Shown piece by piece: positions 1 through 64,000 of a stretch of 64,000 nucleotides of DNA. The notes under the pieces are model-generated. The model ran no database searches and was not told the origin of the DNA. It saw nothing but the letters and a program-made list of their open reading frames with translations. The stretch is from Sphingomonadaceae bacterium (lineage in GTDB: Bacteria > Pseudomonadota > Alphaproteobacteria > Sphingomonadales > Sphingomonadaceae), in assembly GCA_019239915.1 (NCBI GenBank), contig JAFAZF010000014.1:1-64000 (forward strand), read 5' to 3'. The translations under genes and the position numbers were made by a program. Position 1 is the stretch's first letter. Each line of letters opens with the position of its first letter.

Positions 1-555
1 CGGCATGGTGCGCGTGGGCGCGTTCAGATATTCAATGAGGGCTTCGCGCATGGCGTGGAGCGATTGGGCTTGGTTGGGGCTGAGACCGACGCTGCGCACG
101 ATCTGATTGACGCGCGACTGAACGTCACCCGAGGCGGCAAGCATGCGCTGTGCGGTCTGTGCGACGGCGATGGCGCTATCGCGGAGATAGGGATCGGCGA
201 ACGCGCTTACCGCCGTGGTAGCGGCTTGCTTGGCGGCTTCGTCGTTAGCGTTGGCGACATGCCCCACGCCCGCAGCGGCGAGCGCCACAACGGCCTTGAA
301 GAAGGGCGCAAGCAACTCGCCGATGTATGAGCCATTGTCCCGCGTGTTCGCCTGTAGCAGCGCCTCGAGCGTGCCATCGGCAAAGCCAAGCGCGTCGTTC
401 AGCGCCGCAATGCCAGCATCGGTGTTGCCATAGGTTTCCAGCACCTTGGCCATGGCGTCGCGGTCAAGATCAGCGCGAGCTGTGCGCACGATGCTCATCA
501 GGCGATTGAGCAGCGTCGCGGCGGCAGACTCAGTGATGAAGTCGAGATGATCCAT
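1..555 (-). CDS. Phage structural protein, 3' end outside the window
   Basis: This frame is open from an ATG at 555 to the left edge, giving 185 residues without a stop, so the gene is partial. Its ATG overlaps the TAA of the preceding gene (TAATG), which supports translational coupling. The visible part is mostly helical and alanine-rich, starting MDHLDFITESAAATLLNRL, with a stretch near residues 150-180 (NQIVRSVGLSPNQAQSLHAM). That stretch resembles the N-terminal parts of some phage minor head proteins, but I do not recognise the family with certainty. Its place after the capsid and connector genes suggests a head or head-tail role. Confidence 0.7.
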   Translation of the reverse strand, partial: MDHLDFITESAAATLLNRLMSIVRTARADLDRDAMAKVLETYGNTDAGIAALNDALGFADGTLEALLQANTRDNGSYIGELLAPFFKAVVALAAAGVGHVANANDEAAKQAATTAVSAFADPYLRDSAIAVAQTAQRMLAASGDVQSRVNQIVRSVGLSPNQAQSLHAMREALIEYLNAPTRTMP

Positions 556-1064
556 TAGAACGTCACCTCCGCTGTGTTGGCGGAAGAGGCGATCAGATGC
601 GGTTCGATCAGCCGGCGGACATGCTTCGGCAGCTCATCGGCGATCGTCGGGAAATAGGTGAGCATCGTGTCGCCAACCATCTGCGTCTGGACGTGGCTGG
701 TTGTGAGCTGGCCGGTTGTGAGCAGATGGATTGCAAGCTCGGCGCATGCGGTGCTGATCGCCGTTGGGATATCGACAGTAAGCGGATAGCCGTGAGGGCA
801 GCGTTCCGGCACGCGCGGCCATGCAAGCGGCTGTCCGTGCGCAACCGGCCTGCCCTTCCATCGCATGCGATCCAGCAACGCCGTGGCGGTTCTAAGGGCG
901 ACGCACCGTCTTCCGATGTTGTCCCTATCGTAATCGCTACCCCAAGCGCGCGAAAAGAGACGATTGGTTATGATGGTGTTGGCGTCGTCAAGGCTTACGT
1001 ATGAATCTACACCTACCGTGACCGAAGGGAGTGGATCATCGGGAGTATACTGGCTATCTGTCAC
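555..1064 (-). CDS. DnaT-like head-tail connector protein
   Basis: The 169-residue product resembles the phage family often labelled 'DnaT-like ssDNA-binding protein'. These are encoded just after the major capsid protein in many siphoviruses and are usually taken as head-tail connector or completion proteins rather than DNA-binding factors. Features seen are an N-terminal segment with SYVSLDDAN, a central block KGRPVAHGQPLAWPR, and helices with CAELAIHLL. The start overlaps the end of the upstream gene by 4 bp and the stop overlaps the next ATG, as expected in a packed structural operon. The family assignment rests on sequence pattern and position only. Confidence 0.75.
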   Translation of the reverse strand: MTDSQYTPDDPLPSVTVGVDSYVSLDDANTIITNRLFSRAWGSDYDRDNIGRRCVALRTATALLDRMRWKGRPVAHGQPLAWPRVPERCPHGYPLTVDIPTAISTACAELAIHLLTTGQLTTSHVQTQMVGDTMLTYFPTIADELPKHVRRLIEPHLIASSANTAEVTF

Positions 1065-1381
1065 TTCAAATACACCTTAGTAAGGGCGCTCCCGTTGAAC
1101 GCACGACGCTCAACCCGCTCGGCTTTTAGTATATCGCCACATGGCAGCTTGAAGGTGTCGCCTATGTTGACAGTACGCGGATGATCAAACAGCCAAATTG
1201 TGGCGGCGGGTTGCACCACGTCGAGCTGTGATGCGCCACCGATGGCCACGCCGGGCGTATAGACTATTCGGGCGGCGTGCTGCGTAGAGCCACTGACTTC
1301 CATCGGGTTGCCGAAAAGGTCGCGTTCTACAGCCCAATGCTGCACGGTTTCGTTGAGAAGCAGGTTCAGGTCAGCAAACAT
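1061..1381 (-). CDS. Small phage head-tail protein
   Basis: I chose the ATG at 1381 (MFADLNLLLNETVQHW), which gives 106 residues; an AAGG-type ribosome binding site lies just upstream of it. A longer reading from 1510 adds 43 residues of low-complexity, proline- and arginine-rich sequence that overlaps another candidate gene, so I reject it. The product is rich in beta-type residues and lies between the capsid gene and the connector gene, the usual place for small head-closure or stopper proteins. No specific family is recognised. Confidence 0.65.
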   Translation of the reverse strand: MFADLNLLLNETVQHWAVERDLFGNPMEVSGSTQHAARIVYTPGVAIGGASQLDVVQPAATIWLFDHPRTVNIGDTFKLPCGDILKAERVERRAFNGSALTKVYLK

Positions 1382-1562
1382 TCCGCACCTTGAATGAAGA
1401 TCCTGCCGCGACCCCAAAGGAGTAGGGTCCGCAGGCTGTCGGGGTTGTTTGAGGATGGGCGATACTGGCCGACTGATCCGCCCGCCGGCATGGCTGACCG
1501 GCCGTCCCATCTGGCGCGCAGCGGGCCAGTCGATTTGCGCCAGATTTGAAAAAACGCATCAC
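1371..1562 (-). CDS. Small phage protein of unknown function
   Basis: This 63-residue frame starts GTG-ATG (1562/1559) about 20 bp after the capsid stop and ends by overlapping the next start. It fills the only gap between the capsid gene and the following head-tail gene, which is the main reason to believe it. The product (MMRFFKSGANRLARCAPDG...) is basic and has no family I recognise. Small head decoration or joining proteins can sit here. The lack of a clear ribosome binding site keeps confidence moderate. Confidence 0.45.
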   Translation of the reverse strand: MMRFFKSGANRLARCAPDGTAGQPCRRADQSASIAHPQTTPTACGPYSFGVAAGSSFKVRNVC

Positions 1563-1583
1563 TGTGCCCGCTGCCGTATGCTA

Positions 1584-2489
1584 TTAGCTGCCGGGCAGCT
1601 TGATGCCTTTGAGACGCGCCGCGCAGCGCGGGTGCTCAAGGACGATCGTCGAATAATGCTCGACCCGCGTCCGGTAGGCGGGCTTGGTTTCAAGCTCGCC
1701 CAGGTCACGGACACTGATCGGGGAGGTCTGCGCACCGAACATCATGCCAGGCCCGAAGGATAGAGCATAGATCGATGCTGTCGATGTGTCCGTCCCGACT
1801 GTCTCATCGAAGCCAAGGATCGGATTGCCGCTCGCGTCAAATTCAACGTAGGCGATCGGCGTGCCGTAATACATATCGATCTCTCGACCGAGATCATCCT
1901 TCTGGATGCTCAAGCCATAAACGCTGCGCGCCATCTGGCGGATCACCTGCCGACACTTCTTGTTCATGACGAGCAACGAAGGTTCGCCCTGAATGGCGTC
2001 GCACACGTCGTCGAGCATTCCGAACGACAAATAGTCGCCGTTGGTGCCAGCGGTGATTACCTGATTGCCAGTCAGGCGAACATTCAGACCGTCGAACTCG
2101 TTCGGGTTCGCCGTGCTATCGCCGTCGAACACAGTTTTCAGATGCGTGAGCGAAAGTGCCTTCACTTTCATGGCATCATGGATCGCACGGGCATCGTTGA
2201 TACTGGTGGACCAACTGATAAGCGCACGATCAATGTCGAGATCGCCGCCCATGATCTTGAGCGGCTCAGCCGCGCGGTTTATAACGCCGGTGCTCTCGGT
2301 GTACGAATCATTGATGCCGCGGAACGCGATACCGGGCAGCGTCTGCTCGACATTGTAGACATAGGCCGCACCAGCGATATTCTGATAGGGCATATACTGC
2401 ATGATCGGGTTGGTGTTGATGATCAGCTCAACAACGCCGGACTGAAGCGGATCGGGATAAAGCTTCGCCCATTCGGTCTGGGTCAACAT
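1584..2489 (-). CDS. Phage major capsid protein
   Basis: The 301-residue product has the length and pattern of an HK97-fold major capsid protein. The N-terminal region contains QYMPYQNIAGAAYVYNVEQ and a glycine-rich segment (LPGIAFRGINDSY); the middle has helices with a conserved-looking MNKKCRQVIRQMAR. The C-terminal part reads YALSFGPGMMFGAQT, followed by a beta-rich tail ending in LKGIKLPGS. It follows the scaffold-like gene by 27 bp. The order portal, scaffold, capsid strongly supports the call. No separate prohead protease gene is visible, so maturation by cleavage is not indicated here. Confidence 0.88.
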   Translation of the reverse strand: MLTQTEWAKLYPDPLQSGVVELIINTNPIMQYMPYQNIAGAAYVYNVEQTLPGIAFRGINDSYTESTGVINRAAEPLKIMGGDLDIDRALISWSTSINDARAIHDAMKVKALSLTHLKTVFDGDSTANPNEFDGLNVRLTGNQVITAGTNGDYLSFGMLDDVCDAIQGEPSLLVMNKKCRQVIRQMARSVYGLSIQKDDLGREIDMYYGTPIAYVEFDASGNPILGFDETVGTDTSTASIYALSFGPGMMFGAQTSPISVRDLGELETKPAYRTRVEHYSTIVLEHPRCAARLKGIKLPGS

Positions 2490-2516
2490 TACTAAAGAAA
2501 TCCTCTCTCTATGATA

Positions 2517-2861
2517 TTACGCCTGATTTTTGTAACCGGCAGCTAATCTGGCGTGGACGGGTAGCTGCGAGAAATCGGGTTTGGGCGGAATGATCGCAGG
2601 GCGCGCATTGCTCTCAGTCGGCGGAACCTTGGGCTTATCGAACACGCCGGTGGCCTTGGCCTTGTTGAACCAGTCAATCTGATCCGCAGGGCTGAGATTG
2701 CCGGGAACCAGCGCCTTCAGGTGTTCGGGTACATTCGCGAGCAAACCCTTGGCGGTTTCCGCGAGCTGAGCCTTAAGCGCGGCAAGCTCGATCGCCGCGA
2801 CGTCTGGCGGGGTTTGGCTTGCCGCCTGATCATCGGGGGTTGGGGTGTTATCGGTGGACAT
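2517..2861 (-). CDS. Capsid scaffold-like protein
   Basis: The 114-residue product has a polar, proline/glutamine/aspartate-rich N-terminus, a predicted helix (residues 20-50, AAIELAALKAQLAETAKGLL) and a C-terminal segment LPVHARLAAGYKNQA. That composition, its small size and its position between portal and major capsid protein match phage scaffolding or capsid-assembly proteins. It lies 9 bp after the portal stop and is probably translated from the same message. A minor structural role without scaffolding function is the main alternative. Confidence 0.65.
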   Translation of the reverse strand: MSTDNTPTPDDQAASQTPPDVAAIELAALKAQLAETAKGLLANVPEHLKALVPGNLSPADQIDWFNKAKATGVFDKPKVPPTESNARPAIIPPKPDFSQLPVHARLAAGYKNQA

Positions 2862-2870
2862 GGCTTTTCC

Positions 2871-4172
2871 TCACAGTGGCAGGCCAAGCGCCGCAGCTTC
2901 GTCACTGCGTCGCTTCAGCTCTTGAAAGGCGGATTGACGGTCTGGATAGGCGTCGGGGCTGGTCGCCATCAGGACATCGACGGGGCTGAAGATGCCAAGC
3001 TCTGCCTTAATCTGCGCATTGGCGAGAAGTTCGGCTTCGGACATTTGATCCTGAAGGCCAGCAAAATCGATCCCGAGCGTCGCCTTGTCAGGAATAGTTC
3101 CGGGCTTGTGCGCGTTCACAACCGCCTTCAAGACTTCGAAGAGTCGCGCTTCCATTGTGCGCGCCTGAGCAATGGCGTTCTGCCGCACTTCCTTTAGGTC
3201 AAGGCGGCCGGCGTATTTCGCCGATCCAGATTGCGCGACCTTGGATAGGTCGAACATATCCTCGCCGCATCCGTAGACGGCGGCCGTCTGGCGCATGACG
3301 AAGCTGAGTGCGGAGACGATATCGCCAATCGGGGCGTTCGGCGCAGCAAACCCGAATTGACCGCCGGCAGGCAGCGCAATTGCCCGATCGGGGCCGAACT
3401 GAAGTACCTCGTTGGCGGAGATGCCAGACGCCCACGCCTGACCTGAGGACTGGAACTCTACAGCACGCCAAAGGCTCGCAAGCCCGACGTTCAAGGCGTC
3501 CTGCGCAGCAATAAGATCATCCCCGCCGGGAATGAAGAACTGATTGTCAGGAACGCGTTCGAACCACGGCACGAACGGCAACACCGAATATGGATTGACG
3601 TTGTCGGCGTTGCCTAGGATCGGAAGTTGAGCGCCGCGCGAGTTGAGAACCTGAAAGGTTTCCGTCGTCCAAGCGTGATAGATGTAATCGTCTGCATGAT
3701 CGGCAGGGAACGTGACGATCACTTGCTCGGGCCGCTCCGGGTTCGTGTAAGTGACATCGATGACGTTTGGTGTGAGCACGTTCAGCGTCGGAATGTCGGC
3801 TTGTTCATCCCAGCCAACTTGCAACATTACCGTCTTGCACACTTCGAGGTAGCGCGAGCCTTTTTGCAGAACGGAGTCGGCGTTCATGGCCTGATAGAGT
3901 GCGTCGCCGGTCGCTTGATCCATGCCGATGAAGGTGCGTCGCGGGGACAGTCGATAGGTGCTCGCGCGCTTATCGGCGATTGCACGAACGATATTGATGC
4001 TGAAGATACGGAACTGATCAGGTCGCGAGTAGCGTTGAGCTATGAGGTTGCGAGCATCGATATGACTCTCGTCCCAATAATATCGCAGCCTTTTCGTATA
4101 AACCCCCTTCCTTGCATGTGAGGAATGGGTTATGGAGAGAAGATCGCTCTTCTTGTTTCTGAAAAGGTTCAT
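2871..4172 (-). CDS. Phage portal protein
   Basis: The 433-residue product is a portal protein, the dodecameric ring at the capsid vertex through which DNA is packaged and ejected. Evidence is its length, its place directly after the terminase large subunit, and portal-like features. These include an N-terminal RYYWDESHIDARNLIA region, a central beta-rich wing with LPFVPWFERVPDNQFF, a helix with MRQTAAVYGCGEDMFDL, and a long C-terminal helical segment (KEVRQNAIAQARTMEARLFE). The start at 4172 has no strong ribosome binding site. It is 62 bp downstream of the terminase stop. Confidence 0.85.
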   Translation of the reverse strand: MNLFRNKKSDLLSITHSSHARKGVYTKRLRYYWDESHIDARNLIAQRYSRPDQFRIFSINIVRAIADKRASTYRLSPRRTFIGMDQATGDALYQAMNADSVLQKGSRYLEVCKTVMLQVGWDEQADIPTLNVLTPNVIDVTYTNPERPEQVIVTFPADHADDYIYHAWTTETFQVLNSRGAQLPILGNADNVNPYSVLPFVPWFERVPDNQFFIPGGDDLIAAQDALNVGLASLWRAVEFQSSGQAWASGISANEVLQFGPDRAIALPAGGQFGFAAPNAPIGDIVSALSFVMRQTAAVYGCGEDMFDLSKVAQSGSAKYAGRLDLKEVRQNAIAQARTMEARLFEVLKAVVNAHKPGTIPDKATLGIDFAGLQDQMSEAELLANAQIKAELGIFSPVDVLMATSPDAYPDRQSAFQELKRRSDEAAALGLPL

Positions 4173-4234
4173 GACGTAATCACAGGCATAATTGAGAGTA
4201 TTCTATCACACCGCAAAGAAAAGAAAAGAGAAAA

Positions 4235-5926
4235 CTATAGCGGAAGGCTGTGGCTGCCTATATTTCTGAGTTTTGTTGATGCCCACGCCGGAAACGGTAA
4301 CGGTTGCACGGGGCCACGGCCGGTGTAAGCCTCGTAAAGCTTAGAAGCTTCGCGCATAGACCGGCAGCTATCGGCACATAGAGGGACGTGCCCCCCTCCA
4401 TTTAGAACGCAATGCCCCACGTCGGCGCCACGGCCGTTGCAATGGATGCCGCCGATCTCGTAAGGATTGAGGGTTACGTGCCGCATTGAATGCGCGGCCC
4501 ATGCCGTCGCCATCACAAAGTCGTCATGGGCGCCGCGCGGGTGCGTGAACTTAGGAATGCTCGCTTCGCCATCGCTCGCCTTGCCATCGGCATGAACTTC
4601 GAAGACAGCAAGCTCGGCGAGTAGATCGGCGAACTTGGGATGGATATGCAGGCGGCCATCGGCGGCGGCCTGATAGAGGCCCATAAGCGCCTGATACTTG
4701 GTTCGCCGGCTTGGCTGGATCACTTCCACGCCGGAGCTGAACGGCTGCGTGGCGCACCAGTCAGCCACATCTTGGGCGCCGTAGGATTCGAGCGTGGCGC
4801 GCGAGATGCCGTGCTGGCGATGGTAGCCTTCGAACCGGCTCTTGATGCCGCCGAGACGGCCAAGGAACACGCTGTCAGCATCGATGACGAACAGATGCTC
4901 TTCGTCGTCCATGACGATCTTGGCGACGCACGCCGTGACCGTCTTGTCACCATGCCGCGAGCCGCCGAATGCACGATCGAGCCCAGCGCCGACGATGACG
5001 GCTGAACCCGCCGCAAGCGCCTTTACGTCAAGCGGATAGTCGTGCTTACACGCGGCGAGCACGTCGGCGGGGAATAGCGCGTTGGCCGCGTCCTGCCAGC
5101 GATTGAGGTGGTACAGGGCAAATTCGTGCGGCAGCATCTGCCGCGCAAGCGAGCGCAGCTTGTGCTCGCTCAGCCACGCCGGGGCATGGCGGCAGGCGTC
5201 GTCAAGGTCCGCATAGGACAGGTGGCTGAACGCGATCGACCTATCGGGATCGGTCGCATGGGTTGCGGCTTGGTAGAGGTCGTACAGCTTCGATGACTTC
5301 GGCCCGACGCTGCTATCGATCAGCATCAGGCTCCCGGCGGTATCGAGAAGCGAGCCGGCGAGTGCCGCAAAAACTTCATCGCCGCGCGGGGCAGCATGAA
5401 GCTCTGAGATGGCGGCTGCGGAAAGCTTCTTGCCCCAAAGTGCCGAGGGGTTGGCGCTGAAGGCTTGGATGACGCTGCCGGCAGATGGCAGCTCGATCCG
5501 ATCCTGAAGCACGTTGATCGTGCCGGCCTTCACAAGCCGCTTGAGCAGCGGGGTATGATCGAAACACTCGCGGATCGTGCGGAACAGCGTATCGACAATT
5601 TGCTTTTCGCTGTTGGCCACCACGGCGATATTTTCGGTTTGCCGCGTGAGCAGCCGCCAGACGATCAGCATTGCGGACGTTGCCGACTTGCCGTGCCTTC
5701 TCGGCCAGCACCACACCGCGATCGTTACATCGGGGTTGTCGAGAGCCTTGGCGATCTCGGTGCGTTCACGATCGCCGAGCACGTAAGGGCGAAAGCCGCC
5801 TTCATGCGATCGAACAACCGGCTGCACCTCTTTCAAGAACCGGAAGAAACCGGCCGAACCATCGCGCCACGCCGAAATTGACGCCGCGAGAGGGGACGAT
5901 GAGGACGAGGCAGACGAAGTTGGCAA
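4235..5926 (-). CDS. Terminase large subunit (packaging ATPase-nuclease)
   Basis: The 563-residue product is a terminase large subunit, which cuts concatemeric phage DNA and pumps it into the prohead. The ATPase part has a Walker A-like WPRRHGKS (residues 75-81), a probable Walker B (AAAISELH) and a coupling motif region LMLIDSS. The RNase H-like nuclease part has acidic residues in GAGLDRAF and HLFVIDAD and the C-terminal HDDFVMATAWA typical of the family. The only possible start before Walker A is non-ATG; TTG at 5926 is used here, with no clear ribosome binding site. No small-subunit gene is visible upstream. Confidence 0.87.
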   Translation of the reverse strand: MPTSSASSSSSPLAASISAWRDGSAGFFRFLKEVQPVVRSHEGGFRPYVLGDRERTEIAKALDNPDVTIAVWCWPRRHGKSATSAMLIVWRLLTRQTENIAVVANSEKQIVDTLFRTIRECFDHTPLLKRLVKAGTINVLQDRIELPSAGSVIQAFSANPSALWGKKLSAAAISELHAAPRGDEVFAALAGSLLDTAGSLMLIDSSVGPKSSKLYDLYQAATHATDPDRSIAFSHLSYADLDDACRHAPAWLSEHKLRSLARQMLPHEFALYHLNRWQDAANALFPADVLAACKHDYPLDVKALAAGSAVIVGAGLDRAFGGSRHGDKTVTACVAKIVMDDEEHLFVIDADSVFLGRLGGIKSRFEGYHRQHGISRATLESYGAQDVADWCATQPFSSGVEVIQPSRRTKYQALMGLYQAAADGRLHIHPKFADLLAELAVFEVHADGKASDGEASIPKFTHPRGAHDDFVMATAWAAHSMRHVTLNPYEIGGIHCNGRGADVGHCVLNGGGHVPLCADSCRSMREASKLYEAYTGRGPVQPLPFPAWASTKLRNIGSHSLPL

Positions 5927-6147
5927 GACACACCGGAGGCAAATGTCCCAGCCTATTGGGGACGGATGGCCTCCCGGTAGCCTCCGGGGAAGGTCGCCAT
6001 CTTTGGGCCGTGGCGCGGGCTTCGCGAGTTAGGTCCGCCGACCGTCCCGATGGGCTGGGTACTCGCCGCCTGAGTTTTCTCCCCCTTCAGGCTTGGGAGG
6101 GTCCACCGCCGTCAGCAGGCAGTGTTACTGTGCCAATAGACTAACAC
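5927..6147 (-). ncRNA. Candidate structured RNA or packaging-site region upstream of the terminase gene
   Basis: The roughly 220 bp just upstream of the terminase start hold no convincing gene but a run of perfect stems, given here on the plus strand. GTCCC 5945-5949 pairs with 5959-5963. GATGGC 5965-5970 pairs with 5996-6001. GCGAGT 6024-6029 pairs with 6061-6066 and encloses GGTC/GACC at 6032-6043. GCCTGA 6068-6073 pairs with 6087-6092. A GTGTTA/TAACAC dyad at 6122-6147 closes the region. It could be a leader RNA of the terminase message, a phage non-coding RNA, or a DNA site such as cos/pac. Function is not shown by sequence alone. Confidence 0.4.
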
Positions 6148-6182
6148 AGCGGCGGCAGGATGCAAGCGATTTCTGAACACCG

Positions 6183-6430
6183 CGAACGAAACCACGCCGA
6201 ACGAAACCACGCTCACCGCGACCAGCGCTTCGCTTGAACTCCGTGGAGGTTATCTCTTCGAACTCCGTGGATGTTCAGCTTTCCCATCTTCCTCTAACCT
6301 ACCAAAATCTCCGGGAGGGGAAGCGACGCGAAAGCGTCGCTCTATTCTCTCGAACGAAGTGAGAGAGAATTACGAATCTTGAATCTGATTCTGAATCTGA
6401 ATCTTAGTATTATATATTATATTTCTTTGA
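6183..6430. repeat. Iteron-like direct repeats, hairpins and AT-rich stretch in prophage non-coding DNA
   Basis: No gene is supported here. A 15-bp unit CGAACGAAACCACGC occurs twice in tandem (6183-6197, 6198-6212). A 12-bp unit GAACTCCGTGGA occurs at 6236-6247 and 6260-6271, a period of 24 bp. A perfect 8-bp stem with a GAAA tetraloop lies at 6322-6341, followed by an ATTCTCTC/GAGAGAAT stem (6344-6370). A GAATCT/GATTCT series runs from 6374 to 6404 and ends in an AT-rich stretch (6404-6430). Repeats beside an AT-rich stretch resemble a replication origin or a multi-site regulatory region. Confidence 0.7.
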
Positions 6431-6432
6431 AT

Positions 6433-6684
6433 GCGCGTGCGTGCGCTCGCGTGCGCATTATGCGCGCTACGCGCGCGCTAGGGGGATCTCACTTTGCGCG
6501 AACCGCTCGCGGCGATCCCAATTTCAGCCTGCTGTGACCCCCTAGCGCGCACGCGTGCGTATACGTGCGCTAGGGTCTTCTCACTTTCCTCGAACGATTT
6601 GCGGGGTCCGGCAAACCGCAACTTCAGGGAGTCGTGACCCCCTAGCGCGCGTGTACGCGTGTACGTGCGTGCGTAGCGCGCGAG
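6433..6684. repeat. Two CTAGGG-bounded repeat units between alternating purine-pyrimidine tracts
   Basis: Unit 1 (6478-6545) begins CTAGGGGG and ends CCCCCTAG. Unit 2 (6570-6645) begins CTAGGGT and ends CCCCCTAG. Both share TCTCACTTT-C-CGAAC, a GCGG-G core, AA-TTCAG and GTGACCCCCTAG, so they are diverged copies. Three tracts of alternating G/C/A/T purine-pyrimidine steps (about 6433-6477, 6546-6569, 6646-6684) flank and separate them; such DNA can adopt a left-handed form. The spacing between starts (92 bp) and between ends (100 bp) is not a multiple of three, which argues against a protein repeat. Confidence 0.75.
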
Positions 6685-6819
6685 GCAGCACCGCAACCGG
6701 CGTGGCAAAAACGGCACAGTGTTGCCGCGATACCTCAAATTCCAGTTCTGCGGCTCCTACAAAAGGATTTCGGGGCCGGGTGGCACCAGACACCGGAAAA
6801 CGCGCCGTCACGCTCTACG

Positions 6820-6840
6820 GCCCGTTTACGGGCATTTTAG
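6820..6840. terminator. Weak terminator-like hairpin after the integrase gene
   Basis: GCCCG (6820-6824) and CGGGC (6829-6833) form a 5-bp stem with a TTTA loop, followed on the plus strand by ATTTTAG. It lies 22 bp beyond the integrase stop. The T-run is on the strand opposite to the integrase, so it would terminate plus-strand reading better than integrase reading. The rest of 6685-6861 shows no gene I can support. Confidence 0.3.
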
Positions 6841-6861
6841 GGCATATTGCGATTTGCGGCC

Positions 6862-8652
6862 TCAGGCGAACAGATGCGAAAAATCAACACCCTTGAATGT
6901 CACCGCATCCATCCACCGCTTGAACATTGTGACGGTGCCTTGCGTTAGCTCACCATATCCGGCCGTCGTGCTTCGTTGATTGTGCCCAAGGCAAACCTCA
7001 ATCTGATCGTCGAGCAGCTCCGCCTCCGTGCGCAGCCGATCGGCGAGGGTATGCCGGAATGAGTGCGCGCCGAAGCCGTCACGGCCATCCTTGATCCGGA
7101 TTGCAGAGAGATAATCCCGCCACCATCGCGACGGAGTTGCGCCGATCTGCCCACGCGAGTTTGCCTTCAGCTCTGGGAACAAAGAGGCTGACGGATCGCC
7201 GTTGGCACGCCGCTCTTGGCGTTCATGAAATGCCAGGAAGCCGATCTGCTCAAGCACACGGTGAACAGCCGCAGGGCGGCTCTTTCCGCTCTTGGTCGTA
7301 AGCCCCGCCTCTTCGTCATGAGCGATGTGGATAAACCACACGCCGCACGCTGAGCAGACGCCATCCTCGGCGTGCGCATCGCATTGCCGATCCTTATCCC
7401 GGTGCAGGCGAACGTCTCCAATCCGAAGCTGCGCAATTTCGCCGATGCGTGCGCCCGTGAAAAGGCAAACCAGCGGCAACCATCTCCGCCAGTCATCGGC
7501 GTGATGGTTTCCCGGCTCATGCTCGCGGCCGTGATCAAGAAACCCGGTGAAAAGGGGCGATTGGATAATCGTATTGAGCTGAGCTGTCTTGAAGGGCGGC
7601 CGGGGATTTGTGCCCTTCACCTTGTCGTGGAAAAGGCCATTGCAGGGATTTACAAGTCCCGCCCATCTAGGCTGCTGCGCCAGCCACTTATACAGCGGCG
7701 AGATCGTGCTCAGATGCTTGTTGATCGACGTGAAGGCGGTAAAGGGAAGGTCCAATTCGCGAGCCTTTGCAGCCGCCGCTCGCATGGAAAGGCCCGACAG
7801 CGACTTGTTGAACTGCCACTTGGGCGGAAGCTGCCGCAGAACTTCTCTGTAGTTCGCAACCTCTATCGCAGTGATTGAGCGTATCGCCCGATCCTTGCCA
7901 ACGAACTCAGCGAATTGCGTGATTACCTTTCGGTCCTGATCAACCGTGTCCTTGCGCTTGGCGCCCTTGGCCAGCCTATCCGCAGCCCAAAGCTCGAAAA
8001 GCTCTTGGATCGTCTCGCCATGCTTGGCCTTCGCCGCCTTGGCGTCCAGCCCCGCCACCACAACCTTGCTCGTTGGCTGAACGGCGAGGTTGCCGCTGTC
8101 GCGCTCTATCGCGATCCGCACAGCCTCGATTGCCGCTTCAGCAATCATCCCAACGAACTTCGCGTGCCGCTCCGATCCCTTGTCGAGCACCCAATTATTT
8201 CGATCGATGCGGCTGGCGGCGATGCGCTCCCAATGAGCCATGGCGCCGGTATCACGGCGCCGAACAAGGTCTAGCAGTTGTGCCCGGCGCCCTTCGACAA
8301 ACGCGATGTAGGCAGCCGTGTCGGCGAACTCGCGGCTGCGGCGGCGCGTATCCAACTCGCCTAACACCGCCTCATATGCGGCGGTCGCAGCGTCCTGATA
8401 CAGGTCGATATCCGACGGCTCGCGCGGCGCGGTGACAGTCGTTCCAGGGCGCTTGCCGGTCCATTCTTCAAAGAGATCGCCGCGCAGCACGTCGGCACGA
8501 AGCCGGGCTTCCCGGTGATCACGCGTTCCAAGCGATTGTTGGATGATTGCCTTGCCGGCCTTTTGCCGGTGCTCTTTCGGCACGCTCATTCTGAACCAGA
8601 AAGCGCCGGGTCGCTCCCACAGATATCGATCGTCCCGGGGTGCGGTGGCCAT
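6862..8652 (-). CDS. int: Prophage tyrosine integrase
   Basis: A tyrosine recombinase that would insert and excise the prophage at tRNA-Pro. From the ATG at 8652 it has 596 residues. The N-terminus (YLWERPGAFWFRMSVP) matches the DUF6538-type start seen in many alphaproteobacterial phage integrases. The catalytic C-terminal domain shows the first Arg in GARIGE, the HxxR pair in HSFRHT, a downstream His in LGHNQ, and the nucleophilic Tyr in TAGYGE. The frame stays open to 8769, but that extension only reads the tRNA fragment in reverse and is rejected as coding. The gene lies directly beside the attachment site, as expected. Confidence 0.93.
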   Translation of the reverse strand: MATAPRDDRYLWERPGAFWFRMSVPKEHRQKAGKAIIQQSLGTRDHREARLRADVLRGDLFEEWTGKRPGTTVTAPREPSDIDLYQDAATAAYEAVLGELDTRRRSREFADTAAYIAFVEGRRAQLLDLVRRRDTGAMAHWERIAASRIDRNNWVLDKGSERHAKFVGMIAEAAIEAVRIAIERDSGNLAVQPTSKVVVAGLDAKAAKAKHGETIQELFELWAADRLAKGAKRKDTVDQDRKVITQFAEFVGKDRAIRSITAIEVANYREVLRQLPPKWQFNKSLSGLSMRAAAAKARELDLPFTAFTSINKHLSTISPLYKWLAQQPRWAGLVNPCNGLFHDKVKGTNPRPPFKTAQLNTIIQSPLFTGFLDHGREHEPGNHHADDWRRWLPLVCLFTGARIGEIAQLRIGDVRLHRDKDRQCDAHAEDGVCSACGVWFIHIAHDEEAGLTTKSGKSRPAAVHRVLEQIGFLAFHERQERRANGDPSASLFPELKANSRGQIGATPSRWWRDYLSAIRIKDGRDGFGAHSFRHTLADRLRTEAELLDDQIEVCLGHNQRSTTAGYGELTQGTVTMFKRWMDAVTFKGVDFSHLFA

Positions 8653-8679
8653 GCGCTTCGTTAGCGCGCTGGGAGGAAA

Positions 8680-8700
8680 AATATACAATAAAATATACAA
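8680..8700. repeat. Direct repeats abutting the att core, possible integrase arm sites
   Basis: AATATACAA occurs twice, at 8680-8688 and 8692-8700, the second copy ending exactly where the tRNA-Pro fragment begins. Integrases of this class bind short arm-type direct repeats near the core, so these are candidates. Only two copies are seen and their role is inferred from position. Confidence 0.4.
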
Positions 8701-8768
<68 letters not shown>

Positions 8769-8875
8769 CCTAACACGAGGCAAGACGGGGTTTTCGAGGT
8801 CTCTGCGGGAGGCTGTCATACCTAAATTTCGCTCTGTGTGTACGCCCTGTATAGGAGAAGTGACCCGCGTATTAG

Positions 8876-9706
8876 CTAGCGAAGTGGCTGAGTTTGCAAT
8901 CGCCGCAGACGGTCCGCGCTTGTAATTCTTGCGTCTCGCCGCCGGGCGCGCGCTCGCAGCTTCGCCCAGCGCTGCATCGCCTCTCTTTTCGTCACCGCCA
9001 GAATGGTCGCCGGCGTGATATCGCTGCGGGCGCTGCCGGGAAAAAGGATCGTCGTCACCTCGCTGCCGACGCTTTCGAGCGGGTCGGCGACCCGGTCGCA
9101 GACGCGGTCGGTTCGGCGCGCGCAAAGCTCGCGACCGATCGCGCGATGCAAGGCCAGCGAACCCTCGCCGAGTTTGCTGTACGGCCCCGTGTCCGCGACG
9201 ATGACCGGCACGACGCGGCCGCGTGCGACCACGACGCCGAAATCGCCGACGCCGACGCCGGTCAGCCGCGCGAACTCGCCGGCGGCGTCCGAGGGGCCCG
9301 CTTCGGGAATGACGACATAGGGCACGGCATCCGCGTCGACCGGCACTTCACGCCCGCGGCGATCGTGCAGCATCAGCGACGTCGGGCATTGATCGGTGCG
9401 CCCGTGCCGGGGCCCGCAGGCGAAGGGCGATCCGTCGAGGTCGACGGCGAGCTTGGAGGTATAGGCGATGGCGCCGCCCGGCAGGCGCCGCAGCGCGGTG
9501 ACGGCGTTCGGATCGTCCGCGCAGTCCGTGTAGCGCGAGCGATGGCCGCGGAAGGTCTTGGCACGATCGCACATCGCGAACTCGCGGCGATAGTCCTCGT
9601 CGATCGGTGTGCCCGCCGGCAGGTCCACGCCCTTCGGCCATGGGGACGGCGGCGCCGCCGCTGCTGCGAGCGGAACGAGAGCACAGAGGATCGCGAGCGC
9701 GCGCAC
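8876..9706 (-). CDS. Secreted GH75-type chitosanase-like protein
   Basis: The product resembles glycoside hydrolase family 75 (fungal-type endo-chitosanases), which cleave chitosan outside the cell. Visible family features are AIAYTSKLAVDLDGSP, a CPTSLMLHDRRGREVPVDAD segment, VPYVVIPEAGP, and VPVIVADTGPYSKLGEGSLALHRAIG, which holds likely catalytic acidic residues. From the GTG at 9706 there is a hydrophobic signal peptide (VRALAILCALVPLAAAAA), giving 276 residues. An ATG at 9784 is in frame but adds an unlikely polar leader. The gene is divergent from a polysaccharide deacetylase gene; together they suggest processing of an amino-sugar polymer. Confidence 0.75.
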   Translation of the reverse strand: MRALAILCALVPLAAAAAPPSPWPKGVDLPAGTPIDEDYRREFAMCDRAKTFRGHRSRYTDCADDPNAVTALRRLPGGAIAYTSKLAVDLDGSPFACGPRHGRTDQCPTSLMLHDRRGREVPVDADAVPYVVIPEAGPSDAAGEFARLTGVGVGDFGVVVARGRVVPVIVADTGPYSKLGEGSLALHRAIGRELCARRTDRVCDRVADPLESVGSEVTTILFPGSARSDITPATILAVTKREAMQRWAKLRARARRRDARITSADRLRRLQTQPLR

Positions 9707-9818
9707 GCCGCGCCCATCCGACGCGAATATGATCTTCGAATGTCGGTTCTGAAATCCGTCCCGTCTATCGCCGCTGGAAACCATCGCGCCGGCGCGCGAC
9801 CTGGTGCAAAGATAACCT

Positions 9819-10751
9819 ATGGCGAGTTTCCGGTGTGCGCTTGCGCTGCTTTACCTTCTGATCGGCGCGCCGTTGCGGGCCGGCGACGTTGCGCTGACGT
9901 TTGATGATCTGCCCACCTATGGCCGGTTCAGGACGGTGGCGGAGGCGCAACGCCTCACCGGCGGGCTGCTCGACGGGCTCAGGCGCAATCGGCTGCCGGC
10001 CATCGGCTTCGATAACGAGAAGCAGCTGGAAGGGCCGGACAAGGCGGCGCGGATCGCGCTGCTGACGCGCTGGCTGGATGCCGGGATGCAGATCGGCAAC
10101 CACGGCTATGCGCACCTGTCGCTCGATCGCACGCCGCTCGACCGCTATGTCGCGGACACTGCGCGCGGCGAGACGATCACGCGGCCGCTGCTTGCCGCAC
10201 ATGGCGAGACCGAGCGCTGGTTTCGCTATCCCTATCTCGAGAGCGGCAATTCGCTGGCGGTGCGGCGGGCCTTCGAGGCGTGGCTGACGGCCCACGGCTA
10301 TCGCGTCGCGCCCGTGACGATGGAGAATGCCGACTGGGAGTTTGCCGACGTTTATGACGATGCGCTCGGGCGCGGCGATCAGGCGGCTGCCTCACGCGCT
10401 CGCGATCAATATCTCGAGTTCACCGCTGCGGCCGTGGCATGGTATCGCAAGGCGTCGGTCGCGCTCTTCGGGCGCGAGATCCGGTTCGTCTTCCTGCTCC
10501 ACGCCAGCCAGCTCAACGCCGACAGCATGGATGCGATCGCCGCCATCCTCGCGAACAATCATCTGAAGCCCGTCCGCCTCGAAACGGCAATGCGCGATCC
10601 GGTCTACAGGATCCGCGACGATTATGGCGGGCCGGATGGCGACGAGTGGCTGTCGCGCTGGTCGTTCACGTTCCACAAGGACTTGCCGTTCGAGAGCTTT
10701 CCGGCCGTTCCGGCGGGCATCGACGCAACGGAGAAGGCGCTCACGCGATGA
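9819..10751 (+). CDS. Secreted NodB-type polysaccharide deacetylase
   Basis: The 310-residue product has a signal peptide (residues 1-21, LALLYLLIGAPLRAG). A NodB homology domain follows, with the metal/catalytic motif VALTFDDLP (DD at about residues 28-29), the HxxxH-type motif GNHGYAHLSL, and the RYPYLESG motif. This family removes acetyl groups from chitin-like polymers, peptidoglycan or other N-acetylated glycans. It is divergent from the GH75-like chitosanase gene, which would act on a deacetylated product; that pairing is the best hint to substrate. The deacetylase call is secure; the substrate is inferred. Confidence 0.85.
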   Translation: MASFRCALALLYLLIGAPLRAGDVALTFDDLPTYGRFRTVAEAQRLTGGLLDGLRRNRLPAIGFDNEKQLEGPDKAARIALLTRWLDAGMQIGNHGYAHLSLDRTPLDRYVADTARGETITRPLLAAHGETERWFRYPYLESGNSLAVRRAFEAWLTAHGYRVAPVTMENADWEFADVYDDALGRGDQAAASRARDQYLEFTAAAVAWYRKASVALFGREIRFVFLLHASQLNADSMDAIAAILANNHLKPVRLETAMRDPVYRIRDDYGGPDGDEWLSRWSFTFHKDLPFESFPAVPAGIDATEKALTR

Positions 10752-10878
10752 CTGACCGGCGGATCGCGAGGCAGGCGTCGGCGGAGGATGCGCAAGCGAT
10801 TGCGATCGGGAGGCCGCGCTAGCGCGCGCGCCGGCCGACAATGGTGCGGACGTGCCGCGTCGGCGACGTCTGACAGAG

Positions 10879-11058
10879 ATGATCCGCGTACGACCGACCC
10901 GCCACCGCGTGGCCTGGACCGAAATCGATGATGCCGAACTCCGCCAGCGATGCGACCGAGGTGAAGTGTTGAGGGACATCGCGCTTGCGCTCGATAGAAC
11001 CCAGGAAGCCTGTCGCACGCGCGCCAACAAGCTCGGCATTCCCTGCCGATCGAGCTGA
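10879..11058 (+). CDS. Small SANT/Myb-like protein
   Basis: A 59-residue protein starting at the ATG 10879 (MIRVRPTRHRVAWTEIDDAEL); a GTG at 10852 would add nine basic residues. The pattern W..-D-D..L, a helix with IALALDRT, and RTRANKLGI resembles a SANT/Myb or GcrA-like helix-turn-helix fold that binds DNA. A second protein of the same pattern is encoded at 15875-16087, which raises confidence that both are real genes. Targets are unknown. It ends 16 bp before the convergent TonB receptor gene. Confidence 0.6.
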   Translation: MIRVRPTRHRVAWTEIDDAELRQRCDRGEVLRDIALALDRTQEACRTRANKLGIPCRSS

Positions 11059-11073
11059 GACCCTTGGATCGGC

Positions 11074-13440
11074 TCAGAAGCGGCCGTCGAGGGAGATTTG
11101 GACAGTGCGCGGTCGTAGCGGCGTTTCCTGCAATCCCCGCGCGACCGAGAACGGGTCGCCCAGCGCGAAGCGGTTGCCGGCGCTGTCGGCGAGATTGGTC
11201 ATGTTGAGCGTGACGCCGAACCGCTCGCTCCCGACGCGCAGCGCGAGCGCGTCGTCGACATAGGCGCCCTGTGCGATGTTTAGGATCGGGCCGACGCCGA
11301 GCCTTGAATGGCCGACATAGCGCGCCCAGCCATCCACCGTCAGGGCCAGCGACCCGGCCAGGCGCTTTCGCCATGTGAAGCCGGCGCGCGCAATGAAATC
11401 GGGAATGTTCGGCAGCTCGGGATCCCCTGACTGCACGAACGCCGCCACCGGCCGATCGAGATCGCTGTCGTTCGCTGTCAGTGAGACATCGAGCGATAGG
11501 TCCGCTGTCGGGCGCCAACCGATCCTGGCCTCGCCGCTGCGGACCAGTCCGCTGCCGATGTTCGCCGTGTAGGGAAGCCCATCGAGCCCCACGAGGTCCG
11601 CCTGGATATGTTTCCAGCGCGAGCGCGCCAGCGTCATCGCGCCATCCCAGTGCGATCCCGCCACGCGCAGCCCGATCTCGACGGTGCCGATCGCATCGCC
11701 GCGGAACCGCTGCACCTGCAGCGCGCTGCCCGTATCGGACACGGAAAGACCGCCGGGTCTGAAGCCCTCGTCATAGCGCACGAAGACCTGCAGCCGGCGG
11801 GAGGGCCGCCAGCCGAGCGCGATCGAGGGCACGATCCGCGTCTGGCTACGATCGCCGTCGACTTCGCCACCGTCGCTCTTGAGGTCGACCGGGCTGCCGG
11901 CGAGATGATCATAGCTGAGGCGCGCGCCCGCGGTCACATAGAGGCGCGCGATCGTCCGCAACGTCGCCTCCCCGAAGGCGGCGCCCTCGTAGACGTTGTT
12001 GCGCACGCCGGTGATCCGCATGCCGCCGACGACGCGGCTGATCCGCTCGTGGTCGCGCAAAAGGGCGCCGCCGACCAGCCAGCCGGTACCATCGGAATTG
12101 GATCGGCTCAGCCGCGTCTCGTTGGCGAGCAAGGATATGCTGTTGCTCTGATCATAGGCACGCCCTGGGCTCCCCGCCGGCGTGAAATCGTAGCGGCTGC
12201 GCACGTCCTGCTGCACCACGTTGGTTGACGAGGCCAGCTGCAGGTCGTTCGTCCAGGAACGACGGACAGTGACTCCGCCGACCGCATAATCATTGTCGAA
12301 CGGCTGCGCGATCGCGCTGCTGCGCGTCAGCGGCGGCAGGCCGCGCTCGGCATACTGCCCGTCGGCGCTGTGGATGTCCTGCAGCGCCGCACCGAGATCG
12401 ATCGTCCAGTCGCCGAGCACAGCCGTCAGCGCCAGCCGCCCGCCGACGGTCGCGCCATGATTGACGTCGCGGATGTTGCGTCCGGCATCGTCGATGTAGC
12501 CACCGTCGACATTGCGATAGCCGATAGCGCGCAACCCGGCGCGATCGCCGATGAGCGGTATGTTCAGCATCGCGGCGATATCGCTGCCGGGGCCGCCATG
12601 GGCGGTCGTCGCAAGGCCTGCGGTCGCCGCGCCTTCCACACGGTCGAGGTTTACGGAATTGGGGACGATCCGTACTACGCCGCCGAGCGAGCCGGCGCCG
12701 TACAGCGTGCCTTGCGGGCCTTCGAGCACCTCGATCCGCTGGGTGTCGTAGGGAAGCAGATCGGGATCGGGCGCGTTGTAGTTAAGCCGGAAATCGCCGA
12801 GATACTGCCCGACGATCGCCTGGCTCGGCCCGTTGAAGCTGGAGTCGGCGACACCGCGGATGAACAGCTTGTTGCGACCGGGGCCGAGCTGCGTTGACGA
12901 GAGCGACGGCACCCTCTCGATAATTGCTTCGCTGCCACGATCGACTTCGGGCGTGCTCATCGCATAGCCGTCGAGCAGCACGGCGGAGCCCGCATAGGCG
13001 GAGAGCGCGGTGCCGCGCTTGCTCGCGCTGACAACGATGTCGTCGGTGCGGTACGCCCGCGTCTCGCGGTCGTCTTGCTCGTGCGCTGGCGGCATCCGTC
13101 GAGCGGCCGGGGCCGCGGCGACGATCCGAAAGGTCAGTGCATCGATGCGGATCACACGCGCCGGGAGCCCCGCGAGCAGGCGATCGAGCGCCCCGCCGAC
13201 GGTCATGCGGCCGCGCAGCGCACGAACCGGCAGCGCTGCGAGCCCTGCATCGCCGAGCCCGATGCTGACGCTCCGTTGCGTGCCGAGCGCGATGATCGCG
13301 CGGCCGAGCGGTCCTGCGGCGATATCGATGCGGTCGGTCGTCGGCGAAGCGTTCGCAGCCGAGGCCGCGATCAGCGTCAGCGCAACGGCAACCGCAACCT
13401 CAGCGCCCCGCACCGGCGGGGAGCAGCAGCCAGACCGCAC
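11074..13440 (-). CDS. TonB-dependent outer-membrane receptor with N-terminal signalling (STN) domain
   Basis: The 788-residue protein begins with a signal peptide (to about residue 31, AASAANA). An STN domain follows (about 36-108), then a plug domain with SAYAGSAVLLDGY and RIEVLEGPQGTLYGAGSLGGVVRIV, and a long beta-barrel ending in aromatic Phe (VQISLDGRF). STN receptors pass a substrate-bound signal to a FecR protein, which controls a FecI sigma factor; both are encoded directly upstream. The receptor start overlaps the fecR end by 41 bp. The ligand (siderophore, haem or a glycan) cannot be read from sequence. Confidence 0.93.
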   Translation of the reverse strand: MRSGCCSPPVRGAEVAVAVALTLIAASAANASPTTDRIDIAAGPLGRAIIALGTQRSVSIGLGDAGLAALPVRALRGRMTVGGALDRLLAGLPARVIRIDALTFRIVAAAPAARRMPPAHEQDDRETRAYRTDDIVVSASKRGTALSAYAGSAVLLDGYAMSTPEVDRGSEAIIERVPSLSSTQLGPGRNKLFIRGVADSSFNGPSQAIVGQYLGDFRLNYNAPDPDLLPYDTQRIEVLEGPQGTLYGAGSLGGVVRIVPNSVNLDRVEGAATAGLATTAHGGPGSDIAAMLNIPLIGDRAGLRAIGYRNVDGGYIDDAGRNIRDVNHGATVGGRLALTAVLGDWTIDLGAALQDIHSADGQYAERGLPPLTRSSAIAQPFDNDYAVGGVTVRRSWTNDLQLASSTNVVQQDVRSRYDFTPAGSPGRAYDQSNSISLLANETRLSRSNSDGTGWLVGGALLRDHERISRVVGGMRITGVRNNVYEGAAFGEATLRTIARLYVTAGARLSYDHLAGSPVDLKSDGGEVDGDRSQTRIVPSIALGWRPSRRLQVFVRYDEGFRPGGLSVSDTGSALQVQRFRGDAIGTVEIGLRVAGSHWDGAMTLARSRWKHIQADLVGLDGLPYTANIGSGLVRSGEARIGWRPTADLSLDVSLTANDSDLDRPVAAFVQSGDPELPNIPDFIARAGFTWRKRLAGSLALTVDGWARYVGHSRLGVGPILNIAQGAYVDDALALRVGSERFGVTLNMTNLADSAGNRFALGDPFSVARGLQETPLRPRTVQISLDGRF

Positions 13441-14368
13441 CGCGCCGCACCGCCTTCACGTCGAGCAGCGCTTCCAGCTTGCGTGGCAGCGCGTCACGAC
13501 TGCCGGCGACAACGATCACCCCGGTGAAGCGCCGTTCGGCGATTGCGGGCGAGACCTGCAGCGGCACGCCTGTCGTGGCGCGGATCTCGGCGGCGACCTC
13601 CGCCAGGCTGCGATCGTCGAAGCTGAGCCGCGCGTCGCGCCAGCCAGCGACATCGGCGAGCGCGACATGGCTGCGGGTCGGCGGCGCCGGACCGTCCGGA
13701 TCGCGCAGTCGGTCGCCCGCCCCGAGCCGCAGCGCGTCGCTGTCGGGATTGTAGAGGACCGCGCCCGATGCGACCGACACCTCGGTCGCCGCCGCGCGGC
13801 GCCGGACATCGAACACCGTGCCAAGATCTTCGACGCGCGCGCCGCCGACGCGCAATTCGAACGGGTGGCGGACATTGTGGGTGACCGTGAACAAGGCTTC
13901 CCCGCTTGCAAGCTCCGCCATCCGCGGATCGCGGCGATCGAGCAACAGCTTGGTGTCGCCGTCAAGCACGATCCGCGTTCCCTCGCTCAGCACGATGCTG
14001 CGCGTCTGCCCCGGCGCGGTAGGCACCGCATAGGTTGCAGGCGTGGAGGTGATCAGCATCGTCGCGCCGGTCGCCACCGCCACGCCTGCCGCGATCCCGC
14101 CCAACCACCGTCGCCGATAGGACTGCGGGCGATAGCGCGCGCTCTCTTGCACGGGTGGCGCTTCACGAACGTCAATGCGGGTCGGCGCTGCGGCAGTATG
14201 CTGGAACATGCGATCGGCGGCATCGGCGTCGATCGTCGCGAGCCGCTCATAGGCGGGGGCATGGCGAACGTCGGCCTCCAGCCAGAGGGTAAAGCTCTCC
14301 CAATCAGCCGACGTCGCGTCGCGCAGCCGAATGATCCAGCCGATCGCCTCCTCTTCAGCCCGCGGCAT
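13400..14368 (-). CDS. FecR-type inner-membrane sigma regulator
   Basis: A FecR-family protein of 322 residues from the ATG at 14368 (MPRAEEEAIGWIIRL); a start at 14416 would add 16 residues. The N-terminal FecR segment (AIGWIIRLRDATSADWESFTLWL) is cytoplasmic and would hold the sigma factor. A single membrane segment lies near residues 88-108 (WLGGIAAGVAVATGATMLI). The periplasmic FecR domain follows (LSEGTRIVLDGDTKLLL, GEALFTVTH), and a short secretin/TonB-like domain at the C-terminus would meet the receptor STN domain. It overlaps the sigma gene by 14 bp and the receptor gene by 41 bp. Confidence 0.92.
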   Translation of the reverse strand: MPRAEEEAIGWIIRLRDATSADWESFTLWLEADVRHAPAYERLATIDADAADRMFQHTAAAPTRIDVREAPPVQESARYRPQSYRRRWLGGIAAGVAVATGATMLITSTPATYAVPTAPGQTRSIVLSEGTRIVLDGDTKLLLDRRDPRMAELASGEALFTVTHNVRHPFELRVGGARVEDLGTVFDVRRRAAATEVSVASGAVLYNPDSDALRLGAGDRLRDPDGPAPPTRSHVALADVAGWRDARLSFDDRSLAEVAAEIRATTGVPLQVSPAIAERRFTGVIVVAGSRDALPRKLEALLDVKAVRRGAVWLLLPAGAGR

Positions 14369-14915
14369 CGTTCGCGCCTCCACGATCGAGACGTTCCGGA
14401 TCCTCCGCAGCCGCATCGTCCGCGCCGATTGCGCTCAGGATGCGGTAGGCCTTGCGCAAATGCTTCTCGATCGCGCTGACGCTGATGCCATGCTCGGCGG
14501 CGATCTGGCCGTGGCTGACGCCATCGAGACGGAAGCGGCGGAAGATCGCGGAGGTGCGCGGCCCGAGCGCATCGATCCGGCCATCGATCTCGGCCAGCCG
14601 CTCGCGAGACAGGAGCCGGCGTTCGGCGGAAGGCTCGTCGGAGACGTCATCGCCGCCCCGCTCAATGGTGATCCAGCTCTGTTCGCGATCCCGCCGCCGC
14701 GATGCCATGCGATGGCGATCGATCATAAGATTGTTGGCCATTCGATAGAGATAGGCGAGCGGATCGGCGATAGGCCCCTGCCCGCCCGCCGCCAGCTTCA
14801 CCCAGAGATCCTGCGCGATATCGTCGGCGTCGTCGCCCGCGCCTCGCGCGCGCAGGAAGCGCACCAGCGCGGCGCGGTTGGTCATGAATACGGCCAACAG
14901 GCCGTCCACCGTCAT
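14355..14915 (-). CDS. FecI-type ECF sigma factor
   Basis: A 186-residue sigma-70 factor of the extracytoplasmic function class. Region 2 is seen as DDADDIAQDLWVKLA and LAYLYRMANNLMIDRHR; region 4 as LGPRTSAIFRRFRLDGVSHGQIAAEHGISVSAIEKHLRKAY, a helix-turn-helix that reads the -35 element. It is the first gene of a sigma, FecR, TonB-receptor unit that senses an outer-membrane ligand and turns on the receptor gene. The order and overlaps make co-transcription likely. Confidence 0.93.
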   Translation of the reverse strand: MTVDGLLAVFMTNRAALVRFLRARGAGDDADDIAQDLWVKLAAGGQGPIADPLAYLYRMANNLMIDRHRMASRRRDREQSWITIERGGDDVSDEPSAERRLLSRERLAEIDGRIDALGPRTSAIFRRFRLDGVSHGQIAAEHGISVSAIEKHLRKAYRILSAIGADDAAAEDPERLDRGGANDAAG

Positions 14916-15318
14916 TCCATCGTTCCAGGCTGGTCCCCGAGATCGCTTCTCTATCGCCGCCGCCGTGTTCCGGCAAATATGCCCGCGCCTTCCGACACCT
15001 CAGCTGTTGCGTGTCGCCCAGATCAGCAGGCGCGCGATCCAGGCGCAGCTCAAGGCCGCCAGTCCGCGCGACGGCTTCCGAAGCGCGAGCTGCGAGCGCT
15101 TCATGGTCGCGTATCCCGTGCACGCGCATGGTGCGGATGGTAGCGGCTGTCGCCGGGTCGGCTTTTTTGGCGTGAGGTGGGCAGCGAAGATCGCACGAGG
15201 CACCGACGAAGAGCGTTTGTGACGCCCTTAAGACGATTTTGCGGGACCGCTCCCGCACCTCCCGTGTCGACGATCACGCAGCGCTGCGGATCGATCCGCT
15301 CGGCACCGTCTGAGCCAC
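14916..15318. other. Intergenic region upstream of the sigma gene
   Basis: I see no gene here that I can support. A 34-residue minus-strand reading (from about 15102 to 15000, MKRSQLALRKPSRGLAALSC...) is possible but lacks a clear ribosome binding site and known relatives. The promoter of the fecI-fecR-receptor unit must lie at its left end. Confidence 0.4.
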
Positions 15319-15579
15319 ATGCTTCCCATAGCAGAGCTACGATCCGAGCTTGCTGCCGCGATCCTCGGCGTCCTCACCCGCACTCCCAGTGGCGGCGTGA
15401 ATGAGACGCTGATCGACTCGCCCGCCGCTTTCCAGGCGCTCCGAACGGCGGTCGCGATGACCCTGTCGGCGGGCGCGCCGCCGCGTCCGCCGAAAGACAT
15501 GCTCCGCGAAGCCGATCTGCTGATCGAGGAGATCTGCGTTAGGCTGCGAACAGACGGCGGAGGAACCGCTCTCCACTGA
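15319..15579 (+). CDS. Small hypothetical protein
   Basis: An 86-residue frame starting MLPIAELRSELAAAILG. It is predicted to be mostly helical and soluble, with a conserved-looking tail (PPKDMLREADLLIEEICVRLR). No family recognised and no strong ribosome binding site. It lies in the same direction as, and 36 bp before, the next small membrane protein gene, so the two may share a message. It is retained because its composition is protein-like and no better gene occupies the stretch. Confidence 0.45.
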   Translation: MLPIAELRSELAAAILGVLTRTPSGGVNETLIDSPAAFQALRTAVAMTLSAGAPPRPPKDMLREADLLIEEICVRLRTDGGGTALH

Positions 15580-15614
15580 CATAGTTGTCGCGCCATTCAA
15601 CACAGGAGGCGGAC

Positions 15615-15842
15615 ATGGCTGATTATGACAGGGGCAGTACCACTGTTGTCGAGAAGAGCGGCAACGGCGGGGCGATCCTTATCGCCATCGTGCTTTTGAT
15701 TGCGGTGCTCATCGGCGGCTACTTCCTGCTCGGGCGCGGCGCGGCGATGAACAACAAGGACAACGCGGTGGCCGGCGCGGCGAAGAGCGTCGGATCGGCG
15801 GCGGACAAGGTCGGCGGCGCCGCAACCGGGTCTAACCACTAG
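15615..15842 (+). CDS. Small single-pass membrane protein
   Basis: A 75-residue protein. The ATG at 15615 is preceded by a clear AGGAGG ribosome binding site. It has a short polar N-terminus, one membrane helix (about residues 18-40, ILIAIVLLIAVLIGGYFLLG), and a small alanine/glycine/lysine-rich tail with AKSVGSAADKVGGAA, reminiscent of CsbD-like or stress-related membrane peptides. Such genes are often induced by stress in sphingomonads, but no promoter evidence is seen here. Function unknown. Confidence 0.75.
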   Translation: MADYDRGSTTVVEKSGNGGAILIAIVLLIAVLIGGYFLLGRGAAMNNKDNAVAGAAKSVGSAADKVGGAATGSNH

Positions 15843-15874
15843 ACGGTGCGGGCGGCCCGAGCGGCCGCCCACGC

Positions 15875-16087
15875 TCAGCCAACCTTGGCGCGGCGCCGGC
15901 GCACGCCAAGTCGCCGGGCGCGCCGCTCGACCGAAACCGGCGTCCGACCCAGCAGAGTGGCGATGTCGAGCCAGCTGCGCCGTTCGGCGGCATATGCCCT
16001 CAGCAGCGCGTCGTCCTCGCCCGCCCAGCGCCGATAGGCGTTAGGCTCGCACCCGTTCCAATCGGCTCCATCGTTTCCCACGAGCAT
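15875..16087 (-). CDS. Small SANT/Myb-like protein
   Basis: A 70-residue protein from the ATG at 16087. The core RRWAGEDDALLRAYAAERR, then WLDIATLLGRTPVSVERR and ARRLGVRRRR, has the SANT/Myb or GcrA-like tri-helical pattern with a basic C-terminus, so DNA binding is likely. It is related in pattern to the protein at 10879-11058. It is convergent with the membrane protein gene on its left and divergent from the KaiC-like gene on its right, so it may share a control region with the latter. Longer readings of the same frame run antisense through the kaiC-like gene and are not credible. Confidence 0.6.
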   Translation of the reverse strand: MLVGNDGADWNGCEPNAYRRWAGEDDALLRAYAAERRSWLDIATLLGRTPVSVERRARRLGVRRRRAKVG

Positions 16088-16279
16088 GAGACGGCGCGAA
16101 CGCTGTCGGCCCGCAACGCTTGCAGCGCGTGTCTCCGGCGTGCGAACTGCGGCCGCGGCGGAGCTAGGACGCTGAATTCCTCGCCAAATGCGTTGCACTC
16201 GCCTACCGGTGCCCGCAACAGCCGCGACGATATGGCGCGCGGCATATGTCGAACCCGTGCATTGGAGCATCGAGCGCCG

Positions 16280-17782
16280 ATGGCCGATCCTGAGCTGCGT
16301 ATCTCGACCGGCAACGTCGGCCTCGACCAGATCCTGCGCGGCGGTTTGCCCGCCAACCGGCTGTTTCTCCTCGAAGGCACGCCCGGCTCGGGCAAGACGA
16401 CGCTTGCGCTCCAGTTCCTGCTCGAAGGCGCGCGGAACGGCGAACCCGTCCTCTACATCACGCTTTCGGAGACGAGCGAGGAGCTCAACGTCGTCGCCGC
16501 CTCCCATGGCTGGAACCTGGACTCTATCGCTCTGTTCGAGCTCGCCTCCGCCGAGGAGGTGCTGGGCGCCGGCCGCGATCAGTCGATCCTGCACAGTTGG
16601 GAGATGGAGCTCGGCGGGACGATCCAGCTCATCCGCGAGCAGGTCGAGCGGATCAAGCCGAAGCGCGTGGTGTTCGACAGCCTGTCCGAGATGCGGCTGC
16701 TGGCGCAGGATCCGCTCCGCTACCGGCGGCAGCTCCTTCATCTGAAGCAGTTCTTCAGCGGCCTGAGCACTACCGTGCTGCTGATCGACGACCTCACCGG
16801 CACGCGCGGCGAGCGGGACAATCATCTCCACAGCCTCTGCCATGGCGTCATCACGCTTGAGCGCCTGACGCTGGATTTCGGCGCGGCGCGCCGGCGCCTG
16901 CAGGTCCAGAAGCTTCGCGGGGTCGACTTCGTCGCCGGCTTTCACGACTTCGTCATCCGCAGAGGCGGTCTCGACATATTCCCGCGCCTGATCGCCGCGG
17001 ATCATCACACGCCCTTCGTCGGCGAGCCGGTCAGCAGCGGCGTCCCCGAGCTTGACACCCTGCTCGGTGGCGGGCCCGCGCGCGGCACCAGCACGCTCGT
17101 TACCGGCCCGTCGGGAGCGGGCAAGACGTCGCTCACGCTGCAATATATCGCGGCGGCCTGCCGGCGCGGTGAACGCTGCGCGATCTACGAGTTCGATGAG
17201 CGCATCGGAACTATGCTCGCGCGCGCGAAGGCGTTCGGCATCGACCTTCAGCGCTTCATCGACGACGGCCTGCTGATCTTGCGCCAGGTCGATCCGGCCG
17301 AGATCGCGCCCGGCCAGTTCACGGCGATGGTCCGTCGGGAAGTCGAAGCGGCTGATACGCGTGTCGTTCTGATCGACAGCCTCAACGGCTATCTGGCCGC
17401 GATGCCGCAGGAGCAGCAGCTCACGCTTCAGCTCCACGAACTGCTTTCATTCATGAACCAGGCCGGCGTGGTGACGCTTCTCGTCAACCCGCAGCAGGGG
17501 TTCTTCGGCAACATGCAGGCGCATGGGCTCGACGTTTCCTACATCGCCGACGTGGTGGTGCTGATCCGCTTCTTCGAAGCGGGAGGACGCATTCGCAAGG
17601 CGATCTCGGTCGTCAAGAACCGCAGCGGCCAGCACGAGGACGCCATTCGCGAGCTGCGCATCGACCAGGATGGCGTTCGGGTCGGCGAGCCGCTGACGGC
17701 GTTCAAGGGCATCCTCACCGGAACGCCCGAATATGTCGGTTCGCCACGTCCCTTGATGGAGGATCGCGGCGGCGGTGAGTAG
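16280..17782 (+). CDS. KaiC-like double-domain ATPase
   Basis: A 500-residue RecA-fold protein with two KaiC domains, close in length to cyanobacterial KaiC (519). The first P-loop is GTPGSGKTT (residues 33-41), the second GPSGAGKTS (276-284); Walker B strands are VVFDSLSE and VVLIDSLN. The catalytic EE pair is SE in the first domain and DE in the second. At the auto-phosphorylation site, where KaiC has Ser-Thr, this protein has Ser420-Tyr421. No kaiA or kaiB is seen. The gene overlaps the next, a hybrid histidine kinase, by 8 bp, so the pair is translationally coupled. The start at 16280 is chosen by homology. Confidence 0.88.
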   Translation: MADPELRISTGNVGLDQILRGGLPANRLFLLEGTPGSGKTTLALQFLLEGARNGEPVLYITLSETSEELNVVAASHGWNLDSIALFELASAEEVLGAGRDQSILHSWEMELGGTIQLIREQVERIKPKRVVFDSLSEMRLLAQDPLRYRRQLLHLKQFFSGLSTTVLLIDDLTGTRGERDNHLHSLCHGVITLERLTLDFGAARRRLQVQKLRGVDFVAGFHDFVIRRGGLDIFPRLIAADHHTPFVGEPVSSGVPELDTLLGGGPARGTSTLVTGPSGAGKTSLTLQYIAAACRRGERCAIYEFDERIGTMLARAKAFGIDLQRFIDDGLLILRQVDPAEIAPGQFTAMVRREVEAADTRVVLIDSLNGYLAAMPQEQQLTLQLHELLSFMNQAGVVTLLVNPQQGFFGNMQAHGLDVSYIADVVVLIRFFEAGGRIRKAISVVKNRSGQHEDAIRELRIDQDGVRVGEPLTAFKGILTGTPEYVGSPRPLMEDRGGGE

Positions 17783-19859
17783 CTCCGCTTCCGAAGGCCA
17801 TCGCGTCCTCGTCAGCGCACCCTTCGGGCGAGACGGCGAGAGTGTTGCCGCGCTGTTGCGGGAGCGTGGCTACGATGCGCGCGTCTGCGCCACGCTGGAA
17901 GATCTCGCCGCGCACTTCGATGAGCATGTCGGCGCGATCCTCGTGACCGAGGAGGCGCTCGCGGCGGACCTGGGCCCGCTGCACCGGGCGCTCGCGCAGC
18001 AGCCGACATGGTCGGACATCCCGTTTATCCTGCTTGCCGGCCGCCAGGCCGCCCGCGTGCTCCACACCGAAGCGATCCGCAGGCGCTTGCCCGACAATGC
18101 CACCAACGTGGTGCTCCTCGAGCGCCCGCTGAGCACGGAATCGCTCGTCAGTGCGATCGCGTCGGCGCTGCGCGCTCGGCAGAAGCAGTTCCTGATCCGC
18201 GACCAGGTGGCCGAGCTTGATGCCGAGCGGCTACGTCTCACCACCCTGCTCGACAATCTTCCCGTCGGCGTCGCCTTCGTGGATCGCGAGGGCAGCACCC
18301 AGATCGCGAACCCGGCCTTTCGCCGCTTCAGCCCGGCCGGCGTGATACCGGCGCGCGATCCGGAGGCCCACCGCCGCTGGCGGGGCTTTGACGACAAGGG
18401 CGAAAGGATCGTCGCCGCCGACTTCCCGGGAATGCGATCGCTGCGCGGCGAGCACGTGCCGGGCGTGGAATTTCTGTTCAGCGAGACCGAAGGGCACGAG
18501 GTGTGGACCCGGGTCAGCGGCGTTCCGCTCAAGGGCGAGGACGGCGCCATCGTCGGCGCGATCTCGGTGATCGTGGACATCGACGAGCAGAAGCGGGCGC
18601 AGCAGGAACTGGCGGCTTCCGCCAGCCACCTGGAGAGCGAGGTCGCCGCGCGGACGGCGGAGCTCGAGCAGGCAATGGCACGCCTGAAGGCCGAAGCCGC
18701 CGAGCGCGAGCAGACCGAAGCGGCTCTCCGGCAATCGCAGAAGATGGAAGCGGTCGGCCAGCTCACCGGCGGTATCGCCCACGATTTCAACAATATGCTC
18801 ACGGGCGTTATTGGCGCGCTGGATATCATGAAGCGGCGCATCGCGTCCAACCGCTATGACGACCTCGACCGCTTCATGGATGCGGCCGCAACCTCGGCGC
18901 AGCGCGCCGCCGCCCTCACCTCGCGTCTGCTCGCCTTTTCGCGGCGCCAGTCGCTCGACAGCCGCCCAACCGACGTCAACGCGTTGCTCCGCTCGCTCGA
19001 AGAGCTGCTCCGCCGGACCATGACGGAAAGGATCGAGTTGTCGATCGCGATCGCGCCGGACCTGCCCGCCGGTATCGTCGATGCGAACCAGCTTGAGAGC
19101 GCCGTGCTCAACCTCGCGATCAACGCGCGGGATGCGATGCCGAACGGCGGCACGCTGACGATCTGCACTCGCGTCGAGTCCGTGACCCAAGACCAGGGCG
19201 CGGGTATCGAGCCGGGGCGCTACATCGTCGTGTCGGTGTCGGACACCGGCGTCGGCATGGACGAGGCGACGCTGGAGAAGGTGTTCGACCCCTTCTTCAC
19301 GACCAAGCCGGTGGGTCAGGGAACCGGGCTCGGCCTGTCGATGGTCTACGGCTTTGCCAAGCAATCAAACGGACTGGTGCGCGTGGAGTCGGCGCCGGGC
19401 GCCGGCACCACCGTCAGTATCTATCTGCCGGCTGCAGATGCTTCGTTCGAGCGGGAAGCCGCAACGGGAGCCGACCTTACGCCTCAGGGCAAGGGCCAAT
19501 CCGTGCTGCTGGTCGAGGACGACGATTCCGTTCGCCTGCTCGTGCGGGACGTGCTCGAGGAACTTGGCTACCGCGCCATCGAGGCGGCCGAACCGGAGAC
19601 CGCGGCGAGGTTGCTCGCCTCCGGAGAGCGCTTCGACCTGATGGTGTCCGATGTCGGGCTGCCTGGAATGAACGGGCGGCAGCTCGCCGAGATCGCCAGG
19701 CAGCATCATCCGCAGCTGCCGATCCTGTTCGTCACCGGTTATGCGGAGAACGCCGCGATCCGCACGCGCTTCCTGGGCACGAACATGGCGATGATCACCA
19801 AGCCGTTCCAGATCGAGCTGCTCTCCTCGAAGATCAGCGAGATGCTCGGCGCGCGTTGA
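17775..19859 (+). CDS. Hybrid histidine kinase with N-terminal pseudo-receiver
   Basis: A 694-residue cytoplasmic kinase starting at GTG 17775 inside the end of the KaiC-like gene. Residues 9-130 look like a receiver domain that lost its phospho-Asp (GAILVTEEAL) and conserved Lys (LERPLS). Then come a coiled linker, a PAS domain (about 155-275, LPVGVAFVDREG), a second coil, and HisKA with the acceptor His336 in GGIAHDFNN. The HATPase domain follows (NLAINARDAMP, DTGVGMDEAT, GTGLGLSMVYGFAKQ), then a C-terminal receiver with Asp626 (LMVSDVGLPG). Coupling to the KaiC-like ATPase implies that the two act together. Confidence 0.9.
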   Translation: MSSSASEGHRVLVSAPFGRDGESVAALLRERGYDARVCATLEDLAAHFDEHVGAILVTEEALAADLGPLHRALAQQPTWSDIPFILLAGRQAARVLHTEAIRRRLPDNATNVVLLERPLSTESLVSAIASALRARQKQFLIRDQVAELDAERLRLTTLLDNLPVGVAFVDREGSTQIANPAFRRFSPAGVIPARDPEAHRRWRGFDDKGERIVAADFPGMRSLRGEHVPGVEFLFSETEGHEVWTRVSGVPLKGEDGAIVGAISVIVDIDEQKRAQQELAASASHLESEVAARTAELEQAMARLKAEAAEREQTEAALRQSQKMEAVGQLTGGIAHDFNNMLTGVIGALDIMKRRIASNRYDDLDRFMDAAATSAQRAAALTSRLLAFSRRQSLDSRPTDVNALLRSLEELLRRTMTERIELSIAIAPDLPAGIVDANQLESAVLNLAINARDAMPNGGTLTICTRVESVTQDQGAGIEPGRYIVVSVSDTGVGMDEATLEKVFDPFFTTKPVGQGTGLGLSMVYGFAKQSNGLVRVESAPGAGTTVSIYLPAADASFEREAATGADLTPQGKGQSVLLVEDDDSVRLLVRDVLEELGYRAIEAAEPETAARLLASGERFDLMVSDVGLPGMNGRQLAEIARQHHPQLPILFVTGYAENAAIRTRFLGTNMAMITKPFQIELLSSKISEMLGAR

Positions 19860-20439
19860 GCGGGGACGCGTCGGACGCTGCCAGCGCCTGGGTCACGGCA
19901 GGAAGCATGTGCGCGGCGATCCGTGCGATCGCCGCTGCGTTGGGATGTATGCGGTCCGGCAGCGTGAGGCCGCGTCCGGCGAGGACGCCGGGCGGAAAGA
20001 ACGGCCAGACCGACGCGCCGTGAGCAGCGGCAACGTCGAGATAGATCTGGTCGCACGCAGAGGCGAAATCCCCGAGGAAGCGCGGCGCCGCCATCGCGCC
20101 CAGCAGCACCGGGATGCCGCACCTGGCGAGTTCGGCGACGATCGCGTCGAGATTATGACGCGTGGCCGAAAGCGGCAGGCCGCGCAGCAGGTCGTTGGCG
20201 CCCAGCGCCACAATCGCGAGATCGGGCAGCCGGGTCAGCGCCGAGAGCAACCGAGGTAGGCGCGCCAGCGCGGCCGCGGTGGTATCGCCGGAGACGCCGC
20301 CATTCTGGACGACGGCTTCCGGCAGATCCCGCGCGAGCAGTCGCTGCAGCTGCGCCGGAAAGGCATCCTCGGACCGCAGCCCATAGCCGGCGGTAAGGCT
20401 GTCACCCACCGCCAGCACGAATGGCCGACCTTCGCTCAA
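19834..20439 (-). CDS. SGNH/GDSL esterase (TesA-like arylesterase)
   Basis: An SGNH-hydrolase of about 200 residues. The four family blocks are visible: the nucleophile in FVLAVGDSLTAGYG, the Gly block NGGVSGDTT, the Asn block VALGANDLLRG, and the catalytic Asp/His in DRIHPNA. Such enzymes hydrolyse thioesters, aryl esters or lipids, often in the periplasm. The start is uncertain: TTG at 20439 (LSEGRPFVLAVG) fits family length, while the open frame extends to 20811 through low-quality sequence. No signal peptide is seen with this start. The 3' end overlaps the end of the convergent kinase gene by 26 bp. Confidence 0.8.
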   Translation of the reverse strand: MSEGRPFVLAVGDSLTAGYGLRSEDAFPAQLQRLLARDLPEAVVQNGGVSGDTTAAALARLPRLLSALTRLPDLAIVALGANDLLRGLPLSATRHNLDAIVAELARCGIPVLLGAMAAPRFLGDFASACDQIYLDVAAAHGASVWPFFPPGVLAGRGLTLPDRIHPNAAAIARIAAHMLPAVTQALAASDASPLNARRASR

Positions 20440-20711
20440 CGCGAGCCTCGCACGGTGATCGAAACGCCGCTGCTGCAGCGGACACGCGAGCGGCACTTCT
20501 CCGTCCGCTTGCCCGACAAGCGATCCGGCCGATTGTGCGCGGGCTTGAGCGGCCTGCCCTTGCCCGGGAAACGGACGGCCCACGCCGATAAGAAAAGCAT
20601 CCGACCTCCTGGATGCTCTCGAAGTGGGCATCGTGCCGAGCGTTTTCCAGGCGAGCACAACAAGCTGGCAGCTGAAGGAGCCGGACTGCCGGTCTCGGCT
20701 CCCGGCAAGGA
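20440..20711. other. Stretch without a convincing gene
   Basis: About 270 bp between the esterase and DUF3606 genes. Several frames are open because of GC richness, but none shows family motifs or a ribosome binding site. It may hold the esterase promoter or its true N-terminus. Confidence 0.35.
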
Positions 20712-20900
20712 TCAGCTGCGCTCGTCTTTCCCGAGATGGCGGGCAACGGCGTCGGCGCCACGCCCGACCGCGTTTACCGCTGCCGCCAGCTCCTCCTTCG
20801 TGACGCCCCATTTGTGCGTCCAGTAGCGGACCTCATAATCCTCATGCAGAGATATGCGGCTCGCATCCTGGGGATGGCGCAGCGTGGTATCGTCCGACAT
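20712..20900 (-). CDS. DUF3606 small protein
   Basis: A 62-residue protein from the ATG at 20900, which has a good GGGAG ribosome binding site; an upstream start at 20957 is less likely. The pattern DASRISLHEDYEVRYWTHKWGVTKEEL...AVGRGADAVARHLGK is that of DUF3606, small alphaproteobacterial proteins often tied to stress conditions. The central WTHKWGVT is typical. Biochemical function is unknown. It is divergent from the ClpP-like gene. Confidence 0.85.
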   Translation of the reverse strand: MSDDTTLRHPQDASRISLHEDYEVRYWTHKWGVTKEELAAAVNAVGRGADAVARHLGKDERS

Positions 20901-21046
20901 CGTCGATCTCCCGAAGCGTTGAGCCCCAACAACGAACGATAGCCGAATTGGATTCACGATCCTGCCGCGAGTCCGAGATGCGTCCGTGGCCGCATTTAGG
21001 AGTTATCCGCTCGCCGGCCGGCGAGGCCGGTGCATTGGAGACCGCG

Positions 21047-21616
21047 ATGACGCAACCTACCCTGTCACCTAAGGACTTCGCGAACCCGAGCGTGCTGCTC
21101 GCCGGCGCGGTCGATTACAACATGTACGTCAACTTCCGGAACCAGCTGTCGAATGCCCCGTCGGAGGGCGTCGTGGCGATCGAACTGAGCACCCTCGGCG
21201 GCGATCCCGAGGTCGCGCGCATGATGGGCGAGGATGTCCGCTTCCATAGCGACATCGCGCCGCAGCGGCGGATCGTGTTCCTCGGCAAGGCCGCGATCTA
21301 TTCGGCGGGCGCCACCTTCATGAGCTTCTTCGCGCGCCAGAACCGCTATCTCACACGCGGCACGCGACTGATGATCCACGAGCGCAAGATGCAGAAGGAC
21401 CTCCACATCGAAGGTCCGCTGACGACGTGCGTCGCGACGCTCGAGGCGACCCTCAACGAGATACGAGAATCCATCCGGATCCAGAACGAAGGCTTCGAGA
21501 GCCTCGTGCGGGATTCCAGCGTCACGATGGAAGAGGTGCTGAAGCGGGCGCCTTCCAACTGGTATATCGAGGCGCAGGAGGCGCAGACGCTCGGGCTGAT
21601 CGAAGCGGTCATCTAG
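21047..21616 (+). CDS. ClpP-like serine peptidase (S14 family)
   Basis: A 189-residue ClpP-fold protein. The ATG at 21047 is preceded by a good GGAG site at 21037-21040, so an upstream start at 20948 is rejected. The likely nucleophile Ser is in AIYSAGATFM, and the His is in RLMIHERKM, placed as in ClpP. The handle region is helical (ATLEATLNEIRESIRIQNEGF). It lacks the usual GG-ASMG context of housekeeping ClpP, and no clpX/clpA lies nearby, so it is probably a paralogue with its own targets. The next gene, a glutathione transferase, starts 45 bp downstream in the same direction. Confidence 0.8.
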   Translation: MTQPTLSPKDFANPSVLLAGAVDYNMYVNFRNQLSNAPSEGVVAIELSTLGGDPEVARMMGEDVRFHSDIAPQRRIVFLGKAAIYSAGATFMSFFARQNRYLTRGTRLMIHERKMQKDLHIEGPLTTCVATLEATLNEIRESIRIQNEGFESLVRDSSVTMEEVLKRAPSNWYIEAQEAQTLGLIEAVI

Positions 21617-21661
21617 GAGCCGGGCGTTGCCGCCGCCTCGCCTGCCGTCTATCGCGCGGCG

Positions 21662-22333
21662 ATGCTCAAGCTCTTCATCGGCAACAAGGCCTATTCCTCC
21701 TGGTCGATGCGCGGCTGGCTGGCGGTGCGCCAGTCGGGCCTGCCCTTCGAGGAGATCGTCGTCCCGCTCTACGACGAGGCCTGGGACAGGCGTCGCGAGG
21801 GCGACGAGTTCGCGCCTTCCTCGGGCAAGGTGCCGATCCTGTGGGACGGCGATGTCGTCGTCTGGGATTCGCTCGCGATCGTCGAGTTCCTGGCCGATCG
21901 CGTCGGCCGCGAGCTGTTCTGGCCCGCCGACGAGGCGGCGCGCGCGATGGCGCGCTCGATGGCGGCGGAGATGCATTCCGGGTTCGCGAACCTGCGCCGC
22001 GAGCACACGATGAACATCCGGCGGCGCTATCCGCCGCAGCCCTTGACGCCCGGCGTCGCGGCCGATGTCGGCCGCATCTACGAGCTGTGGGCGCAGGCGC
22101 GTGCCCGCTTCGGCGGCGACGGGCCCTTTCTGTTCGGCGCCTTCGGCGCCGCGGACATCATGTTCGCGCCGGTCGCCACGCGGCTCGTCACCTATTCGAT
22201 CCCGGTGCCGCGCTTCGCCGCCTCCTATCTGGAAGCGCTGTTCGCGCACCACTTCGTGCAGGATTGGATTGCGGGCGCGCAGGCCGAGGATTGGGTGATC
22301 GAGAAGTTCGAGATGGCGGCGCCCGCGGGGTAA
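21662..22333 (+). CDS. Glutathione S-transferase family protein
   Basis: A 223-residue GST. The thioredoxin-like N-terminal domain starts MLKLFIGNKAYSSWSMRGWLAVRQ, with a likely glutathione-activating Ser/Tyr in YSSWS. It continues with the cis-Pro motif GKVPILWDG and the glutathione-binding D-S pair in VVWDSLAIVEFLAD. The all-helical C-terminal domain contains FLFGAFGAADIMFAPV. This subgroup is common in proteobacteria, and its substrates are usually unknown. The stop codon lies in the first of three AAGGTCACA repeats. Confidence 0.88.
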   Translation: MLKLFIGNKAYSSWSMRGWLAVRQSGLPFEEIVVPLYDEAWDRRREGDEFAPSSGKVPILWDGDVVVWDSLAIVEFLADRVGRELFWPADEAARAMARSMAAEMHSGFANLRREHTMNIRRRYPPQPLTPGVAADVGRIYELWAQARARFGGDGPFLFGAFGAADIMFAPVATRLVTYSIPVPRFAASYLEALFAHHFVQDWIAGAQAEDWVIEKFEMAAPAG

Positions 22334-22385
22334 GGTCACACATAAGGTCACATGGCCAACATGATACCGGGCGGCAAAGGTCACA
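22332..22385. repeat. Three direct AAGGTCACA repeats
   Basis: AAGGTCACA occurs at 22332-22340, 22344-22352 and 22377-22385, each followed by C or T and A. The spacings are 12 and 33 bp. They lie between the GST stop and the dapE start and could be protein-binding sites. The remaining DNA to 22557 holds no gene I can support. Confidence 0.5.
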
Positions 22386-22557
22386 TAGTTTCGTGACTTC
22401 ACGCGTATCGGCTGACGTTCGCAGGCGAATCCAACACTCGGCACCGCGCGTGACGATGTGCCGAAGACTCGCTGTAGGACAGCGAAATGTCGGTACAGCC
22501 GCTTCACAGCCGCCGTGCTCGGGGTATGCAGCCCGCGGCTAGGCAGGTGGAAGCGGG

Positions 22558-23721
22558 ATGGTTACGGCATCGGACATGGCCGCCACAATCGACGTCGTCG
22601 AACTCACCTCGCGGCTGATCGTCTGCCCCAGCGTCACGCCGGCCGACGCGGGTGCGCAGGCGGTGATCGCGGAGGCGCTGGAAGCGATCGGTTTCACCGT
22701 CGAGCGCTTCGTCGATGGCGAAGCGCCGGACGGGCCGGTGCACAATCTGCTCGCGACGCGCGGCGCCGGGGGTCCGCATTTCGCCTTCGCCGGCCATAGC
22801 GACGTCGTGCCGCCGGGACCTGGCTGGGCAAGCGATCCGTTCGCCGCCATGACGCGTGGCGAGTTGCTGCACGGGCGCGGCGCGGTCGACATGAAAGGGG
22901 CGATCGCCGCCTTCGTCGCGGCGGCCGCGCACGTGCGCGAGCATGCGGGCACGCTCAGCTTGATCATCACCGGTGACGAGGAAGGCCCCGCCGTCCACGG
23001 CACGCTCGCGCTGATGGAGCATATGGCGGCGCGCGGGCTGCGGCCCGATTTCTGCCTCGTCGGCGAGCCGACGTCGGAAGCGAGGCTTGGCGACACGATC
23101 AAGATCGGCCGGCGCGGCTCGGTCAACATGTGGATCGAGGTGCCCGGCACACAGGGGCACGTCGCCTACCCGCATCTCGCCGACAACCCGGCGACGCGAC
23201 TGGTGCGTATCCTTCATCGCCTGATGGAGATGCCGCTCGACGACGGATCGGACTGGTTCCAGCCTTCCAATCTGGAAGTGACCGACATCGAGATCGGCAA
23301 TCCCGCGACGAATGTCATTCCATCTGCGGCGCGGGCCCGGCTCAACATCCGCTTCAACGATCGGCAGCGTGGCGACGCGCTCGTGGCGCGCGCACACGCG
23401 ATCGTTGCGGAGGAAGCGCCGCGGGCGACGCTCATCGCCAAGATCTCGGGCGAAGCCTTCCTGACGCCGCCCGGCCGGCTCTCGGAGCTCGCCGGCGCGG
23501 CGGTGACCGCGGTGACGGGGCTCGTCCCCGTGCTCTCCACCAGCGGCGGCACCTCGGACGCGCGCTTTCTCTCGCGAATTTGTCCGGTGGTAGAGCTCGG
23601 TCTCGTCAACGCGACGATGCACAAGCTCGACGAGGCGGTCGCGGTCGCGGACCTGCACGCCTTGTCAGAGATTTACGCGCGGATCATCAGGGCCGCGCTG
23701 AGCTCGCCCACTCCGCGATGA
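22558..23721 (+). CDS. dapE: Succinyl-diaminopimelate desuccinylase
   Basis: The 387-residue product hydrolyses N-succinyl-LL-2,6-diaminopimelate in the lysine/peptidoglycan branch. It is an M20 metallopeptidase: a metal-binding His and Asp are in FAGHSDVVPPG and GRGAVDMKG, the catalytic Glu and metal Glu in ITGDEEGPAVHGT, further ligands in LVGEPTS, and the late His in LVNATMHKLDE. The dimerisation domain lies at about 180-295 (GRRGSVNMWIEVPGTQGHVAYPHLADNP). Start GTG/ATG choices: ATG at 22558 is used, but the second ATG (MAATIDVV, 22576) is also possible. Confidence 0.92.
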   Translation: MVTASDMAATIDVVELTSRLIVCPSVTPADAGAQAVIAEALEAIGFTVERFVDGEAPDGPVHNLLATRGAGGPHFAFAGHSDVVPPGPGWASDPFAAMTRGELLHGRGAVDMKGAIAAFVAAAAHVREHAGTLSLIITGDEEGPAVHGTLALMEHMAARGLRPDFCLVGEPTSEARLGDTIKIGRRGSVNMWIEVPGTQGHVAYPHLADNPATRLVRILHRLMEMPLDDGSDWFQPSNLEVTDIEIGNPATNVIPSAARARLNIRFNDRQRGDALVARAHAIVAEEAPRATLIAKISGEAFLTPPGRLSELAGAAVTAVTGLVPVLSTSGGTSDARFLSRICPVVELGLVNATMHKLDEAVAVADLHALSEIYARIIRAALSSPTPR

Positions 23722-23726
23722 ATTGG

Positions 23727-23822
23727 ACCATCCGTTCGCGCCGAGCGCAGGCAAAGTGCGTGCCTCGGGTGCCAACTCTTGTGGCACGTCCTTCGACTTC
23801 GCTCAGGACGAACGGTTCAGGG
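23727..23822. repeat. Dispersed palindromic repeat (family A) between convergent genes
   Basis: Two inverted arms are seen: CCGTTCGCGCCGAGCGCAGG near 23731 and CCTTCGACTTCGCTCAGGAC near 23793 followed by GAACGG. The same arm type recurs at 28941, 31688, 42612 and 55490. It lies between the ends of dapE and the GGDEF-EAL gene and may work as a bidirectional transcription end. Confidence 0.7.
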
Positions 23823-23847
23823 GCCCTGCTCGGCCCAGTCCCTGGTC

Positions 23848-25524
23848 TCAGCCGTTGACGACCTGGCGGCGATCGGCAAGCCGGTCGAGCAGCATGGCCT
23901 CGTCCATTGGCGCCGCGAAGGCATAGCCCTGCATCGCGTCGCAGCCGATCACGCGCAGCACCTTCGCCTGATCCTCGCTCTCAATGCCCGTCGCCACCAC
24001 CGAGAAGCCGTGCGTGTGCAGCAGGTTGATCAGCGCGTTGGCGACGCCGCGCGCGTCTTCCGAACCGCCGAGCCCGGCGCAGATCGACGGCGCAAGCTTG
24101 ATGCGATCGATCGGCAGGCTGCCGAGCCGGCCGAGGTTGCAATAGCCGCTGCCGAAGTCGTCGATGGTGACGGTCACGCCGTCGGCGCGCAGCGCTACGA
24201 TACCGTCGAGCGCGGGGCCGCCATAACCGATACCGCTCGCCGCCGCTTCGCTGATCTCGAGCTCGATCAGGTCGAGCGGCAGGTTGCGCCGCGCCATGGC
24301 GGTGCGGAGCTGCACGAAGAAATCCGGATGCTCGAGCTGGCGGGCCGCGACGTTGATCGCGAGCCGTTGCGTGATCCCGGCCTGTTGCCAGCGATCGAGA
24401 ACGTCGGCCGCTTGCGCGATGCCCCAGCCGCCGATCGCTGCCATCAGGCCATTTTCGTCGGCGGCGCCGATGAACTCCTGCGCCGGCCGCAGCTCACCCG
24501 AAGGGTGGCGCCAGCGCAGCAGCGCCTCGACCGCTACGATGCGTCCGCTCCTAACGTTGACCTGCGGCTGATAGGCGAAGGTGAACTCGCCGCGATCCAG
24601 CGCCTCGCGCAACTCGTCATCAAGCTTCTCGCGCGCGTCGGCGCGGGCCGCCAGCGCGGCCGAGAACACCTGCATCCGGCTGCGGCCCAGCGCCTTCGCC
24701 TTGTACATCGCGATGTCGGCCGATCGCATCAGCTGGCTCAGCGTCTCGCCATGCTCGGGATAGACGGCGACACCCACGGAGGCGCCGACATCAAGGCTCT
24801 GCGCGCCGATAGGAAAGGGCTCGGCGAGCGTCTGAACAATGCGCTGCGCGAGTGGTTCGGCGGCATCGCTGTTCGGTACGAGCAGCGTGAACTCGTCGCC
24901 GGCGAGCCGCGCCACGGAGGCGCAGCCACCGGACATGCCCAGCTCGCCGCAGACCTCGGCTGCCGCGGCGAGCAGCCGCTCGGCGACGATGCGCAGCAGC
25001 GCATCCCCGAACGCATGCCCGAGGCTGTCGTTGACCGTCTTGAAGCGATCGAGGTCGACGAACAGCAGCACCGCCCGTCCCTCGCTGCCCAACGTCGCGA
25101 GCAGCGTCTCGGCCTGCTCGCGGAAATGGACGCGGTTCGGCAGGCCTGTCACCGGGTCGTGGCGGGCAAGCGCGTTGATGTGCGCGATCTGCTCGCGCAT
25201 CTGGCCGAACATCGAATCCATCGCGGTGCCGAGCGCGGGCAGCGTCTTGTGGATCGGTTCCGGCGTCGGCGAACTCAGGTCGCCTTGCGCAGCCGCGCCG
25301 AGCCGGACCGAAACCTGATCGACCGCGACGGCGGTGCCGGCGATCGCGCGTTCGGCCGAGCCCCAGCTCATCACCCCGCAGACGATCGCGACGACGAGCG
25401 CGCGCGTGAATTCGTCGGGCGTGACGGCGCCGCCGGCGCCGGCGAGCAGCGCCAGGATGAACACCACCGCGCCCGCGCTCAGCGCGAACGTGATGGCTCT
25501 TGCCCTCAGCGTGAGGCCTTCCAT
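23848..25524 (-). CDS. Membrane-bound GGDEF-EAL cyclic-di-GMP protein
   Basis: A 558-residue protein with two N-terminal membrane helices (about 9-30 and 40-58), a short linker, a GGDEF domain and an EAL domain. The cyclase signature is AGDEF (in RLAGDEFTLL), one residue off GGDEF but of a type often active; the substrate region is FVDLDRFKTVNDSLGHAFGD. The EAL domain keeps VEALLRWRHP, EISEAA, DDFGSGYCNLG and DRIKL, so phosphodiesterase activity is plausible. It would make or break cyclic-di-GMP at the inner membrane; which activity dominates cannot be told. Confidence 0.92.
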   Translation of the reverse strand: MEGLTLRARAITFALSAGAVVFILALLAGAGGAVTPDEFTRALVVAIVCGVMSWGSAERAIAGTAVAVDQVSVRLGAAAQGDLSSPTPEPIHKTLPALGTAMDSMFGQMREQIAHINALARHDPVTGLPNRVHFREQAETLLATLGSEGRAVLLFVDLDRFKTVNDSLGHAFGDALLRIVAERLLAAAAEVCGELGMSGGCASVARLAGDEFTLLVPNSDAAEPLAQRIVQTLAEPFPIGAQSLDVGASVGVAVYPEHGETLSQLMRSADIAMYKAKALGRSRMQVFSAALAARADAREKLDDELREALDRGEFTFAYQPQVNVRSGRIVAVEALLRWRHPSGELRPAQEFIGAADENGLMAAIGGWGIAQAADVLDRWQQAGITQRLAINVAARQLEHPDFFVQLRTAMARRNLPLDLIELEISEAAASGIGYGGPALDGIVALRADGVTVTIDDFGSGYCNLGRLGSLPIDRIKLAPSICAGLGGSEDARGVANALINLLHTHGFSVVATGIESEDQAKVLRVIGCDAMQGYAFAAPMDEAMLLDRLADRRQVVNG

Positions 25525-25614
25525 CGCCTGCCGTACACCCCGCCCGGCCGCATCCGGACGATGCGGTTTCAGGCTTGTGACAGAGCGGGGTTAAAAGATT
25601 CTCGACGGCAGCCG

Positions 25615-26199
25615 TTATCGTTCCCGCCGCAGGATAAGGTAGAGCGCGCCGGCGCCGCCATGACGGGGATGCGCGGCGCGCACCGCGGCGATGCGGCGGG
25701 CGTGCGGCGAATGCGTCAGCCAGTCCGGTAGCGCCGCGCGGATCGCGCCGCGCCGCTGCCCGCCCGGCCGCGGCGCCCGGCCGGTGATCACGAGCAGCAG
25801 CCGATCGCCCATCGCCAACGATCGCGCCAGCGCCTCGTCGAGCGCGGCGTGCGCGCTCGCAAGCGTGTGGCCGTGGAGATCGATCGTGGCGTCGGGCGCG
25901 ACCATCCCGCGCCGCAGCCGCCGGTCCCAGCCGCCGTCGAGCGTGTCGCCGACAACGGACGATCCTTCCCGGCCAGGCGAAGGTGTCACGCGCGCGCGTG
26001 CCGGAGGGGGAGGATGACGGCCGGTTCGTGAAGGCTCGCCGCCCTCCCCCTCCGTTGTCTTCGGCGCCACCTCGCCCTGGCGGAGGAGTATAGAGGGCTG
26101 CGCTTGGCGGTGCAGCGCGCGGACGGTCGCGGTGACGCGCTGCCAGAGTGCGCGCTCTTCGGGACCGAGGGGGTCAGGGTCGCGCGATCGCCCCGTCAT
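25615..26199 (-). CDS. Smr-domain protein with an inserted palindromic element
   Basis: A 194-residue protein from the ATG at 26199 (MTGRSRDPDPLGPEERALW). The C-terminal Smr domain, a DNA/RNA nicking-nuclease fold, shows DLHGHTLASAHAALDEAL and LLVITGRAPRPGG, where the usual HGKG-type motif reads TGRA. Residues about 37-80 are low-complexity proline/glycine-rich sequence encoded by a palindromic repeat (25960-26090) that is absent from the fold logic of the family. The start overlaps the end of mltA by 26 bp, so it is the last gene of a tim44-mltA-smr operon. The specific role is unknown. Confidence 0.85.
   Translation of the reverse strand: MTGRSRDPDPLGPEERALWQRVTATVRALHRQAQPSILLRQGEVAPKTTEGEGGEPSRTGRHPPPPARARVTPSPGREGSSVVGDTLDGGWDRRLRRGMVAPDATIDLHGHTLASAHAALDEALARSLAMGDRLLLVITGRAPRPGGQRRGAIRAALPDWLTHSPHARRIAAVRAAHPRHGGAGALYLILRRER
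25960..26090. repeat. Palindromic repeat element inside the Smr gene
   Basis: Inner arms CGGAGGGGGAGG (26002-26013) and CCTCCCCCTCCG (26043-26054) are a perfect 12-bp inverted repeat. Outer arms CCAGGCGAAGGTG (25973-25985) and CACCTCGCCCTGG (26068-26080) match imperfectly. The element is translated in frame as residues about 37-80 of the Smr protein. Confidence 0.7.
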
Positions 26200-27592
26200 G
26201 CGACAGCCTTTCGATCGTTCCGACGGGGAGCAGCAGATAGTCGAGGCCATGCGCCGACATGCCGCCGGCGATCGTGCGCGCCCGCGCGCCGTCGCCCCAG
26301 AAGGTATCGAAGCGGTTGGCGCCCTTGATCGCGCCGCCGGTATCCTGCGCGACCCACAGGCCCGTCGCCTCGGGATGATCGTCCGAGCTGATCCACACCG
26401 GCGCCCCCAGCGGCGTGAAGGCGGGATCCGCGGCGAGGCTGACGCGACCGACGACCGGGGCGCCGAGCGCGCCCAGCGGCCCCGGCCCGGTAATCTCCTT
26501 GAAGAAGACGAAGCTCTTGTTTTCGCGCATCACCGAGTCACCGCCGTCGGGCTGCGCGCGCAGCCAGTCGATCACGCTCTGCATCGTCGTTTGCCCCGGC
26601 GGCAATAGGCCACGGTCCTTGAGCAGCTTGCCGATCGCGACATAGGCGCGGCCGTTCTGCCCGGCATAGCCGATCCGCATCACGCTGCCGTCCGGCGCGA
26701 TCAGCCGGCCCGAGCCCTGGATCTGCAGGAAGAAGAGCTCGATCGGGTCGGTCGCCCACGCGATTTCGAGACCCTTTCCCTTGAGCGCGCCGTCCTCGAT
26801 CTCGCCGCGATCGAAATAGGGAATGAGCCGCCCGTCCTGCACGCGGCCCTTGATCGAGCGGCCCTTGAGATCGGGCGCGAACAGGCCAAGGTCGGCCTCG
26901 ACGAGGTCGCCGGGCAGGCGATAGATCGGCACTGGATAGCCGGGCGGCGGGGTCGCCGGCTCGGTCGCGGGAGGGCTCGCCGGCGGCGGGACATAGGAGC
27001 CGGCATAGGGGACGAGCTTGCCGTTCTGGACGCGCCCGCTGATCTGCCGGCCGGCGAGATCGGCCGCGAACAGGCCGAGATCGACGTCGGCAAGGATGAC
27101 AGGCGGGATGGTGGGCGTGGCGAGCGCACCATAGCCGAGCGCCGGCGGCGTGCGCACGGCGGTGATCTCCGGCTCGTAATAGCCGGTCGCGAACAGCCTG
27201 CCTTCGCCGATCTGCACGGTTTCGAAATAGCGGTCGAAGAAACCGCGCGCATCGTCCTCCGTCCAGCCGGCGGCAGCGTCACAGGCCGGTCGCCAGTCGC
27301 TGCCGCGCGTGAGGCCGCTGCGGTCGTTGCGTCTGACCAGCGCGCGGCAGCTCGACCGGAAGGCGACAAGGGCGGCGCGGGCCCGCTCGGACGTGATCGG
27401 CAGCGAACGGGGCGGCGGCCCCTTGCGAATCCCCGCCGCGATGGCGTTGCTGGGCGCCAGCGAGGGTGGGGGCGCCGTTTTGGGGCCGTGCGCAGGAGCC
27501 GGGGGACCGCCGCTCGGCGCGACGCAGGCCGAAAGCGCGAGCGCGGGCAGCAGCGCCGGCGCGCTCCGGATCAGCCCACGCAAGACGGTCAC
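26174..27592 (-). CDS. mltA: Membrane-bound lytic murein transglycosylase A
   Basis: A 472-residue lipoprotein (lipobox LSAC, Cys23) that cleaves peptidoglycan glycan strands to 1,6-anhydro products at the outer membrane. MltA features are RLFATGYYEPEI, the PLGALGAPVVGRVSLAADPAFTPLG region, and the 3D domain DTGGAIKGANRFDTFWGDG with catalytic Asp residues. Unusual: a 30-residue motif occurs twice, at 167-196 (DLGLFAADLAGRQISGRV) and 230-259 (DLGLFAPDLKGRSIKGRV), about 20 of 30 positions identical, joined by a proline-rich linker. The start overlaps the tim44-like stop by 4 bp. Confidence 0.93.
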   Translation of the reverse strand: MTVLRGLIRSAPALLPALALSACVAPSGGPPAPAHGPKTAPPPSLAPSNAIAAGIRKGPPPRSLPITSERARAALVAFRSSCRALVRRNDRSGLTRGSDWRPACDAAAGWTEDDARGFFDRYFETVQIGEGRLFATGYYEPEITAVRTPPALGYGALATPTIPPVILADVDLGLFAADLAGRQISGRVQNGKLVPYAGSYVPPPASPPATEPATPPPGYPVPIYRLPGDLVEADLGLFAPDLKGRSIKGRVQDGRLIPYFDRGEIEDGALKGKGLEIAWATDPIELFFLQIQGSGRLIAPDGSVMRIGYAGQNGRAYVAIGKLLKDRGLLPPGQTTMQSVIDWLRAQPDGGDSVMRENKSFVFFKEITGPGPLGALGAPVVGRVSLAADPAFTPLGAPVWISSDDHPEATGLWVAQDTGGAIKGANRFDTFWGDGARARTIAGGMSAHGLDYLLLPVGTIERLSHDGAIARP

Positions 27593-28236
27593 GCCGCCTC
27601 GTCGGTCTCGATCAGCACCCAGTTGGGATCGGCGGCGCGGACGTGGCGGCTGAACGTCCAGACATCATGCGTCGGCACCGCGTCGGTGAGCGAACCGGCG
27701 ATGACGTTACCGTCCTTGTCGCGCGTCACGGCCGCGATGTCGGCGTCGAAGCGGACAGTGACGACCGCCATCTGCCCGTCTATCCGCGCCGCGCTGATCG
27801 CCGCGCGCTCGATCGAGACGAGCCGGTTGTCGAGCACCTCGCCCGCGGCTTCGCGCGCCTCAATCGCTTGCGCGAACGCATCGCGCACCTCATCGCCGGC
27901 GAGGCCCGCCAGCGCGGCATCGTCGCCCCGCCAGAAGGCTTCGAGCACGACACGATAGGCGGCGCGTGCGCCGTCGAGGAAGCGGCCGACGTCGAAGCTG
28001 GAATCGGCGGCGACGATCGCGCGGACGCCGTCGGTCGCGCGCGGCTCGATCAGCGCGTCGCCGGGCGCGGGCGTCTGTTCGCGCACGACGTCCATCGCGC
28101 GGGGCGATCGGACGGCGGGTTGCGCCTCGACGGGTTTGGCGATCGGCTGCTCATGGCCGGTCCGCCGGCCAAGCACGGCATAAAGCCGCAGGCCAACGAA
28201 CAGCGCTACCATCGCCAAGAGGATGATCTGGACCAC
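27589..28236 (-). CDS. Tim44-like domain membrane protein
   Basis: A 215-residue protein starting at GTG 28236 with a strong GGAGG site just upstream. One N-terminal membrane helix (residues 3-20, IILLAMVALFVGLRLYAV) is followed by a linker and a Tim44/TimA-like domain (about 78-210, FDVGRFLDGARAAYRVVLEAF...VDVWTFSRHV-type pattern). Alphaproteobacterial Tim44-like proteins sit in the inner membrane and bind partner proteins; they are related to the mitochondrial import motor subunit. It is the first gene of a probable tim44-mltA-smr operon and is divergent from secB, an arrangement conserved in many sphingomonads. Confidence 0.85.
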   Translation of the reverse strand: MVQIILLAMVALFVGLRLYAVLGRRTGHEQPIAKPVEAQPAVRSPRAMDVVREQTPAPGDALIEPRATDGVRAIVAADSSFDVGRFLDGARAAYRVVLEAFWRGDDAALAGLAGDEVRDAFAQAIEAREAAGEVLDNRLVSIERAAISAARIDGQMAVVTVRFDADIAAVTRDKDGNVIAGSLTDAVPTHDVWTFSRHVRAADPNWVLIETDEAA

Positions 28237-28414
28237 CGAACCTCCGAATTGACCATGCTACATAAGAAGAAGCGCGGCGCAGTTCAAATGGTGCGCGACA
28301 CGATGTTGTTCCGCCGCCCCGGGGGCGGGTGCGCGGCGACGGCATTGCCCTGCCCCGGCCCGCCTGCTAGGCGCCCGCATCGCCCGCGACGGGCCTGCCG
28401 GAGAGTGAGTGGAG

Positions 28415-28918
28415 ATGAGCGACGATCGCGGGCTGCTGGGCGGCGCGGGTGCGGGCAATGGCGCCGACGACGCGCCGCAAGTCAGTCTCATCACGCAATA
28501 TGTGAAGGATCTCTCCTTCGAAAATCCGAACGCGCCGGCGGTCTATCAGTGGCAGGGCCAGCCCCAGATCGAGGTCCAGTTCAACATCGCGGCGAATTCT
28601 CTTGGCGACGATGTTCACGAGGTCGTGCTGCACGTCCAGGTCAAGGCCGTCGCCGCGGACAAGACCGCGTTTCAGATCGAGGTCGCCTATGGCGGCCTGT
28701 TCGGCATCCGCAATTTCCCCGAGAACGAGCTGCAGCCGTTCATGCTCGCCGAGGCGCCGCGGCTGCTGTTCCCGTTCGCGCGGCGCGTGATCGCCGACAC
28801 CGTGCGCGACGGGGGCTTCCCGCAGCTGATGCTCGATCCGATCGACTTCACCAGCCTCTACATGCAGCAGCTCGATGCGCAGCAGGCGCAAGCGATGGCG
28901 CCGCAGGGCAGCGCCTGA
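28415..28918 (+). CDS. secB: Protein-export chaperone SecB
   Basis: A 167-residue SecB from the ATG at 28415 (MSDDRGLLGG). An in-frame GTG at 28409 is too close to its GGAG site. Family features are SLITQYVKDLSFENPNAP, an alternating beta pattern through EVVLHVQVKA and FQIEVAYGGLF, and the SecA-binding acidic/hydrophobic region PFARRVIADTVRDGGFPQLMLDPIDF. SecB is a tetramer that keeps preproteins unfolded and passes them to SecA. It is divergent from the tim44-mltA-smr operon. Confidence 0.95.
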   Translation: MSDDRGLLGGAGAGNGADDAPQVSLITQYVKDLSFENPNAPAVYQWQGQPQIEVQFNIAANSLGDDVHEVVLHVQVKAVAADKTAFQIEVAYGGLFGIRNFPENELQPFMLAEAPRLLFPFARRVIADTVRDGGFPQLMLDPIDFTSLYMQQLDAQQAQAMAPQGSA

Positions 28919-28940
28919 GCGCACCCTCTGCCCCAGCTAC

Positions 28941-29031
28941 CCGGTTCGTCCTGAGCGAAGTCGAAGGACGTGCCACAAGTGACATCGCCCGCCGCACGTG
29001 CTTCGTCTGCGCTCAGCACGAACGGGTATCT
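28941..29031. repeat. Dispersed palindromic repeat (family A) between secB and murJ
   Basis: One arm reads GGTTCGTCCTGAGCGAAGTC from about 28941; the inverted arm ends GCTCAGCACGAACGGG near 29030. This copy lies between two genes of the same direction, unlike the other family A copies, which sit between convergent genes. Confidence 0.75.
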
Positions 29032-29043
29032 TGTGACTGAAGA

Positions 29044-30633
29044 ATGAGCATCGTCCGCAACAGCATGACGATCGGCGCACTGACGCTCGTCAGCCGCGTG
29101 CTCGGCTTCGTGCGCGACCAGCTGATGGCGCATTTCGTCGGCGCGGGCTTCGCGTCGGACGCGTTCCTCGTCGCCTGGCGGTTGCCCAATCTGTTCCGCG
29201 CGCTGTTCGCCGAGGGCGCATTCTCAGCCGCCTATGTGCCGATGTTCAACCGCGTGATGGCGGAAGCCGAGCGGCGCGGCGAGCCGCCGCTCGCCGCCGG
29301 CGTTGCCTTCGCCGAAAATGTGCTCTCGGTGCTGTTGCCGTTCCTCGCCGTTTTCACGACGCTGATGGTCGCGTTTCCCAAGCCGATCGTCTGGGCGATC
29401 ACGCTTGGCTTCAAGGAGGGTGGCGGCCCGGAGAAGTTCGCGCTCGCGACCGAACTCAGCCGCATCACCTTCCCCTATCTCGCGCTGATCAGTCTCGTCT
29501 CGCTGATGGGCGGCATCCTCAATTCCTTGAACCGCTTCTGGGTAAACGCCGCGGCGCCGGTGCTGCTCAACATCTGCATGATCGTGGCGCTGCTGTTCTT
29601 CCGCGGACATGACGCGATCGCGACGGCGCATACGCAGGCGGTTGCCGTCACCATCTCCGGCGTCGTCCAGCTCGCATGGTTGATCTGGTCGGCGCGCCAG
29701 GCCGGCGTCGTGCTGCGGCTGAAGGCGCCGGCGCTGAACCCGCAGGTGCGCAAGCTGCTCGCGATCATCTGGCCGGCGGCGGTCGGCCAGGGCGCGGTGC
29801 AGTTCAACATCCTCGTCATCACGATGCTGGCGGCCGGATTTCTCGGGCAGGGTTCGGTCTCCTACATCTATTATGCCGATCGGCTGAACCAGCTGCCGCT
29901 CGCGCTCGTCGGCATCGGCGTCGGCACCGCGATCCTCCCGGTAATCTCGCGGCACATCGGCGGCGGCCGCGATGCCGAGGCGATCCACACGCAGAACCGC
30001 GCGATCGAGCTTTCGCTGCTGCTCGCGCTGCCGGCCGCGGCCGGGCTGATGTGCGCCGCGACCGCGCTGATCCGCGGCCTGCTCCAGACCGGCCATTTCA
30101 CGGCTGCCGACACCGCATCGACGTCGGCGGTGCTCACCGCGATGTCATTCGGCCTGCCCGCCTACATCCTCATCAAGGTGTTCACGCCGGGCTTCTACGC
30201 GCGTGCCGACACCAGGACACCGGTGCGCATCGCCATCGTCGAGATGGCGTGCAACATGGCGCTCAACCTCGCCTTCGTGTTCGGGACGCGGCTCGGCGTC
30301 GTCGGCCTCGCCATCTCGGGTGCGACCTGCGCCTGGATCAACGCCGGGCTGCTCTACCTGATGCTCCATCGGCGCGGTCATTTCCGCACCGATGCGCAGC
30401 TCCGCCGCCGCGTGCCGCGGCTCGTGCTCGCGACGCTGGTGATGGCGGCGCTGCTGCTGGTGCTGAATCCGGTCGTCGCACCGCATCTCGGCGGCGGCTT
30501 CGCCACGCGCGTCATCTGGCTGAGCCTGCTGATCATACCGGCGGCCCTCGTCTACTTCGCGGCGGCCTTCCTGCTCGGTGCGATCAGCCTGCCCGAGATC
30601 CGGGCGCAGCTGCTCCGCCGCCGCGCGGCTTGA
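29044..30633 (+). CDS. murJ: Lipid II flippase MurJ
   Basis: A 529-residue polytopic membrane protein with about 14 hydrophobic helices. It moves the peptidoglycan precursor lipid II across the inner membrane. The MurJ start ([22 protein letters not shown]) and the conserved [23 protein letters not shown] are clear. Functionally important Arg residues near the cavity are visible in RVLGFVRD and RLPN. The gene precedes trpS by 32 bp in the same direction. Confidence 0.95.
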
Positions 30634-30665
30634 CGACGGGTGCGCGCTGCCCGAAGCGCGGCGCC

Positions 30666-31664
30666 ATGAGCAAGCCACCCGTCATCATCTCCGGTATCCA
30701 GCCGACCGGCAACCTGCACCTCGGCAACTATCTCGGCGCGATCAAGCGTTGGGTTCGGATGCAGGATGAAGGCGACTGCTTCTTCTTCCTCGCCGACCTC
30801 CACGCTGTCACGGTCTACAACGATCCCGCGGAGCTGCGCGCCAACATCCGTGCGATGGCGGCGGCACTGATCGCGGCGGGCGTCGATCCGGCGCGCGCGA
30901 CGCTGTTCCGCCAGGCGCAGGTGCCCGCCCACGCCGAGCTCTGCTGGCTCCTGAACGGCACCGCGCGGATCGGCTGGCTCAACCGCATGACCCAGTTCAA
31001 GGAGAAGTCGGGCAAGAACCGGGAGGGCGCCTCGATCGGGCTCTACGCCTATCCCGTGCTGCAGGCCGCCGACGTGCTGCTCTACCAGGCGACGCGCGTT
31101 CCCGTCGGCGAGGACCAGAAGCAGCATCTCGAGCTCGCGCGCGACATCGCGGCCAAGTTCAACACCGATTATGGCGTCGCGCTGTTCGCGCTGCCCGAGC
31201 CGATCATCGGCGGCCCGGCGGCCCGCGTGATGAGCTTGCGTGACGGCCAGGCGAAAATGTCCAAGTCCGATCCCTCGGACCAGAGCCGGATCAACCTCAC
31301 CGACGATGCCGACGCCGTCGCCGCCAAGATCCGCAAGGCGAAGACCGATCCCGAGCCGCTGCCCGACGATCCGGCGCTGCTCGATGGCCGCCCCGAGGCG
31401 CGCAATCTCATCGGCATCTACGCCGCGCTTGCCGACGAGACTCCGGCGGCGGTGTTGGCGAAGTTCGCAGGCCAAGGCTTCGGTACGTTCAAGCCCGCCC
31501 TCGCCGAGCTGACGGTCGAGACGCTGCGCCCGATCAAGGACATGCTCGATCGCTTGGCGGCGGACCCGGGCGAGCTCGACCGCCTGCTCGGCCTCGGCGC
31601 CGAACGTGCCCGCGAGGTCGCCGCGCCGACGCTGGCGAAGGCGTACGAGGCGCTGGGGCTGTAG
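30666..31664 (+). CDS. trpS: Tryptophanyl-tRNA synthetase
   Basis: A 332-residue class I synthetase that charges tRNA-Trp. The HIGH-type motif is GNLHLGNY in [20 protein letters not shown], and the KMSKS motif is [10 protein letters not shown]. The tryptophan pocket and dimer region follow in [15 protein letters not shown] and [15 protein letters not shown]. The start at 30666 is fixed by the conserved N-terminus even though the frame is open far upstream; its ribosome binding site is weak. Probably co-transcribed with murJ. Confidence 0.95.
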
Positions 31665-31687
31665 CGCGATCAGACAACGCCCCGTTC

Positions 31688-31772
31688 GTCCTGAGGAAAA
31701 GTCGAAGGACGTGCCGCAAGCGATGTCCCTGCGCGGCAAGCACTTCGACTTCGCTCAGTGCGACCGGTTTTC
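31688..31772. repeat. Dispersed palindromic repeat (family A) between trpS and dnaA
   Basis: Arms GTTCGTCCTGAGGAAAAGTC (from 31688) and CACTTCGACTTCGCTCAGTG (near 31741) face each other in the gap between the convergent ends of trpS and dnaA. It fills nearly all of the 129-bp intergenic space. Confidence 0.75.
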
Positions 31773-31793
31773 CTTTTTCCTCAGAAAAGGAGG

Positions 31794-33173
31794 TCAGCTC
31801 TCCAGCTGCCGCAGCAGCAGGCGCACGTCCGAGTCCAGCTCGGCGTCGATTGCGCGGAGCTTTTCGATCTGCTTGATCGCGTGGATGACCGTGGTGTGGT
31901 CGCGTCCGCCAAATCGCCTGCCGATCTCGGGGAGCGAGCGCGGCGTTAGCTGCTTGGCGATGTACATCGCGACCTGGCGCGGCCGAGCCACTTCGCGCGC
32001 GCGCCGTGCCGAGAGCATCTCGGAGTGGCGGATGCGGTAATGGTCCGAGACGCGGCGCTGGATCTCGTCGATCGTGATGCGGCGCTGATGCGCGCGGAGC
32101 AGATCGGCGAGCGTCTCGGCGACGAACTCGAGCGTGATCGCCTTGCCGGTCAGCGTCGCATAGGCGATGACGCGGTGGAGCGCGCCTTCCAGCTCGCGGA
32201 CGTTGGACGCGATCCTCTTGGCGAGGAACATCATCACGTCCTGCGGCACGCGCGCTTGCGGCATGCCCTCGAGCTTCTTGGCGATGATGTTGAAGCGAAG
32301 CTCGAAATCGGCCGGGTTGACGTCGGCGACAAGGCCGCCGCGGAGCCGCGACAGGATGCGGCTCTCGATCCCCTCGAGATCCTGGGGCGAGCGATCGGCG
32401 GTGATGACGAGGCGGCGGCCGGCCGAGATGATCTCGTTCATCGTGTGGAAGAACTCCTCCTGGGTGGAGTCCTTGCCGGCGATGAACTGGACGTCGTCGA
32501 TCATCAGCAGATCGGCGGAGCGCAGCTTGGCCTTGAAGCTCAGCGTGTCCTTCGCCCGCATTGCGGTGACGAACTCGAACATGAACTTTTCGGCCGACAT
32601 GTAGAGCACGTGCGCGCCTGGCTGGCGGCGCCGGAACTCCTGCCCCAGCGCGTGCATGAGGTGCGTCTTGCCGAGGCCGGTCTGGCCGTGGAGGAAAAGC
32701 GGGTTGAACGCCGGGCGCCCACCTTCGGCGAGGCTGCGCGCGGCGTTGTAGGCGACCTCGTTCGCCTTGCCGACGACGAAGTTGTCGAAGCTGAGCCGGG
32801 GTTCGAGCAGGCTGCCGGTGTCGGCAGGGACCTCGATCGGCGTGGCCGGCGGCGCCTCCTCTTCGGACGGCGCATCGGGAACGAGGAACATCACCGGCCG
32901 CGCGTCGCTGCCGGCACGGATGGCGACGTCGCGGACCTGCGGCAGCATCGCGCGCCAGGCATGGCGCAGCCATGTCGCATAATGGGTTTCGACCCAGGTC
33001 GCCATGAACTCGGACGGCAGCGTCAGCAGCACGGTGCCGCTATCGGTCTCGAAGGATTCGAGCGCGATCGGCTTCAGCCAATTGTCGAAGGTGCGCCCGC
33101 CGCTCTCCTGGCGAAGGTTCGCGCGGATCGTCTGCCAGGCTGCCGTGATCGGTGCCATTTCGAGCGCATCCAT
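31794..33173 (-). CDS. dnaA: Chromosomal replication initiator DnaA
   Basis: A 459-residue initiator that binds DnaA boxes at oriC and opens the duplex. Domain I is at the N-terminus (AAWQTIRANLRQESGGRTFDNWL). The AAA+ domain has Walker A GQTGLGKTH and Walker B LLMIDDVQF; sensor regions follow (GLVADVNPADFELR). The C-terminal domain IV helix-turn-helix carries the signature GGRDHTTVIHAIKQIE. ATG 33173 is used (GGGAAG just before it); the next Met (33158) is possible. The set dnaA-rpsT-mutM with ubiE-ubiB divergent is a conserved alphaproteobacterial arrangement. Confidence 0.97.
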   Translation of the reverse strand: MDALEMAPITAAWQTIRANLRQESGGRTFDNWLKPIALESFETDSGTVLLTLPSEFMATWVETHYATWLRHAWRAMLPQVRDVAIRAGSDARPVMFLVPDAPSEEEAPPATPIEVPADTGSLLEPRLSFDNFVVGKANEVAYNAARSLAEGGRPAFNPLFLHGQTGLGKTHLMHALGQEFRRRQPGAHVLYMSAEKFMFEFVTAMRAKDTLSFKAKLRSADLLMIDDVQFIAGKDSTQEEFFHTMNEIISAGRRLVITADRSPQDLEGIESRILSRLRGGLVADVNPADFELRFNIIAKKLEGMPQARVPQDVMMFLAKRIASNVRELEGALHRVIAYATLTGKAITLEFVAETLADLLRAHQRRITIDEIQRRVSDHYRIRHSEMLSARRAREVARPRQVAMYIAKQLTPRSLPEIGRRFGGRDHTTVIHAIKQIEKLRAIDAELDSDVRLLLRQLES

Positions 33174-33635
33174 CTTCCCGCCGTTGTTTTCTGAACTCAC
33201 CTTGCGAGTCACGCATCTCTCCCCGCCCGGCACGGCCCCCCGCACCCGGTTGCCCGACAAAGCTCTCCCGAGCCGACAGGCAGCACCTGCCGGCGACGAC
33301 ACGAAATCACTGCGATGAAGCCGAGGAGACGATTCGCCTCCAGCGGCGAAGTGGTTTTTGGAAGGGCTCGCGGCGCGCGGCAAGCGGTCTATTTTTCACC
33401 GATCCGCAATAATGGCCTTGACACCGAAAAAGCTAAGTCGGTCCCAAAGGGCCCTTATTTGCTGATCTAAATCAGTAGCTTACGCTCGGCCTTCGGATCG
33501 TCATCAATCCGAATCGACGGAAATGCGCGAGTCTTGGAAGCGTCACAGATTAAGAACGCCCTAACACGACCGATCGGTCGTGCAGAGCGTGCGACGAATG
33601 GAGCTGGCGTGACGAATTCGTTACGGCCGTGCGAC
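33174..33635. other. Intergenic region between rpsT and dnaA
   Basis: This 460-bp gap should hold the dnaA promoter. I find no gene and no clear DnaA box (TTATCCACA or close variants), so I do not call oriC. A perfect 18-bp palindrome, CACGACCGATCGGTCGTG, lies at 33565-33582, 54 bp beyond the rpsT stop. It may be an operator, or part of rpsT termination (7-bp stem with a GATC loop but no T-run). Confidence 0.5.
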
Positions 33636-33899
33636 TCAAGCGAGTGCAGCGACGGCCTTGGTCAGGCGCGCGAACTTGCGCGACGCGCTGTTCTTGTGGA
33701 GCACGCCCTTGGCGACGCCACGGAACAGCTCGGGCTGCGCGGCGCTGAGCGCGGCCGTCGCGGCGTTCTTGTCGCCAGTAGCGATCGCGGCCTCGACCTT
33801 CTTCACGAAGGTACGGATGCGGCTTACGCGCGCGCCGTTGATGGTGGCGCGACGGTCGTTCCTGCGGATGCGCTTCTTGGCCTGCGGCGTGTTCGCCAT
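33636..33899 (-). CDS. rpsT: Ribosomal protein S20
   Basis: An 87-residue basic protein of the 30S subunit that binds 16S rRNA. The start [31 protein letters not shown] and the tail [22 protein letters not shown] match S20 closely. It lies between mutM and dnaA on the same strand, a common alphaproteobacterial order. Confidence 0.97.
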
Positions 33900-33996
33900 G
33901 ACGTTCTCAAAACCTTCATCGAACGGGTAAAGGGGATCGCGGTGCGGGCCGCCCCGCTCCGTGGAGGCGCGTCCCTAGCGGCAACCCACCCGCAGG

Positions 33997-34815
33997 TCAA
34001 CGCTGCTGGCACTTGGCGCAGTAGAAGGTCGAACGGCCGGCATCGACGCGGCGTTTGACGAGGCCGCCGTCATAGGGGCAGCGCTCCCCCTCCCGTCCGT
34101 AGACGCGGAACTGCTTGGAGAAATAGCCGAGCTCGCCATCGGGCCGCGCATAGTCGCGCAAGGTCGAGCCCCCGGCCTCGATCGCGGCGGTGAGCGTCTC
34201 GCGCACGGCCGCGGCGAGCCGATCGAGCCGCTCGCGCGATATCTGTCCGGCGGCGCGCGTCGGCGAGATGCGCGCGATGTTGAGCGCCTCGCAGACATAT
34301 ATGTTGCCGAGCCCCGCGACGATCCGCTGATCGAGCAGCATCGCCTTGATCGGTGCGATCCGGCCCTCGAGCACGCGCTCGAGATAGGCGCGGGTGAAAT
34401 CCGGCCCCAGCGGCTCGGGGCCGAGTGCGCTGAAGGCGGGCCAGTCGTCGCGCTTGGCGGTCGGCACGATGTCGAGCGAGCCGAAGCGGCGCGGATCGTT
34501 GAGCGCGAGGTGGTGGCCGTTTTCGGTCGCGATCACGAGATGGTCATGCTTGCCCAGCGCCTCGGGGTCGATCCGCCAGCGCCCCGACATGCCCAGATGG
34601 AAGATCAGCGTGTCGCCGCGATCGGTTTCGATCAGCCCATATTTCGCGCGGCGGCCGAGCCCGGTCACGCGCGCCCCCGTGAGGCGCTGGCGCAGGTCGG
34701 CAGGAATGGCGCGGCGCAGGTCGGCGCGGCGTGGCTCGACGCTCTCCAGCCGCTGCCCCTGCAGCACGGTCGCGAGCCCGCGCACGGTGGTTTCGACTTC
34801 GGGCAATTCGGGCAT
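33997..34815 (-). CDS. mutM: Formamidopyrimidine-DNA glycosylase
   Basis: A 272-residue base-excision repair enzyme that removes 8-oxoguanine and formamidopyrimidines. The catalytic N-terminal Pro-Glu is in MPELPEVET; a conserved Lys is in LGRRAKYGL; the H2TH region contains DQRIVAGLGNIYVCEALN. The C-terminal zinc finger should be CxxC...CxxC. Here it reads ERCPYDGG...FYCAKCQQR, so the second Cys is replaced by Asp. The rest of the finger, including the DNA-binding Arg (AGRSTFYC), is intact. The gene is divergent from ubiE. Confidence 0.96.
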   Translation of the reverse strand: MPELPEVETTVRGLATVLQGQRLESVEPRRADLRRAIPADLRQRLTGARVTGLGRRAKYGLIETDRGDTLIFHLGMSGRWRIDPEALGKHDHLVIATENGHHLALNDPRRFGSLDIVPTAKRDDWPAFSALGPEPLGPDFTRAYLERVLEGRIAPIKAMLLDQRIVAGLGNIYVCEALNIARISPTRAAGQISRERLDRLAAAVRETLTAAIEAGGSTLRDYARPDGELGYFSKQFRVYGREGERCPYDGGLVKRRVDAGRSTFYCAKCQQR

Positions 34816-34834
34816 GCACGCCTGCTACCTAAAT

Positions 34835-34916
34835 CGTCACCCCAGCGGAAGCTGATCTGCCGCGATCGTCAGTGCCGCGCTTGGCGGACGAGGTCTTAGC
34901 TTTCGCTGGGATGACG
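34835..34916. repeat. Dispersed palindromic repeat (family C) between mutM and ubiE
   Basis: CGTCACCCCAGCGGAAGCTG (34835-34854) faces TAGCTTTCGCTGGGATGACG (34897-34916). The arms are near-complementary over about 20 bp. Placed between divergent genes, so it overlaps their promoter space. Confidence 0.75.
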
Positions 34917-34943
34917 GTCGTGACCTCGCTATGGCCTCGCGCC

Positions 34944-35699
34944 ATGAGCGAGCCCCCGTCCGAGCCAGCGCCAGAGACCGTCTCCTTCGGCTATGCCGAG
35001 GTGAGCCCGGAGGAGAAGACCGAGCGCGTCGGCGCCGTGTTCCGCAACGTCGCCTCGCGCTACGACCTGATGAACGATGCAATGTCGGGTGGCTTGCATC
35101 GCTTATGGAAGGATCGCTTCGTGCGCCGCGTGAAGCCGCGCGCCGGAGAAACCATCCTCGATATGGCGGGCGGCACCGGCGACATTGCTTTCCGGCTCGC
35201 CAAGAGCGGCGCGGCGGTGACCGTCGCCGACATCAATCCGGCCATGCTCGAGGTCGGGCAGGCGCGCGCGCAGCGCCGCGGCATCGAGGGTCTGATCTGG
35301 ACCGAGCAGAACGCCGAGCGGCTGAGCTTCGCCGACCGCGCGTTCGACGCCTACACGATCGCGTTCGGGATCCGGAACGTAACCGACATCCCGGCCGCGC
35401 TGCGCGAAGCGTATCGCGTGCTGAAGTTCGGCGGCCGCTTCTTCTGCCTCGAATTTTCGACCACCGAGTGGCCGGGCTTCAAGGACGCCTACGATGCCTA
35501 TTCGCACAAGCTCGTGCCGCAATTGGGCAAGCTCTTCGCGCAGGACGAGGACAGCTACCGCTACCTGATCGAATCGATCCGCCGCTTTCCCGACATGCCC
35601 GCGTTCAGGGCGATGATTGCGGCGGCGGGCTTCGCGCAGCTCAAGGTCGAGCCGCTGCTCGGCGGGCTCGTCGCGATCCATAGCGGCTGGAAGATTTGA
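34944..35699 (+). CDS. ubiE: Ubiquinone/menaquinone C-methyltransferase UbiE
   Basis: A 251-residue S-adenosylmethionine-dependent methyltransferase acting on the quinone ring. Start ATG at 34944 (MSEPPSEPAPETVSFGYAEV). Motif I is LDMAGGTGDIAFRLA; family signatures are SRYDLMNDAMSGGLHRLWKD and YTIAFGIRNVTD; the tail LLGGLVAIHSGWKI is typical. The stop TGA overlaps the TTG start of ubiB, so the two are coupled. Confidence 0.96.
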   Translation: MSEPPSEPAPETVSFGYAEVSPEEKTERVGAVFRNVASRYDLMNDAMSGGLHRLWKDRFVRRVKPRAGETILDMAGGTGDIAFRLAKSGAAVTVADINPAMLEVGQARAQRRGIEGLIWTEQNAERLSFADRAFDAYTIAFGIRNVTDIPAALREAYRVLKFGGRFFCLEFSTTEWPGFKDAYDAYSHKLVPQLGKLFAQDEDSYRYLIESIRRFPDMPAFRAMIAAAGFAQLKVEPLLGGLVAIHSGWKI

Positions 35700-37225
35700 C
35701 CTCTTCGCTCGGCCATGTCTGGCGCCTGCTCCGCTGGGGGCGGACGCTCGCGCGTCACGGCGCGTTGCGGGGCATCGAGCGCGATCCGCTGACGCCGGCG
35801 CCGGTGCGGCGCCTTTGCAGGATCGCGCGCTTCGGCGCGCGCGTGCCGGCGCAGCCCAACTACGCCGATGCCTTCGAGGCGCTGGGGCCGGCCGCGATCA
35901 AGCTCGGCCAGGCGCTGGCGACGCGGCCGGACCTCGTCGGCGAGGCGGCGGCGCGCGATCTCCAGCGGCTGCAGGACAAGCTTCCGCCGGTGCCGTTCGA
36001 GCAGATCAAGGCGGCGATCGAGGCGAGCTTCGGCAAACCGCTCGCGGCGCTGTTCAGTTCGGTCGAGATGGATCCCGTCGGCGCCGCGTCGATCGCGCAG
36101 GTGCATCGTGCCGTCACGACCGAGGGCCAGACCGTCGCGGTGAAGGTGCTGCGCCCCGGTGTCGAGGAGGAGTTCGCGCGCGCGCTCGAGACCTATGAGT
36201 GGGCGGCGGCGCAGGCGGAGGCGTTCGGCGGCGAGCTGTCGCGGCTGCGCCCGCGCCTCGTCATCGCGACCTTCCGGCAATGGACCGCGCGCGAGCTCGA
36301 TCTGCGGCGCGAGGCGGCCTCCGCGTCCGAGCTCGCCGAGGGAATGGAGGCGGAGCCCGGTTTCTGCGTGCCGCGGATCGATTGGCAGCGCACCTCGCGC
36401 CGCGTGCTCACGCTCGAATGGCTCGACGGCGTCAAGATCGCCGACCGCACCGCGCTGATCAACGCCGGCCATGATCTGACGGCGCTCGCCGCGACGCTGG
36501 TGCGCGGCTTCCTGCGGCAGGCGATCGCCGACGGCTTCTTCCACGCCGATCTCCACCACGGAAACCTGTTCGCGCTCGCCGACGGCCGCATCGGCGTCAT
36601 CGATTTCGGCATCATGGGGCGGATCGACCGCCAGGCGCGGGTCTGGCTCGCCGAGATCATCCACGGCCTCATCACCGGCAATTACCGTCGTGTCGCCGAA
36701 ATCCACTTCGAGGCGGGCTATGTGCCGGCACACCACAGCCTTGGCGAGTTCACGACGGCGCTCCGCGCAGTCGGCGAGCCGATCCGGGGCCTGCGCGTGC
36801 GCGACATCTCGGTCGGCCAGATGCTCGATGGCCTCTTCGCGATCACGCGGGACTTCGACATGCAGACGCAGCCGCATCTGCTGCTGCTCCAGAAGACGAT
36901 GGTGATGGTCGAGGGCGTCGCGACGATGCTCGATCCCGACCTCAACATGTGGGAGACGAGCGGGCCGTTCGTCGGCGAATGGCTGCGCGCCGAGCTTGGC
37001 CCTGAGACGGCGCTCGCCGACTGGCTTCGCCGCGATCTCGCGACGCTGAGCCGACTGCCCGCGCTCGTCCGGCGGATCGAGGAACGGCTGCCGCCGCCCG
37101 GTGCGGCGCCGCCACCACCGCCGCTGCCGCGCGTCGCGTTGATCCACGCCGGCGGCGGCTGGCGCCATGGCGGCATCGCGCTGATCGCCGCCATCGTCGG
37201 TGGTCTGATCGCCCATTTCCTCTGA
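35696..37225 (+). CDS. ubiB: Ubiquinone biosynthesis kinase-like protein UbiB
   Basis: A 509-residue ABC1/ADCK-type protein needed for ubiquinone synthesis; it is an atypical kinase with ATPase activity at the inner membrane. The family KxGQ motif is AIKLGQALATRPDL; an Ala-rich loop lies in DPVGAASIAQVHRA; the nucleotide Lys is in VAVKVLRP; the HAD and DFG-like motifs are in FHADLHHGNLF and VIDFGIMGR. The C-terminus has a hydrophobic membrane segment (GGIALIAAIVGGLIAHFL). It starts at TTG 35696 overlapping the ubiE stop. Confidence 0.95.
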   Translation: MTSSLGHVWRLLRWGRTLARHGALRGIERDPLTPAPVRRLCRIARFGARVPAQPNYADAFEALGPAAIKLGQALATRPDLVGEAAARDLQRLQDKLPPVPFEQIKAAIEASFGKPLAALFSSVEMDPVGAASIAQVHRAVTTEGQTVAVKVLRPGVEEEFARALETYEWAAAQAEAFGGELSRLRPRLVIATFRQWTARELDLRREAASASELAEGMEAEPGFCVPRIDWQRTSRRVLTLEWLDGVKIADRTALINAGHDLTALAATLVRGFLRQAIADGFFHADLHHGNLFALADGRIGVIDFGIMGRIDRQARVWLAEIIHGLITGNYRRVAEIHFEAGYVPAHHSLGEFTTALRAVGEPIRGLRVRDISVGQMLDGLFAITRDFDMQTQPHLLLLQKTMVMVEGVATMLDPDLNMWETSGPFVGEWLRAELGPETALADWLRRDLATLSRLPALVRRIEERLPPPGAAPPPPPLPRVALIHAGGGWRHGGIALIAAIVGGLIAHFL

Positions 37226-37310
37226 GACCCGCGTTTTTAACCTTTGGTTAGTAACGATTCTTCTGATCCATGTTGCGACTCGCGCGTTTGGCCGCCGAGG
37301 AGATGAGGAC

Positions 37311-37484
37311 ATGGAAAGCAGCGCACTCCGTAAGCGGGCGGCCTGGCTCCATTCGGTGGCGACGCGGCTGCCGTCGCGCGACGTCGCGCAGATGCTCGAT
37401 CGCTACGCCGATGAGATGCTCGACGAGGCGAAGCGGCTCCAGACGTTCGAGCGCTGGCCGCAGCGTAGCCGCATGGCCCATTGA
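37311..37484 (+). CDS. Small hypothetical protein of 57 residues
   Basis: ATG 37311 follows a good GAGGAGATGAGG ribosome binding region; the frame ends at TGA 37482-37484. The product (MESSALRKRAAWLHSVATRL...) looks helical and amphipathic, with a repeated acidic/basic pattern (MLDRYADEMLDEAKRL). No family recognised. The other frames over this stretch are arginine-rich shadows. It lies alone between ubiB and the convergent comEC gene. Confidence 0.65.
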   Translation: MESSALRKRAAWLHSVATRLPSRDVAQMLDRYADEMLDEAKRLQTFERWPQRSRMAH

Positions 37485-37553
37485 TCACTTGAAGACAGGG
37501 ACATCCGTTTGCTTCGACGGGTCGAGAGGCCGTGAAGATTAGAAGGGCAGTGC

Positions 37554-39740
37554 TTAGAGATGCCCGGCCTGAAGGTCAGGTTGCTCGCGCCGTCGAGCCC
37601 AAGGGTGCTCGCCCTCTTCGTCGGCGACCGCCTGAACCCTACCCTTCGCCAGGTCGATCGCAAGTCCGCCCGTTCGTCGCAACAGCGGCGCGTCGGCCTT
37701 GAGCCAGCGCGGTCGGCAGCTGCGCGGCAGACGCCGGTCCGAGATCACGATATCGGCTGCAGCGCAGGCCTGCGCCAAGGTCGCGATGTCCAGCCGGTAG
37801 GGGCTTCGCGTGCCGAGGATCGTCCATGCCCGGCCGTCGCGCCGAATGGTGACCGCGCAGCTGTCCGGCCCGCAGCGCGCACCGGGCAGATCGTCGAGCG
37901 CGATCGGAACGTCCGCCTGCTCGCCCTCGATCTCGGCGAGCGTCGAGCGCACGAAATCGCCGGCGCGCGGGCGCAGCAGCGCGAGCAGCCCGCGATCCGA
38001 ACGCAGGAGCAGATGCTTGCCGTCATCGGTGATCAGCATATCCGCCTGCGGGGTCGTCACCGCAGCGATCACGCCGACGAGAAACGGCAGCAATCCCAGC
38101 AGCCTGACGGGCGTTCGCCACAAGGCGACCCAGATTCCGCCGCCGACGAGCAGCGCGAAGGCGCCCCGCCCCATCACCGGCAGCATCGCCACCGAGCCCG
38201 GCAGATCCGCGACATGATGGGCAAGGCCGAGCAGCAGCCGGAGCGATAGCCCGCACAGCCACCACAGCGGCGCGCCGAGTCCGGCGAGGTCAAGCAGCAG
38301 CGCACCCGCCTCGAGCGGCATGATCACGAACGTCGTCAGCGGGATGGCGAGGATGTTGGCGCCCGCGCCGTAGAGCCCTTCGCGCTGGAAGTGGAACAGC
38401 GCGATCGGTGCCAGCGCGAGCTCGACGACGAGGCCGGTGAGGAGCAGGCTCGCGGCCTCCCGCGCCAGCCGACGCGGCAGCGATTCGTCGCGCTTCTCGA
38501 GCCAGGCGGCGACGTGCGGCTCCTCGTGCAGAGAGATCAGGCCAGCGACGGCGGCGAAGCTCAGCTCGAAGCTCGGCCCGACCAACGCCTCGGGCCAGAG
38601 CAGCAGCAGCACGAGCGCGCCCGCCGCGACCAGCCGCAGCGTCACCGCCTCGCGGCCAAGCGCGATTCCGGCGAGCACGAGCAGCGCCGCGATGCACGAG
38701 CGCAGCGTCGGTACCTCGGCGCCGGTGAGCAGCGTATAGCCGATGCCGGCGAACGCGCCCGCACCTGCGCCGACGAGCAGCAGCGGCACGCGCAGCGCCA
38801 GCCGCGGCCACAGCGCGAGCAGCCGGATCGTCACGAACATCGCCGCGGCGATCGTCGCGGTGAGGTGCAGGCCGCTTACCGAGAGGAGGTGGGCGAGGCC
38901 GGCGCGGCGCATCGCGTCATTGTCGCTGTTCGGGATCGCGCCCTGATCGCCCATGGCCAGCGCGGCGGCGACGCCGCCCTCGCCGTTCGCGTCGAGCCGG
39001 CCGAGGATGTGCCGCTCGAGCGCGTCGCGCGCGCGTTCCAGCCGGTCCGACAGGCCGGCGGGCGGCGCGGTCGCGATCAGGCTCGTGGTGCCGAGCGCCT
39101 TGCCGGTGGCGCCGATCCCCATGAACCAGGCGACACGCGCGAAATCATAGGCGCCGGGCGCGATCGCGGTCTGCGGCGGCACCAGCCGCGCGCGCACGCC
39201 GACCGTCGCGCCCGGCGCGATGCCGACGGGGGCATCGTCCTCGTCGATCGTGACGCGCACGCGCTCCGGCAGCGCCGCGTCGCCGGGCGCGAGCGTCAGC
39301 CGCAGCGTGCCCTTGGGCGGCATCCGCTCGACGCGCAGGATTCGACCCGTCACCGTCGCGATCGTGGCGCGCGCGATCACGCGATGGCCGAGCCGCTCGG
39401 CCCGCGACCAGGCGAGGCCGCACCCGAGCGCGATCGTCAGCGCGAAGATGCCGAGCGCGCGCATGAGCCGACTGCCGCGCCCGAACGCCAGCAGCGCGAC
39501 CCCCATTCCCGCCGCTGCGAGGATCACCGCGATCCAGCCCTGCCGCTCGGGCAGGCAGAACCAGGCGGCGATGCCGAGCCCGACGCCGACCGGCAGCCAG
39601 AGCGCAAGCTGGTCGCGCTCCGCCTCGCACCAGCGTTCGAGCCAATCGCCGATGCGCCGCATCGGCACGCCGAACGGCGCGCGCGGCTTTTGCAGCGTCC
39701 GGAACGCTATGCTAGGCGCGCGCAGCCTGAGTTGGGGCAT
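37554..39740 (-). CDS. comEC: ComEC/Rec2-type DNA uptake channel protein
   Basis: A 728-residue polytopic membrane protein from the ATG at 39740. The N-terminal soluble DUF4131 region ([22 protein letters not shown]) is followed by the competence domain with [18 protein letters not shown], the family hallmark, and many helices. The C-terminal domain is short (from about [15 protein letters not shown]) and seems to lack the metallo-beta-lactamase motifs of the full-length family. It would pass single-stranded DNA over the inner membrane during transformation. The start lies 26 bp from the divergent gltX start, so the promoters overlap. Confidence 0.88.
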
Positions 39741-39766
39741 TCCACGATCTAACGAGGAAAGAGCGG

Positions 39767-41242
39767 TTGGGCGCAAGCAGTGAAGCGCGGTCGGGCGAGG
39801 CGTCGGGTGCCCAGGTCGTCACCCGCTTCGCGCCTTCGCCGACCGGTTTCCTGCATCTCGGCGGTGCGCGCACCGCGCTGTTCAACTGGCTGTATGCGCG
39901 CCACCATGGCGGCAGGTTCCTGCTGCGCATCGAGGATACCGATCGCGTTCGCTCGACGCAGCCGGCGATCGACGCGATCCTCGACGGTATGCGCTGGCTC
40001 GGGCTCGACTGGGACGGCGATGCCGTCTTCCAGTTCGCGCGCGCGGATCGCCACGCCGAGATCGCGCGGACGCTGGTCGCGAGCGGCGATGCCTATCGCT
40101 GCTACATGACGCAGGAGGAGCTCGCCGAGCAGCGCGCCCGTGCTCAGACAGAGAAGCGACCGTTCCGTCTAGAAAGCCCCTGGCGCGACGCCGATCCCGC
40201 CTCGCTGCCCGCCGACAAGCCCTTCGCCGTGCGCCTCAAGGCGGAACGCGAGGGCGCGACGACGATCGACGATCGCGTCCAGGGCGAAGTGACCGTCCAG
40301 AATGCCGAGCTCGACGACATGATCCTGCTCCGCTCCGACGGCACGCCGACCTACATGCTCGCGGTGGTGGTGGACGATCACGACATGGGCGTCACCCACG
40401 TCATCCGCGGCGACGATCATCTCAACAATGCCTTCCGGCAGCTCGGCATCATCCGTGCGTTGAACCGGATCGCAGGCGATTGGCCGCAGCCGGTCTACGC
40501 GCATGTCCCGCTGATCCACGGGCAGGACGGCGCTAAATTGTCCAAGCGCCACGGCGCGCTCGGCGTCGAGGCCTATCGTGACGAGCTCGGTATCTTGCCG
40601 GAAGCCTTCTCCAACTATCTGCTGCGGCTCGGCTGGGGGCATGGCGACGAGGAGATCGTGCCGCGCGATCGCGCGATCGCGCTGTTCGATCTCGCGGATG
40701 TCGGCCGCAGCGCGTCCCGTTTTGACCTCAAGAAGCTCGAGAATCTCAACGGCCACTATCTCCGCGAAGCCGACGACGCCCGCCTGGCGACGCTGGTGGC
40801 GCCGCGGATCGAAGCGAATCTGGGCATTTCGCTGTCGTCGGAGGAGCTTGATCTTCTGCGTCGCAGCATGAGCGAGCTCAAGCCGCGCGCCAAGGAGTTG
40901 GGCGAGATCGCGGACGGCGCCGCTTTTCTTTTTCGCAGCCGCCCACTAGAGTTGGAGCCGCGCGCCACTGCCCTTCTCGAAGGCGACGGCGCGGCGTTGC
41001 TTGAATCGGCGCGGTTCGCGCTCGATGGCGTAGTGGAGTGGTCCGCGCCCGCGCTCGAGGCGGCCGTGCGGGGGGTTGCGGAGGCGGCCGGCGTCGGCCT
41101 CGGCAAGGTGGCGCAGCCGCTCCGTGCGGCGCTCACCGGCCGGACGACATCGCCCGGTATTTTCGATGTGCTGGAGCTTCTCGGCCGCACCGAGAGCCTG
41201 GCACGGCTGGCGGACGCCTGTCCGTCGGAGGTCAGCATCTAA
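39767..41242 (+). CDS. gltX: Glutamyl-tRNA synthetase
   Basis: A 491-residue class I synthetase charging tRNA-Glu. The HIGH region is [23 protein letters not shown] and the KMSKS region is [12 protein letters not shown]. The start is TTG at 39767, preceded at a fitting distance by GAGGAAAG; no ATG occurs before the conserved block. Citrate synthase follows 75 bp downstream, an order frequent in alphaproteobacteria. Confidence 0.96.
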
Positions 41243-41317
41243 CGCCGGCGGCCGCCGGCGTCCGCCCTGCCGGTTCCCGCCGGCTGAGGGCGATCGGGCA
41301 ACAGGAGGACGGACCCC

Positions 41318-42604
41318 ATGGGTGACACGACCGGCAAGGTTTCGCTCGGCGGCAAGGACCACGAATATAAGGTGCTCTCGGGCACCGTCGGCCCGGACGT
41401 GGTCGATATCCGCAAGTTCTACGGCGACACCGGCGCCTTCACCTATGATCCCGGCTTCACCTCGACCGCGAGCTGCGCCTCGACGATCACCTATATCGAC
41501 GGCGACGAGGGCGTGCTGCTCCACCGCGGCTATCCGATCGATCAGCTCGCCGAGCAATCGAGCTTCATGGAGGTCGCCTATCTGCTGCTGAACGGGGAGC
41601 TGCCCTCCAAGGGCGAGCTCGACGAGTTCGTGCACACGATCACCCGCCACACGATGGTGCACGAGCAGCTTGCGACCTTCTATCGCGGCTTCCGGCGCGA
41701 TGCGCATCCGATGGCGATCATGTGCGGCGTCGTCGGCGCGCTCTCGGCCTTCTACCATGATTCGACCGACATCGACGATCCGCAGCAGCGCACGATCGCC
41801 AGCCACCGGCTGATCGCCAAGATGCCGACGATCGCGGCGATGGCGTTCAAATATGCGCTCGGCCAGCCCTTCGTCTTCCCGAAGAACGAGCTCAGCTACA
41901 CCGGCAATTTCCTGCGCATGACGTTCAGCGTGCCGGCCGAGGAATATGAGGTCGATCCGTTGATCGAAGCGGCGATGGACAAGATCTTCATCCTCCACGC
42001 CGATCACGAGCAGAACGCGTCCACCTCCACGGTGCGTCTCGCCGGCTCGTCGGGCGCCAACCCGTTCGCGTGCATCGCGGCGGGGATCGCCTGCCTGTGG
42101 GGGCCCGCGCATGGCGGCGCCAACGAGGCGGCGCTCAACATGCTCCGCGAGATCGGCACGCCCGACAAGATCCCGGAATATATCGCCCGCGCCAAGAACA
42201 AGGACGATCCGTTCCGGCTGATGGGCTTCGGTCATCGCGTCTACAAGAACTACGATCCGCGCGCGAAGGTAATGCAGAAGACCGCGAACGAGGTGCTCGA
42301 CAAGCTCGGCGTCACCGATCCGGTGTTCGACGTCGCGCGCGAGCTCGAGCAGATCGCGCTCAACGATCCCTATTTCGTCGACAAGAAGCTCTACCCGAAC
42401 GTCGACTTCTATTCGGGCATCATCCTCTCCGCGATCGGCTTCCCGACGACGATGTTCACGGTGCTGTTCGCGCTGGCGCGCACCGTTGGCTGGGTGGCAC
42501 AGTGGAACGAGATGATCACGGATCCCGATCAGAAGATCGGTCGTCCGCGCCAGCTCTATCGCGGCGCGACGAAGCGGGATTATGTGCCGGTGGCGAAGCG
42601 GTAA
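41318..42604 (+). CDS. gltA: Citrate synthase (type II)
   Basis: A 428-residue enzyme of the citric acid cycle joining acetyl-CoA and oxaloacetate. Catalytic His residues are in [19 protein letters not shown] and [14 protein letters not shown]; the catalytic Asp is in the late NVDFYSGI region. An AGGAGG-type site (CAGGAGGACG) precedes the ATG at 41318. The N-terminal extension is that of the hexameric, NADH-sensitive class. Confidence 0.97.
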
Positions 42605-42611
42605 AAGCCCG

Positions 42612-42700
42612 CTTCGTTCATGCTGAGCCCGTCGAAGCGCCGCTCTTCGTTTCCGCGCCGGGAAGAAGAACAACCCTCCGACAGGCTTACGGCGAACGGT
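42612..42700. repeat. Dispersed palindromic repeat (family A) after gltA
   Basis: CGTTCATGCTGAGCCCGTCG near 42615 faces CCTCCGACAGGCTTACGGCG near 42677, followed by AACGGTTTTTCC. It lies between the convergent ends of gltA and the kinase-like gene; the T-run may help termination of gltA. Confidence 0.65.
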
Positions 42701-42713
42701 TTTTCCGTTTGGC

Positions 42714-44126
42714 TTATTTCCCAGCCGGCAGCCGCAGCGTGAAGCGTGCTCCCTTGCCGCGGCGGCTCTCGACGAGAACGTCGCCGTCCATCGCGCGTGC
42801 CAGGCGACGCGCGATGTAGAGGCCGAGGCCGGTGCCGGGCACGCTGGCGCCGAGCCGTTCGAACTTTTCGAAGATCCGCTCCTGATCGCGCCGCGCGATG
42901 CCGGGGCCTTCGTCGATCACGGCGACGGCGACGCTGTCGCCGAGATCGAGCGCCTCGATTCGGACGGTGCTTTCTTCGGGCGAGAAGCGGATCGCGTTGC
43001 CGATTAGGTTGACGAGGATCTGTAGCGTGCGCCGGAAATCGGCCGAGGCGGTCAGTAGAAGGTCGGGCGCGGGGCGCTCGACGGCGATCCGTTTGTCGGC
43101 GGCCCGGACGCCGAGCAGACCGGCGGCGCGGCGCGCGAGATCGGCGAGGTCGATTGGTTCGGCGGGCGGGCGGAAGCCGGGCCGCTCGATCGCCTCAAGA
43201 TCGACGAGATCGTCGACGAGGCCGAGCATGTGCCGGCCGGCGCTGGCGATATCGGCGGCATAGACGACATATTCGGCGGTGACGGCGCCGTCGGCTTGCG
43301 CGCGGATGCTCTCTGCGCCGGCAATGATGCGATCGAGCGGCAGCCGCAGCGCGCGATCAAGCTGGCGTGCGAAGGCGCTCGCCTGCGCGGGGGCGTCGGC
43401 GTCGCCATGCTCGCCGAGCGCCGTGCCGGTGCCGCGAAAGCCCGCGAAATGCCCGGCGCCGTCGATCAGCGGCAGCCCCGCGAGACGGAAACGCGCGCCG
43501 CTGCCGCGCAGCGCGACGCGCTGATTATCGAAGCGGGACTGATCGGCCAGCGCGTTGAGCAGGGGATGTTCGGCGTCGCCATTTTCAACGAGCCGGAAGA
43601 CGCGCGCGAGCGGCAGCCCGATCGGCGCAGACACGCTCTCGCGGCGCAACAGCTGCATCGCCGGCTCGGAAAGCGCGGTGAGGCGGAGCGCGGTGTCGCT
43701 CTCCCAGCTCCAGTCGCTTTCGGCGCGCAGAAAATCATGCTCGCGTTCGCCGTCATCGCCCTGCGGTTCGACCGGCGCTGCCCCGTGCCACCCCGAGACG
43801 AGCAGCTCGATACCCTCGGCCGCCGGCCGGGCGCGAACCCATAGCGCGACGTCGTTCTCGCCTTCTGCCGCCAGGATGGGGCGCTCGACAAAATGATCGA
43901 GACGCCGCGCCAGCCTTACCAGCGAAGCGAGCTGCGGCACCGCCAGCGGCCCACCCGTCGTCCCGCCAGCGCCGGTGTTGAGCGCCGCGAGCCGCGCCGT
44001 CGCCTCGATCAGCCGACCCTCGCCATCGACCTGGCCGCGTTCGATCGCGTGCGCCGGCGGAATGACGGATTCGTCGCTGTCTTCACGCGCATGGGCGCCC
44101 GGATCGGAATGATCGGCTGCGGACAT
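42714..44126 (-). CDS. Histidine-kinase-like protein lacking the phospho-acceptor His
   Basis: A 470-residue protein without membrane helices. A PAS-like region (about 195-260, RFRLAGLPLIDGAGHFAGFRG) precedes a HisKA-like helix and a complete HATPase domain: N box NLIGNAIRFSPE, G1 DEGPGI, F box FEKFERLG, G2 GTGLGLYIA. In the H box, where kinases have SHELRTPL, this protein has DRALRLPL: the His is Arg. ATP binding should remain, but normal auto-phosphorylation cannot happen at that site. DivL of Caulobacter is a known kinase-like regulator with a replaced His, so a regulatory rather than catalytic role is possible. Confidence 0.85.
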   Translation of the reverse strand: MSAADHSDPGAHAREDSDESVIPPAHAIERGQVDGEGRLIEATARLAALNTGAGGTTGGPLAVPQLASLVRLARRLDHFVERPILAAEGENDVALWVRARPAAEGIELLVSGWHGAAPVEPQGDDGEREHDFLRAESDWSWESDTALRLTALSEPAMQLLRRESVSAPIGLPLARVFRLVENGDAEHPLLNALADQSRFDNQRVALRGSGARFRLAGLPLIDGAGHFAGFRGTGTALGEHGDADAPAQASAFARQLDRALRLPLDRIIAGAESIRAQADGAVTAEYVVYAADIASAGRHMLGLVDDLVDLEAIERPGFRPPAEPIDLADLARRAAGLLGVRAADKRIAVERPAPDLLLTASADFRRTLQILVNLIGNAIRFSPEESTVRIEALDLGDSVAVAVIDEGPGIARRDQERIFEKFERLGASVPGTGLGLYIARRLARAMDGDVLVESRRGKGARFTLRLPAGK

Positions 44127-44150
44127 GAGGCCGCTTTAGCATGGCTGCGG

Positions 44151-45386
44151 TTAAACGCGGCCTAAGCTTGTCTCGTCGCGCCGCGCGAACATCGCCTCGA
44201 TCGCGAACAGCGAAACGTAGGCATAGGCAAGCGCGATGCCGAGCCCCGTTGCCCAGAAGTCCGCGGCGGCGGCGGGAACGAGCAGCCAGGCGATCGCGTC
44301 GGCATCGGCCGGCCAGACCGCCACCGGCGTATCGAGATTGGTCGCGATCCGCCGCGCGAGCGCGAGCGCGATCATCGTCGCGACCAGCACGCCAGCGAGC
44401 AGCAGGGAGCCCCAGCCGCCGCCGGCGTGGAACAGCCGCCAGCCGAGCAGCAGGATCGCGACAGCGAGCAGCGTCTGGCGCACGACGCCGATGCGATCAC
44501 CGACCGCCGCGCTCTGCAACCGTACCGTGGCGAGACCGACGCCGATCGCTTCGATCGGCGCTGCGACGATGACGAGCGCAAGCGCGGTCTTCCACCAATC
44601 GAACACCAGTGCCGGCAGCGCGGCGATGTCGAGCAGCAGCGCCAGCAGCCGCAGCGCCATCGGCTCGACCGAACGCACCGCCAGCCACGGCACGAGCGCG
44701 CGCGACAGCAGCGGGAACAGATAATGCGACGGCCAGCCGGCGCCGCCCGTCGCCTGCTTCGGCGGCGCCAGCATCCGCGCGTCGACGGCTTCCGCGTCGC
44801 TCTGCGCGAGCACGATCATCGCAAGCGGCACGCGGCCGGTGTCCGCGCCGTCGGCAAGGCCGAGCCGCCGCGCGCCCGCGCTCACCGCCTGGCGGACCAG
44901 CGTCGCCGGCAGATCCCATTCGCCGAGGCGGACGGCGGTATGCCGCAGCGTGTTGCCGTCGATCAGCGCGAGGCCGGCCCAGCGTTGCGCGGCGTCGAGC
45001 CGCTCCCAATGGCGAGTCTCGGCGCTCTCCTCGCCGACGAGCAGCGCGGGCGCCTGCGCGGCGGCGACGCGCAGCACCAGCGGCTCCTCCGCCATCGCCC
45101 CGTCGGCGAACAGCAGCACATGCTCCTCGGGGTGGATGTGATCGGCGGCGTCGGCGACGCTGCGCGCCACTTCGACCCGGATGCCGCCGCGACGCAGGCG
45201 ATCGACCGCGGCGGTGAGCGCGGCCGGCAAGCGCTCGACGAGCAGCACGATGTGGCGCGCGCCTGCGCGGGCCGCGAGACGCGCCTGCCGCTCGATCAGC
45301 GCGCGGCCGGCGACCGGGAGCGTGGCCGCGAGCCCGCTGCCGTCTTCCGCCTCCTTCGTCGCCGATATCAGCGCTGCAAGCGCCAA
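44151..45386 (-). CDS. Nucleotidyltransferase-like domain fused to a multi-pass membrane domain
   Basis: A 411-residue protein. Residues 1-190 resemble the sugar-nucleotide/NTP transferase fold (LAATLPVAGRALIERQARLAARAGARHIVLL; later LALIDGNTLRHTAVRLGEW) but lack a clear GxGTR loop. Residues from about 225 hold five or six hydrophobic segments (LLALLLDIAALPALVF, ALVIVAAPIEAIGVGL, LLAVAILLLGW, LLLAGVLVATMIALALA). A fusion with a CDP-alcohol phosphatidyltransferase-like membrane part is known for inositol-phosphate lipids, but its active-site motif is not evident. It lies 24 bp upstream of the kinase-like gene, same strand. Confidence 0.6.
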   Translation of the reverse strand: MALAALISATKEAEDGSGLAATLPVAGRALIERQARLAARAGARHIVLLVERLPAALTAAVDRLRRGGIRVEVARSVADAADHIHPEEHVLLFADGAMAEEPLVLRVAAAQAPALLVGEESAETRHWERLDAAQRWAGLALIDGNTLRHTAVRLGEWDLPATLVRQAVSAGARRLGLADGADTGRVPLAMIVLAQSDAEAVDARMLAPPKQATGGAGWPSHYLFPLLSRALVPWLAVRSVEPMALRLLALLLDIAALPALVFDWWKTALALVIVAAPIEAIGVGLATVRLQSAAVGDRIGVVRQTLLAVAILLLGWRLFHAGGGWGSLLLAGVLVATMIALALARRIATNLDTPVAVWPADADAIAWLLVPAAAADFWATGLGIALAYAYVSLFAIEAMFARRDETSLGRV

Positions 45387-45449
45387 CGGCCCTCCCCTTC
45401 GCCTGTCACGCCCAGGCGATAGGCGAGGCTGCGCGCAGATGCAAAGGGG

Positions 45450-45560
45450 GCCGTCTCCCCCCTCCCTGCAAGGGAGGGGCCGGGGGCGGGTGGATTTGCG
45501 GCGGAGCGCTCATTCTCCAGTGACCGACCCCTCGATCCACTCCCTTCCAGGGAGGGGAAG
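45450..45560. repeat. Dispersed palindromic repeat (family D)
   Basis: CCCCCTCCCTGCAAGGGAGG near 45459 and CACTCCCTTCCAGGGAGGGG near 45538 are hairpin-forming arms around a less conserved centre. The element lies between the Hpt-like gene and the next gene, both on the minus strand. Confidence 0.7.
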
Positions 45561-45565
45561 CAAGT

Positions 45566-45871
45566 TCAGTCGCCGAGCTGGATCGCTGCCAGCGCGACCT
45601 TGACCTGCCGCAGCGCGACCGGATCGCCGGGCGCCGCCGCCGCCGCATCGTCGGCCGCCTGCATGAGGCCGACCGCGCCGAAGCTTGCCGCCAGCCCCTT
45701 CAGGCGCAGCGCCGCGCCGTGCCAGTTGGCATCGCAGCGCGATCGCGCGAGCATGTCGGCGAGCCGCTCACCGCTCTCGATGAACGCGACGCGCAGTTCG
45801 GCCTTGAGCGCGGCATCGTCGCCCACGGCCGCGGCGAGCGCGGAGCTCAGCGCACCAGCATCATGATTCAT
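45566..45871 (-). CDS. Hpt-like protein without the phosphorylatable His
   Basis: A 101-residue all-helical protein. The segment ALRLKGLAASFGAVGLMQAADD aligns with the Hpt signature AHxLKGxAxxxG, the site that carries phosphate in phosphorelays. The His position is occupied by Leu; a His four residues earlier (NWHGAALRLKG) is on another helix face. It is therefore either a regulatory pseudo-Hpt or a fold relative with a different use. It is divergent from the large coiled-coil protein gene, with start codons 78 bp apart. Confidence 0.6.
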   Translation of the reverse strand: MNHDAGALSSALAAAVGDDAALKAELRVAFIESGERLADMLARSRCDANWHGAALRLKGLAASFGAVGLMQAADDAAAAAPGDPVALRQVKVALAAIQLGD

Positions 45872-45948
45872 GGGGATTAATCTAGGTGTCGGCGGTTAAT
45901 CGATCGTTTCACCGTAGCGCTACGCTTGCAACGTGGTAAATCGTCGCC

Positions 45949-48207
45949 ATGCCAACGGGGTTGCAGTCGGCGGGCGTATTCGCCGAAGAAGAGGAAGCCG
46001 CGCGTTCCGCGGCATCGCGCGCGGCGCTGGCGCAGGCGCTGGTCAGCGAGGTCGAGGAAAATACGGTCGGTGCGCCGCCGCAGATCGAGCGCATGCTGCT
46101 CGGGGCGCTGCTGGCGGCCGCGACCTTGTGGCTGATCGTGGTGATCTGGGTCGCGTTCGCCGATCCCAATGTCGGTCCGCTGAGCCCGAGCGGGGTCGCC
46201 AAGGGCATCGCCTATGCCTGCAGCCCGCTCGTGCTGCTCGGTATCGCAGCACTGCTGCTGCTGCGCACCAGCCGGCGCGAAGCGGTGCGTTTCGCCAATG
46301 TCGCCGCGATCGTGCGCGCAGAATCGATCGGGCTCAACACCGCGCTGAGCCTGATCTCCAATCGCCTCGCCGCCGATCGCGCCGCGATCGCCGAGACCGC
46401 CGAAAAGCTGATGGTGCTCGCGGACGAGACCTCCGAGAAGCTCACCGGCGCGCATGGCCTGCTCGCGCAGGAGATGATCCTGTTCGCGACGCAGGCGAAG
46501 AAGCTTGACGACGCCGCGTCGGCGGCGCGGCTCGACATGGGCGTGCTGCTCGCCGACCTGCCCCGCGCCGAGAACCAGACACGCGAGATGGCCGAGATCC
46601 TGCGCACCGCGGGCCTCAACGCGCACGAACAGGCCGCCGCGCTCGACGGCACGATCGCCAGCCTGCTCGGCCGCGCCCGCGAAGGTGAGGAAGCGGCGAG
46701 CGCCGCGGCCAACCGGCTCGCCGCGCATGTTGCGCGGATCGAGGGCCTGGGCGAGGTCAGCGCGCGCCGCATCGACGATGCCGGCATCAGCATGGCGGCC
46801 TCGATCGACGGGGTGCTCGCCCGCGCCGCGCAGGCGCTCGAGCAGACGCGCGAGGGCGTCGCCGCGCAGGGCGAGGCGATGCTGACGCTGATCGGCCAGG
46901 CCGGCGCCGCGCTCAACCGCGCCGGCGCGGACTCGGCGGCGTCGCTCGCCGAGCGGATCGAGGGCATGAACGGCGAGATCGCCAAGCTCACCGTGCGGCT
47001 CGCCGAACAGGACGAGGCGAGCCGCACGATGCTGTCGGCGATCGAAGCGAGCGTTGTCGCGCTGGAGGCGCGGCTTGCTGCGCTCGATGCGGAGGCGCCG
47101 GCGCGCACCGCCTCCATTGCCGACACGCTCGAGCGGCTCGCGGCGGAGGCGGCGCGGATCAACGTTGCGCTGGCCGAGGGCGGCGGCGCGTCGGCAAGCT
47201 TGCTTGCCGGCGCCGATGCGCTGCGCGAACGGCTCGCCGCCTGCCTCGACGAACTCAACGGAACGCTGCCGCGCGCGCTCAATGCGCTCGAGGCGCAGGC
47301 CGAGCATAGCCGCGGATCGGCCCAGGCTGCCGCGCCCGAGGTCGAGCGGCTCGCCGCGGCCGCCGGAGAGGCCGCCGCGCACGTCGCCGCGATCGAGGGA
47401 CGGATCGGGGTCATCGGCAGTCAGGTCGACGCCGCGACGAACGGCACCCGCGCGCTCGGCGGCGAGATCGGCGAGGCGCACCGCACCGCGAGCGCACTCG
47501 GCGAAACCGCCGGTAGCGCGCTCGTCGAGGCACTGGCGCGTGTCCGCGAGACCGCTGCGCAGGCCGCGCAGCGCGCGAAGGAGGCGTTCGCCGAAGTCAT
47601 CCCGGCGAGCGCGTCGATGCTCGCGACCGAGACCGGGGCGGCGCTCGATCAGGTCATGGGCGAGAAGGTCGAGGCGCAGCTGGATCGCGTCGCCGCGCTG
47701 TCCGACAAGGCGATCGCCGCCGCCGGCAAGGCCGCCGATCGGCTCTCGCGCCAGCTCGACGGCATCAACAGCACCGCGAACGCGATCGAGAGCCGCGTCG
47801 ACGAGGCGAAGGCGGCGGTCGACGCGGCCGACCGCGAGAGCTTTTCGCGTCGCGCCGCGCTGCTCATCGAGGCGCTCAACTCGAACGCCATCGTCATCGC
47901 CAAGGCGCTCTCCGCCGACGTCGGCGACGAAGCGTGGGACGCCTATCTCAAGGGCGATCGCGGCGCGTTCACGCGGCGCGCGGTCAAGCTGCTCGACGCT
48001 ACCGAGGCGCGCCAGATCGGCAAGCTCTACGAGAGCGATGTCGTGTTCAAGGAGCAGGTCAACCGCTACGTGCATGATTTCGAAGCGATGCTGCGCCCGA
48101 TCGTCGCCAACAAGGACGGCGGTGCGCTCGGCGTGGCACTGCTTTCCTCGGACATGGGCAAGCTCTACGTCGCGCTCGCCCAGGGTATCGAACGGATCAA
48201 GGCGTAG
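45949..48207 (+). CDS. Large membrane coiled-coil protein, TipN-like layout
   Basis: A 752-residue protein. Residues 1-45 are acidic; two membrane helices follow (about 49-70, MLLGALLAAATLWLIVVIWVAF, split by a short loop, and about 87-106, CSPLVLLGIAALLLL). Then come about 500 residues of alanine/glutamate/arginine-rich coiled coil. The C-terminal 110 residues are more globular (AALLIEALNSNAIVIAKALSA...VFKEQVNRYVHDFEAMLRPI). This layout resembles the polar marker TipN of Caulobacter, but homology is not proven by eye. Alanine-rich coiled coils also give long open antisense frames, which I reject. Role in polarity or cell-cycle is inference. Confidence 0.65.
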   Translation: MPTGLQSAGVFAEEEEAARSAASRAALAQALVSEVEENTVGAPPQIERMLLGALLAAATLWLIVVIWVAFADPNVGPLSPSGVAKGIAYACSPLVLLGIAALLLLRTSRREAVRFANVAAIVRAESIGLNTALSLISNRLAADRAAIAETAEKLMVLADETSEKLTGAHGLLAQEMILFATQAKKLDDAASAARLDMGVLLADLPRAENQTREMAEILRTAGLNAHEQAAALDGTIASLLGRAREGEEAASAAANRLAAHVARIEGLGEVSARRIDDAGISMAASIDGVLARAAQALEQTREGVAAQGEAMLTLIGQAGAALNRAGADSAASLAERIEGMNGEIAKLTVRLAEQDEASRTMLSAIEASVVALEARLAALDAEAPARTASIADTLERLAAEAARINVALAEGGGASASLLAGADALRERLAACLDELNGTLPRALNALEAQAEHSRGSAQAAAPEVERLAAAAGEAAAHVAAIEGRIGVIGSQVDAATNGTRALGGEIGEAHRTASALGETAGSALVEALARVRETAAQAAQRAKEAFAEVIPASASMLATETGAALDQVMGEKVEAQLDRVAALSDKAIAAAGKAADRLSRQLDGINSTANAIESRVDEAKAAVDAADRESFSRRAALLIEALNSNAIVIAKALSADVGDEAWDAYLKGDRGAFTRRAVKLLDATEARQIGKLYESDVVFKEQVNRYVHDFEAMLRPIVANKDGGALGVALLSSDMGKLYVALAQGIERIKA

Positions 48208-48222
48208 TCGTCATGCGCACCG

Positions 48223-48311
48223 GTGCTCCGGCGCAGGCCGGAGCGCTGGCGGCTCTCTCAATGACGCGATGAAGGCGCTTGACGCCAGAGCTCCGGCCTT
48301 CGCCGGAGCAC
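48223..48311. repeat. Dispersed palindromic repeat (family B)
   Basis: Near-perfect inverted arms of 29 bp: GTGCTCCGGCGCAGGCCGGA from 48223 and TCCGGCCTTCGCCGGAGCAC ending at 48311. It fills the gap between the convergent coiled-coil gene and DUF1467 gene. Confidence 0.8.
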
Positions 48312-48336
48312 GGCGTGTTTGACGCGCGCTCGCCCC

Positions 48337-48609
48337 CTATTTGATCGGATCGTGGAACAGGTCGAACGTCTCGGCGCCGATCCAGCCATGCTTGAAGTTC
48401 AGGTAGAAGCCGGCGAACAGCACGCTCGCCACGATCGTCGTCCAGACCATGATGCTGAGCGGACGGTGGACGTGCGGCGCGCTGTCCGCCTGGCCGGGCA
48501 CGCGCTCGCCACCGACCTCCTCGGTCGTCTTGATATGGAAAGGGAAGACGAGGAACGCCGAGATCGTCCAGAACAGGATATAGATCATGACGACGGAAAA
48601 GGGTCTCAC
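48337..48609 (-). CDS. DUF1467 membrane protein
   Basis: A 90-residue protein from GTG 48609, which has a GAGGGA site upstream; the longer open frame overlaps RNase J. Two membrane helices are seen (VVMIYILFWTISAFLVFPF and MVWTTIVASVLFAGFYLNF) with the family-typical segment FPFHIKTTEEVGGERVPGQADSAP. DUF1467 genes follow the RNase J gene in many alphaproteobacteria, as here (12 bp gap). Function unknown. Confidence 0.88.
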   Translation of the reverse strand: MRPFSVVMIYILFWTISAFLVFPFHIKTTEEVGGERVPGQADSAPHVHRPLSIMVWTTIVASVLFAGFYLNFKHGWIGAETFDLFHDPIK

Positions 48610-48620
48610 GGAGCGGTCCC

Positions 48621-50261
48621 TCAGACGCTGAGCAGCATGACGTCGACGATCGGCTTCTTGCCCGTCCATTCCGTGGCACGGCGGCGCACGCCGAGACGGA
48701 TCGCCTCGCGCAGCTTCGTCTCGTCAGGTGCGCCCTTGTCGGCGGCATCGCGCGCGGCCCCGGCCAGCTCCGCGAGGAAATCCGCCCGCTCCTCCTCGAC
48801 CGGAACGCCCTGCGTGCTGACGACGGGCATGCCGCGCACGCGCCCGTCGCGCCCGCGGGCCACCGCGACCGAGATCACGCCGTAATTGCCGATCCGCCGA
48901 CGCTCGCCGATCGTCGCGCCGTCGGCAGGCAGGATGACGTCGCCGTCGAGCACCAGCCGGCCGGCGCGCTCATGGCCGATGATCTCCGGTCCGTCCGGCG
49001 CCAGCCGTACCACCGCGCCGTTCCCCTGCACGAGCGCCTTCGGCACGCCGTTCGCCAGCGCGAACCGCGCCTGCTCGGCCATGTGTCGCATCTCGCCGTG
49101 CACCGGCAGCACGATCTCGGGCCGGATCCACTTGTACATCAGTGCGAGTTCGGGGCGGCCTGGGTGCCCCGAGACATGAACGTGCGCCTGGCGATCCGTG
49201 ATCATCGCGATGTTCTTCGCGGCCAGCGCGTTCTGGATGCGGCCGATCGCCTGCTCGTTGCCGGGGATCTGCTTGGACGAGAAAACGACGAGATCGCCTT
49301 CCGAAAGCTTCAGCGGATGGGTGTCGAAGGCGATCCGCGCGAGCGCTGCGCGTGCCTCGCCCTGCCCGCCGGTCGCGACGATCATCAGGTCGCGAGGGCG
49401 GAGCTTCATCGCGGCATCGAAATCGATCACCGGAGGAAAATCGCGGAGATAGCCGGCACTCTTGGCGACGCGCAGGATGCGATCAAGCGAGCGCCCGGCG
49501 ACGCACATCTGTCGCCCGGTATCGCGCGCGACTTGGCCGAGCGTCTGCAGCCGCGCAGCGTTGGACGCGAAGGTGGTGACGAGGACACGGCCCGTCGCCG
49601 CCTTGATCACCGCGTCGAGCCCCTCGCGTACCGCCGCTTCCGAACCCGAGGCATCCTCGTTGAAGACATTGGTCGAATCGCCGACCAGCGCGAGCACGCC
49701 GGCATCGCCGATCTCGGTCAGCTCGGCGGCCGTCGAGGGCGTGCCGAGCAGCGGCTCGTCGTCGAGCTTCCAGTCGCCGGTGTGGAAGATGTTGCCGTAG
49801 GGCGTCTCGATCAGCAGCGCGTTGCCCTCGGGAATCGAGTGGGCGAGCGGCACGTAACGCAGCCCGAAGGGGCCGAGCTCGAAGCGCTCGAGATCGTCGA
49901 CGATGTTCAGCTCGATATCGTCGGCGATACCCTCTTCCTCGAGCTTGCCGCGGATCAGGCCGGCGGTGAACGGCGTCGCGTACATCGGCACGCCGAGATC
50001 GGCGGCGAGATACGGGATCGCGCCGATATGATCCTCATGGCCGTGGGTGAGGACGATGCCGAGCAGATCGCCGCGCCGCTCCTCGATGAAGCCGAGATCG
50101 GGCAGAACGAGATCGATGCCCGGATAGTCGGCATCGGCGAAGGTCAGGCCGAGGTCGACCATCAGCCATTTGCCACGGCAGCCGTAGAGGTTGACGTTCA
50201 TGCCGATCTCGCCCGATCCGCCGAGGGCGAGGAAGAGAAGCTCGTTACCGGGTGTGGTCAC
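48621..50261 (-). CDS. rnj: Ribonuclease J
   Basis: A 546-residue metallo-beta-lactamase/beta-CASP ribonuclease with 5'-exo- and endonuclease activity in RNA decay and processing. Metal ligands are in LTHGHEDHIGAIPYL and IFHTGDWKLDD; beta-CASP motifs follow (VGDSTNVF, TFASNAARLQTL, VIVATGGQGEARAAL, HVHVSGHPGRPEL, LPVHGEMRHM). Start GTG at 50261. It forms an operon with the DUF1467 gene. The neighbours birA and coaX, often upstream in alphaproteobacteria, are not found here. Confidence 0.95.
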   Translation of the reverse strand: MTTPGNELLFLALGGSGEIGMNVNLYGCRGKWLMVDLGLTFADADYPGIDLVLPDLGFIEERRGDLLGIVLTHGHEDHIGAIPYLAADLGVPMYATPFTAGLIRGKLEEEGIADDIELNIVDDLERFELGPFGLRYVPLAHSIPEGNALLIETPYGNIFHTGDWKLDDEPLLGTPSTAAELTEIGDAGVLALVGDSTNVFNEDASGSEAAVREGLDAVIKAATGRVLVTTFASNAARLQTLGQVARDTGRQMCVAGRSLDRILRVAKSAGYLRDFPPVIDFDAAMKLRPRDLMIVATGGQGEARAALARIAFDTHPLKLSEGDLVVFSSKQIPGNEQAIGRIQNALAAKNIAMITDRQAHVHVSGHPGRPELALMYKWIRPEIVLPVHGEMRHMAEQARFALANGVPKALVQGNGAVVRLAPDGPEIIGHERAGRLVLDGDVILPADGATIGERRRIGNYGVISVAVARGRDGRVRGMPVVSTQGVPVEEERADFLAELAGAARDAADKGAPDETKLREAIRLGVRRRATEWTGKKPIVDVMLLSV

Positions 50262-50472
50262 TGCGTGTCGTTGCTTTCAATGCCCGTGGCCCCGGCGCCT
50301 GCCGAGGCAATTCAAGGCGTGTTTTCCGGAACGCAGCCGCCTGGGCGTCAAGCCGGGCGGCACCGATCCTTGTCGCGCGCATAAATGCGCCCGATTGCGG
50401 CGAGCGCAAGGCCGGATCGCTCATATCACCGGCCGTTCATGAATGGGGCAGCGGCGCGGCGGCCGTCGCGCG

Positions 50473-51657
50473 TCACTCGGCGAGCGTCTGCACCTGATCG
50501 GGTTTCACCGCCGCCACCGCCGCCTTGAGCGCGTCGACCGAGCCGGGATTGCCCTCCGCCTCGATGTTGAAGCGGTTGGCGACGAGCACGCTGTAGCTGC
50601 CGTTCTTGGCGCTGCTGTCCCACTTCTCGTTGGTCAGCCGGCCGTTCTCGGTGTGGGTCTTCTCGTAGCCGGTCGCGGTCTGCTCGTCGTGCTGGACGTT
50701 GAACGCGCTGCCGAGCGCCGCGATCGCACCGGCGGCGGCGAGATCGCTGAGCTTGAGGTGGATCGACTGGTCGCCGCTCGTATAGGTCGCGTCCGCCTCG
50801 GCGCCGCCGATGCCGCCCGCATTGGCGCCCGAGCTCGAGATCTCGGTGCGATTGAAGCCGGACAGGCTCGCCGGCAGCAGCGCCTGCAGCTTGGCGGGAT
50901 CGATCGGCTTGAGCTGGCCCGACTGCGCCTTCGCGGTGGTCGCTTCCATTTGCGCGGTCGCCTGCTGGACCTTGCCGAGATCGATCGAGCCGCCGCCCGG
51001 CACGTTGATCGTACCCGACACGGTGCCGGCGTCGGCGCTGTACGGCGTGGCGCCCGGCGCGAAGGCGTGGACCACCATGCCGCCGATCGCGCTCACCACC
51101 GCGAACAGCACCGCCGCGGCGATGATCGTGACCACGACATAGGGCAGCGCCTTCTCCTGCGGCGTCCGCATCAGCAGCGGCAGCCCGAGGTAGAAGAGAT
51201 AAAGGCTGTAGAGGCCGAGCAGCCCCAGCCACGCGATCGACGGCAGAATGCCGAACACGCCGGCGAGCCAGGAGGCGGTGGCGCCATAGGCGGCGACCTT
51301 GAAGGCCTGGACCGGGCTCTTGGTGCCGCCGAAGGTCGGCACGAGCGCATCGACGATGAAGGCGAGCACATAGACGCTGACCAGTGACAGCACATAGGTC
51401 ACGATCGCGGTGCCGATCGCGCTCGGCACGCTCGGGCGCCAATGGACGCCGAAGAAGCCGTAGCCGAAGACGAGGCTGCCGATCAGGTTGGCGATCGGCC
51501 CGATCGCCGCCAACGGCACGACATAGGAGCGGAAGATCGCGGCCGATGTGGTCGGCTCGGCATCGATCACTAGCCATTCGGCCTTGGGATTGGTGATCAG
51601 CGCCTTGGCGCGATCGGCGAGACTGCGCGAAGCATTGCCGCTATAGTTGGGTTCCAT
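50473..51657 (-). CDS. Yip1-domain membrane protein
   Basis: A 394-residue protein from the ATG at 51657 (MEPNYSGNASRSLADRAKAL), with an AAGGGG site a little upstream; a start at 51819 adds unlikely sequence. The N-terminal half has five membrane helices in the Yip1 pattern (VVPLAAIGPIANLIGSLVFGY, VLSLVSVYVLAFIVDALVPTF, PSIAWLGLLGLYSLYLFYLGLPLLM, VVVTIIAAAVLFAVVSAIGGMV). The C-terminal half is soluble and repeats of Gly/Ser occur near the junction. Function unknown in bacteria. Divergent from dnaE. Confidence 0.8.
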   Translation of the reverse strand: MEPNYSGNASRSLADRAKALITNPKAEWLVIDAEPTTSAAIFRSYVVPLAAIGPIANLIGSLVFGYGFFGVHWRPSVPSAIGTAIVTYVLSLVSVYVLAFIVDALVPTFGGTKSPVQAFKVAAYGATASWLAGVFGILPSIAWLGLLGLYSLYLFYLGLPLLMRTPQEKALPYVVVTIIAAAVLFAVVSAIGGMVVHAFAPGATPYSADAGTVSGTINVPGGGSIDLGKVQQATAQMEATTAKAQSGQLKPIDPAKLQALLPASLSGFNRTEISSSGANAGGIGGAEADATYTSGDQSIHLKLSDLAAAGAIAALGSAFNVQHDEQTATGYEKTHTENGRLTNEKWDSSAKNGSYSVLVANRFNIEAEGNPGSVDALKAAVAAVKPDQVQTLAE

Positions 51658-51848
51658 TTCAGGACTTTCCCCTTCCTTCTGATCGCGTAAGGAAACATAA
51701 GCATCGGCTGCTGGCAACCGCTCGACTTCTGCTTGCGCCTTAGCGCCTGTCCCGTTTGCGCGACTGTGATCGCGCGCACAGCCACTTATCCCCACCCTTC
51801 GCCGGACCTGTGTTTGCAAAGCGGCCGGGCAACCCCAATAGTCCGCCG

Positions 51849-54800
51849 ATGACGACGCCGTTCGTGCCTCTGCGACTCTTCTCCTGCTTCACGATGCTCG
51901 AAGGCGCGATCGAGCCGAAGGCAGCGGCCAAGGAGGCGCGTAAGCGCGGCTTCCCCGCTGCCGCGATCGCGGACCGCAACGGGCTCTATGGCGCGATGGC
52001 GTTTTCGGCGGCGTGCAAGGATGCCGGCGTGCAGCCGATCGTCGCGACGTTGCTGGGCGTGGCGCGCCCGGCGCTGTTCGGCGGCACGGCCGAAGGCAAG
52101 CCGCCGCTCATCGACTGGCTCGGGCTCTACGCGCAGGATGCCGAGGGCTATGACAATCTGTGCGCGCTGGTCTCCGAAGCGCATCTCGGCCGCCCCGCGC
52201 ATGAGCCCGCGCATGTCGCGCTCGATAGGCTGGAGGGGCGCACCGGCGGCTTGCTGGCGCTCACGGGCGGCGGCGAAGGCGCGCTCGCCCGACTGCTCGC
52301 CGACGGTCAAACGGCCCAGGCCGAGGGCTATGCCGGGCGGCTCGAACAGCTTTTCCCCGATCGCCTCTATGTCGAGCTCAGCCGCCGCGGCGATGCGACG
52401 GAGGAAGCTGCCGAGGAGGCGCTGATCGCGCTCGCCTATGCGCGCGACCTGCCGCTCGTCGCGACCAACCCGACCCAGTTCGTCGAACCGCGCTTCCACG
52501 CCGCGCACGATGCCCTGCTCTGCATCGCGGCGTCGGCCTGCCTTGATGCGGATGAGCGGCCGCGCTCCTCTGCCGACGCCTGGCTCAAACCGGCCGACGC
52601 GATGGCGGCGCTATTTTCCGATCTGCCCGAGGCGCTCGCCAATACGCTGGTCGTCGCGCAGCGCTGCGCCTTCGCCGCACCCAAGCGCAAGCCGATCCTG
52701 CCAAGCCTCGTTGGCGATCGCGAAGGAGAGGTTGAGATGCTGCGCCGCGATGCGCGGGCGGGCCTGATCGCGAGATTGGAGAAACTCCCTCTCCCCGTGG
52801 GGGAGAGGGTCGGGGTGAGGGGTAGCGAGCCGCAGGCGAGCGTACGCCGTCTCGATGGTGCGACCCCCCTCACCCAACCCTCTCCCCCGAGGGAAGAGGG
52901 CTTGGAGGAGCGCTTCGCCGATTATTTCACCCGCCTCGATTTCGAGCTCGACGTCATCATCGGCATGGGTTTCCCGGGCTACTTCCTGATCGTCGCCGAC
53001 TTCATCAAATGGGCGAAGGAACAGGGCATTCCGGTCGGCCCGGGCCGCGGCTCGGGGGCGGGTTCGGTCGTCGCCTGGGCATTGACGATCACCGATCTCG
53101 ATCCGCTGAAGCTCGGCTTGCTGTTCGAGCGCTTCCTCAATCCCGAACGCGTCTCGATGCCGGACTTCGACATCGACTTCTGCGAAACCCGCCGCGGCGA
53201 GGTGATCCGCTACGTTCAGCAGAAATATGGCCGCGGCCAGGTCGCGCAGATCATCACCTTCGGGAAGCTCAAGGCACGCGCGGTGCTCAAGGATACCGGC
53301 CGCGTGCTCCAGATGAGTTATGGCCAGGTCGATCGGCTCGCCAAGCTCATACCCAACCATCCGACCGATCCGTGGACGCTGGAGCGGACGCTGAACGGCG
53401 TCAGCGAGTTCGCGACCGAATATAAGCGCGATCCCGACGTGAAGCGGCTGATCGATCTCGCGATGCAGCTCGAGGGCCTGCCGCGCCATAGCTCGACACA
53501 CGCCGCCGGCGTCGTGATCGGCGACCGTCCGCTCGACCAGCTCGTGCCGCTCTACCGCGACCCGCGCTCGGACATGCCGGTGACGCAGTTCGACATGAAG
53601 AATGTCGAGGATGCGGGTCTCGTGAAGTTCGACTTCCTCGGCCTCAAGACGCTGTCGGTGCTGCGCAAGGCGACCGAGCTCCTGGCCAAGCGCGGTATCG
53701 CGGTCGATCTCGACGCGCTCGCCTGGGACGATCCCAAGGTCTTCGAGCTGCTCATGTCCGGCAACACGGTCGGCGTGTTCCAGCTGGAATCGGAGGGTAT
53801 GCGGCGCACGCTTTCGGCCGTCCGCCCGACCAATTTCGAGGACATCATCGCGCTGGTCTCGCTCTACCGGCCCGGACCGATGGACAACATCCCGATGTTC
53901 GGCGCCCGCAAGAACGGGCGCGAGCCGATCGAATATCCGCACCCGCTGCTCGAAGGCATCCTTGCCGAGACCTACGGCATCTTCGTCTATCAGGAGCAGG
54001 TGATGCAGGCGGCGCAGGTGCTCGCCGGCTACACGCTGGGCGGCGCCGACATGCTGCGTCGCGCGATGGGCAAGAAGATCAAGGCCGAGATGGACGCGCA
54101 GCGCGCGATCTTCGTCGAGGGCTGCGCCACGGTGAACCAGATCCCGTCCGCCAAGGCAAACGAGCTGTTCGACTTGATCGACAAGTTCGCCGGCTACGGC
54201 TTCAACAAGAGCCACGCCGCCGCCTACGCTCTCGTCGCCTATCAGACGGCGTGGCTGAAGGCGCACCACCCGGTCGACTTCTATGCGGCCTCGATGTGCT
54301 ACGACATCAGCCAGACCGACAAGCTCGCCATCTTCGTCGAGGATGCGCGCAAGCTCGGCGTTTCCATTCTGGCTCCTTGCGTGAACGCCAGCGAAGCGGA
54401 GTTCTCGGTCGAGGTCGCGTCGGACGGTCCGGCGGTGCGCTACGCGCTCGGCGCGCTCAAGGGCGTCGGCGAGAAGGCGATGGAGCAGCTCGTCGCCGAG
54501 CGCACTGCGCGGACGTTCCGCAGCCTCGATGATTTTGCCGAGCGGATCGACCCGCGGCTGCTCAACCGCCGCCAGCTCGAAAGCCTTGCGGCCGGCGGCG
54601 CGTTCGACGGGCTCTCGCCGGATCGCGCCGCGACCTTCGCCGCCGCCGAGATCATCCTTGCCCATGCCGCGCAGGCGCATGAGGGCCGGACCAGCGGTCA
54701 GGGCGGCCTGTTCGGCGGCGTCGGCGATGCCGCGGGGCTTTCGCCGATCAGGTTGCCGCGCGATGTCCACTGGTCGTTGGCCGAGCGGATGGCGGCGGAG

Positions 54801-55472
54801 AAGGAGGCGTTCGGCTTCTACTTCTCCGCGCACCCCACCGATCGCTACCGCCACGTCGCGCAGGCGCATGGCGCGCGCAGCTTCGCGGTGCTCGCGACGA
54901 TGCCGTGGTCGGCGGAGCGCGAGCGCGATCAGCATGGTCGCCCAATCCCATCCCCCGGCGTCAAGATGGCGGCACTCGTCGAGCAGACGCGCTGGCGCAC
55001 GTCCGCCAAGGGGCGCCGCTATCTGCTCGCGTCGCTCTCCGACGCGTCTGGCCAGTTCATGGCGAGTTGTTTCGACGATGCCGTCTCGGCGCAACTCGAG
55101 GAGGCGGCACGTACTGGCGGCTGCGGGTTGATAACCGCCGAGCTCGATCGCCGCCCCGGCGAGGAGACACCGCGCGTGACGATCCGCGCGATCGAGCCGC
55201 TAGAGTCGCTGTCCGGCACGACACGGTTGCGGCTCGAGGTCGCGACTTCCGATCCGCAGACGGTGCGCGCGCTCGCCGCCCTCGTCGCCGAGCTGCCGGC
55301 GGGACGCAGCGAGCTCGCGCTGGCGGCGCGTCTTCCCGATGGCGGCGTCCAGCGTGTCGCGCTCGCCGGGCGGCTCGCGCTCGATGCCGAACTTGCCGCG
55401 CGGATCGAGCGCATGCCGGGCGTCCAGAGCGTCACGCTGGAGCCGATCGCCCAGCTCAGGCTGGTGGGGTGA
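51849..55472 (+). CDS. dnaE: DNA polymerase III alpha subunit
   Basis: A 1207-residue replicative polymerase. The N-terminal PHP domain starts FVPLRLFSCFTMLEGA, where active PHP domains have FVHLRVHS, so its metal site is degenerate. The palm active site includes GPGRGSGAGSVVAWAL and the catalytic PDFDIDFCETRRGEVI; the fingers contain HSSTHAAGVVI and LVSLYRPGPMDNIP; tandem HhH, OB and tau-binding regions follow. Residues about 313-351 are a low-complexity insertion encoded by a palindromic repeat (52786-52900). ATG 51849 is chosen over an open upstream frame. Confidence 0.95.
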   Translation: MTTPFVPLRLFSCFTMLEGAIEPKAAAKEARKRGFPAAAIADRNGLYGAMAFSAACKDAGVQPIVATLLGVARPALFGGTAEGKPPLIDWLGLYAQDAEGYDNLCALVSEAHLGRPAHEPAHVALDRLEGRTGGLLALTGGGEGALARLLADGQTAQAEGYAGRLEQLFPDRLYVELSRRGDATEEAAEEALIALAYARDLPLVATNPTQFVEPRFHAAHDALLCIAASACLDADERPRSSADAWLKPADAMAALFSDLPEALANTLVVAQRCAFAAPKRKPILPSLVGDREGEVEMLRRDARAGLIARLEKLPLPVGERVGVRGSEPQASVRRLDGATPLTQPSPPREEGLEERFADYFTRLDFELDVIIGMGFPGYFLIVADFIKWAKEQGIPVGPGRGSGAGSVVAWALTITDLDPLKLGLLFERFLNPERVSMPDFDIDFCETRRGEVIRYVQQKYGRGQVAQIITFGKLKARAVLKDTGRVLQMSYGQVDRLAKLIPNHPTDPWTLERTLNGVSEFATEYKRDPDVKRLIDLAMQLEGLPRHSSTHAAGVVIGDRPLDQLVPLYRDPRSDMPVTQFDMKNVEDAGLVKFDFLGLKTLSVLRKATELLAKRGIAVDLDALAWDDPKVFELLMSGNTVGVFQLESEGMRRTLSAVRPTNFEDIIALVSLYRPGPMDNIPMFGARKNGREPIEYPHPLLEGILAETYGIFVYQEQVMQAAQVLAGYTLGGADMLRRAMGKKIKAEMDAQRAIFVEGCATVNQIPSAKANELFDLIDKFAGYGFNKSHAAAYALVAYQTAWLKAHHPVDFYAASMCYDISQTDKLAIFVEDARKLGVSILAPCVNASEAEFSVEVASDGPAVRYALGALKGVGEKAMEQLVAERTARTFRSLDDFAERIDPRLLNRRQLESLAAGGAFDGLSPDRAATFAAAEIILAHAAQAHEGRTSGQGGLFGGVGDAAGLSPIRLPRDVHWSLAERMAAEKEAFGFYFSAHPTDRYRHVAQAHGARSFAVLATMPWSAERERDQHGRPIPSPGVKMAALVEQTRWRTSAKGRRYLLASLSDASGQFMASCFDDAVSAQLEEAARTGGCGLITAELDRRPGEETPRVTIRAIEPLESLSGTTRLRLEVATSDPQTVRALAALVAELPAGRSELALAARLPDGGVQRVALAGRLALDAELAARIERMPGVQSVTLEPIAQLRLVG
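52786..52900. repeat. Palindromic repeat element in frame inside dnaE
   Basis: CCCTCTCCCC (52787-52796) pairs with GGGGAGAGGG (52800-52809). GGGTGAGGGG (52813-52822) pairs with CCCCTCACCC (52866-52875). A second hairpin arm follows at 52878-52900. This is the layout of a mobile-type bipartite palindromic repeat. It is read through as about 39 residues of DnaE without breaking the frame. Confidence 0.85.
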
Positions 55473-55483
55473 CCGATCCTTTC

Positions 55484-55572
55484 AATACCCGTTCGTGCTG
55501 AGCTTGTCGAAGCACGGCCCTTCTTCTTCCCACTAGAAGAACAGCCCTTCGACGCGCCCAGAGCGAACGGAA
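55484..55572. repeat. Dispersed palindromic repeat (family A) after dnaE
   Basis: CCGTTCGTGCTGAGCTTGTC near 55489 faces CCCTTCGACGCGCCCAGAGC near 55549, then GAACGG. It lies between the convergent ends of dnaE and the radical SAM gene. Confidence 0.75.
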
Positions 55573-55586
55573 TTCGCGACGAAGCT

Positions 55587-56672
55587 TCACAGCAGCCGCA
55601 ACTGGTCCGCTTCCTTCTCCGGCGGCACGAACAGATCGGTGCGCAACCGGAAGCGCTCGTTCGCTAGGCCGTGCTTGCGGCAGGCCGCGGCGAAGCGCGT
55701 CTGCAGCAGATCGGCCCAAGGCCCCTGCCCGCGCATTCGCGAGAAGAAGTCGGGATCGTTGTCGCGGCCGCCGCGCAGCGAGTGGATGATCGCCATCACC
55801 TTGCCGGCGCGATCGGGGAAATGCGCCTCCAGCCATTCCCGAAAAAGCGGTGCGACTTCGTGAGGAAGCCGCACCGGCAGGAAGAAGGCGCCCTTTGCGC
55901 CCGCCTCGGCGACACGCGCGACGATCGTTTCCATCTCGTAGTCCGTGATGGCGGGGACGACCGGCGCGAGGCTGGCATAAGCGGGCACGCCGGCTCGGGC
56001 GAGCGCGGCGATGGCGCGCACGCGCTTCTCGGGATGCGGCGCGCGCGGCTCCAGCGTCCGCGCGATCGCCGGATCGAGCGACGTCACCGAGACTGCCACC
56101 GCGACGAGACCGAGCTCGGCAGCGGGCACCAGCAGATCGAGATCGCGCGTCACGCGATCCGACTTGGTCGTGATCGTGAACGGATGGCGCGCCGCGAGCA
56201 GCACCTCGATCAGTCGGCGCGTGATCTCCCAGCGCTCCTCGATCGGCTGATAGGGATCGGTGTTCGTCCCCATCGCGATCGGCGCCGGCCGATAGCCGCG
56301 CTTGCCGAGCTCGGCGCGCAGCAGCGCCGGCGCATCGGGCTTGGCGAACAGCCTCGATTCGAAATCGAGCCCAGGCGAGAGATCGTGGAAGGCATGCGTC
56401 GGCCGGGCGAAACAGTAGATGCAGCCATGCTCGCAGCCGCGATAAGCGTTGATCGAGCGATCGAAGCCGATGTCGGGCGAGCCGTTGCGCGTGATGATCG
56501 TCTTGGGATGCTCGATGGTGACGGTGGTGCGCAGCGGCGGCGGCGCGTCATCGATCGCATCGCGGGCGTCGAGCCAGTCGCCATCCGCCTCGCGCGCCGG
56601 CAGATTGAACCGCTGCGGCCGCGCGTTGCTCGGCGCGCCCCTACCGGCGCGGAGATCGGGCATCTTCGCCAT
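55587..56672 (-). CDS. Radical SAM protein of the PA0069 type
   Basis: A 361-residue iron-sulfur enzyme from the ATG at 56672. The cluster motif CxxxCxxC is in AYRGCEHGCIYCFARPTHAF; a GTNTDPYQPIEERW block and TTKSDRVTRDLDLL follow, typical of the SplB-like Rv2578c/PA0069 group. A conserved second region is GAFFLPVRLPHEVAPLFREWL. The reaction is not known for the group. An open frame continues upstream to 57014, but it is antisense to the VOC gene and rejected. Confidence 0.9.
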   Translation of the reverse strand: MAKMPDLRAGRGAPSNARPQRFNLPAREADGDWLDARDAIDDAPPPLRTTVTIEHPKTIITRNGSPDIGFDRSINAYRGCEHGCIYCFARPTHAFHDLSPGLDFESRLFAKPDAPALLRAELGKRGYRPAPIAMGTNTDPYQPIEERWEITRRLIEVLLAARHPFTITTKSDRVTRDLDLLVPAAELGLVAVAVSVTSLDPAIARTLEPRAPHPEKRVRAIAALARAGVPAYASLAPVVPAITDYEMETIVARVAEAGAKGAFFLPVRLPHEVAPLFREWLEAHFPDRAGKVMAIIHSLRGGRDNDPDFFSRMRGQGPWADLLQTRFAAACRKHGLANERFRLRTDLFVPPEKEADQLRLL

Positions 56673-56726
56673 TGACGCAACGTAGCGGTGTGGTAGGAAC
56701 ATATCAAGAACAATGGAGGCGAAGCG

Positions 56727-57065
56727 ATGGCGCGGATCAACTATGTCGAGCTGCCGGCGACCGCGATCGATGGCGCGAAGCGCTTCTACGAGGCGGCGTT
56801 CGGCTGGCGACTTGCGGAATTCGGACCGAGCTATGCCGCGACGACGACCGGCGATGTCGACATCGGACTGCAGGCCGATGCCGGCGAGGCGACCAAGGCG
56901 CCGCTTCCGGTCGTCGACGTGACCGACCTCGACGCGTGGCCGGCGAAGATCGAGGCCGCGGGCGGCAAGATCGTTCGCCCGATCTTCGCCTTTCCTGGCG
57001 GCCGGCGCTTTCACTTCGTCGATCCCGCCGGCAACGAACTGGCGGTCGTCGAAGCGGATCGTTGA
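56727..57065 (+). CDS. VOC-superfamily (glyoxalase-like) protein
   Basis: A 112-residue protein with a GGAGG ribosome binding site before the ATG at 56727. The paired beta-alpha-beta-beta-beta pattern of the vicinal oxygen chelate fold is seen (INYVELPATAIDGAKRFYEAAFGW and, in the second half, RRFHFVDPAGNELAVVEAD with a likely metal/active Glu). Substrate unknown. It ends 53 bp before tRNA-Gln. Confidence 0.85.
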   Translation: MARINYVELPATAIDGAKRFYEAAFGWRLAEFGPSYAATTTGDVDIGLQADAGEATKAPLPVVDVTDLDAWPAKIEAAGGKIVRPIFAFPGGRRFHFVDPAGNELAVVEADR

Positions 57066-57118
57066 TCGGCGTCAGGCGCTTGCCGCCTCCACGCCGCGCT
57101 CTATAAGCGCCGGCTCGT

Positions 57119-57193
57119 TGGGGCGTCGCCAAGTGGTAAGGCAACGGTTTTTGGTACCGTCATTCGCAGGTTCGAATCCTGCCGCCCCAGCCA
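57119..57193 (+). tRNA. tRNA-Gln (anticodon TTG)
   Basis: A 75-nt cloverleaf. The acceptor TGGGGCG (57119-57125) pairs with CGCCCCA (57183-57189), discriminator G, encoded CCA. The anticodon stem ACGGT/ACCGT holds the loop TTTTGGT with anticodon TTG. The T arm is CAGGTTCGAATCCTG. It borders an accessory region on its right, a common integration setting. Confidence 0.96.
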
Positions 57194-57225
57194 TCTCCGC
57201 GGTATTATGGCGCAAACGCACCAAG

Positions 57226-57825
57226 CTATTTGGCGGCGACGATCGCGACGATACCGATGATAGCCGACGCGATGGCGAGAATTTGTAGCCAGCCTTGATT
57301 CGCGTTCCAGAAGGCTAGTGAGCGCTCGCGGAAGCCAGACGGACGAACCGCAAATGGCAGCGCAGCTTTCAACGCATTTGCTCGTGCTTGGATGTCCGAA
57401 CCATCTGTATCCTCCCAGCGACCGGCATCGTTTTCGGGCGGAAACTCTGTCCCGTTGCTCCGCAAAATGCGGTCCTTCTCCACTGCGTCTCGGCGGATGA
57501 GGCGAACGAACGAGATGATCTGGCCGGCACATTCGTCGATCGCCCTGACCGCTGTCGCGGGATTATAGTTGCGGACCTCGGCGTCCACCCAAGCAAGCTG
57601 ATCCGTGATCTCCTTACGAAGGCCTCGAACAACGGCGTCCCAGTAGACCTGTCGTGCAGTGCCGCTGAACGCGATGCCGCCATAGTGAGCGCTACGACCG
57701 TCGAACGTGTCGATCGAGACGGGACCGTCCCGACCTATGTAATGCCACTTGAAAAACCACTCGTTCCGGAACCACCGGTAGCGGTCGTCGAGGCGTGCCT
57801 GCAATCGTTCAGCGGTGGGAGTCAT
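57226..57825 (-). CDS. Unrecognised protein with C-terminal membrane anchor (second gene of a pair)
   Basis: A 199-residue protein from the ATG at 57825, whose first bases overlap the TGA of the upstream gene (ATGA). The bulk is soluble and rich in Trp/Arg/Tyr (RYRWFRNEWFFKWHYIG, QVYWDAVVRGLRKEI, ATAVRAIDECAGQIISFVRLIRRDAVEKDRIL). A single membrane helix ends the protein (about 178-198, WLQILAIASAIIGIVAIVAA). No family recognised. With its partner it forms a two-gene unit directly behind tRNA-Gln; the low-GC codon mix differs somewhat from the core genes around it, which fits acquisition. Confidence 0.65.
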   Translation of the reverse strand: MTPTAERLQARLDDRYRWFRNEWFFKWHYIGRDGPVSIDTFDGRSAHYGGIAFSGTARQVYWDAVVRGLRKEITDQLAWVDAEVRNYNPATAVRAIDECAGQIISFVRLIRRDAVEKDRILRSNGTEFPPENDAGRWEDTDGSDIQARANALKAALPFAVRPSGFRERSLAFWNANQGWLQILAIASAIIGIVAIVAAK

Positions 57826-58280
57826 TCGGCGGTTGAGCCTGCGGTCCGGACGCCGGATGCCCATAGGCGAGCGCGGAAGCTCTCCGGCTCCTTGCACGGC
57901 GGGTCGCCGAGATCGGCCCTTATCTCCCACACAAGCCGCGACCAGAGCACATCGTGCCTCTCAGCCGAGAAATTGGCGCGGTTCGAGAGGGCAATCTCGT
58001 CTGTAAAGGCATGAAGCGCGCAGATCACGCCTGCCGATCCGATGAGATGAAGGTTGTTCACAGCGTTAGCGAACCTGACCTTGGTCTCCGGAGGGGAGGT
58101 CTCGCCGACAATACCACTCGCTGCGGCAAAAAACTCCTCATAGTAGGCGAGCTTCCGCGCCCGCCACTCGGCCGTGCGCTCCTTCTGCTTCGTGAGGAAG
58201 ATGGTTGCGGCAGACGTGACGATCAGCGCCAAAGCGGATATGAGAGCGGCCCACATCGGCCAATAAGATACTGGCAGCAA
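57822..58280 (-). CDS. Unrecognised protein with N-terminal membrane anchor (first gene of a pair)
   Basis: A 152-residue protein. One membrane helix lies at residues 6-29 (YWPMWAALISALALIVTSAATIFL), then a soluble helical domain (EWRARKLAYYEEFFAAASGIVG, RFANAVNNLHLIGSAGVICALHAFTDEI, ERHDVLWSRLVWEIRADLGDPP). No family recognised with certainty. Its stop overlaps the start of the next gene by 4 bp, so the two proteins are probably made in equal amounts and may form a membrane complex with opposite anchors. Confidence 0.65.
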   Translation of the reverse strand: MLPVSYWPMWAALISALALIVTSAATIFLTKQKERTAEWRARKLAYYEEFFAAASGIVGETSPPETKVRFANAVNNLHLIGSAGVICALHAFTDEIALSNRANFSAERHDVLWSRLVWEIRADLGDPPCKEPESFRARLWASGVRTAGSTAE

Positions 58281-58479
58281 TCTCGCGTCCAGTCCTCTGG
58301 AGGCTTAGCGGCAAACGCGCGTTAGCGAGAGGCACCGCGTCACGGTCACCGAGTAGTCGTGGAGCGTGACAAGCTCGGCGAGATATATGCTCGGACGATT
58401 ACGATCATGGATAGATATCTGTATTATCTCCTGTCAGGGAGCGCCGCGCTCGACCTGGCAAAGTTTCCAGCATTGACAG
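58281..58479. other. Upstream region of the membrane pair
   Basis: About 200 bp with no gene I can support. It should contain the promoter of the two-gene membrane unit; no clear -35/-10 pair stands out. Confidence 0.3.
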
Positions 58480-58785
58480 GGCGATAGCAAGGTGTTGGTA
58501 TGGCTGTGCCATGTCCGCGCACATGAGCTCAATCGTCGAGCGGACATGGCCTGGTCGGCGCGGCTCGACTCCAGGGCAAGCACGAAACTCTCGTCGATCT
58601 TGATCTCGCGAGCCGGGACGCGCTTGAGGTAGCTCAGCGTCGACTGCCCCGTGCCATAGTCGGTAGCCATCGGCGATGAAGTGCGGGGCGCGCCGGCAAC
58701 GGCCAGGCGCGAAGTGCAGCACGGGGTAGCCACCGCTTGCTCGACGGCGACCGTGGTCAGCTCCTCGAGCGGAAGGCGGTAGCCA
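58480..58785 (-). pseudogene. Remnant of an EAL-domain (cyclic-di-GMP phosphodiesterase) gene
   Basis: One minus-strand frame (from about 58670) reads DYGTGQSTLSYLKRVPAREI then KIDESFVLALESSRADQAM, a good match to the EAL segment '[28 protein letters not shown]'. The expected continuation, VRSTIEL, is found in another frame. So at least one frameshift separates them, and the rest of the domain is missing or decayed. The fragment abuts the end of the acyl-CoA dehydrogenase gene. Confidence 0.65.
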
Positions 58786-59958
58786 TCAGTAGGACCTCGG
58801 CAGGCCGAGCACATGCTCCGCGATGAAGCTGAGGATCATGTTCGTGGATATCGGTGCAACCTGGTAGAGGCGGGTCTCGCGGAACTTGCGCTCGACGTCA
58901 TATTCCTCGGCGAAGCCATAGCCGCCGTGCGTCTGCACCGCCGCCTCGGCCGCGGCCCAGGAGGCGTCGGCGGCGAGCATCTTGGCGATGTTGGCGTGCT
59001 CGCCACAGTTCTCGCCGGCCTCGAACAGGCGGGCGGCCTCACGCACCATCAGTTCGGCCGCGCGCATCTGCGCATAGGCCTTGGCGATGGGGAACTGCAC
59101 CCCCTGGTTCTGACCGATCGGACGGCCGAACAGGTGGCGCTCGTTGGCATAGTTGCGCGCGCGATCGATGAACCACTTGGCATCACCGATGCACTCGGCC
59201 GCGATCAGGATGCGCTCGGCATTCATGCCGGAGAGGATGTAGCGGAAGCCCTTGCCTTCCTCGCCAATGAGGTTTTCGGCGGGGACTTCGACATTGTCGA
59301 AGAAGACCTCCGTGGTCGAATGGTTCATCATCGTGCGGATTGGCCGGATTGTGAGGCCGCCGGCCGCGCGCGCGGCGTTCATGTCGAGAATGAAGATCGA
59401 CAGGCCGTCGATCCCGCGAGCGCTTGCCTCGCGCGGCGTGGTCCGCGCCAGCAGCAGCATGAGGTCGGAGTGTTCGGCGCGCGATGTCCAGATCTTCTGG
59501 CCATTGACGATGTACTTGTCGCCCTGGCGCACGGCGACGGTCTTGAGCGAGCCCGTATCCGTCCCGCTGGTCGGCTCGGTCACCCCGAAGGCCTGCAGGC
59601 GCAATTCGCCGCTGGCGATCTGGGGCAGGTACTTGCGCTTCTGCTCCTCGTTGCCGTGCCGCAGCAGGGCGCCCAAGATGTACATCTGGGCATGGCAGGC
59701 CGATCCGTTGCAACCGGCGCGCTGGATTTCCTCGAGAATGGCGGCGGCGGCCGAGAGCGGCAGGCTCGAGCCACCGAATTCCTCGGGGATCAGGGCGGCC
59801 AGGTAGCCCGCTTCGCCGAGCGCGCGGACAAACTCGGCCGGATAGGCCATGTCACGGTCGAGCTGGCGCCAATAGGGGTTAGGGAAGGTCTCGCACAGCT
59901 TGGCGACCTCCTCGCGGATCTCTGGAAAATCAGTGCCCTGCAAACTGGTGACTGCCAT
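58786..59958 (-). CDS. Acyl-CoA dehydrogenase
   Basis: A 390-residue FAD flavoprotein that introduces a 2,3-double bond into an acyl-CoA. Family blocks are FGVTEPTSGTDTGSLKT (FAD/substrate), KYIVNGQKIWTSRAEHSDL, GEEGKGFRYILSGMNAERI and RHLFGRPIGQNQGVQF. The C-terminal HGGYGFAEEYDVERKFRETR includes the likely catalytic Glu in YDVERKFRE position. Chain-length preference is not readable. It stands alone among remnants, without other beta-oxidation genes nearby. Confidence 0.92.
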   Translation of the reverse strand: MAVTSLQGTDFPEIREEVAKLCETFPNPYWRQLDRDMAYPAEFVRALGEAGYLAALIPEEFGGSSLPLSAAAAILEEIQRAGCNGSACHAQMYILGALLRHGNEEQKRKYLPQIASGELRLQAFGVTEPTSGTDTGSLKTVAVRQGDKYIVNGQKIWTSRAEHSDLMLLLARTTPREASARGIDGLSIFILDMNAARAAGGLTIRPIRTMMNHSTTEVFFDNVEVPAENLIGEEGKGFRYILSGMNAERILIAAECIGDAKWFIDRARNYANERHLFGRPIGQNQGVQFPIAKAYAQMRAAELMVREAARLFEAGENCGEHANIAKMLAADASWAAAEAAVQTHGGYGFAEEYDVERKFRETRLYQVAPISTNMILSFIAEHVLGLPRSY

Positions 59959-60080
59959 GATCGTCGATACCGTCCAGATCCATTGAAGCGGAGGCCATAC
60001 CGCCTCGACACGACCATGACGATCATAACCTCGGCCGACGAGCTATACAGGATTTGAATGGCTTGATCGGGCGGCGAGGC

Positions 60081-60197
60081 ATGGGTTTCGGCCAGCTAGG
60101 CACCCTCGTCCAAGTCGCCGAATTGGGTAGCGCCACCGCTGCGGCCAAGCGTCTCGGCGTTGCCCGATCACAGCGGCTGCTTCATCGACCTAATTAA
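60081..60197 (+). pseudogene. Truncated LysR-type regulator start
   Basis: A 38-residue reading, MGFGQLGTLVQVAELGSATA then AAKRLGVARSQRLLHRPN and a stop. It matches the N-terminal winged-helix of LysR regulators (LxxFVxVAExGSxTAAAxRLGVAQS). The effector domain is absent. The frame is lost right after the recognition helix. It lies head-to-head with the acyl-CoA dehydrogenase gene, where a working LysR gene would be expected. Confidence 0.6.
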
Positions 60198-60248
60198 CAC
60201 GCGCAACGGCCGCATCCATGCATCAGAGACCTTGGCGCGTCGTCGCGC

Positions 60249-60277
60249 AGCAGGTTCGAATCCCGCCGCTTGAGCCA
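60249..60277 (+). other. tRNA 3'-end-like fragment
   Basis: AGCAGGTTCGAATCCCGCCG followed by CTTGAGCCA looks like a T arm, acceptor strand and CCA. No matching 5' acceptor strand or anticodon arm is found upstream. It could be a decayed attachment site or chance. The rest of 60198-60457 shows no gene I can support. Confidence 0.3.
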
Positions 60278-60457
60278 AGTCTGCCAGAGCACAGCTGGCA
60301 CGCGAAGCCGCTGGGAACCTGGCGTTCGAAACCTGCGCGGCCTTCCTGTCGGAAGTGACACGAGCCCGGAGCGCTTCACCATCGTGATCCGCATGACACC
60401 GCGTCGAACCCGCTTATCTTTGTCGCGCCTCAGCTAGGACGATCCTTCTGAAAGCGG

Positions 60458-61279
60458 CTACGCCTTCATCGGTCCTCTTGCGGTGGCGCCGCCCGGTTCG
60501 ATCGCATCGAGCATCGCCGCGAACGCAGCTACGCCCGAGCCAGCGGACACCGCCCCTAGCGGTCGGAAGCTTGCGCCTTCGAGCATATGGAGATCGCCGC
60601 GTGCATAGCGGATGGTGCGGCCGTGGAGATGGCGAGCGCCGGCACTGAGCAGATAGCTCACCAGCGCACCCGTATCATCCGGATCGGGGCCGCTCTCGAG
60701 ACCGATCGCGCGGGTCATGCGGGTGAAGCCGATCGGCGACAGGCCGATAACGGTGATCTTGCCCGCCCATTCCATCGCCCAGTGCGTGGTCAGCGCCGAG
60801 ACGGCGGCCTTGCTGGCGCCGTAGATGCTCATGCCGGCGATCCCGAGCGACGCACCCGAGGTGACGTTGACGATCACGCCGCCGCGATCGGCCATTCGGC
60901 GATAGGCTGCCAGCCCGCAGTGGAGCACCCCATAGAAGTTCACGTCGATGAGTTGCCGCGCGCGGGTGAGATCGACGGCCTCCGCGGGGCCGGTCATGAA
61001 CAACCCGGCGTTGTTCACCAGCGCATCGAGCGTGCCAAACATATCCACGCAGGATGCCATCATCGCCTCGACCGCCTCCGGATCGCTGACCGAGTGGTGC
61101 GAGGCCGCTGCGACACCGCCCGCTGCGACAATCTCGCCCGTCACGCCGTCCGCTGCGTCGGCGTCGACGTCATTGACCATCACCTTCGCGCCGGCACGGG
61201 CAGCAGCGCGGGCATAGGACCGGCCCAGACCTCGCCCCGCGCCGGTCACGAGCACCGCCTTCCCCACGAGATCCGTCAT
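60458..61279 (-). CDS. Short-chain dehydrogenase/reductase
   Basis: A 273-residue Rossmann-fold oxidoreductase. The cofactor loop is VLVTGAGRGLGRSYA (TGxxxGxG); an acidic residue after strand 2 (NDVDADAA) suggests NAD preference. The structural NNAG is in DALVNNAGLFM. The catalytic Ser, Tyr and Lys are in VTSGASLGIAGMSIYGASKAA. Substrate unknown; SDR and acyl-CoA dehydrogenase neighbours hint at lipid or xenobiotic breakdown, but they are separated by remnants. Confidence 0.9.
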   Translation of the reverse strand: MTDLVGKAVLVTGAGRGLGRSYARAAARAGAKVMVNDVDADAADGVTGEIVAAGGVAAASHHSVSDPEAVEAMMASCVDMFGTLDALVNNAGLFMTGPAEAVDLTRARQLIDVNFYGVLHCGLAAYRRMADRGGVIVNVTSGASLGIAGMSIYGASKAAVSALTTHWAMEWAGKITVIGLSPIGFTRMTRAIGLESGPDPDDTGALVSYLLSAGARHLHGRTIRYARGDLHMLEGASFRPLGAVSAGSGVAAFAAMLDAIEPGGATARGPMKA

Positions 61280-61480
61280 CGCCGTTTCCTCATAGCCCGG
61301 GTGTTCGACCCGTCACCCTGCGTGCACGAAAAGAGCGTCTTACGCACGCCTCCGCAACCTCTTGCTGCCGGGGCGCCGGCAAACCGATCCCGGTGCTCCG
61401 GCGGCGCGTGATGCAAGCTTCCGATTGACTGAAAGGCGCACGCGGGCATTCACACCGCGACCATCCCGAATGGAAAGCCG

Positions 61481-63076
61481 ATGCCGAGCCGACGATCCTT
61501 TCTGCTCTCAGCGTCGCTGAGCGCGCTCATGCCGAAAGCCGCCTTCGCCGCCGGCGCTACGCCGATCCGTCTCGGAAAGCCGTCGCCATTCGCGTTCGAC
61601 GGCCTCGTCGGCGATGCGCGCAGCCTGGCCTCCAAGCCCTATGCCGCGCCGGTCGCCCTGCCCGCCGCGATGCTCGATGCGATCGACTACGAAGCGCTGG
61701 GCTATGTCCACTACGATCCCGATTTCGCGCTGTTCAAGGACGGCCCGGGCCAGTTTCCGGTCACGTTCTTCATGCTCGGCCGCTATTCGCGCACGCCCGT
61801 GCATGTCCACGCGCTGACGGGCGCTCCCGGCGTGATGACGGCGCGCGAACTGATCTACGACCCCGGCTATTTCCGCATGCCGGCGGACAGCCCCGCACGA
61901 AAGCTGCCAAGCGGCGCCGGTTTCGCCGGCTTCCGCATTCAGGAGAGCCGGTTCGGCGGCGCGACGCGCGATTGGCGGACGAATGACTGGGCGGCGTTCC
62001 TCGGCGCATCCTATTTCCGCGCGATCGGCGCGCTCCATCAATATGGTCTCTCCGCGCGCGGCGTCGCGATCGACGTGGTTGCACCCGATCGGCCCGAGGA
62101 GTTCCCGGCGTTCACGCGCTTCTACATCGCGCCGACGGGCGATCATGACGACAGCATCACCGTCTACGCGCTGCTCGAGGGCCCGAGCGTGACCGGCGCC
62201 TACCGCTTCCTGCTCCGGCGCGACAAGGCGGTGGTCATGGACGTCGAGGCGCACCTGTTCCTGCGCCGTGACGTCGAGCGGCTCGGTCTCGCGCCGCTGA
62301 CGTCGATGTACTGGTATTCCGAGACGGCGAAGCCGACCGCGATCGACTGGCGGCCGGAAGCGCATGATTCGGACGGCCTTGCGATGTGGACCGGCAAGGG
62401 CGAGCGCATCTGGCGACCGCTCAATGATCCGCCCGCCGTCGCGGTCTCAGCATTCGCCGACGCTGCGCCGCGTGGTTTCGGGCTGATGCAGCGCGATCGC
62501 AACTTCGATCATTATCTCGACGGCGTCCATTACGAGCGGCGGCCGAGCCTCTGGGTGGAACCGCTGGACGATTGGGGCGAAGGCGCCGTCCAGCTGATCG
62601 AGATCCCGACGGACGACGAGATCAACGACAACATCGTGCTGTGCTGGGTGCCCAAGGCTCGCGCCAGCGCGGGGAGCGCCTATCATCTGCGTTACCGCCT
62701 GCATTGGAGCGGCGACGAGCCCTTCCCGTCCGAGGTCGCGCCCTGCGTCGCGACGCGCATCGGTCGCGGCGGGCAGCCCGGCCGGCCGCGGCCAAAAGGG
62801 GTCGTCAAGTTCGTCGTTGAGTTCCTCGGCAAGTCGCTCGCCGGCCTTCCCTTCGGCGTGTTGCCCGAAGCGGTCGTCAGCGCGTCAAGCGGCAGCTTCA
62901 CCAACGTCTTTACCGAAGCGGTGCCCGATGACGTCGGCGGCCATTGGCGCGCCGAGTTCGACTTCACGCCCGTGGATCGTGACCCGGTCGAGATGCGGCT
63001 CTACCTGAAAGCGCGAGGCCAGACGCTAACCGAGACGTGGCTTTACCGGTTCCACCCGCAGGCTTCGGCCGTGTGA
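61481..63076 (+). CDS. Periplasmic glucan biosynthesis protein (OpgD/MdoG family)
   Basis: A 531-residue periplasmic protein. It starts with a twin-arginine-type signal (SRRSFLLSASLSALMPKAAFA), as in OpgD. MdoG/OpgG-family blocks follow: YEALGYVHYDPDFALF, ESRFGGATRDWRTNDWAAFLGASYFRAIGALHQYGLSARG, MYWYSETAKPTAIDWRPEAHDSDGL, FGLMQRDRNFDHYLDG, YHLRYRLHWSGDEP. The family shapes osmoregulated beta-glucans in the periplasm; recent work on relatives shows beta-glucanase activity. The membrane synthase partner (OpgH) is not in the window. Confidence 0.92.
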   Translation: MPSRRSFLLSASLSALMPKAAFAAGATPIRLGKPSPFAFDGLVGDARSLASKPYAAPVALPAAMLDAIDYEALGYVHYDPDFALFKDGPGQFPVTFFMLGRYSRTPVHVHALTGAPGVMTARELIYDPGYFRMPADSPARKLPSGAGFAGFRIQESRFGGATRDWRTNDWAAFLGASYFRAIGALHQYGLSARGVAIDVVAPDRPEEFPAFTRFYIAPTGDHDDSITVYALLEGPSVTGAYRFLLRRDKAVVMDVEAHLFLRRDVERLGLAPLTSMYWYSETAKPTAIDWRPEAHDSDGLAMWTGKGERIWRPLNDPPAVAVSAFADAAPRGFGLMQRDRNFDHYLDGVHYERRPSLWVEPLDDWGEGAVQLIEIPTDDEINDNIVLCWVPKARASAGSAYHLRYRLHWSGDEPFPSEVAPCVATRIGRGGQPGRPRPKGVVKFVVEFLGKSLAGLPFGVLPEAVVSASSGSFTNVFTEAVPDDVGGHWRAEFDFTPVDRDPVEMRLYLKARGQTLTETWLYRFHPQASAV

Positions 63077-63103
63077 TCGTGTGCCGGACCGATGTGAAAG
63101 AAA

Positions 63104-63156
63104 ATACCGCACGGTATAGAAATCACTTGACGGTTCATTTCGCAGCGCAATATATA
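63104..63156 (+). promoter_or_regulatory. Operator-like palindrome and promoter of the efflux gene
   Basis: ATACCGCACGGTAT (63104-63117) is a 14-bp palindrome of the kind bound by TetR-family repressors of efflux genes. Ten bases on lies TTGACG (63127-63132) and, after 18 bp, TATATA (63151-63156), a good -35/-10 pair. The first efflux gene starts at 63321. A TetR gene is not in the window. The function is inferred. Confidence 0.5.
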
Positions 63157-63320
63157 TACCCCTCAGTACGAAAACGCGTACGAGTTCATCACATGCCGTT
63201 GTCGAGCGCGTGATCGCGCCATGGGCGGCCACGTCCGAATGCAGTGCGAGGGTTCATGGACAATTCTGAAACGTACGGTCCGCTGCGCACAATATCGGTC
63301 CTCTTGGAAGGATGCCGGGC

Positions 63321-64000
63321 ATGACCATGCACACGCCGATCGCGCGTGACGAGGCAATGGTGCCGGTGCGCTCTTCGCGGTGGCAGCATGGGGTTGTTGC
63401 GATTCTGCTGCTGGTCCTGCTCGTGCTTCTCGGCGCGCATTTTTTCCGGGCGACGCCACCGCCGCCGCCGATGCCGCGGGCAACCGTGACGATCGCGACG
63501 CCGATCGCGCGCGACGTGACGCAGTGGGACGATTATGTCGGTCGCTTCGTCGCGAGCCAGGCGGTCGAGGTGCGTCCGCGCGTCTCGGGGCAGATCGCCA
63601 CGCTCAACTTTCGCGATGGCGATATCGTGCGGCGGGGGCAGCTCCTCTTCACGATAGACCAGCGCCCCTTCCTCGCCGCGCAAGCCGAAGCGAAGGCGGA
63701 TGTCGCCAGCGCGCAGAGTACGCGGGATCTCGCCCGCTCCGATCTTGCGCGTGCCACGCGCCTGACCGGGGACGACGCCGTCTCTGCCGGTGAGATCGAT
63801 CAACTCCGCTCCCGCGTCCACGCGGGCGAGGCCGCCGTGGCGGCAGCGCAGGCGCGGCTGCGGGAGCGTGCCCTGGACGTCGAGTGGAGCGAGGTCCGCG
63901 CGCCGATCACCGGGCGTGTGTCCGATCGTCGTGCCGATATCGGCAACCTCGTCGCCGGCGGCCAGGGTACTAGCGGCACATTGCTCACCACGATCAATGC
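63321..64000 (+). CDS. RND-type efflux periplasmic adaptor, 5' part
   Basis: The gene runs off the right edge; 226 residues are visible from ATG 63321, which has a GGAAGGA site 8 bp upstream. An N-terminal membrane anchor (about 24-43, HGVVAILLLVLLVLLGAHFF) and a proline-rich linker precede the HlyD/MFP body: RPRVSGQIATLNFRDGDIVRRGQLLFTIDQRPF (lipoyl half), a helical hairpin (AQAEAKADVASAQSTRDLARSDLARATRL...), and VEWSEVRAPITGRVSDRRADIGNLV (second lipoyl half). The adaptor joins an inner-membrane RND pump to an outer-membrane channel. The pump gene is expected just outside the window. Confidence 0.9.
   Translation, partial: MTMHTPIARDEAMVPVRSSRWQHGVVAILLLVLLVLLGAHFFRATPPPPPMPRATVTIATPIARDVTQWDDYVGRFVASQAVEVRPRVSGQIATLNFRDGDIVRRGQLLFTIDQRPFLAAQAEAKADVASAQSTRDLARSDLARATRLTGDDAVSAGEIDQLRSRVHAGEAAVAAAQARLRERALDVEWSEVRAPITGRVSDRRADIGNLVAGGQGTSGTLLTTIN

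Follow-up and report, generated by a model that had tools for sequence, protein, structure and literature searches.

In the protein-primed phage phi29, the packaging RNA (pRNA) is a molecule of its own that binds to the prohead, and cos and pac packaging sites often lie near the terminase gene. Control of a phage gene by a folded leader is known from phage T4, where the pseudoknot in the gene 32 mRNA leader is described, in excerpts of PMC535899, as an autogenous translational operator bound by gp32; the same excerpts describe operator sequences that diverge between phages while repression is kept. Among satellites, cf-PICIs are defined in excerpts of PMC10690885 as elements that carry their own major head protein, connectors, portal, large terminase (TerL), small terminase (TerS), HNH endonuclease, and head maturation protease and that have no tails.

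Here, we compare with these systems a window of 64,000 nucleotides from a Sphingomonadaceae bacterium (contig JAFAZF010000014.1), the left end of which is an integrating element with all of its parts on the minus strand. The element reads in the order integrase open reading frame (ORF), 936-nt gap, TerL, probable portal gene, major head protein, Proteo-phage-1 RNA, and connector-like genes. The first base of the window is also the first base of the contig; the contig stops inside the element, and the second element end lies outside the window. The tyrosine integrase ORF (positions 6862 to 8769) matches Pfam Phage_integrase and DUF6538 as well as PHROG integrase, and its true start is probably internal. 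An 18-bp att core, TGGTCGGGGAGACAGGAT, occupies positions 8751 to 8768 in a tRNA-Pro remnant, the tRNA type being assigned by comparison with two related genomes (G515 and G152). TerL (4235 to 5926) is identified by Pfam TerL_ATPase (E = 2.9e-9) and PHROG terminase large subunit (5.6e-22). The gene at 2871 to 4172 has no family match in Pfam or PHROG and is called a probable portal gene from its position and from the weak PHROG portal match (E = 3.6e-4) of its homolog in relative L019. The major head protein (1584 to 2489) matches PHROG 212 (1.1e-74), and downstream of its gene lies a Proteo-phage-1 RNA (RF03044; 1434 to 1521) that scores 37.6 bits, below the gathering threshold of 42 (E = 3.8e-4). 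Among relatives, this RNA reaches 44.1 bits in L021 and stays below the gathering score in L026, L034, L031, and L010.

Two further landmarks lie in the gap between integrase and TerL. Positions 6470 to 6660 hold two near-repeats of about 75 nt with inverted ends (CTAGGGGG/CCCCCTAG) among alternating CG-rich tracts, which are possibly origin or recombination sites; CTAGGGGGTTCGACGTTG, from these repeats, is found again upstream of the leader RNA in L010 and L028. Positions 6378 to 6425 form an AT-rich run with GATTCAGAATC-type repeats, and L003, L033, and L037 carry similar runs upstream of the RNA.

An earlier note on this DNA had described a chain of perfect stems between TerL and position 6147. 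The minus strand of 5927 to 6147 does contain eight perfect stems of at least 5 bp with loops of 3 to 30 nt, five of them sequential. They include the nested hairpin that the note had pointed out, GATGGC/GCCATC (6001 to 5965) around CCCGG/CCGGG (5988 to 5973), and its GTGTTA/TAACAC dyad (6147 to 6122), together with GCCTGA/TCAGGC (6092 to 6068) and GTCCC/GGGAC (5963 to 5945). The G+C content is 66%, and a stretch of this composition and length yields about as many stems by chance: dinucleotide shuffles gave 6.2 ± 2.5 stems, with 144 of 500 reaching eight, and 3.5 ± 1.0 sequential stems, with 76 of 500 reaching five. Stem number, which the note had taken to favor a function, was thus rejected as evidence, and the exact chain is unsupported as a functional structure. 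The folding energy of the window leader is equally ordinary (z = -1.31; 22 of 200 shuffles as good). Because the mean z of 22 leaders (-0.85) is near that of same-length pieces inside TerL (-0.69), folding stability alone is uninformative here, and it too was rejected. Two other statements of the note held up. The first was that no convincing gene covers the stretch: a plus-strand ORF (5671 to 6144) has no PHROG match, and one of the six frames (antisense, over the last 215 nt) is open in the window and closed in most relatives. The second was that the terminase lacks both an ATG and a ribosome-binding site: TerL starts with TTG at 5926, with no purine-rich site in the preceding 30 nt. The evidence for a functional RNA comes from relatives; the stems of the window by themselves would not suffice.

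When the window region was used as a nucleotide query against phages, plasmids, and 148 related genomes, only its own copy came back, from the last set, and the TerL protein of the window had no match in a phage collection. We gathered TerL relatives from genomes and viral contigs; searches of the viral contigs returned 10 and 59 loci, and further searches returned mostly the same ones. The DNA upstream of TerL, compared for 22 relatives, is visibly related in most. An alignment of the 3' halves of 12 leaders (A4), from which the diverged L034, L038, and L009 were left out (they are present only in A5), yields a structure of P4-P5-P6, a pseudoknot between the P6 loop (AAGYC) and a downstream GRCU, and P7. 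The following shuffle counts are not probabilities because the aligned members are related: 91.3% of cells are paired, against 86.6% in shuffles (0 of 500 as high) and 25 to 41% in slid controls; nine pairs show double compensatory changes, against 3.1 ± 1.2 (0 of 500 as high); and further pair types do not rise above the shuffled level (205 of 500). All 12 leaders keep the pseudoknot paired, with double changes in L020 (AGUC/GACU) and L037 (AACC/GGUU). Replacing it with a nested extension of P7 gave a poorer fit, with 86.4% rather than 100% of helix cells paired, and was rejected.

The compensatory changes that the earlier note had proposed looking for in diverged homologs are thus present in the relatives, and the pattern does not follow a shared codon phase, the note's other check, as no frame is open across all nine leaders examined. 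All three forward frames contain stops in eight of the nine, L028 having one open frame, and one reverse frame is open in each of L021 and the window. Over 28 pairs of eight loci, mean identity is 81.5% in the 3' module, 77.5% in TerL coding DNA, and 31% in the DNA that precedes the leader; a few of the pairs that include L010 or L033 have a 3' module slightly less alike than TerL.

We built a covariance model of the 3' module (R1) from A4 and used it with a cut-off of E < 0.001. R1 matches 20 of 65 sources, nearly all of which are TerL loci with up to 5 kb of flank, and it matches only before TerL. Eight of the matches were held out of A4 (L019, L068, L025, L027, L029, L032, L038, and L034), with some redundancy, as L019 and L068 score alike and apparently represent one element and L032 duplicates L031; the two diverged ones, L038 and L034, match at 1.1e-4 and 3.4e-4. 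Below the threshold fall L030 (0.19), whose 5' end is cut, and L009 (0.24). The remaining sources, window included, gave nothing convincing, and L003, L035, and L040 reached at most 4.2 bits with filters off. Among 296 genomes of the order, searched with stricter filters, R1 occurs in two: before TerL in G515 and before a TerL that by eye is apparently truncated in G373. In the latter (L085, 8546 onward), the RNA and the TerL start are present and TerL homology then stops early, the gene looking, by eye, interrupted by other DNA. Thirteen viral stretches contain a 19-mer derived from the RNA, 10 of them on contigs with already known TerL-proximal copies; the other three, in L086, L091, and L098, were judged, from the surrounding sequence and R1 scores of at most 14.3 bits, to be chance matches in coding DNA. 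With module ends as we chose them, the start codon follows the 3' module at a distance of 4 to 30 nt in 14 of 15 loci, which leaves little room for a terminator, and at 55 nt in L036.

Rfam 15 contained no match to the window leader (gathering score; E up to 5) or to the leaders of five relatives (E up to 1), and its models, which presumably include one for phage pRNA, listed no pRNA match at the leader in any of these six. In open-license PMC literature, no structured RNA before a terminase gene appears among the matches listed (titles and abstract openings). On the strength of the compensatory changes, a conservation of the 3' module close to that of TerL, and the lack of a shared open frame, we conclude that this apparently undescribed family does have a structured leader RNA. 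What stands of the "structured leader or ncRNA" of the earlier note is therefore a conserved folded RNA in the relatives; the exact stem chain of the window does not stand, and the window copy lies outside R1.

The 5' part of the leader holds a second recurring element. We scanned 18 nonredundant leaders with a descriptor for strict Watson-Crick H-type pseudoknots (stems of 4 + 4 bp). A pseudoknot starting within the first 35 nt is present in 9 of the 18, where 2.2 are expected, the descriptor being negative in the other nine, and one near the 3' end is present in 15 of the 18, where 4.6 are expected; in these counts the members are related, the limits were set after some leaders had been viewed, and some matches are other pairings than those meant. 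The 3' match is the P6/PK2 pairing in 8 of 18 leaders (L020, L023, L068, L033, L031, L034, L037, and L085). It differs from P6/PK2 in L021 and L028, for example, and the 5' match of L028 is in another register. The 5' pseudoknot reads CCCG-cuuga-GGAU-CGGG-uaa-AUCC in L021 and CGAC-u-UGCC-GUCG-auaac-GGCA in L003. Longer stems, found by eye and by a 5/6-bp scan, are present in L010 (CCUCC-uuc-GCAGAU-GGAGG-cuaaa-AUCUGC) and in the window (CUCCC-aa-GCCUGA-agg-GGGAG-aaaac-UCAGGC). A MAFFT alignment of the 5' pseudoknot gave wrong registers and was set aside.

The leaders follow the phylogeny of the terminase. In a FastTree phylogeny, the window TerL falls inside a clade of 23 of 46 sequences (local support, 0.979) throughout which a noncoding leader of 180 to 300 nt directly precedes TerL. 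R1 matches 17 of these 23 at E < 0.001; those without a match are the window, L003, L009, L030, L035, and L040, and the contig holds only 282 nt before TerL in L009 and 95 nt in L030. The clade branch holding the window has a support of 0.784, and inside that branch R1 members, L009, and the window form a group with a support of 0.965. Because both branches of the clade contain R1 members, the RNA is most simply ancestral to the long-leader clade.

The start of TerL is also distinctive. By hand assignment, it is TTG in 20 and GTG in 5 of the 24 long-leader loci plus the window (25 of 25 non-ATG; L031 and L038 allow other starts, again not ATG), and a Shine-Dalgarno-like run is absent from the preceding 30 nt in all of them. 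A -10-like box lies about 197 to 309 nt before TerL in long-leader loci with enough upstream DNA, as picked by hand without a shuffle control. TerL starts with ATG in the nine sister-group loci examined, directly after a -10-like box in five of the nine by script (L041, L045, L048, L049, and L011). The script left L042 and L046 unresolved and placed the ATG of L043 and L047 farther upstream; by eye, all four share the arrangement of the five. This arrangement suggests that sister-group TerL mRNAs are likely leaderless. Before its separate TerL promoter, L011 also has a long G+C-rich noncoding stretch (about 1900 to 2690) with its own -10-like box and, by eye, a terminator-like inverted repeat; the stretch has no R1 match, and its Rfam matches are all below gathering scores and mostly to miRNA models.

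We propose that this stretch is transcribed as the 5' leader of TerL mRNA in a tail-less, capsid-forming, satellite-like element of about 15 kb and that it controls TerL in cis, a reading of the sequence comparisons to which we give a probability of roughly one half. Its fold would combine an H-type pseudoknot at the 5' end with several hairpins and with a second pseudoknot and/or a closing helix. As this fold would end beside a UUG or GUG start codon without a Shine-Dalgarno site, it would gate ribosome entry and hold TerL expression down until the binding or release of a ligand, most likely TerL or some other protein of the head or of packaging, by analogy with T4 gp32. The compensatory changes and the pseudoknot, the occurrence of R1 only before TerL, and the grouping of long-leader loci in one TerL clade argue for this proposal, as do the short distance from the 3' module to the start codon, the TTG or GTG starts set against the ATG starts of the sister group, and the descriptor counts at both leader ends. 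Against it stand the failure of the window copy to match R1, a window structure partly fitted by eye, and the 6 of 23 clade members without an R1 match. The non-AUG start without a Shine-Dalgarno site could mean merely weak translation, and a leader that merely lowers translation need not be so large.

The satellite-like character of the element is taken from two relatives with both ends in hand. In G515, an 18-bp tRNA-Pro-end repeat bounds positions 110,882 to 126,516 (15.6 kb), and in G152 the corresponding att sites are about 15 kb apart. Taken together, they contain an integrase, leader, TerL, portal-like gene, major head protein, connector, HTH gene, and a conserved protein of about 125 amino acids (aa), followed by a cargo of DUF4062, resolvase, N6 methylase, and Mrr-type endonuclease genes. 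A Mu F-like head gene, scanned for in G152 only, matches PHROG head morphogenesis (6.8e-13) and falls below the Pfam cut-off. No tail genes occur among the ORFs scanned in these two att-bounded elements, and we infer from their gene content that they are capsid-forming satellites. Variable cargo is seen at the far element end in L093, L094, L099, and L100 (an RT-like ORF identified by eye, N6 methylase, Mrr-type endonuclease, and resolvase), with DUF4062 among the far-end cargo of L019; these are possible defense islands. The scanned ORFs of the window, L019, L099, and L100 include neither an HNH endonuclease nor a head maturation protease.

The earlier note had also stated that no small terminase gene is found. 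This is unsafe, as the element is cut by the contig end and a conserved candidate of about 125 aa is present in relatives. This protein family (A6) occurs in both RNA-bearing and RNA-free relatives (L019, 16400 to 16777; L060, 4616 to 5005; L062, 4606 to 4980) and lies directly upstream of TerL in L060 and L062. A search of the assembly to which the window belongs, in which the element is cut short, did not find it. AlphaFold predicts a mainly helical protein for A6 (mean pLDDT, 80.6). In a fold search of BFVD, 7 of the top 20 hits are named terminase small subunit, at E values of 0.3 to 1.2, none of them significant; a PDB fold search gave nothing significant, and Pfam and PHROGs gave nothing consistent across members. 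A6 may be the missing TerS, and the idea that these elements lack one is weakened by it.

The TerS question bears on a second explanation, in which the leader is a trans-acting packaging RNA. It would be processed off the TerL transcript and bind the TerL/portal motor or the DNA end, filling the role of a small terminase or of a pRNA like that of phi29. An RNA of this kind would fit a leader that neighbors TerL in every convincing case found and is about as conserved as TerL, in elements with a second structured RNA (Proteo-phage-1) among their head genes and no family-named small terminase among the ORFs scanned. A leaderless TerL mRNA, as suggested for the sister group, would also result from such processing. 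We nevertheless consider it unlikely, as a mainly helical candidate TerS is conserved in RNA-bearing and RNA-free relatives, every copy of the RNA that was found adjoins TerL although a trans-acting RNA could lie elsewhere, and sister elements do without a leader RNA. It is quite unlikely that the processed leader is the satellite's packaging RNA in the full sense, an independent pRNA-like invention within the motor protein's own mRNA that would be able to steer the motor to satellite DNA.

We next consider the window leader itself, which spans about 203 nt from a putative transcription start, its 5' end predicted, to the TerL start (5927 to 6130) and holds the same position as the conserved leader RNA of the relatives. 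A weak candidate promoter, TTGCAT-16-TAGTCT (6138 to 6165), has a -10 box that scores 3/6, overlaps the GTGTTA/TAACAC dyad, and lies at a distance from TerL similar to that of the hand-chosen boxes of the relatives. The 5' H-type pseudoknot (P1 plus PK1; 6068 to 6099), detected by the descriptor scan with stems of 5 and 6 bp, has the layout seen in L010 and L068. It is followed by GGCGAGT (6061 to 6067), the proposed 5' strand of a closing helix, P2, which in the predicted fold pairs with ATTTGCC (5938 to 5944), the proposed 3' strand; by eye, GGCGAGT also follows the pseudoknot in L010, and GGCGAGC follows it in L068. Farther along are the small hairpins GGTC-GGCG-GACC (6032 to 6043) and CGCG-AAGCC-CGCG (6014 to 6026), the nested hairpin already described, and a GTCCC/GGGAC hairpin (5937 to 5963), found by descriptor scan, whose AGGC loop can pair with a downstream GCCT in a possible 3' pseudoknot that would compete with P2. 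The last 12 nt before the start codon, CTCCGGTGTGTC (5927 to 5938), are identical to those of L030 at the same place, a length reached by 0 of 2,000 shuffles; the identity abutting the start codon is 10 nt in L034 and 9 nt in L038 and L085.

With filters off, the best R1 match to the minus strand of the window leader is 1.9 bits, a 13-nt partial match of the hairpin at 6014 to 6026 to the P6 hairpin, and the whole model scores 0.3 bits. Of the features that mark members, the leader has the position before a long-leader-clade TerL, the non-AUG start, and the 5' H-type pseudoknot, and it lacks an R1 match. A pseudoknot like that of the window appears in 5 of 500 shuffles with stems of 5/6 bp, in 29 of 500 with 5/5 bp, and in 295 of 500 with 4/4 bp. 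As the copy lies outside R1, the case for its membership is made by phylogeny, by the identity at the 3' end, and by the similar 5' pseudoknot. One could suppose that the family RNA is real and that the window leader has lost or replaced it, its stems being chance pairings in GC-rich DNA. Such a loss would explain the R1 scores, a stem number and folding energy within the range of shuffles, and a looser 4/4-bp pseudoknot that shuffles commonly contain. It sits poorly with the 12-nt identity at the start codon, with a 5/6-bp pseudoknot that is rare in shuffles and followed by GGCGAGT as in L010, and with a TerL nested in an RNA-bearing clade, and we regard it as distinctly unlikely. The window leader is likely a member of the leader RNA family, and probably a fast-changing member of this undescribed group of folded RNAs. 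Its TerL is about 67 to 79% identical to the TerL of RNA-bearing relatives; if the window leader is a member, such an RNA can diverge past recognition by a covariance model while TerL stays that similar.

A DNA packaging site (cos or pac), with the repeats recognized as DNA by the terminase, would suit a stretch with G+C-rich inverted repeats adjoining the terminase gene but is very improbable, as the loop-to-downstream pseudoknot is kept by double changes and G-U pairs that duplex DNA does not need, and the sequence diverges while pairing is kept.

Cis control by a folded leader remains our preferred reading. The family adds an apparently undescribed pseudoknotted RNA, linked to the DNA-packaging motor, in small elements that apparently build their own heads without tails. 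It gives a concrete setting for three questions: what times packaging in these satellites, whether packaging beyond the phi29 group can involve RNA, and by what means ribosomes start a terminase at UUG or GUG when a ribosome-binding site is missing.

Compared with the systems introduced above, the elements resemble cf-PICIs in having an integrase, TerL, a portal-like gene (by position and, in L019 only, a match at E = 3.6e-4), a major head protein, and connectors in about 15 kb, with no tail genes among the scanned ORFs. They differ in that no HNH gene or head protease was found, TerS is present as a candidate only, and the integration site is a tRNA-Pro in sphingomonads. Proteo-phage-1 RNA (RF03044) is likewise a structured RNA of the same elements, window included, but it sits after the major head gene, and the TerL leader does not match RF03044. 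The leader shares with the phi29 pRNA the character of a structured RNA tied to a packaging ATPase; unlike that RNA, it abuts TerL of an integrating element and is known here from sequence. The T4 gene 32 leader is alike in being the 5' leader of a phage mRNA with a pseudoknot upstream of the start codon, which here holds at the level of the family. In contrast to gene 32, the TerL leader has up to two pseudoknots and several hairpins over 180 to 300 nt, and it precedes a non-AUG start without a Shine-Dalgarno site in a terminase gene.
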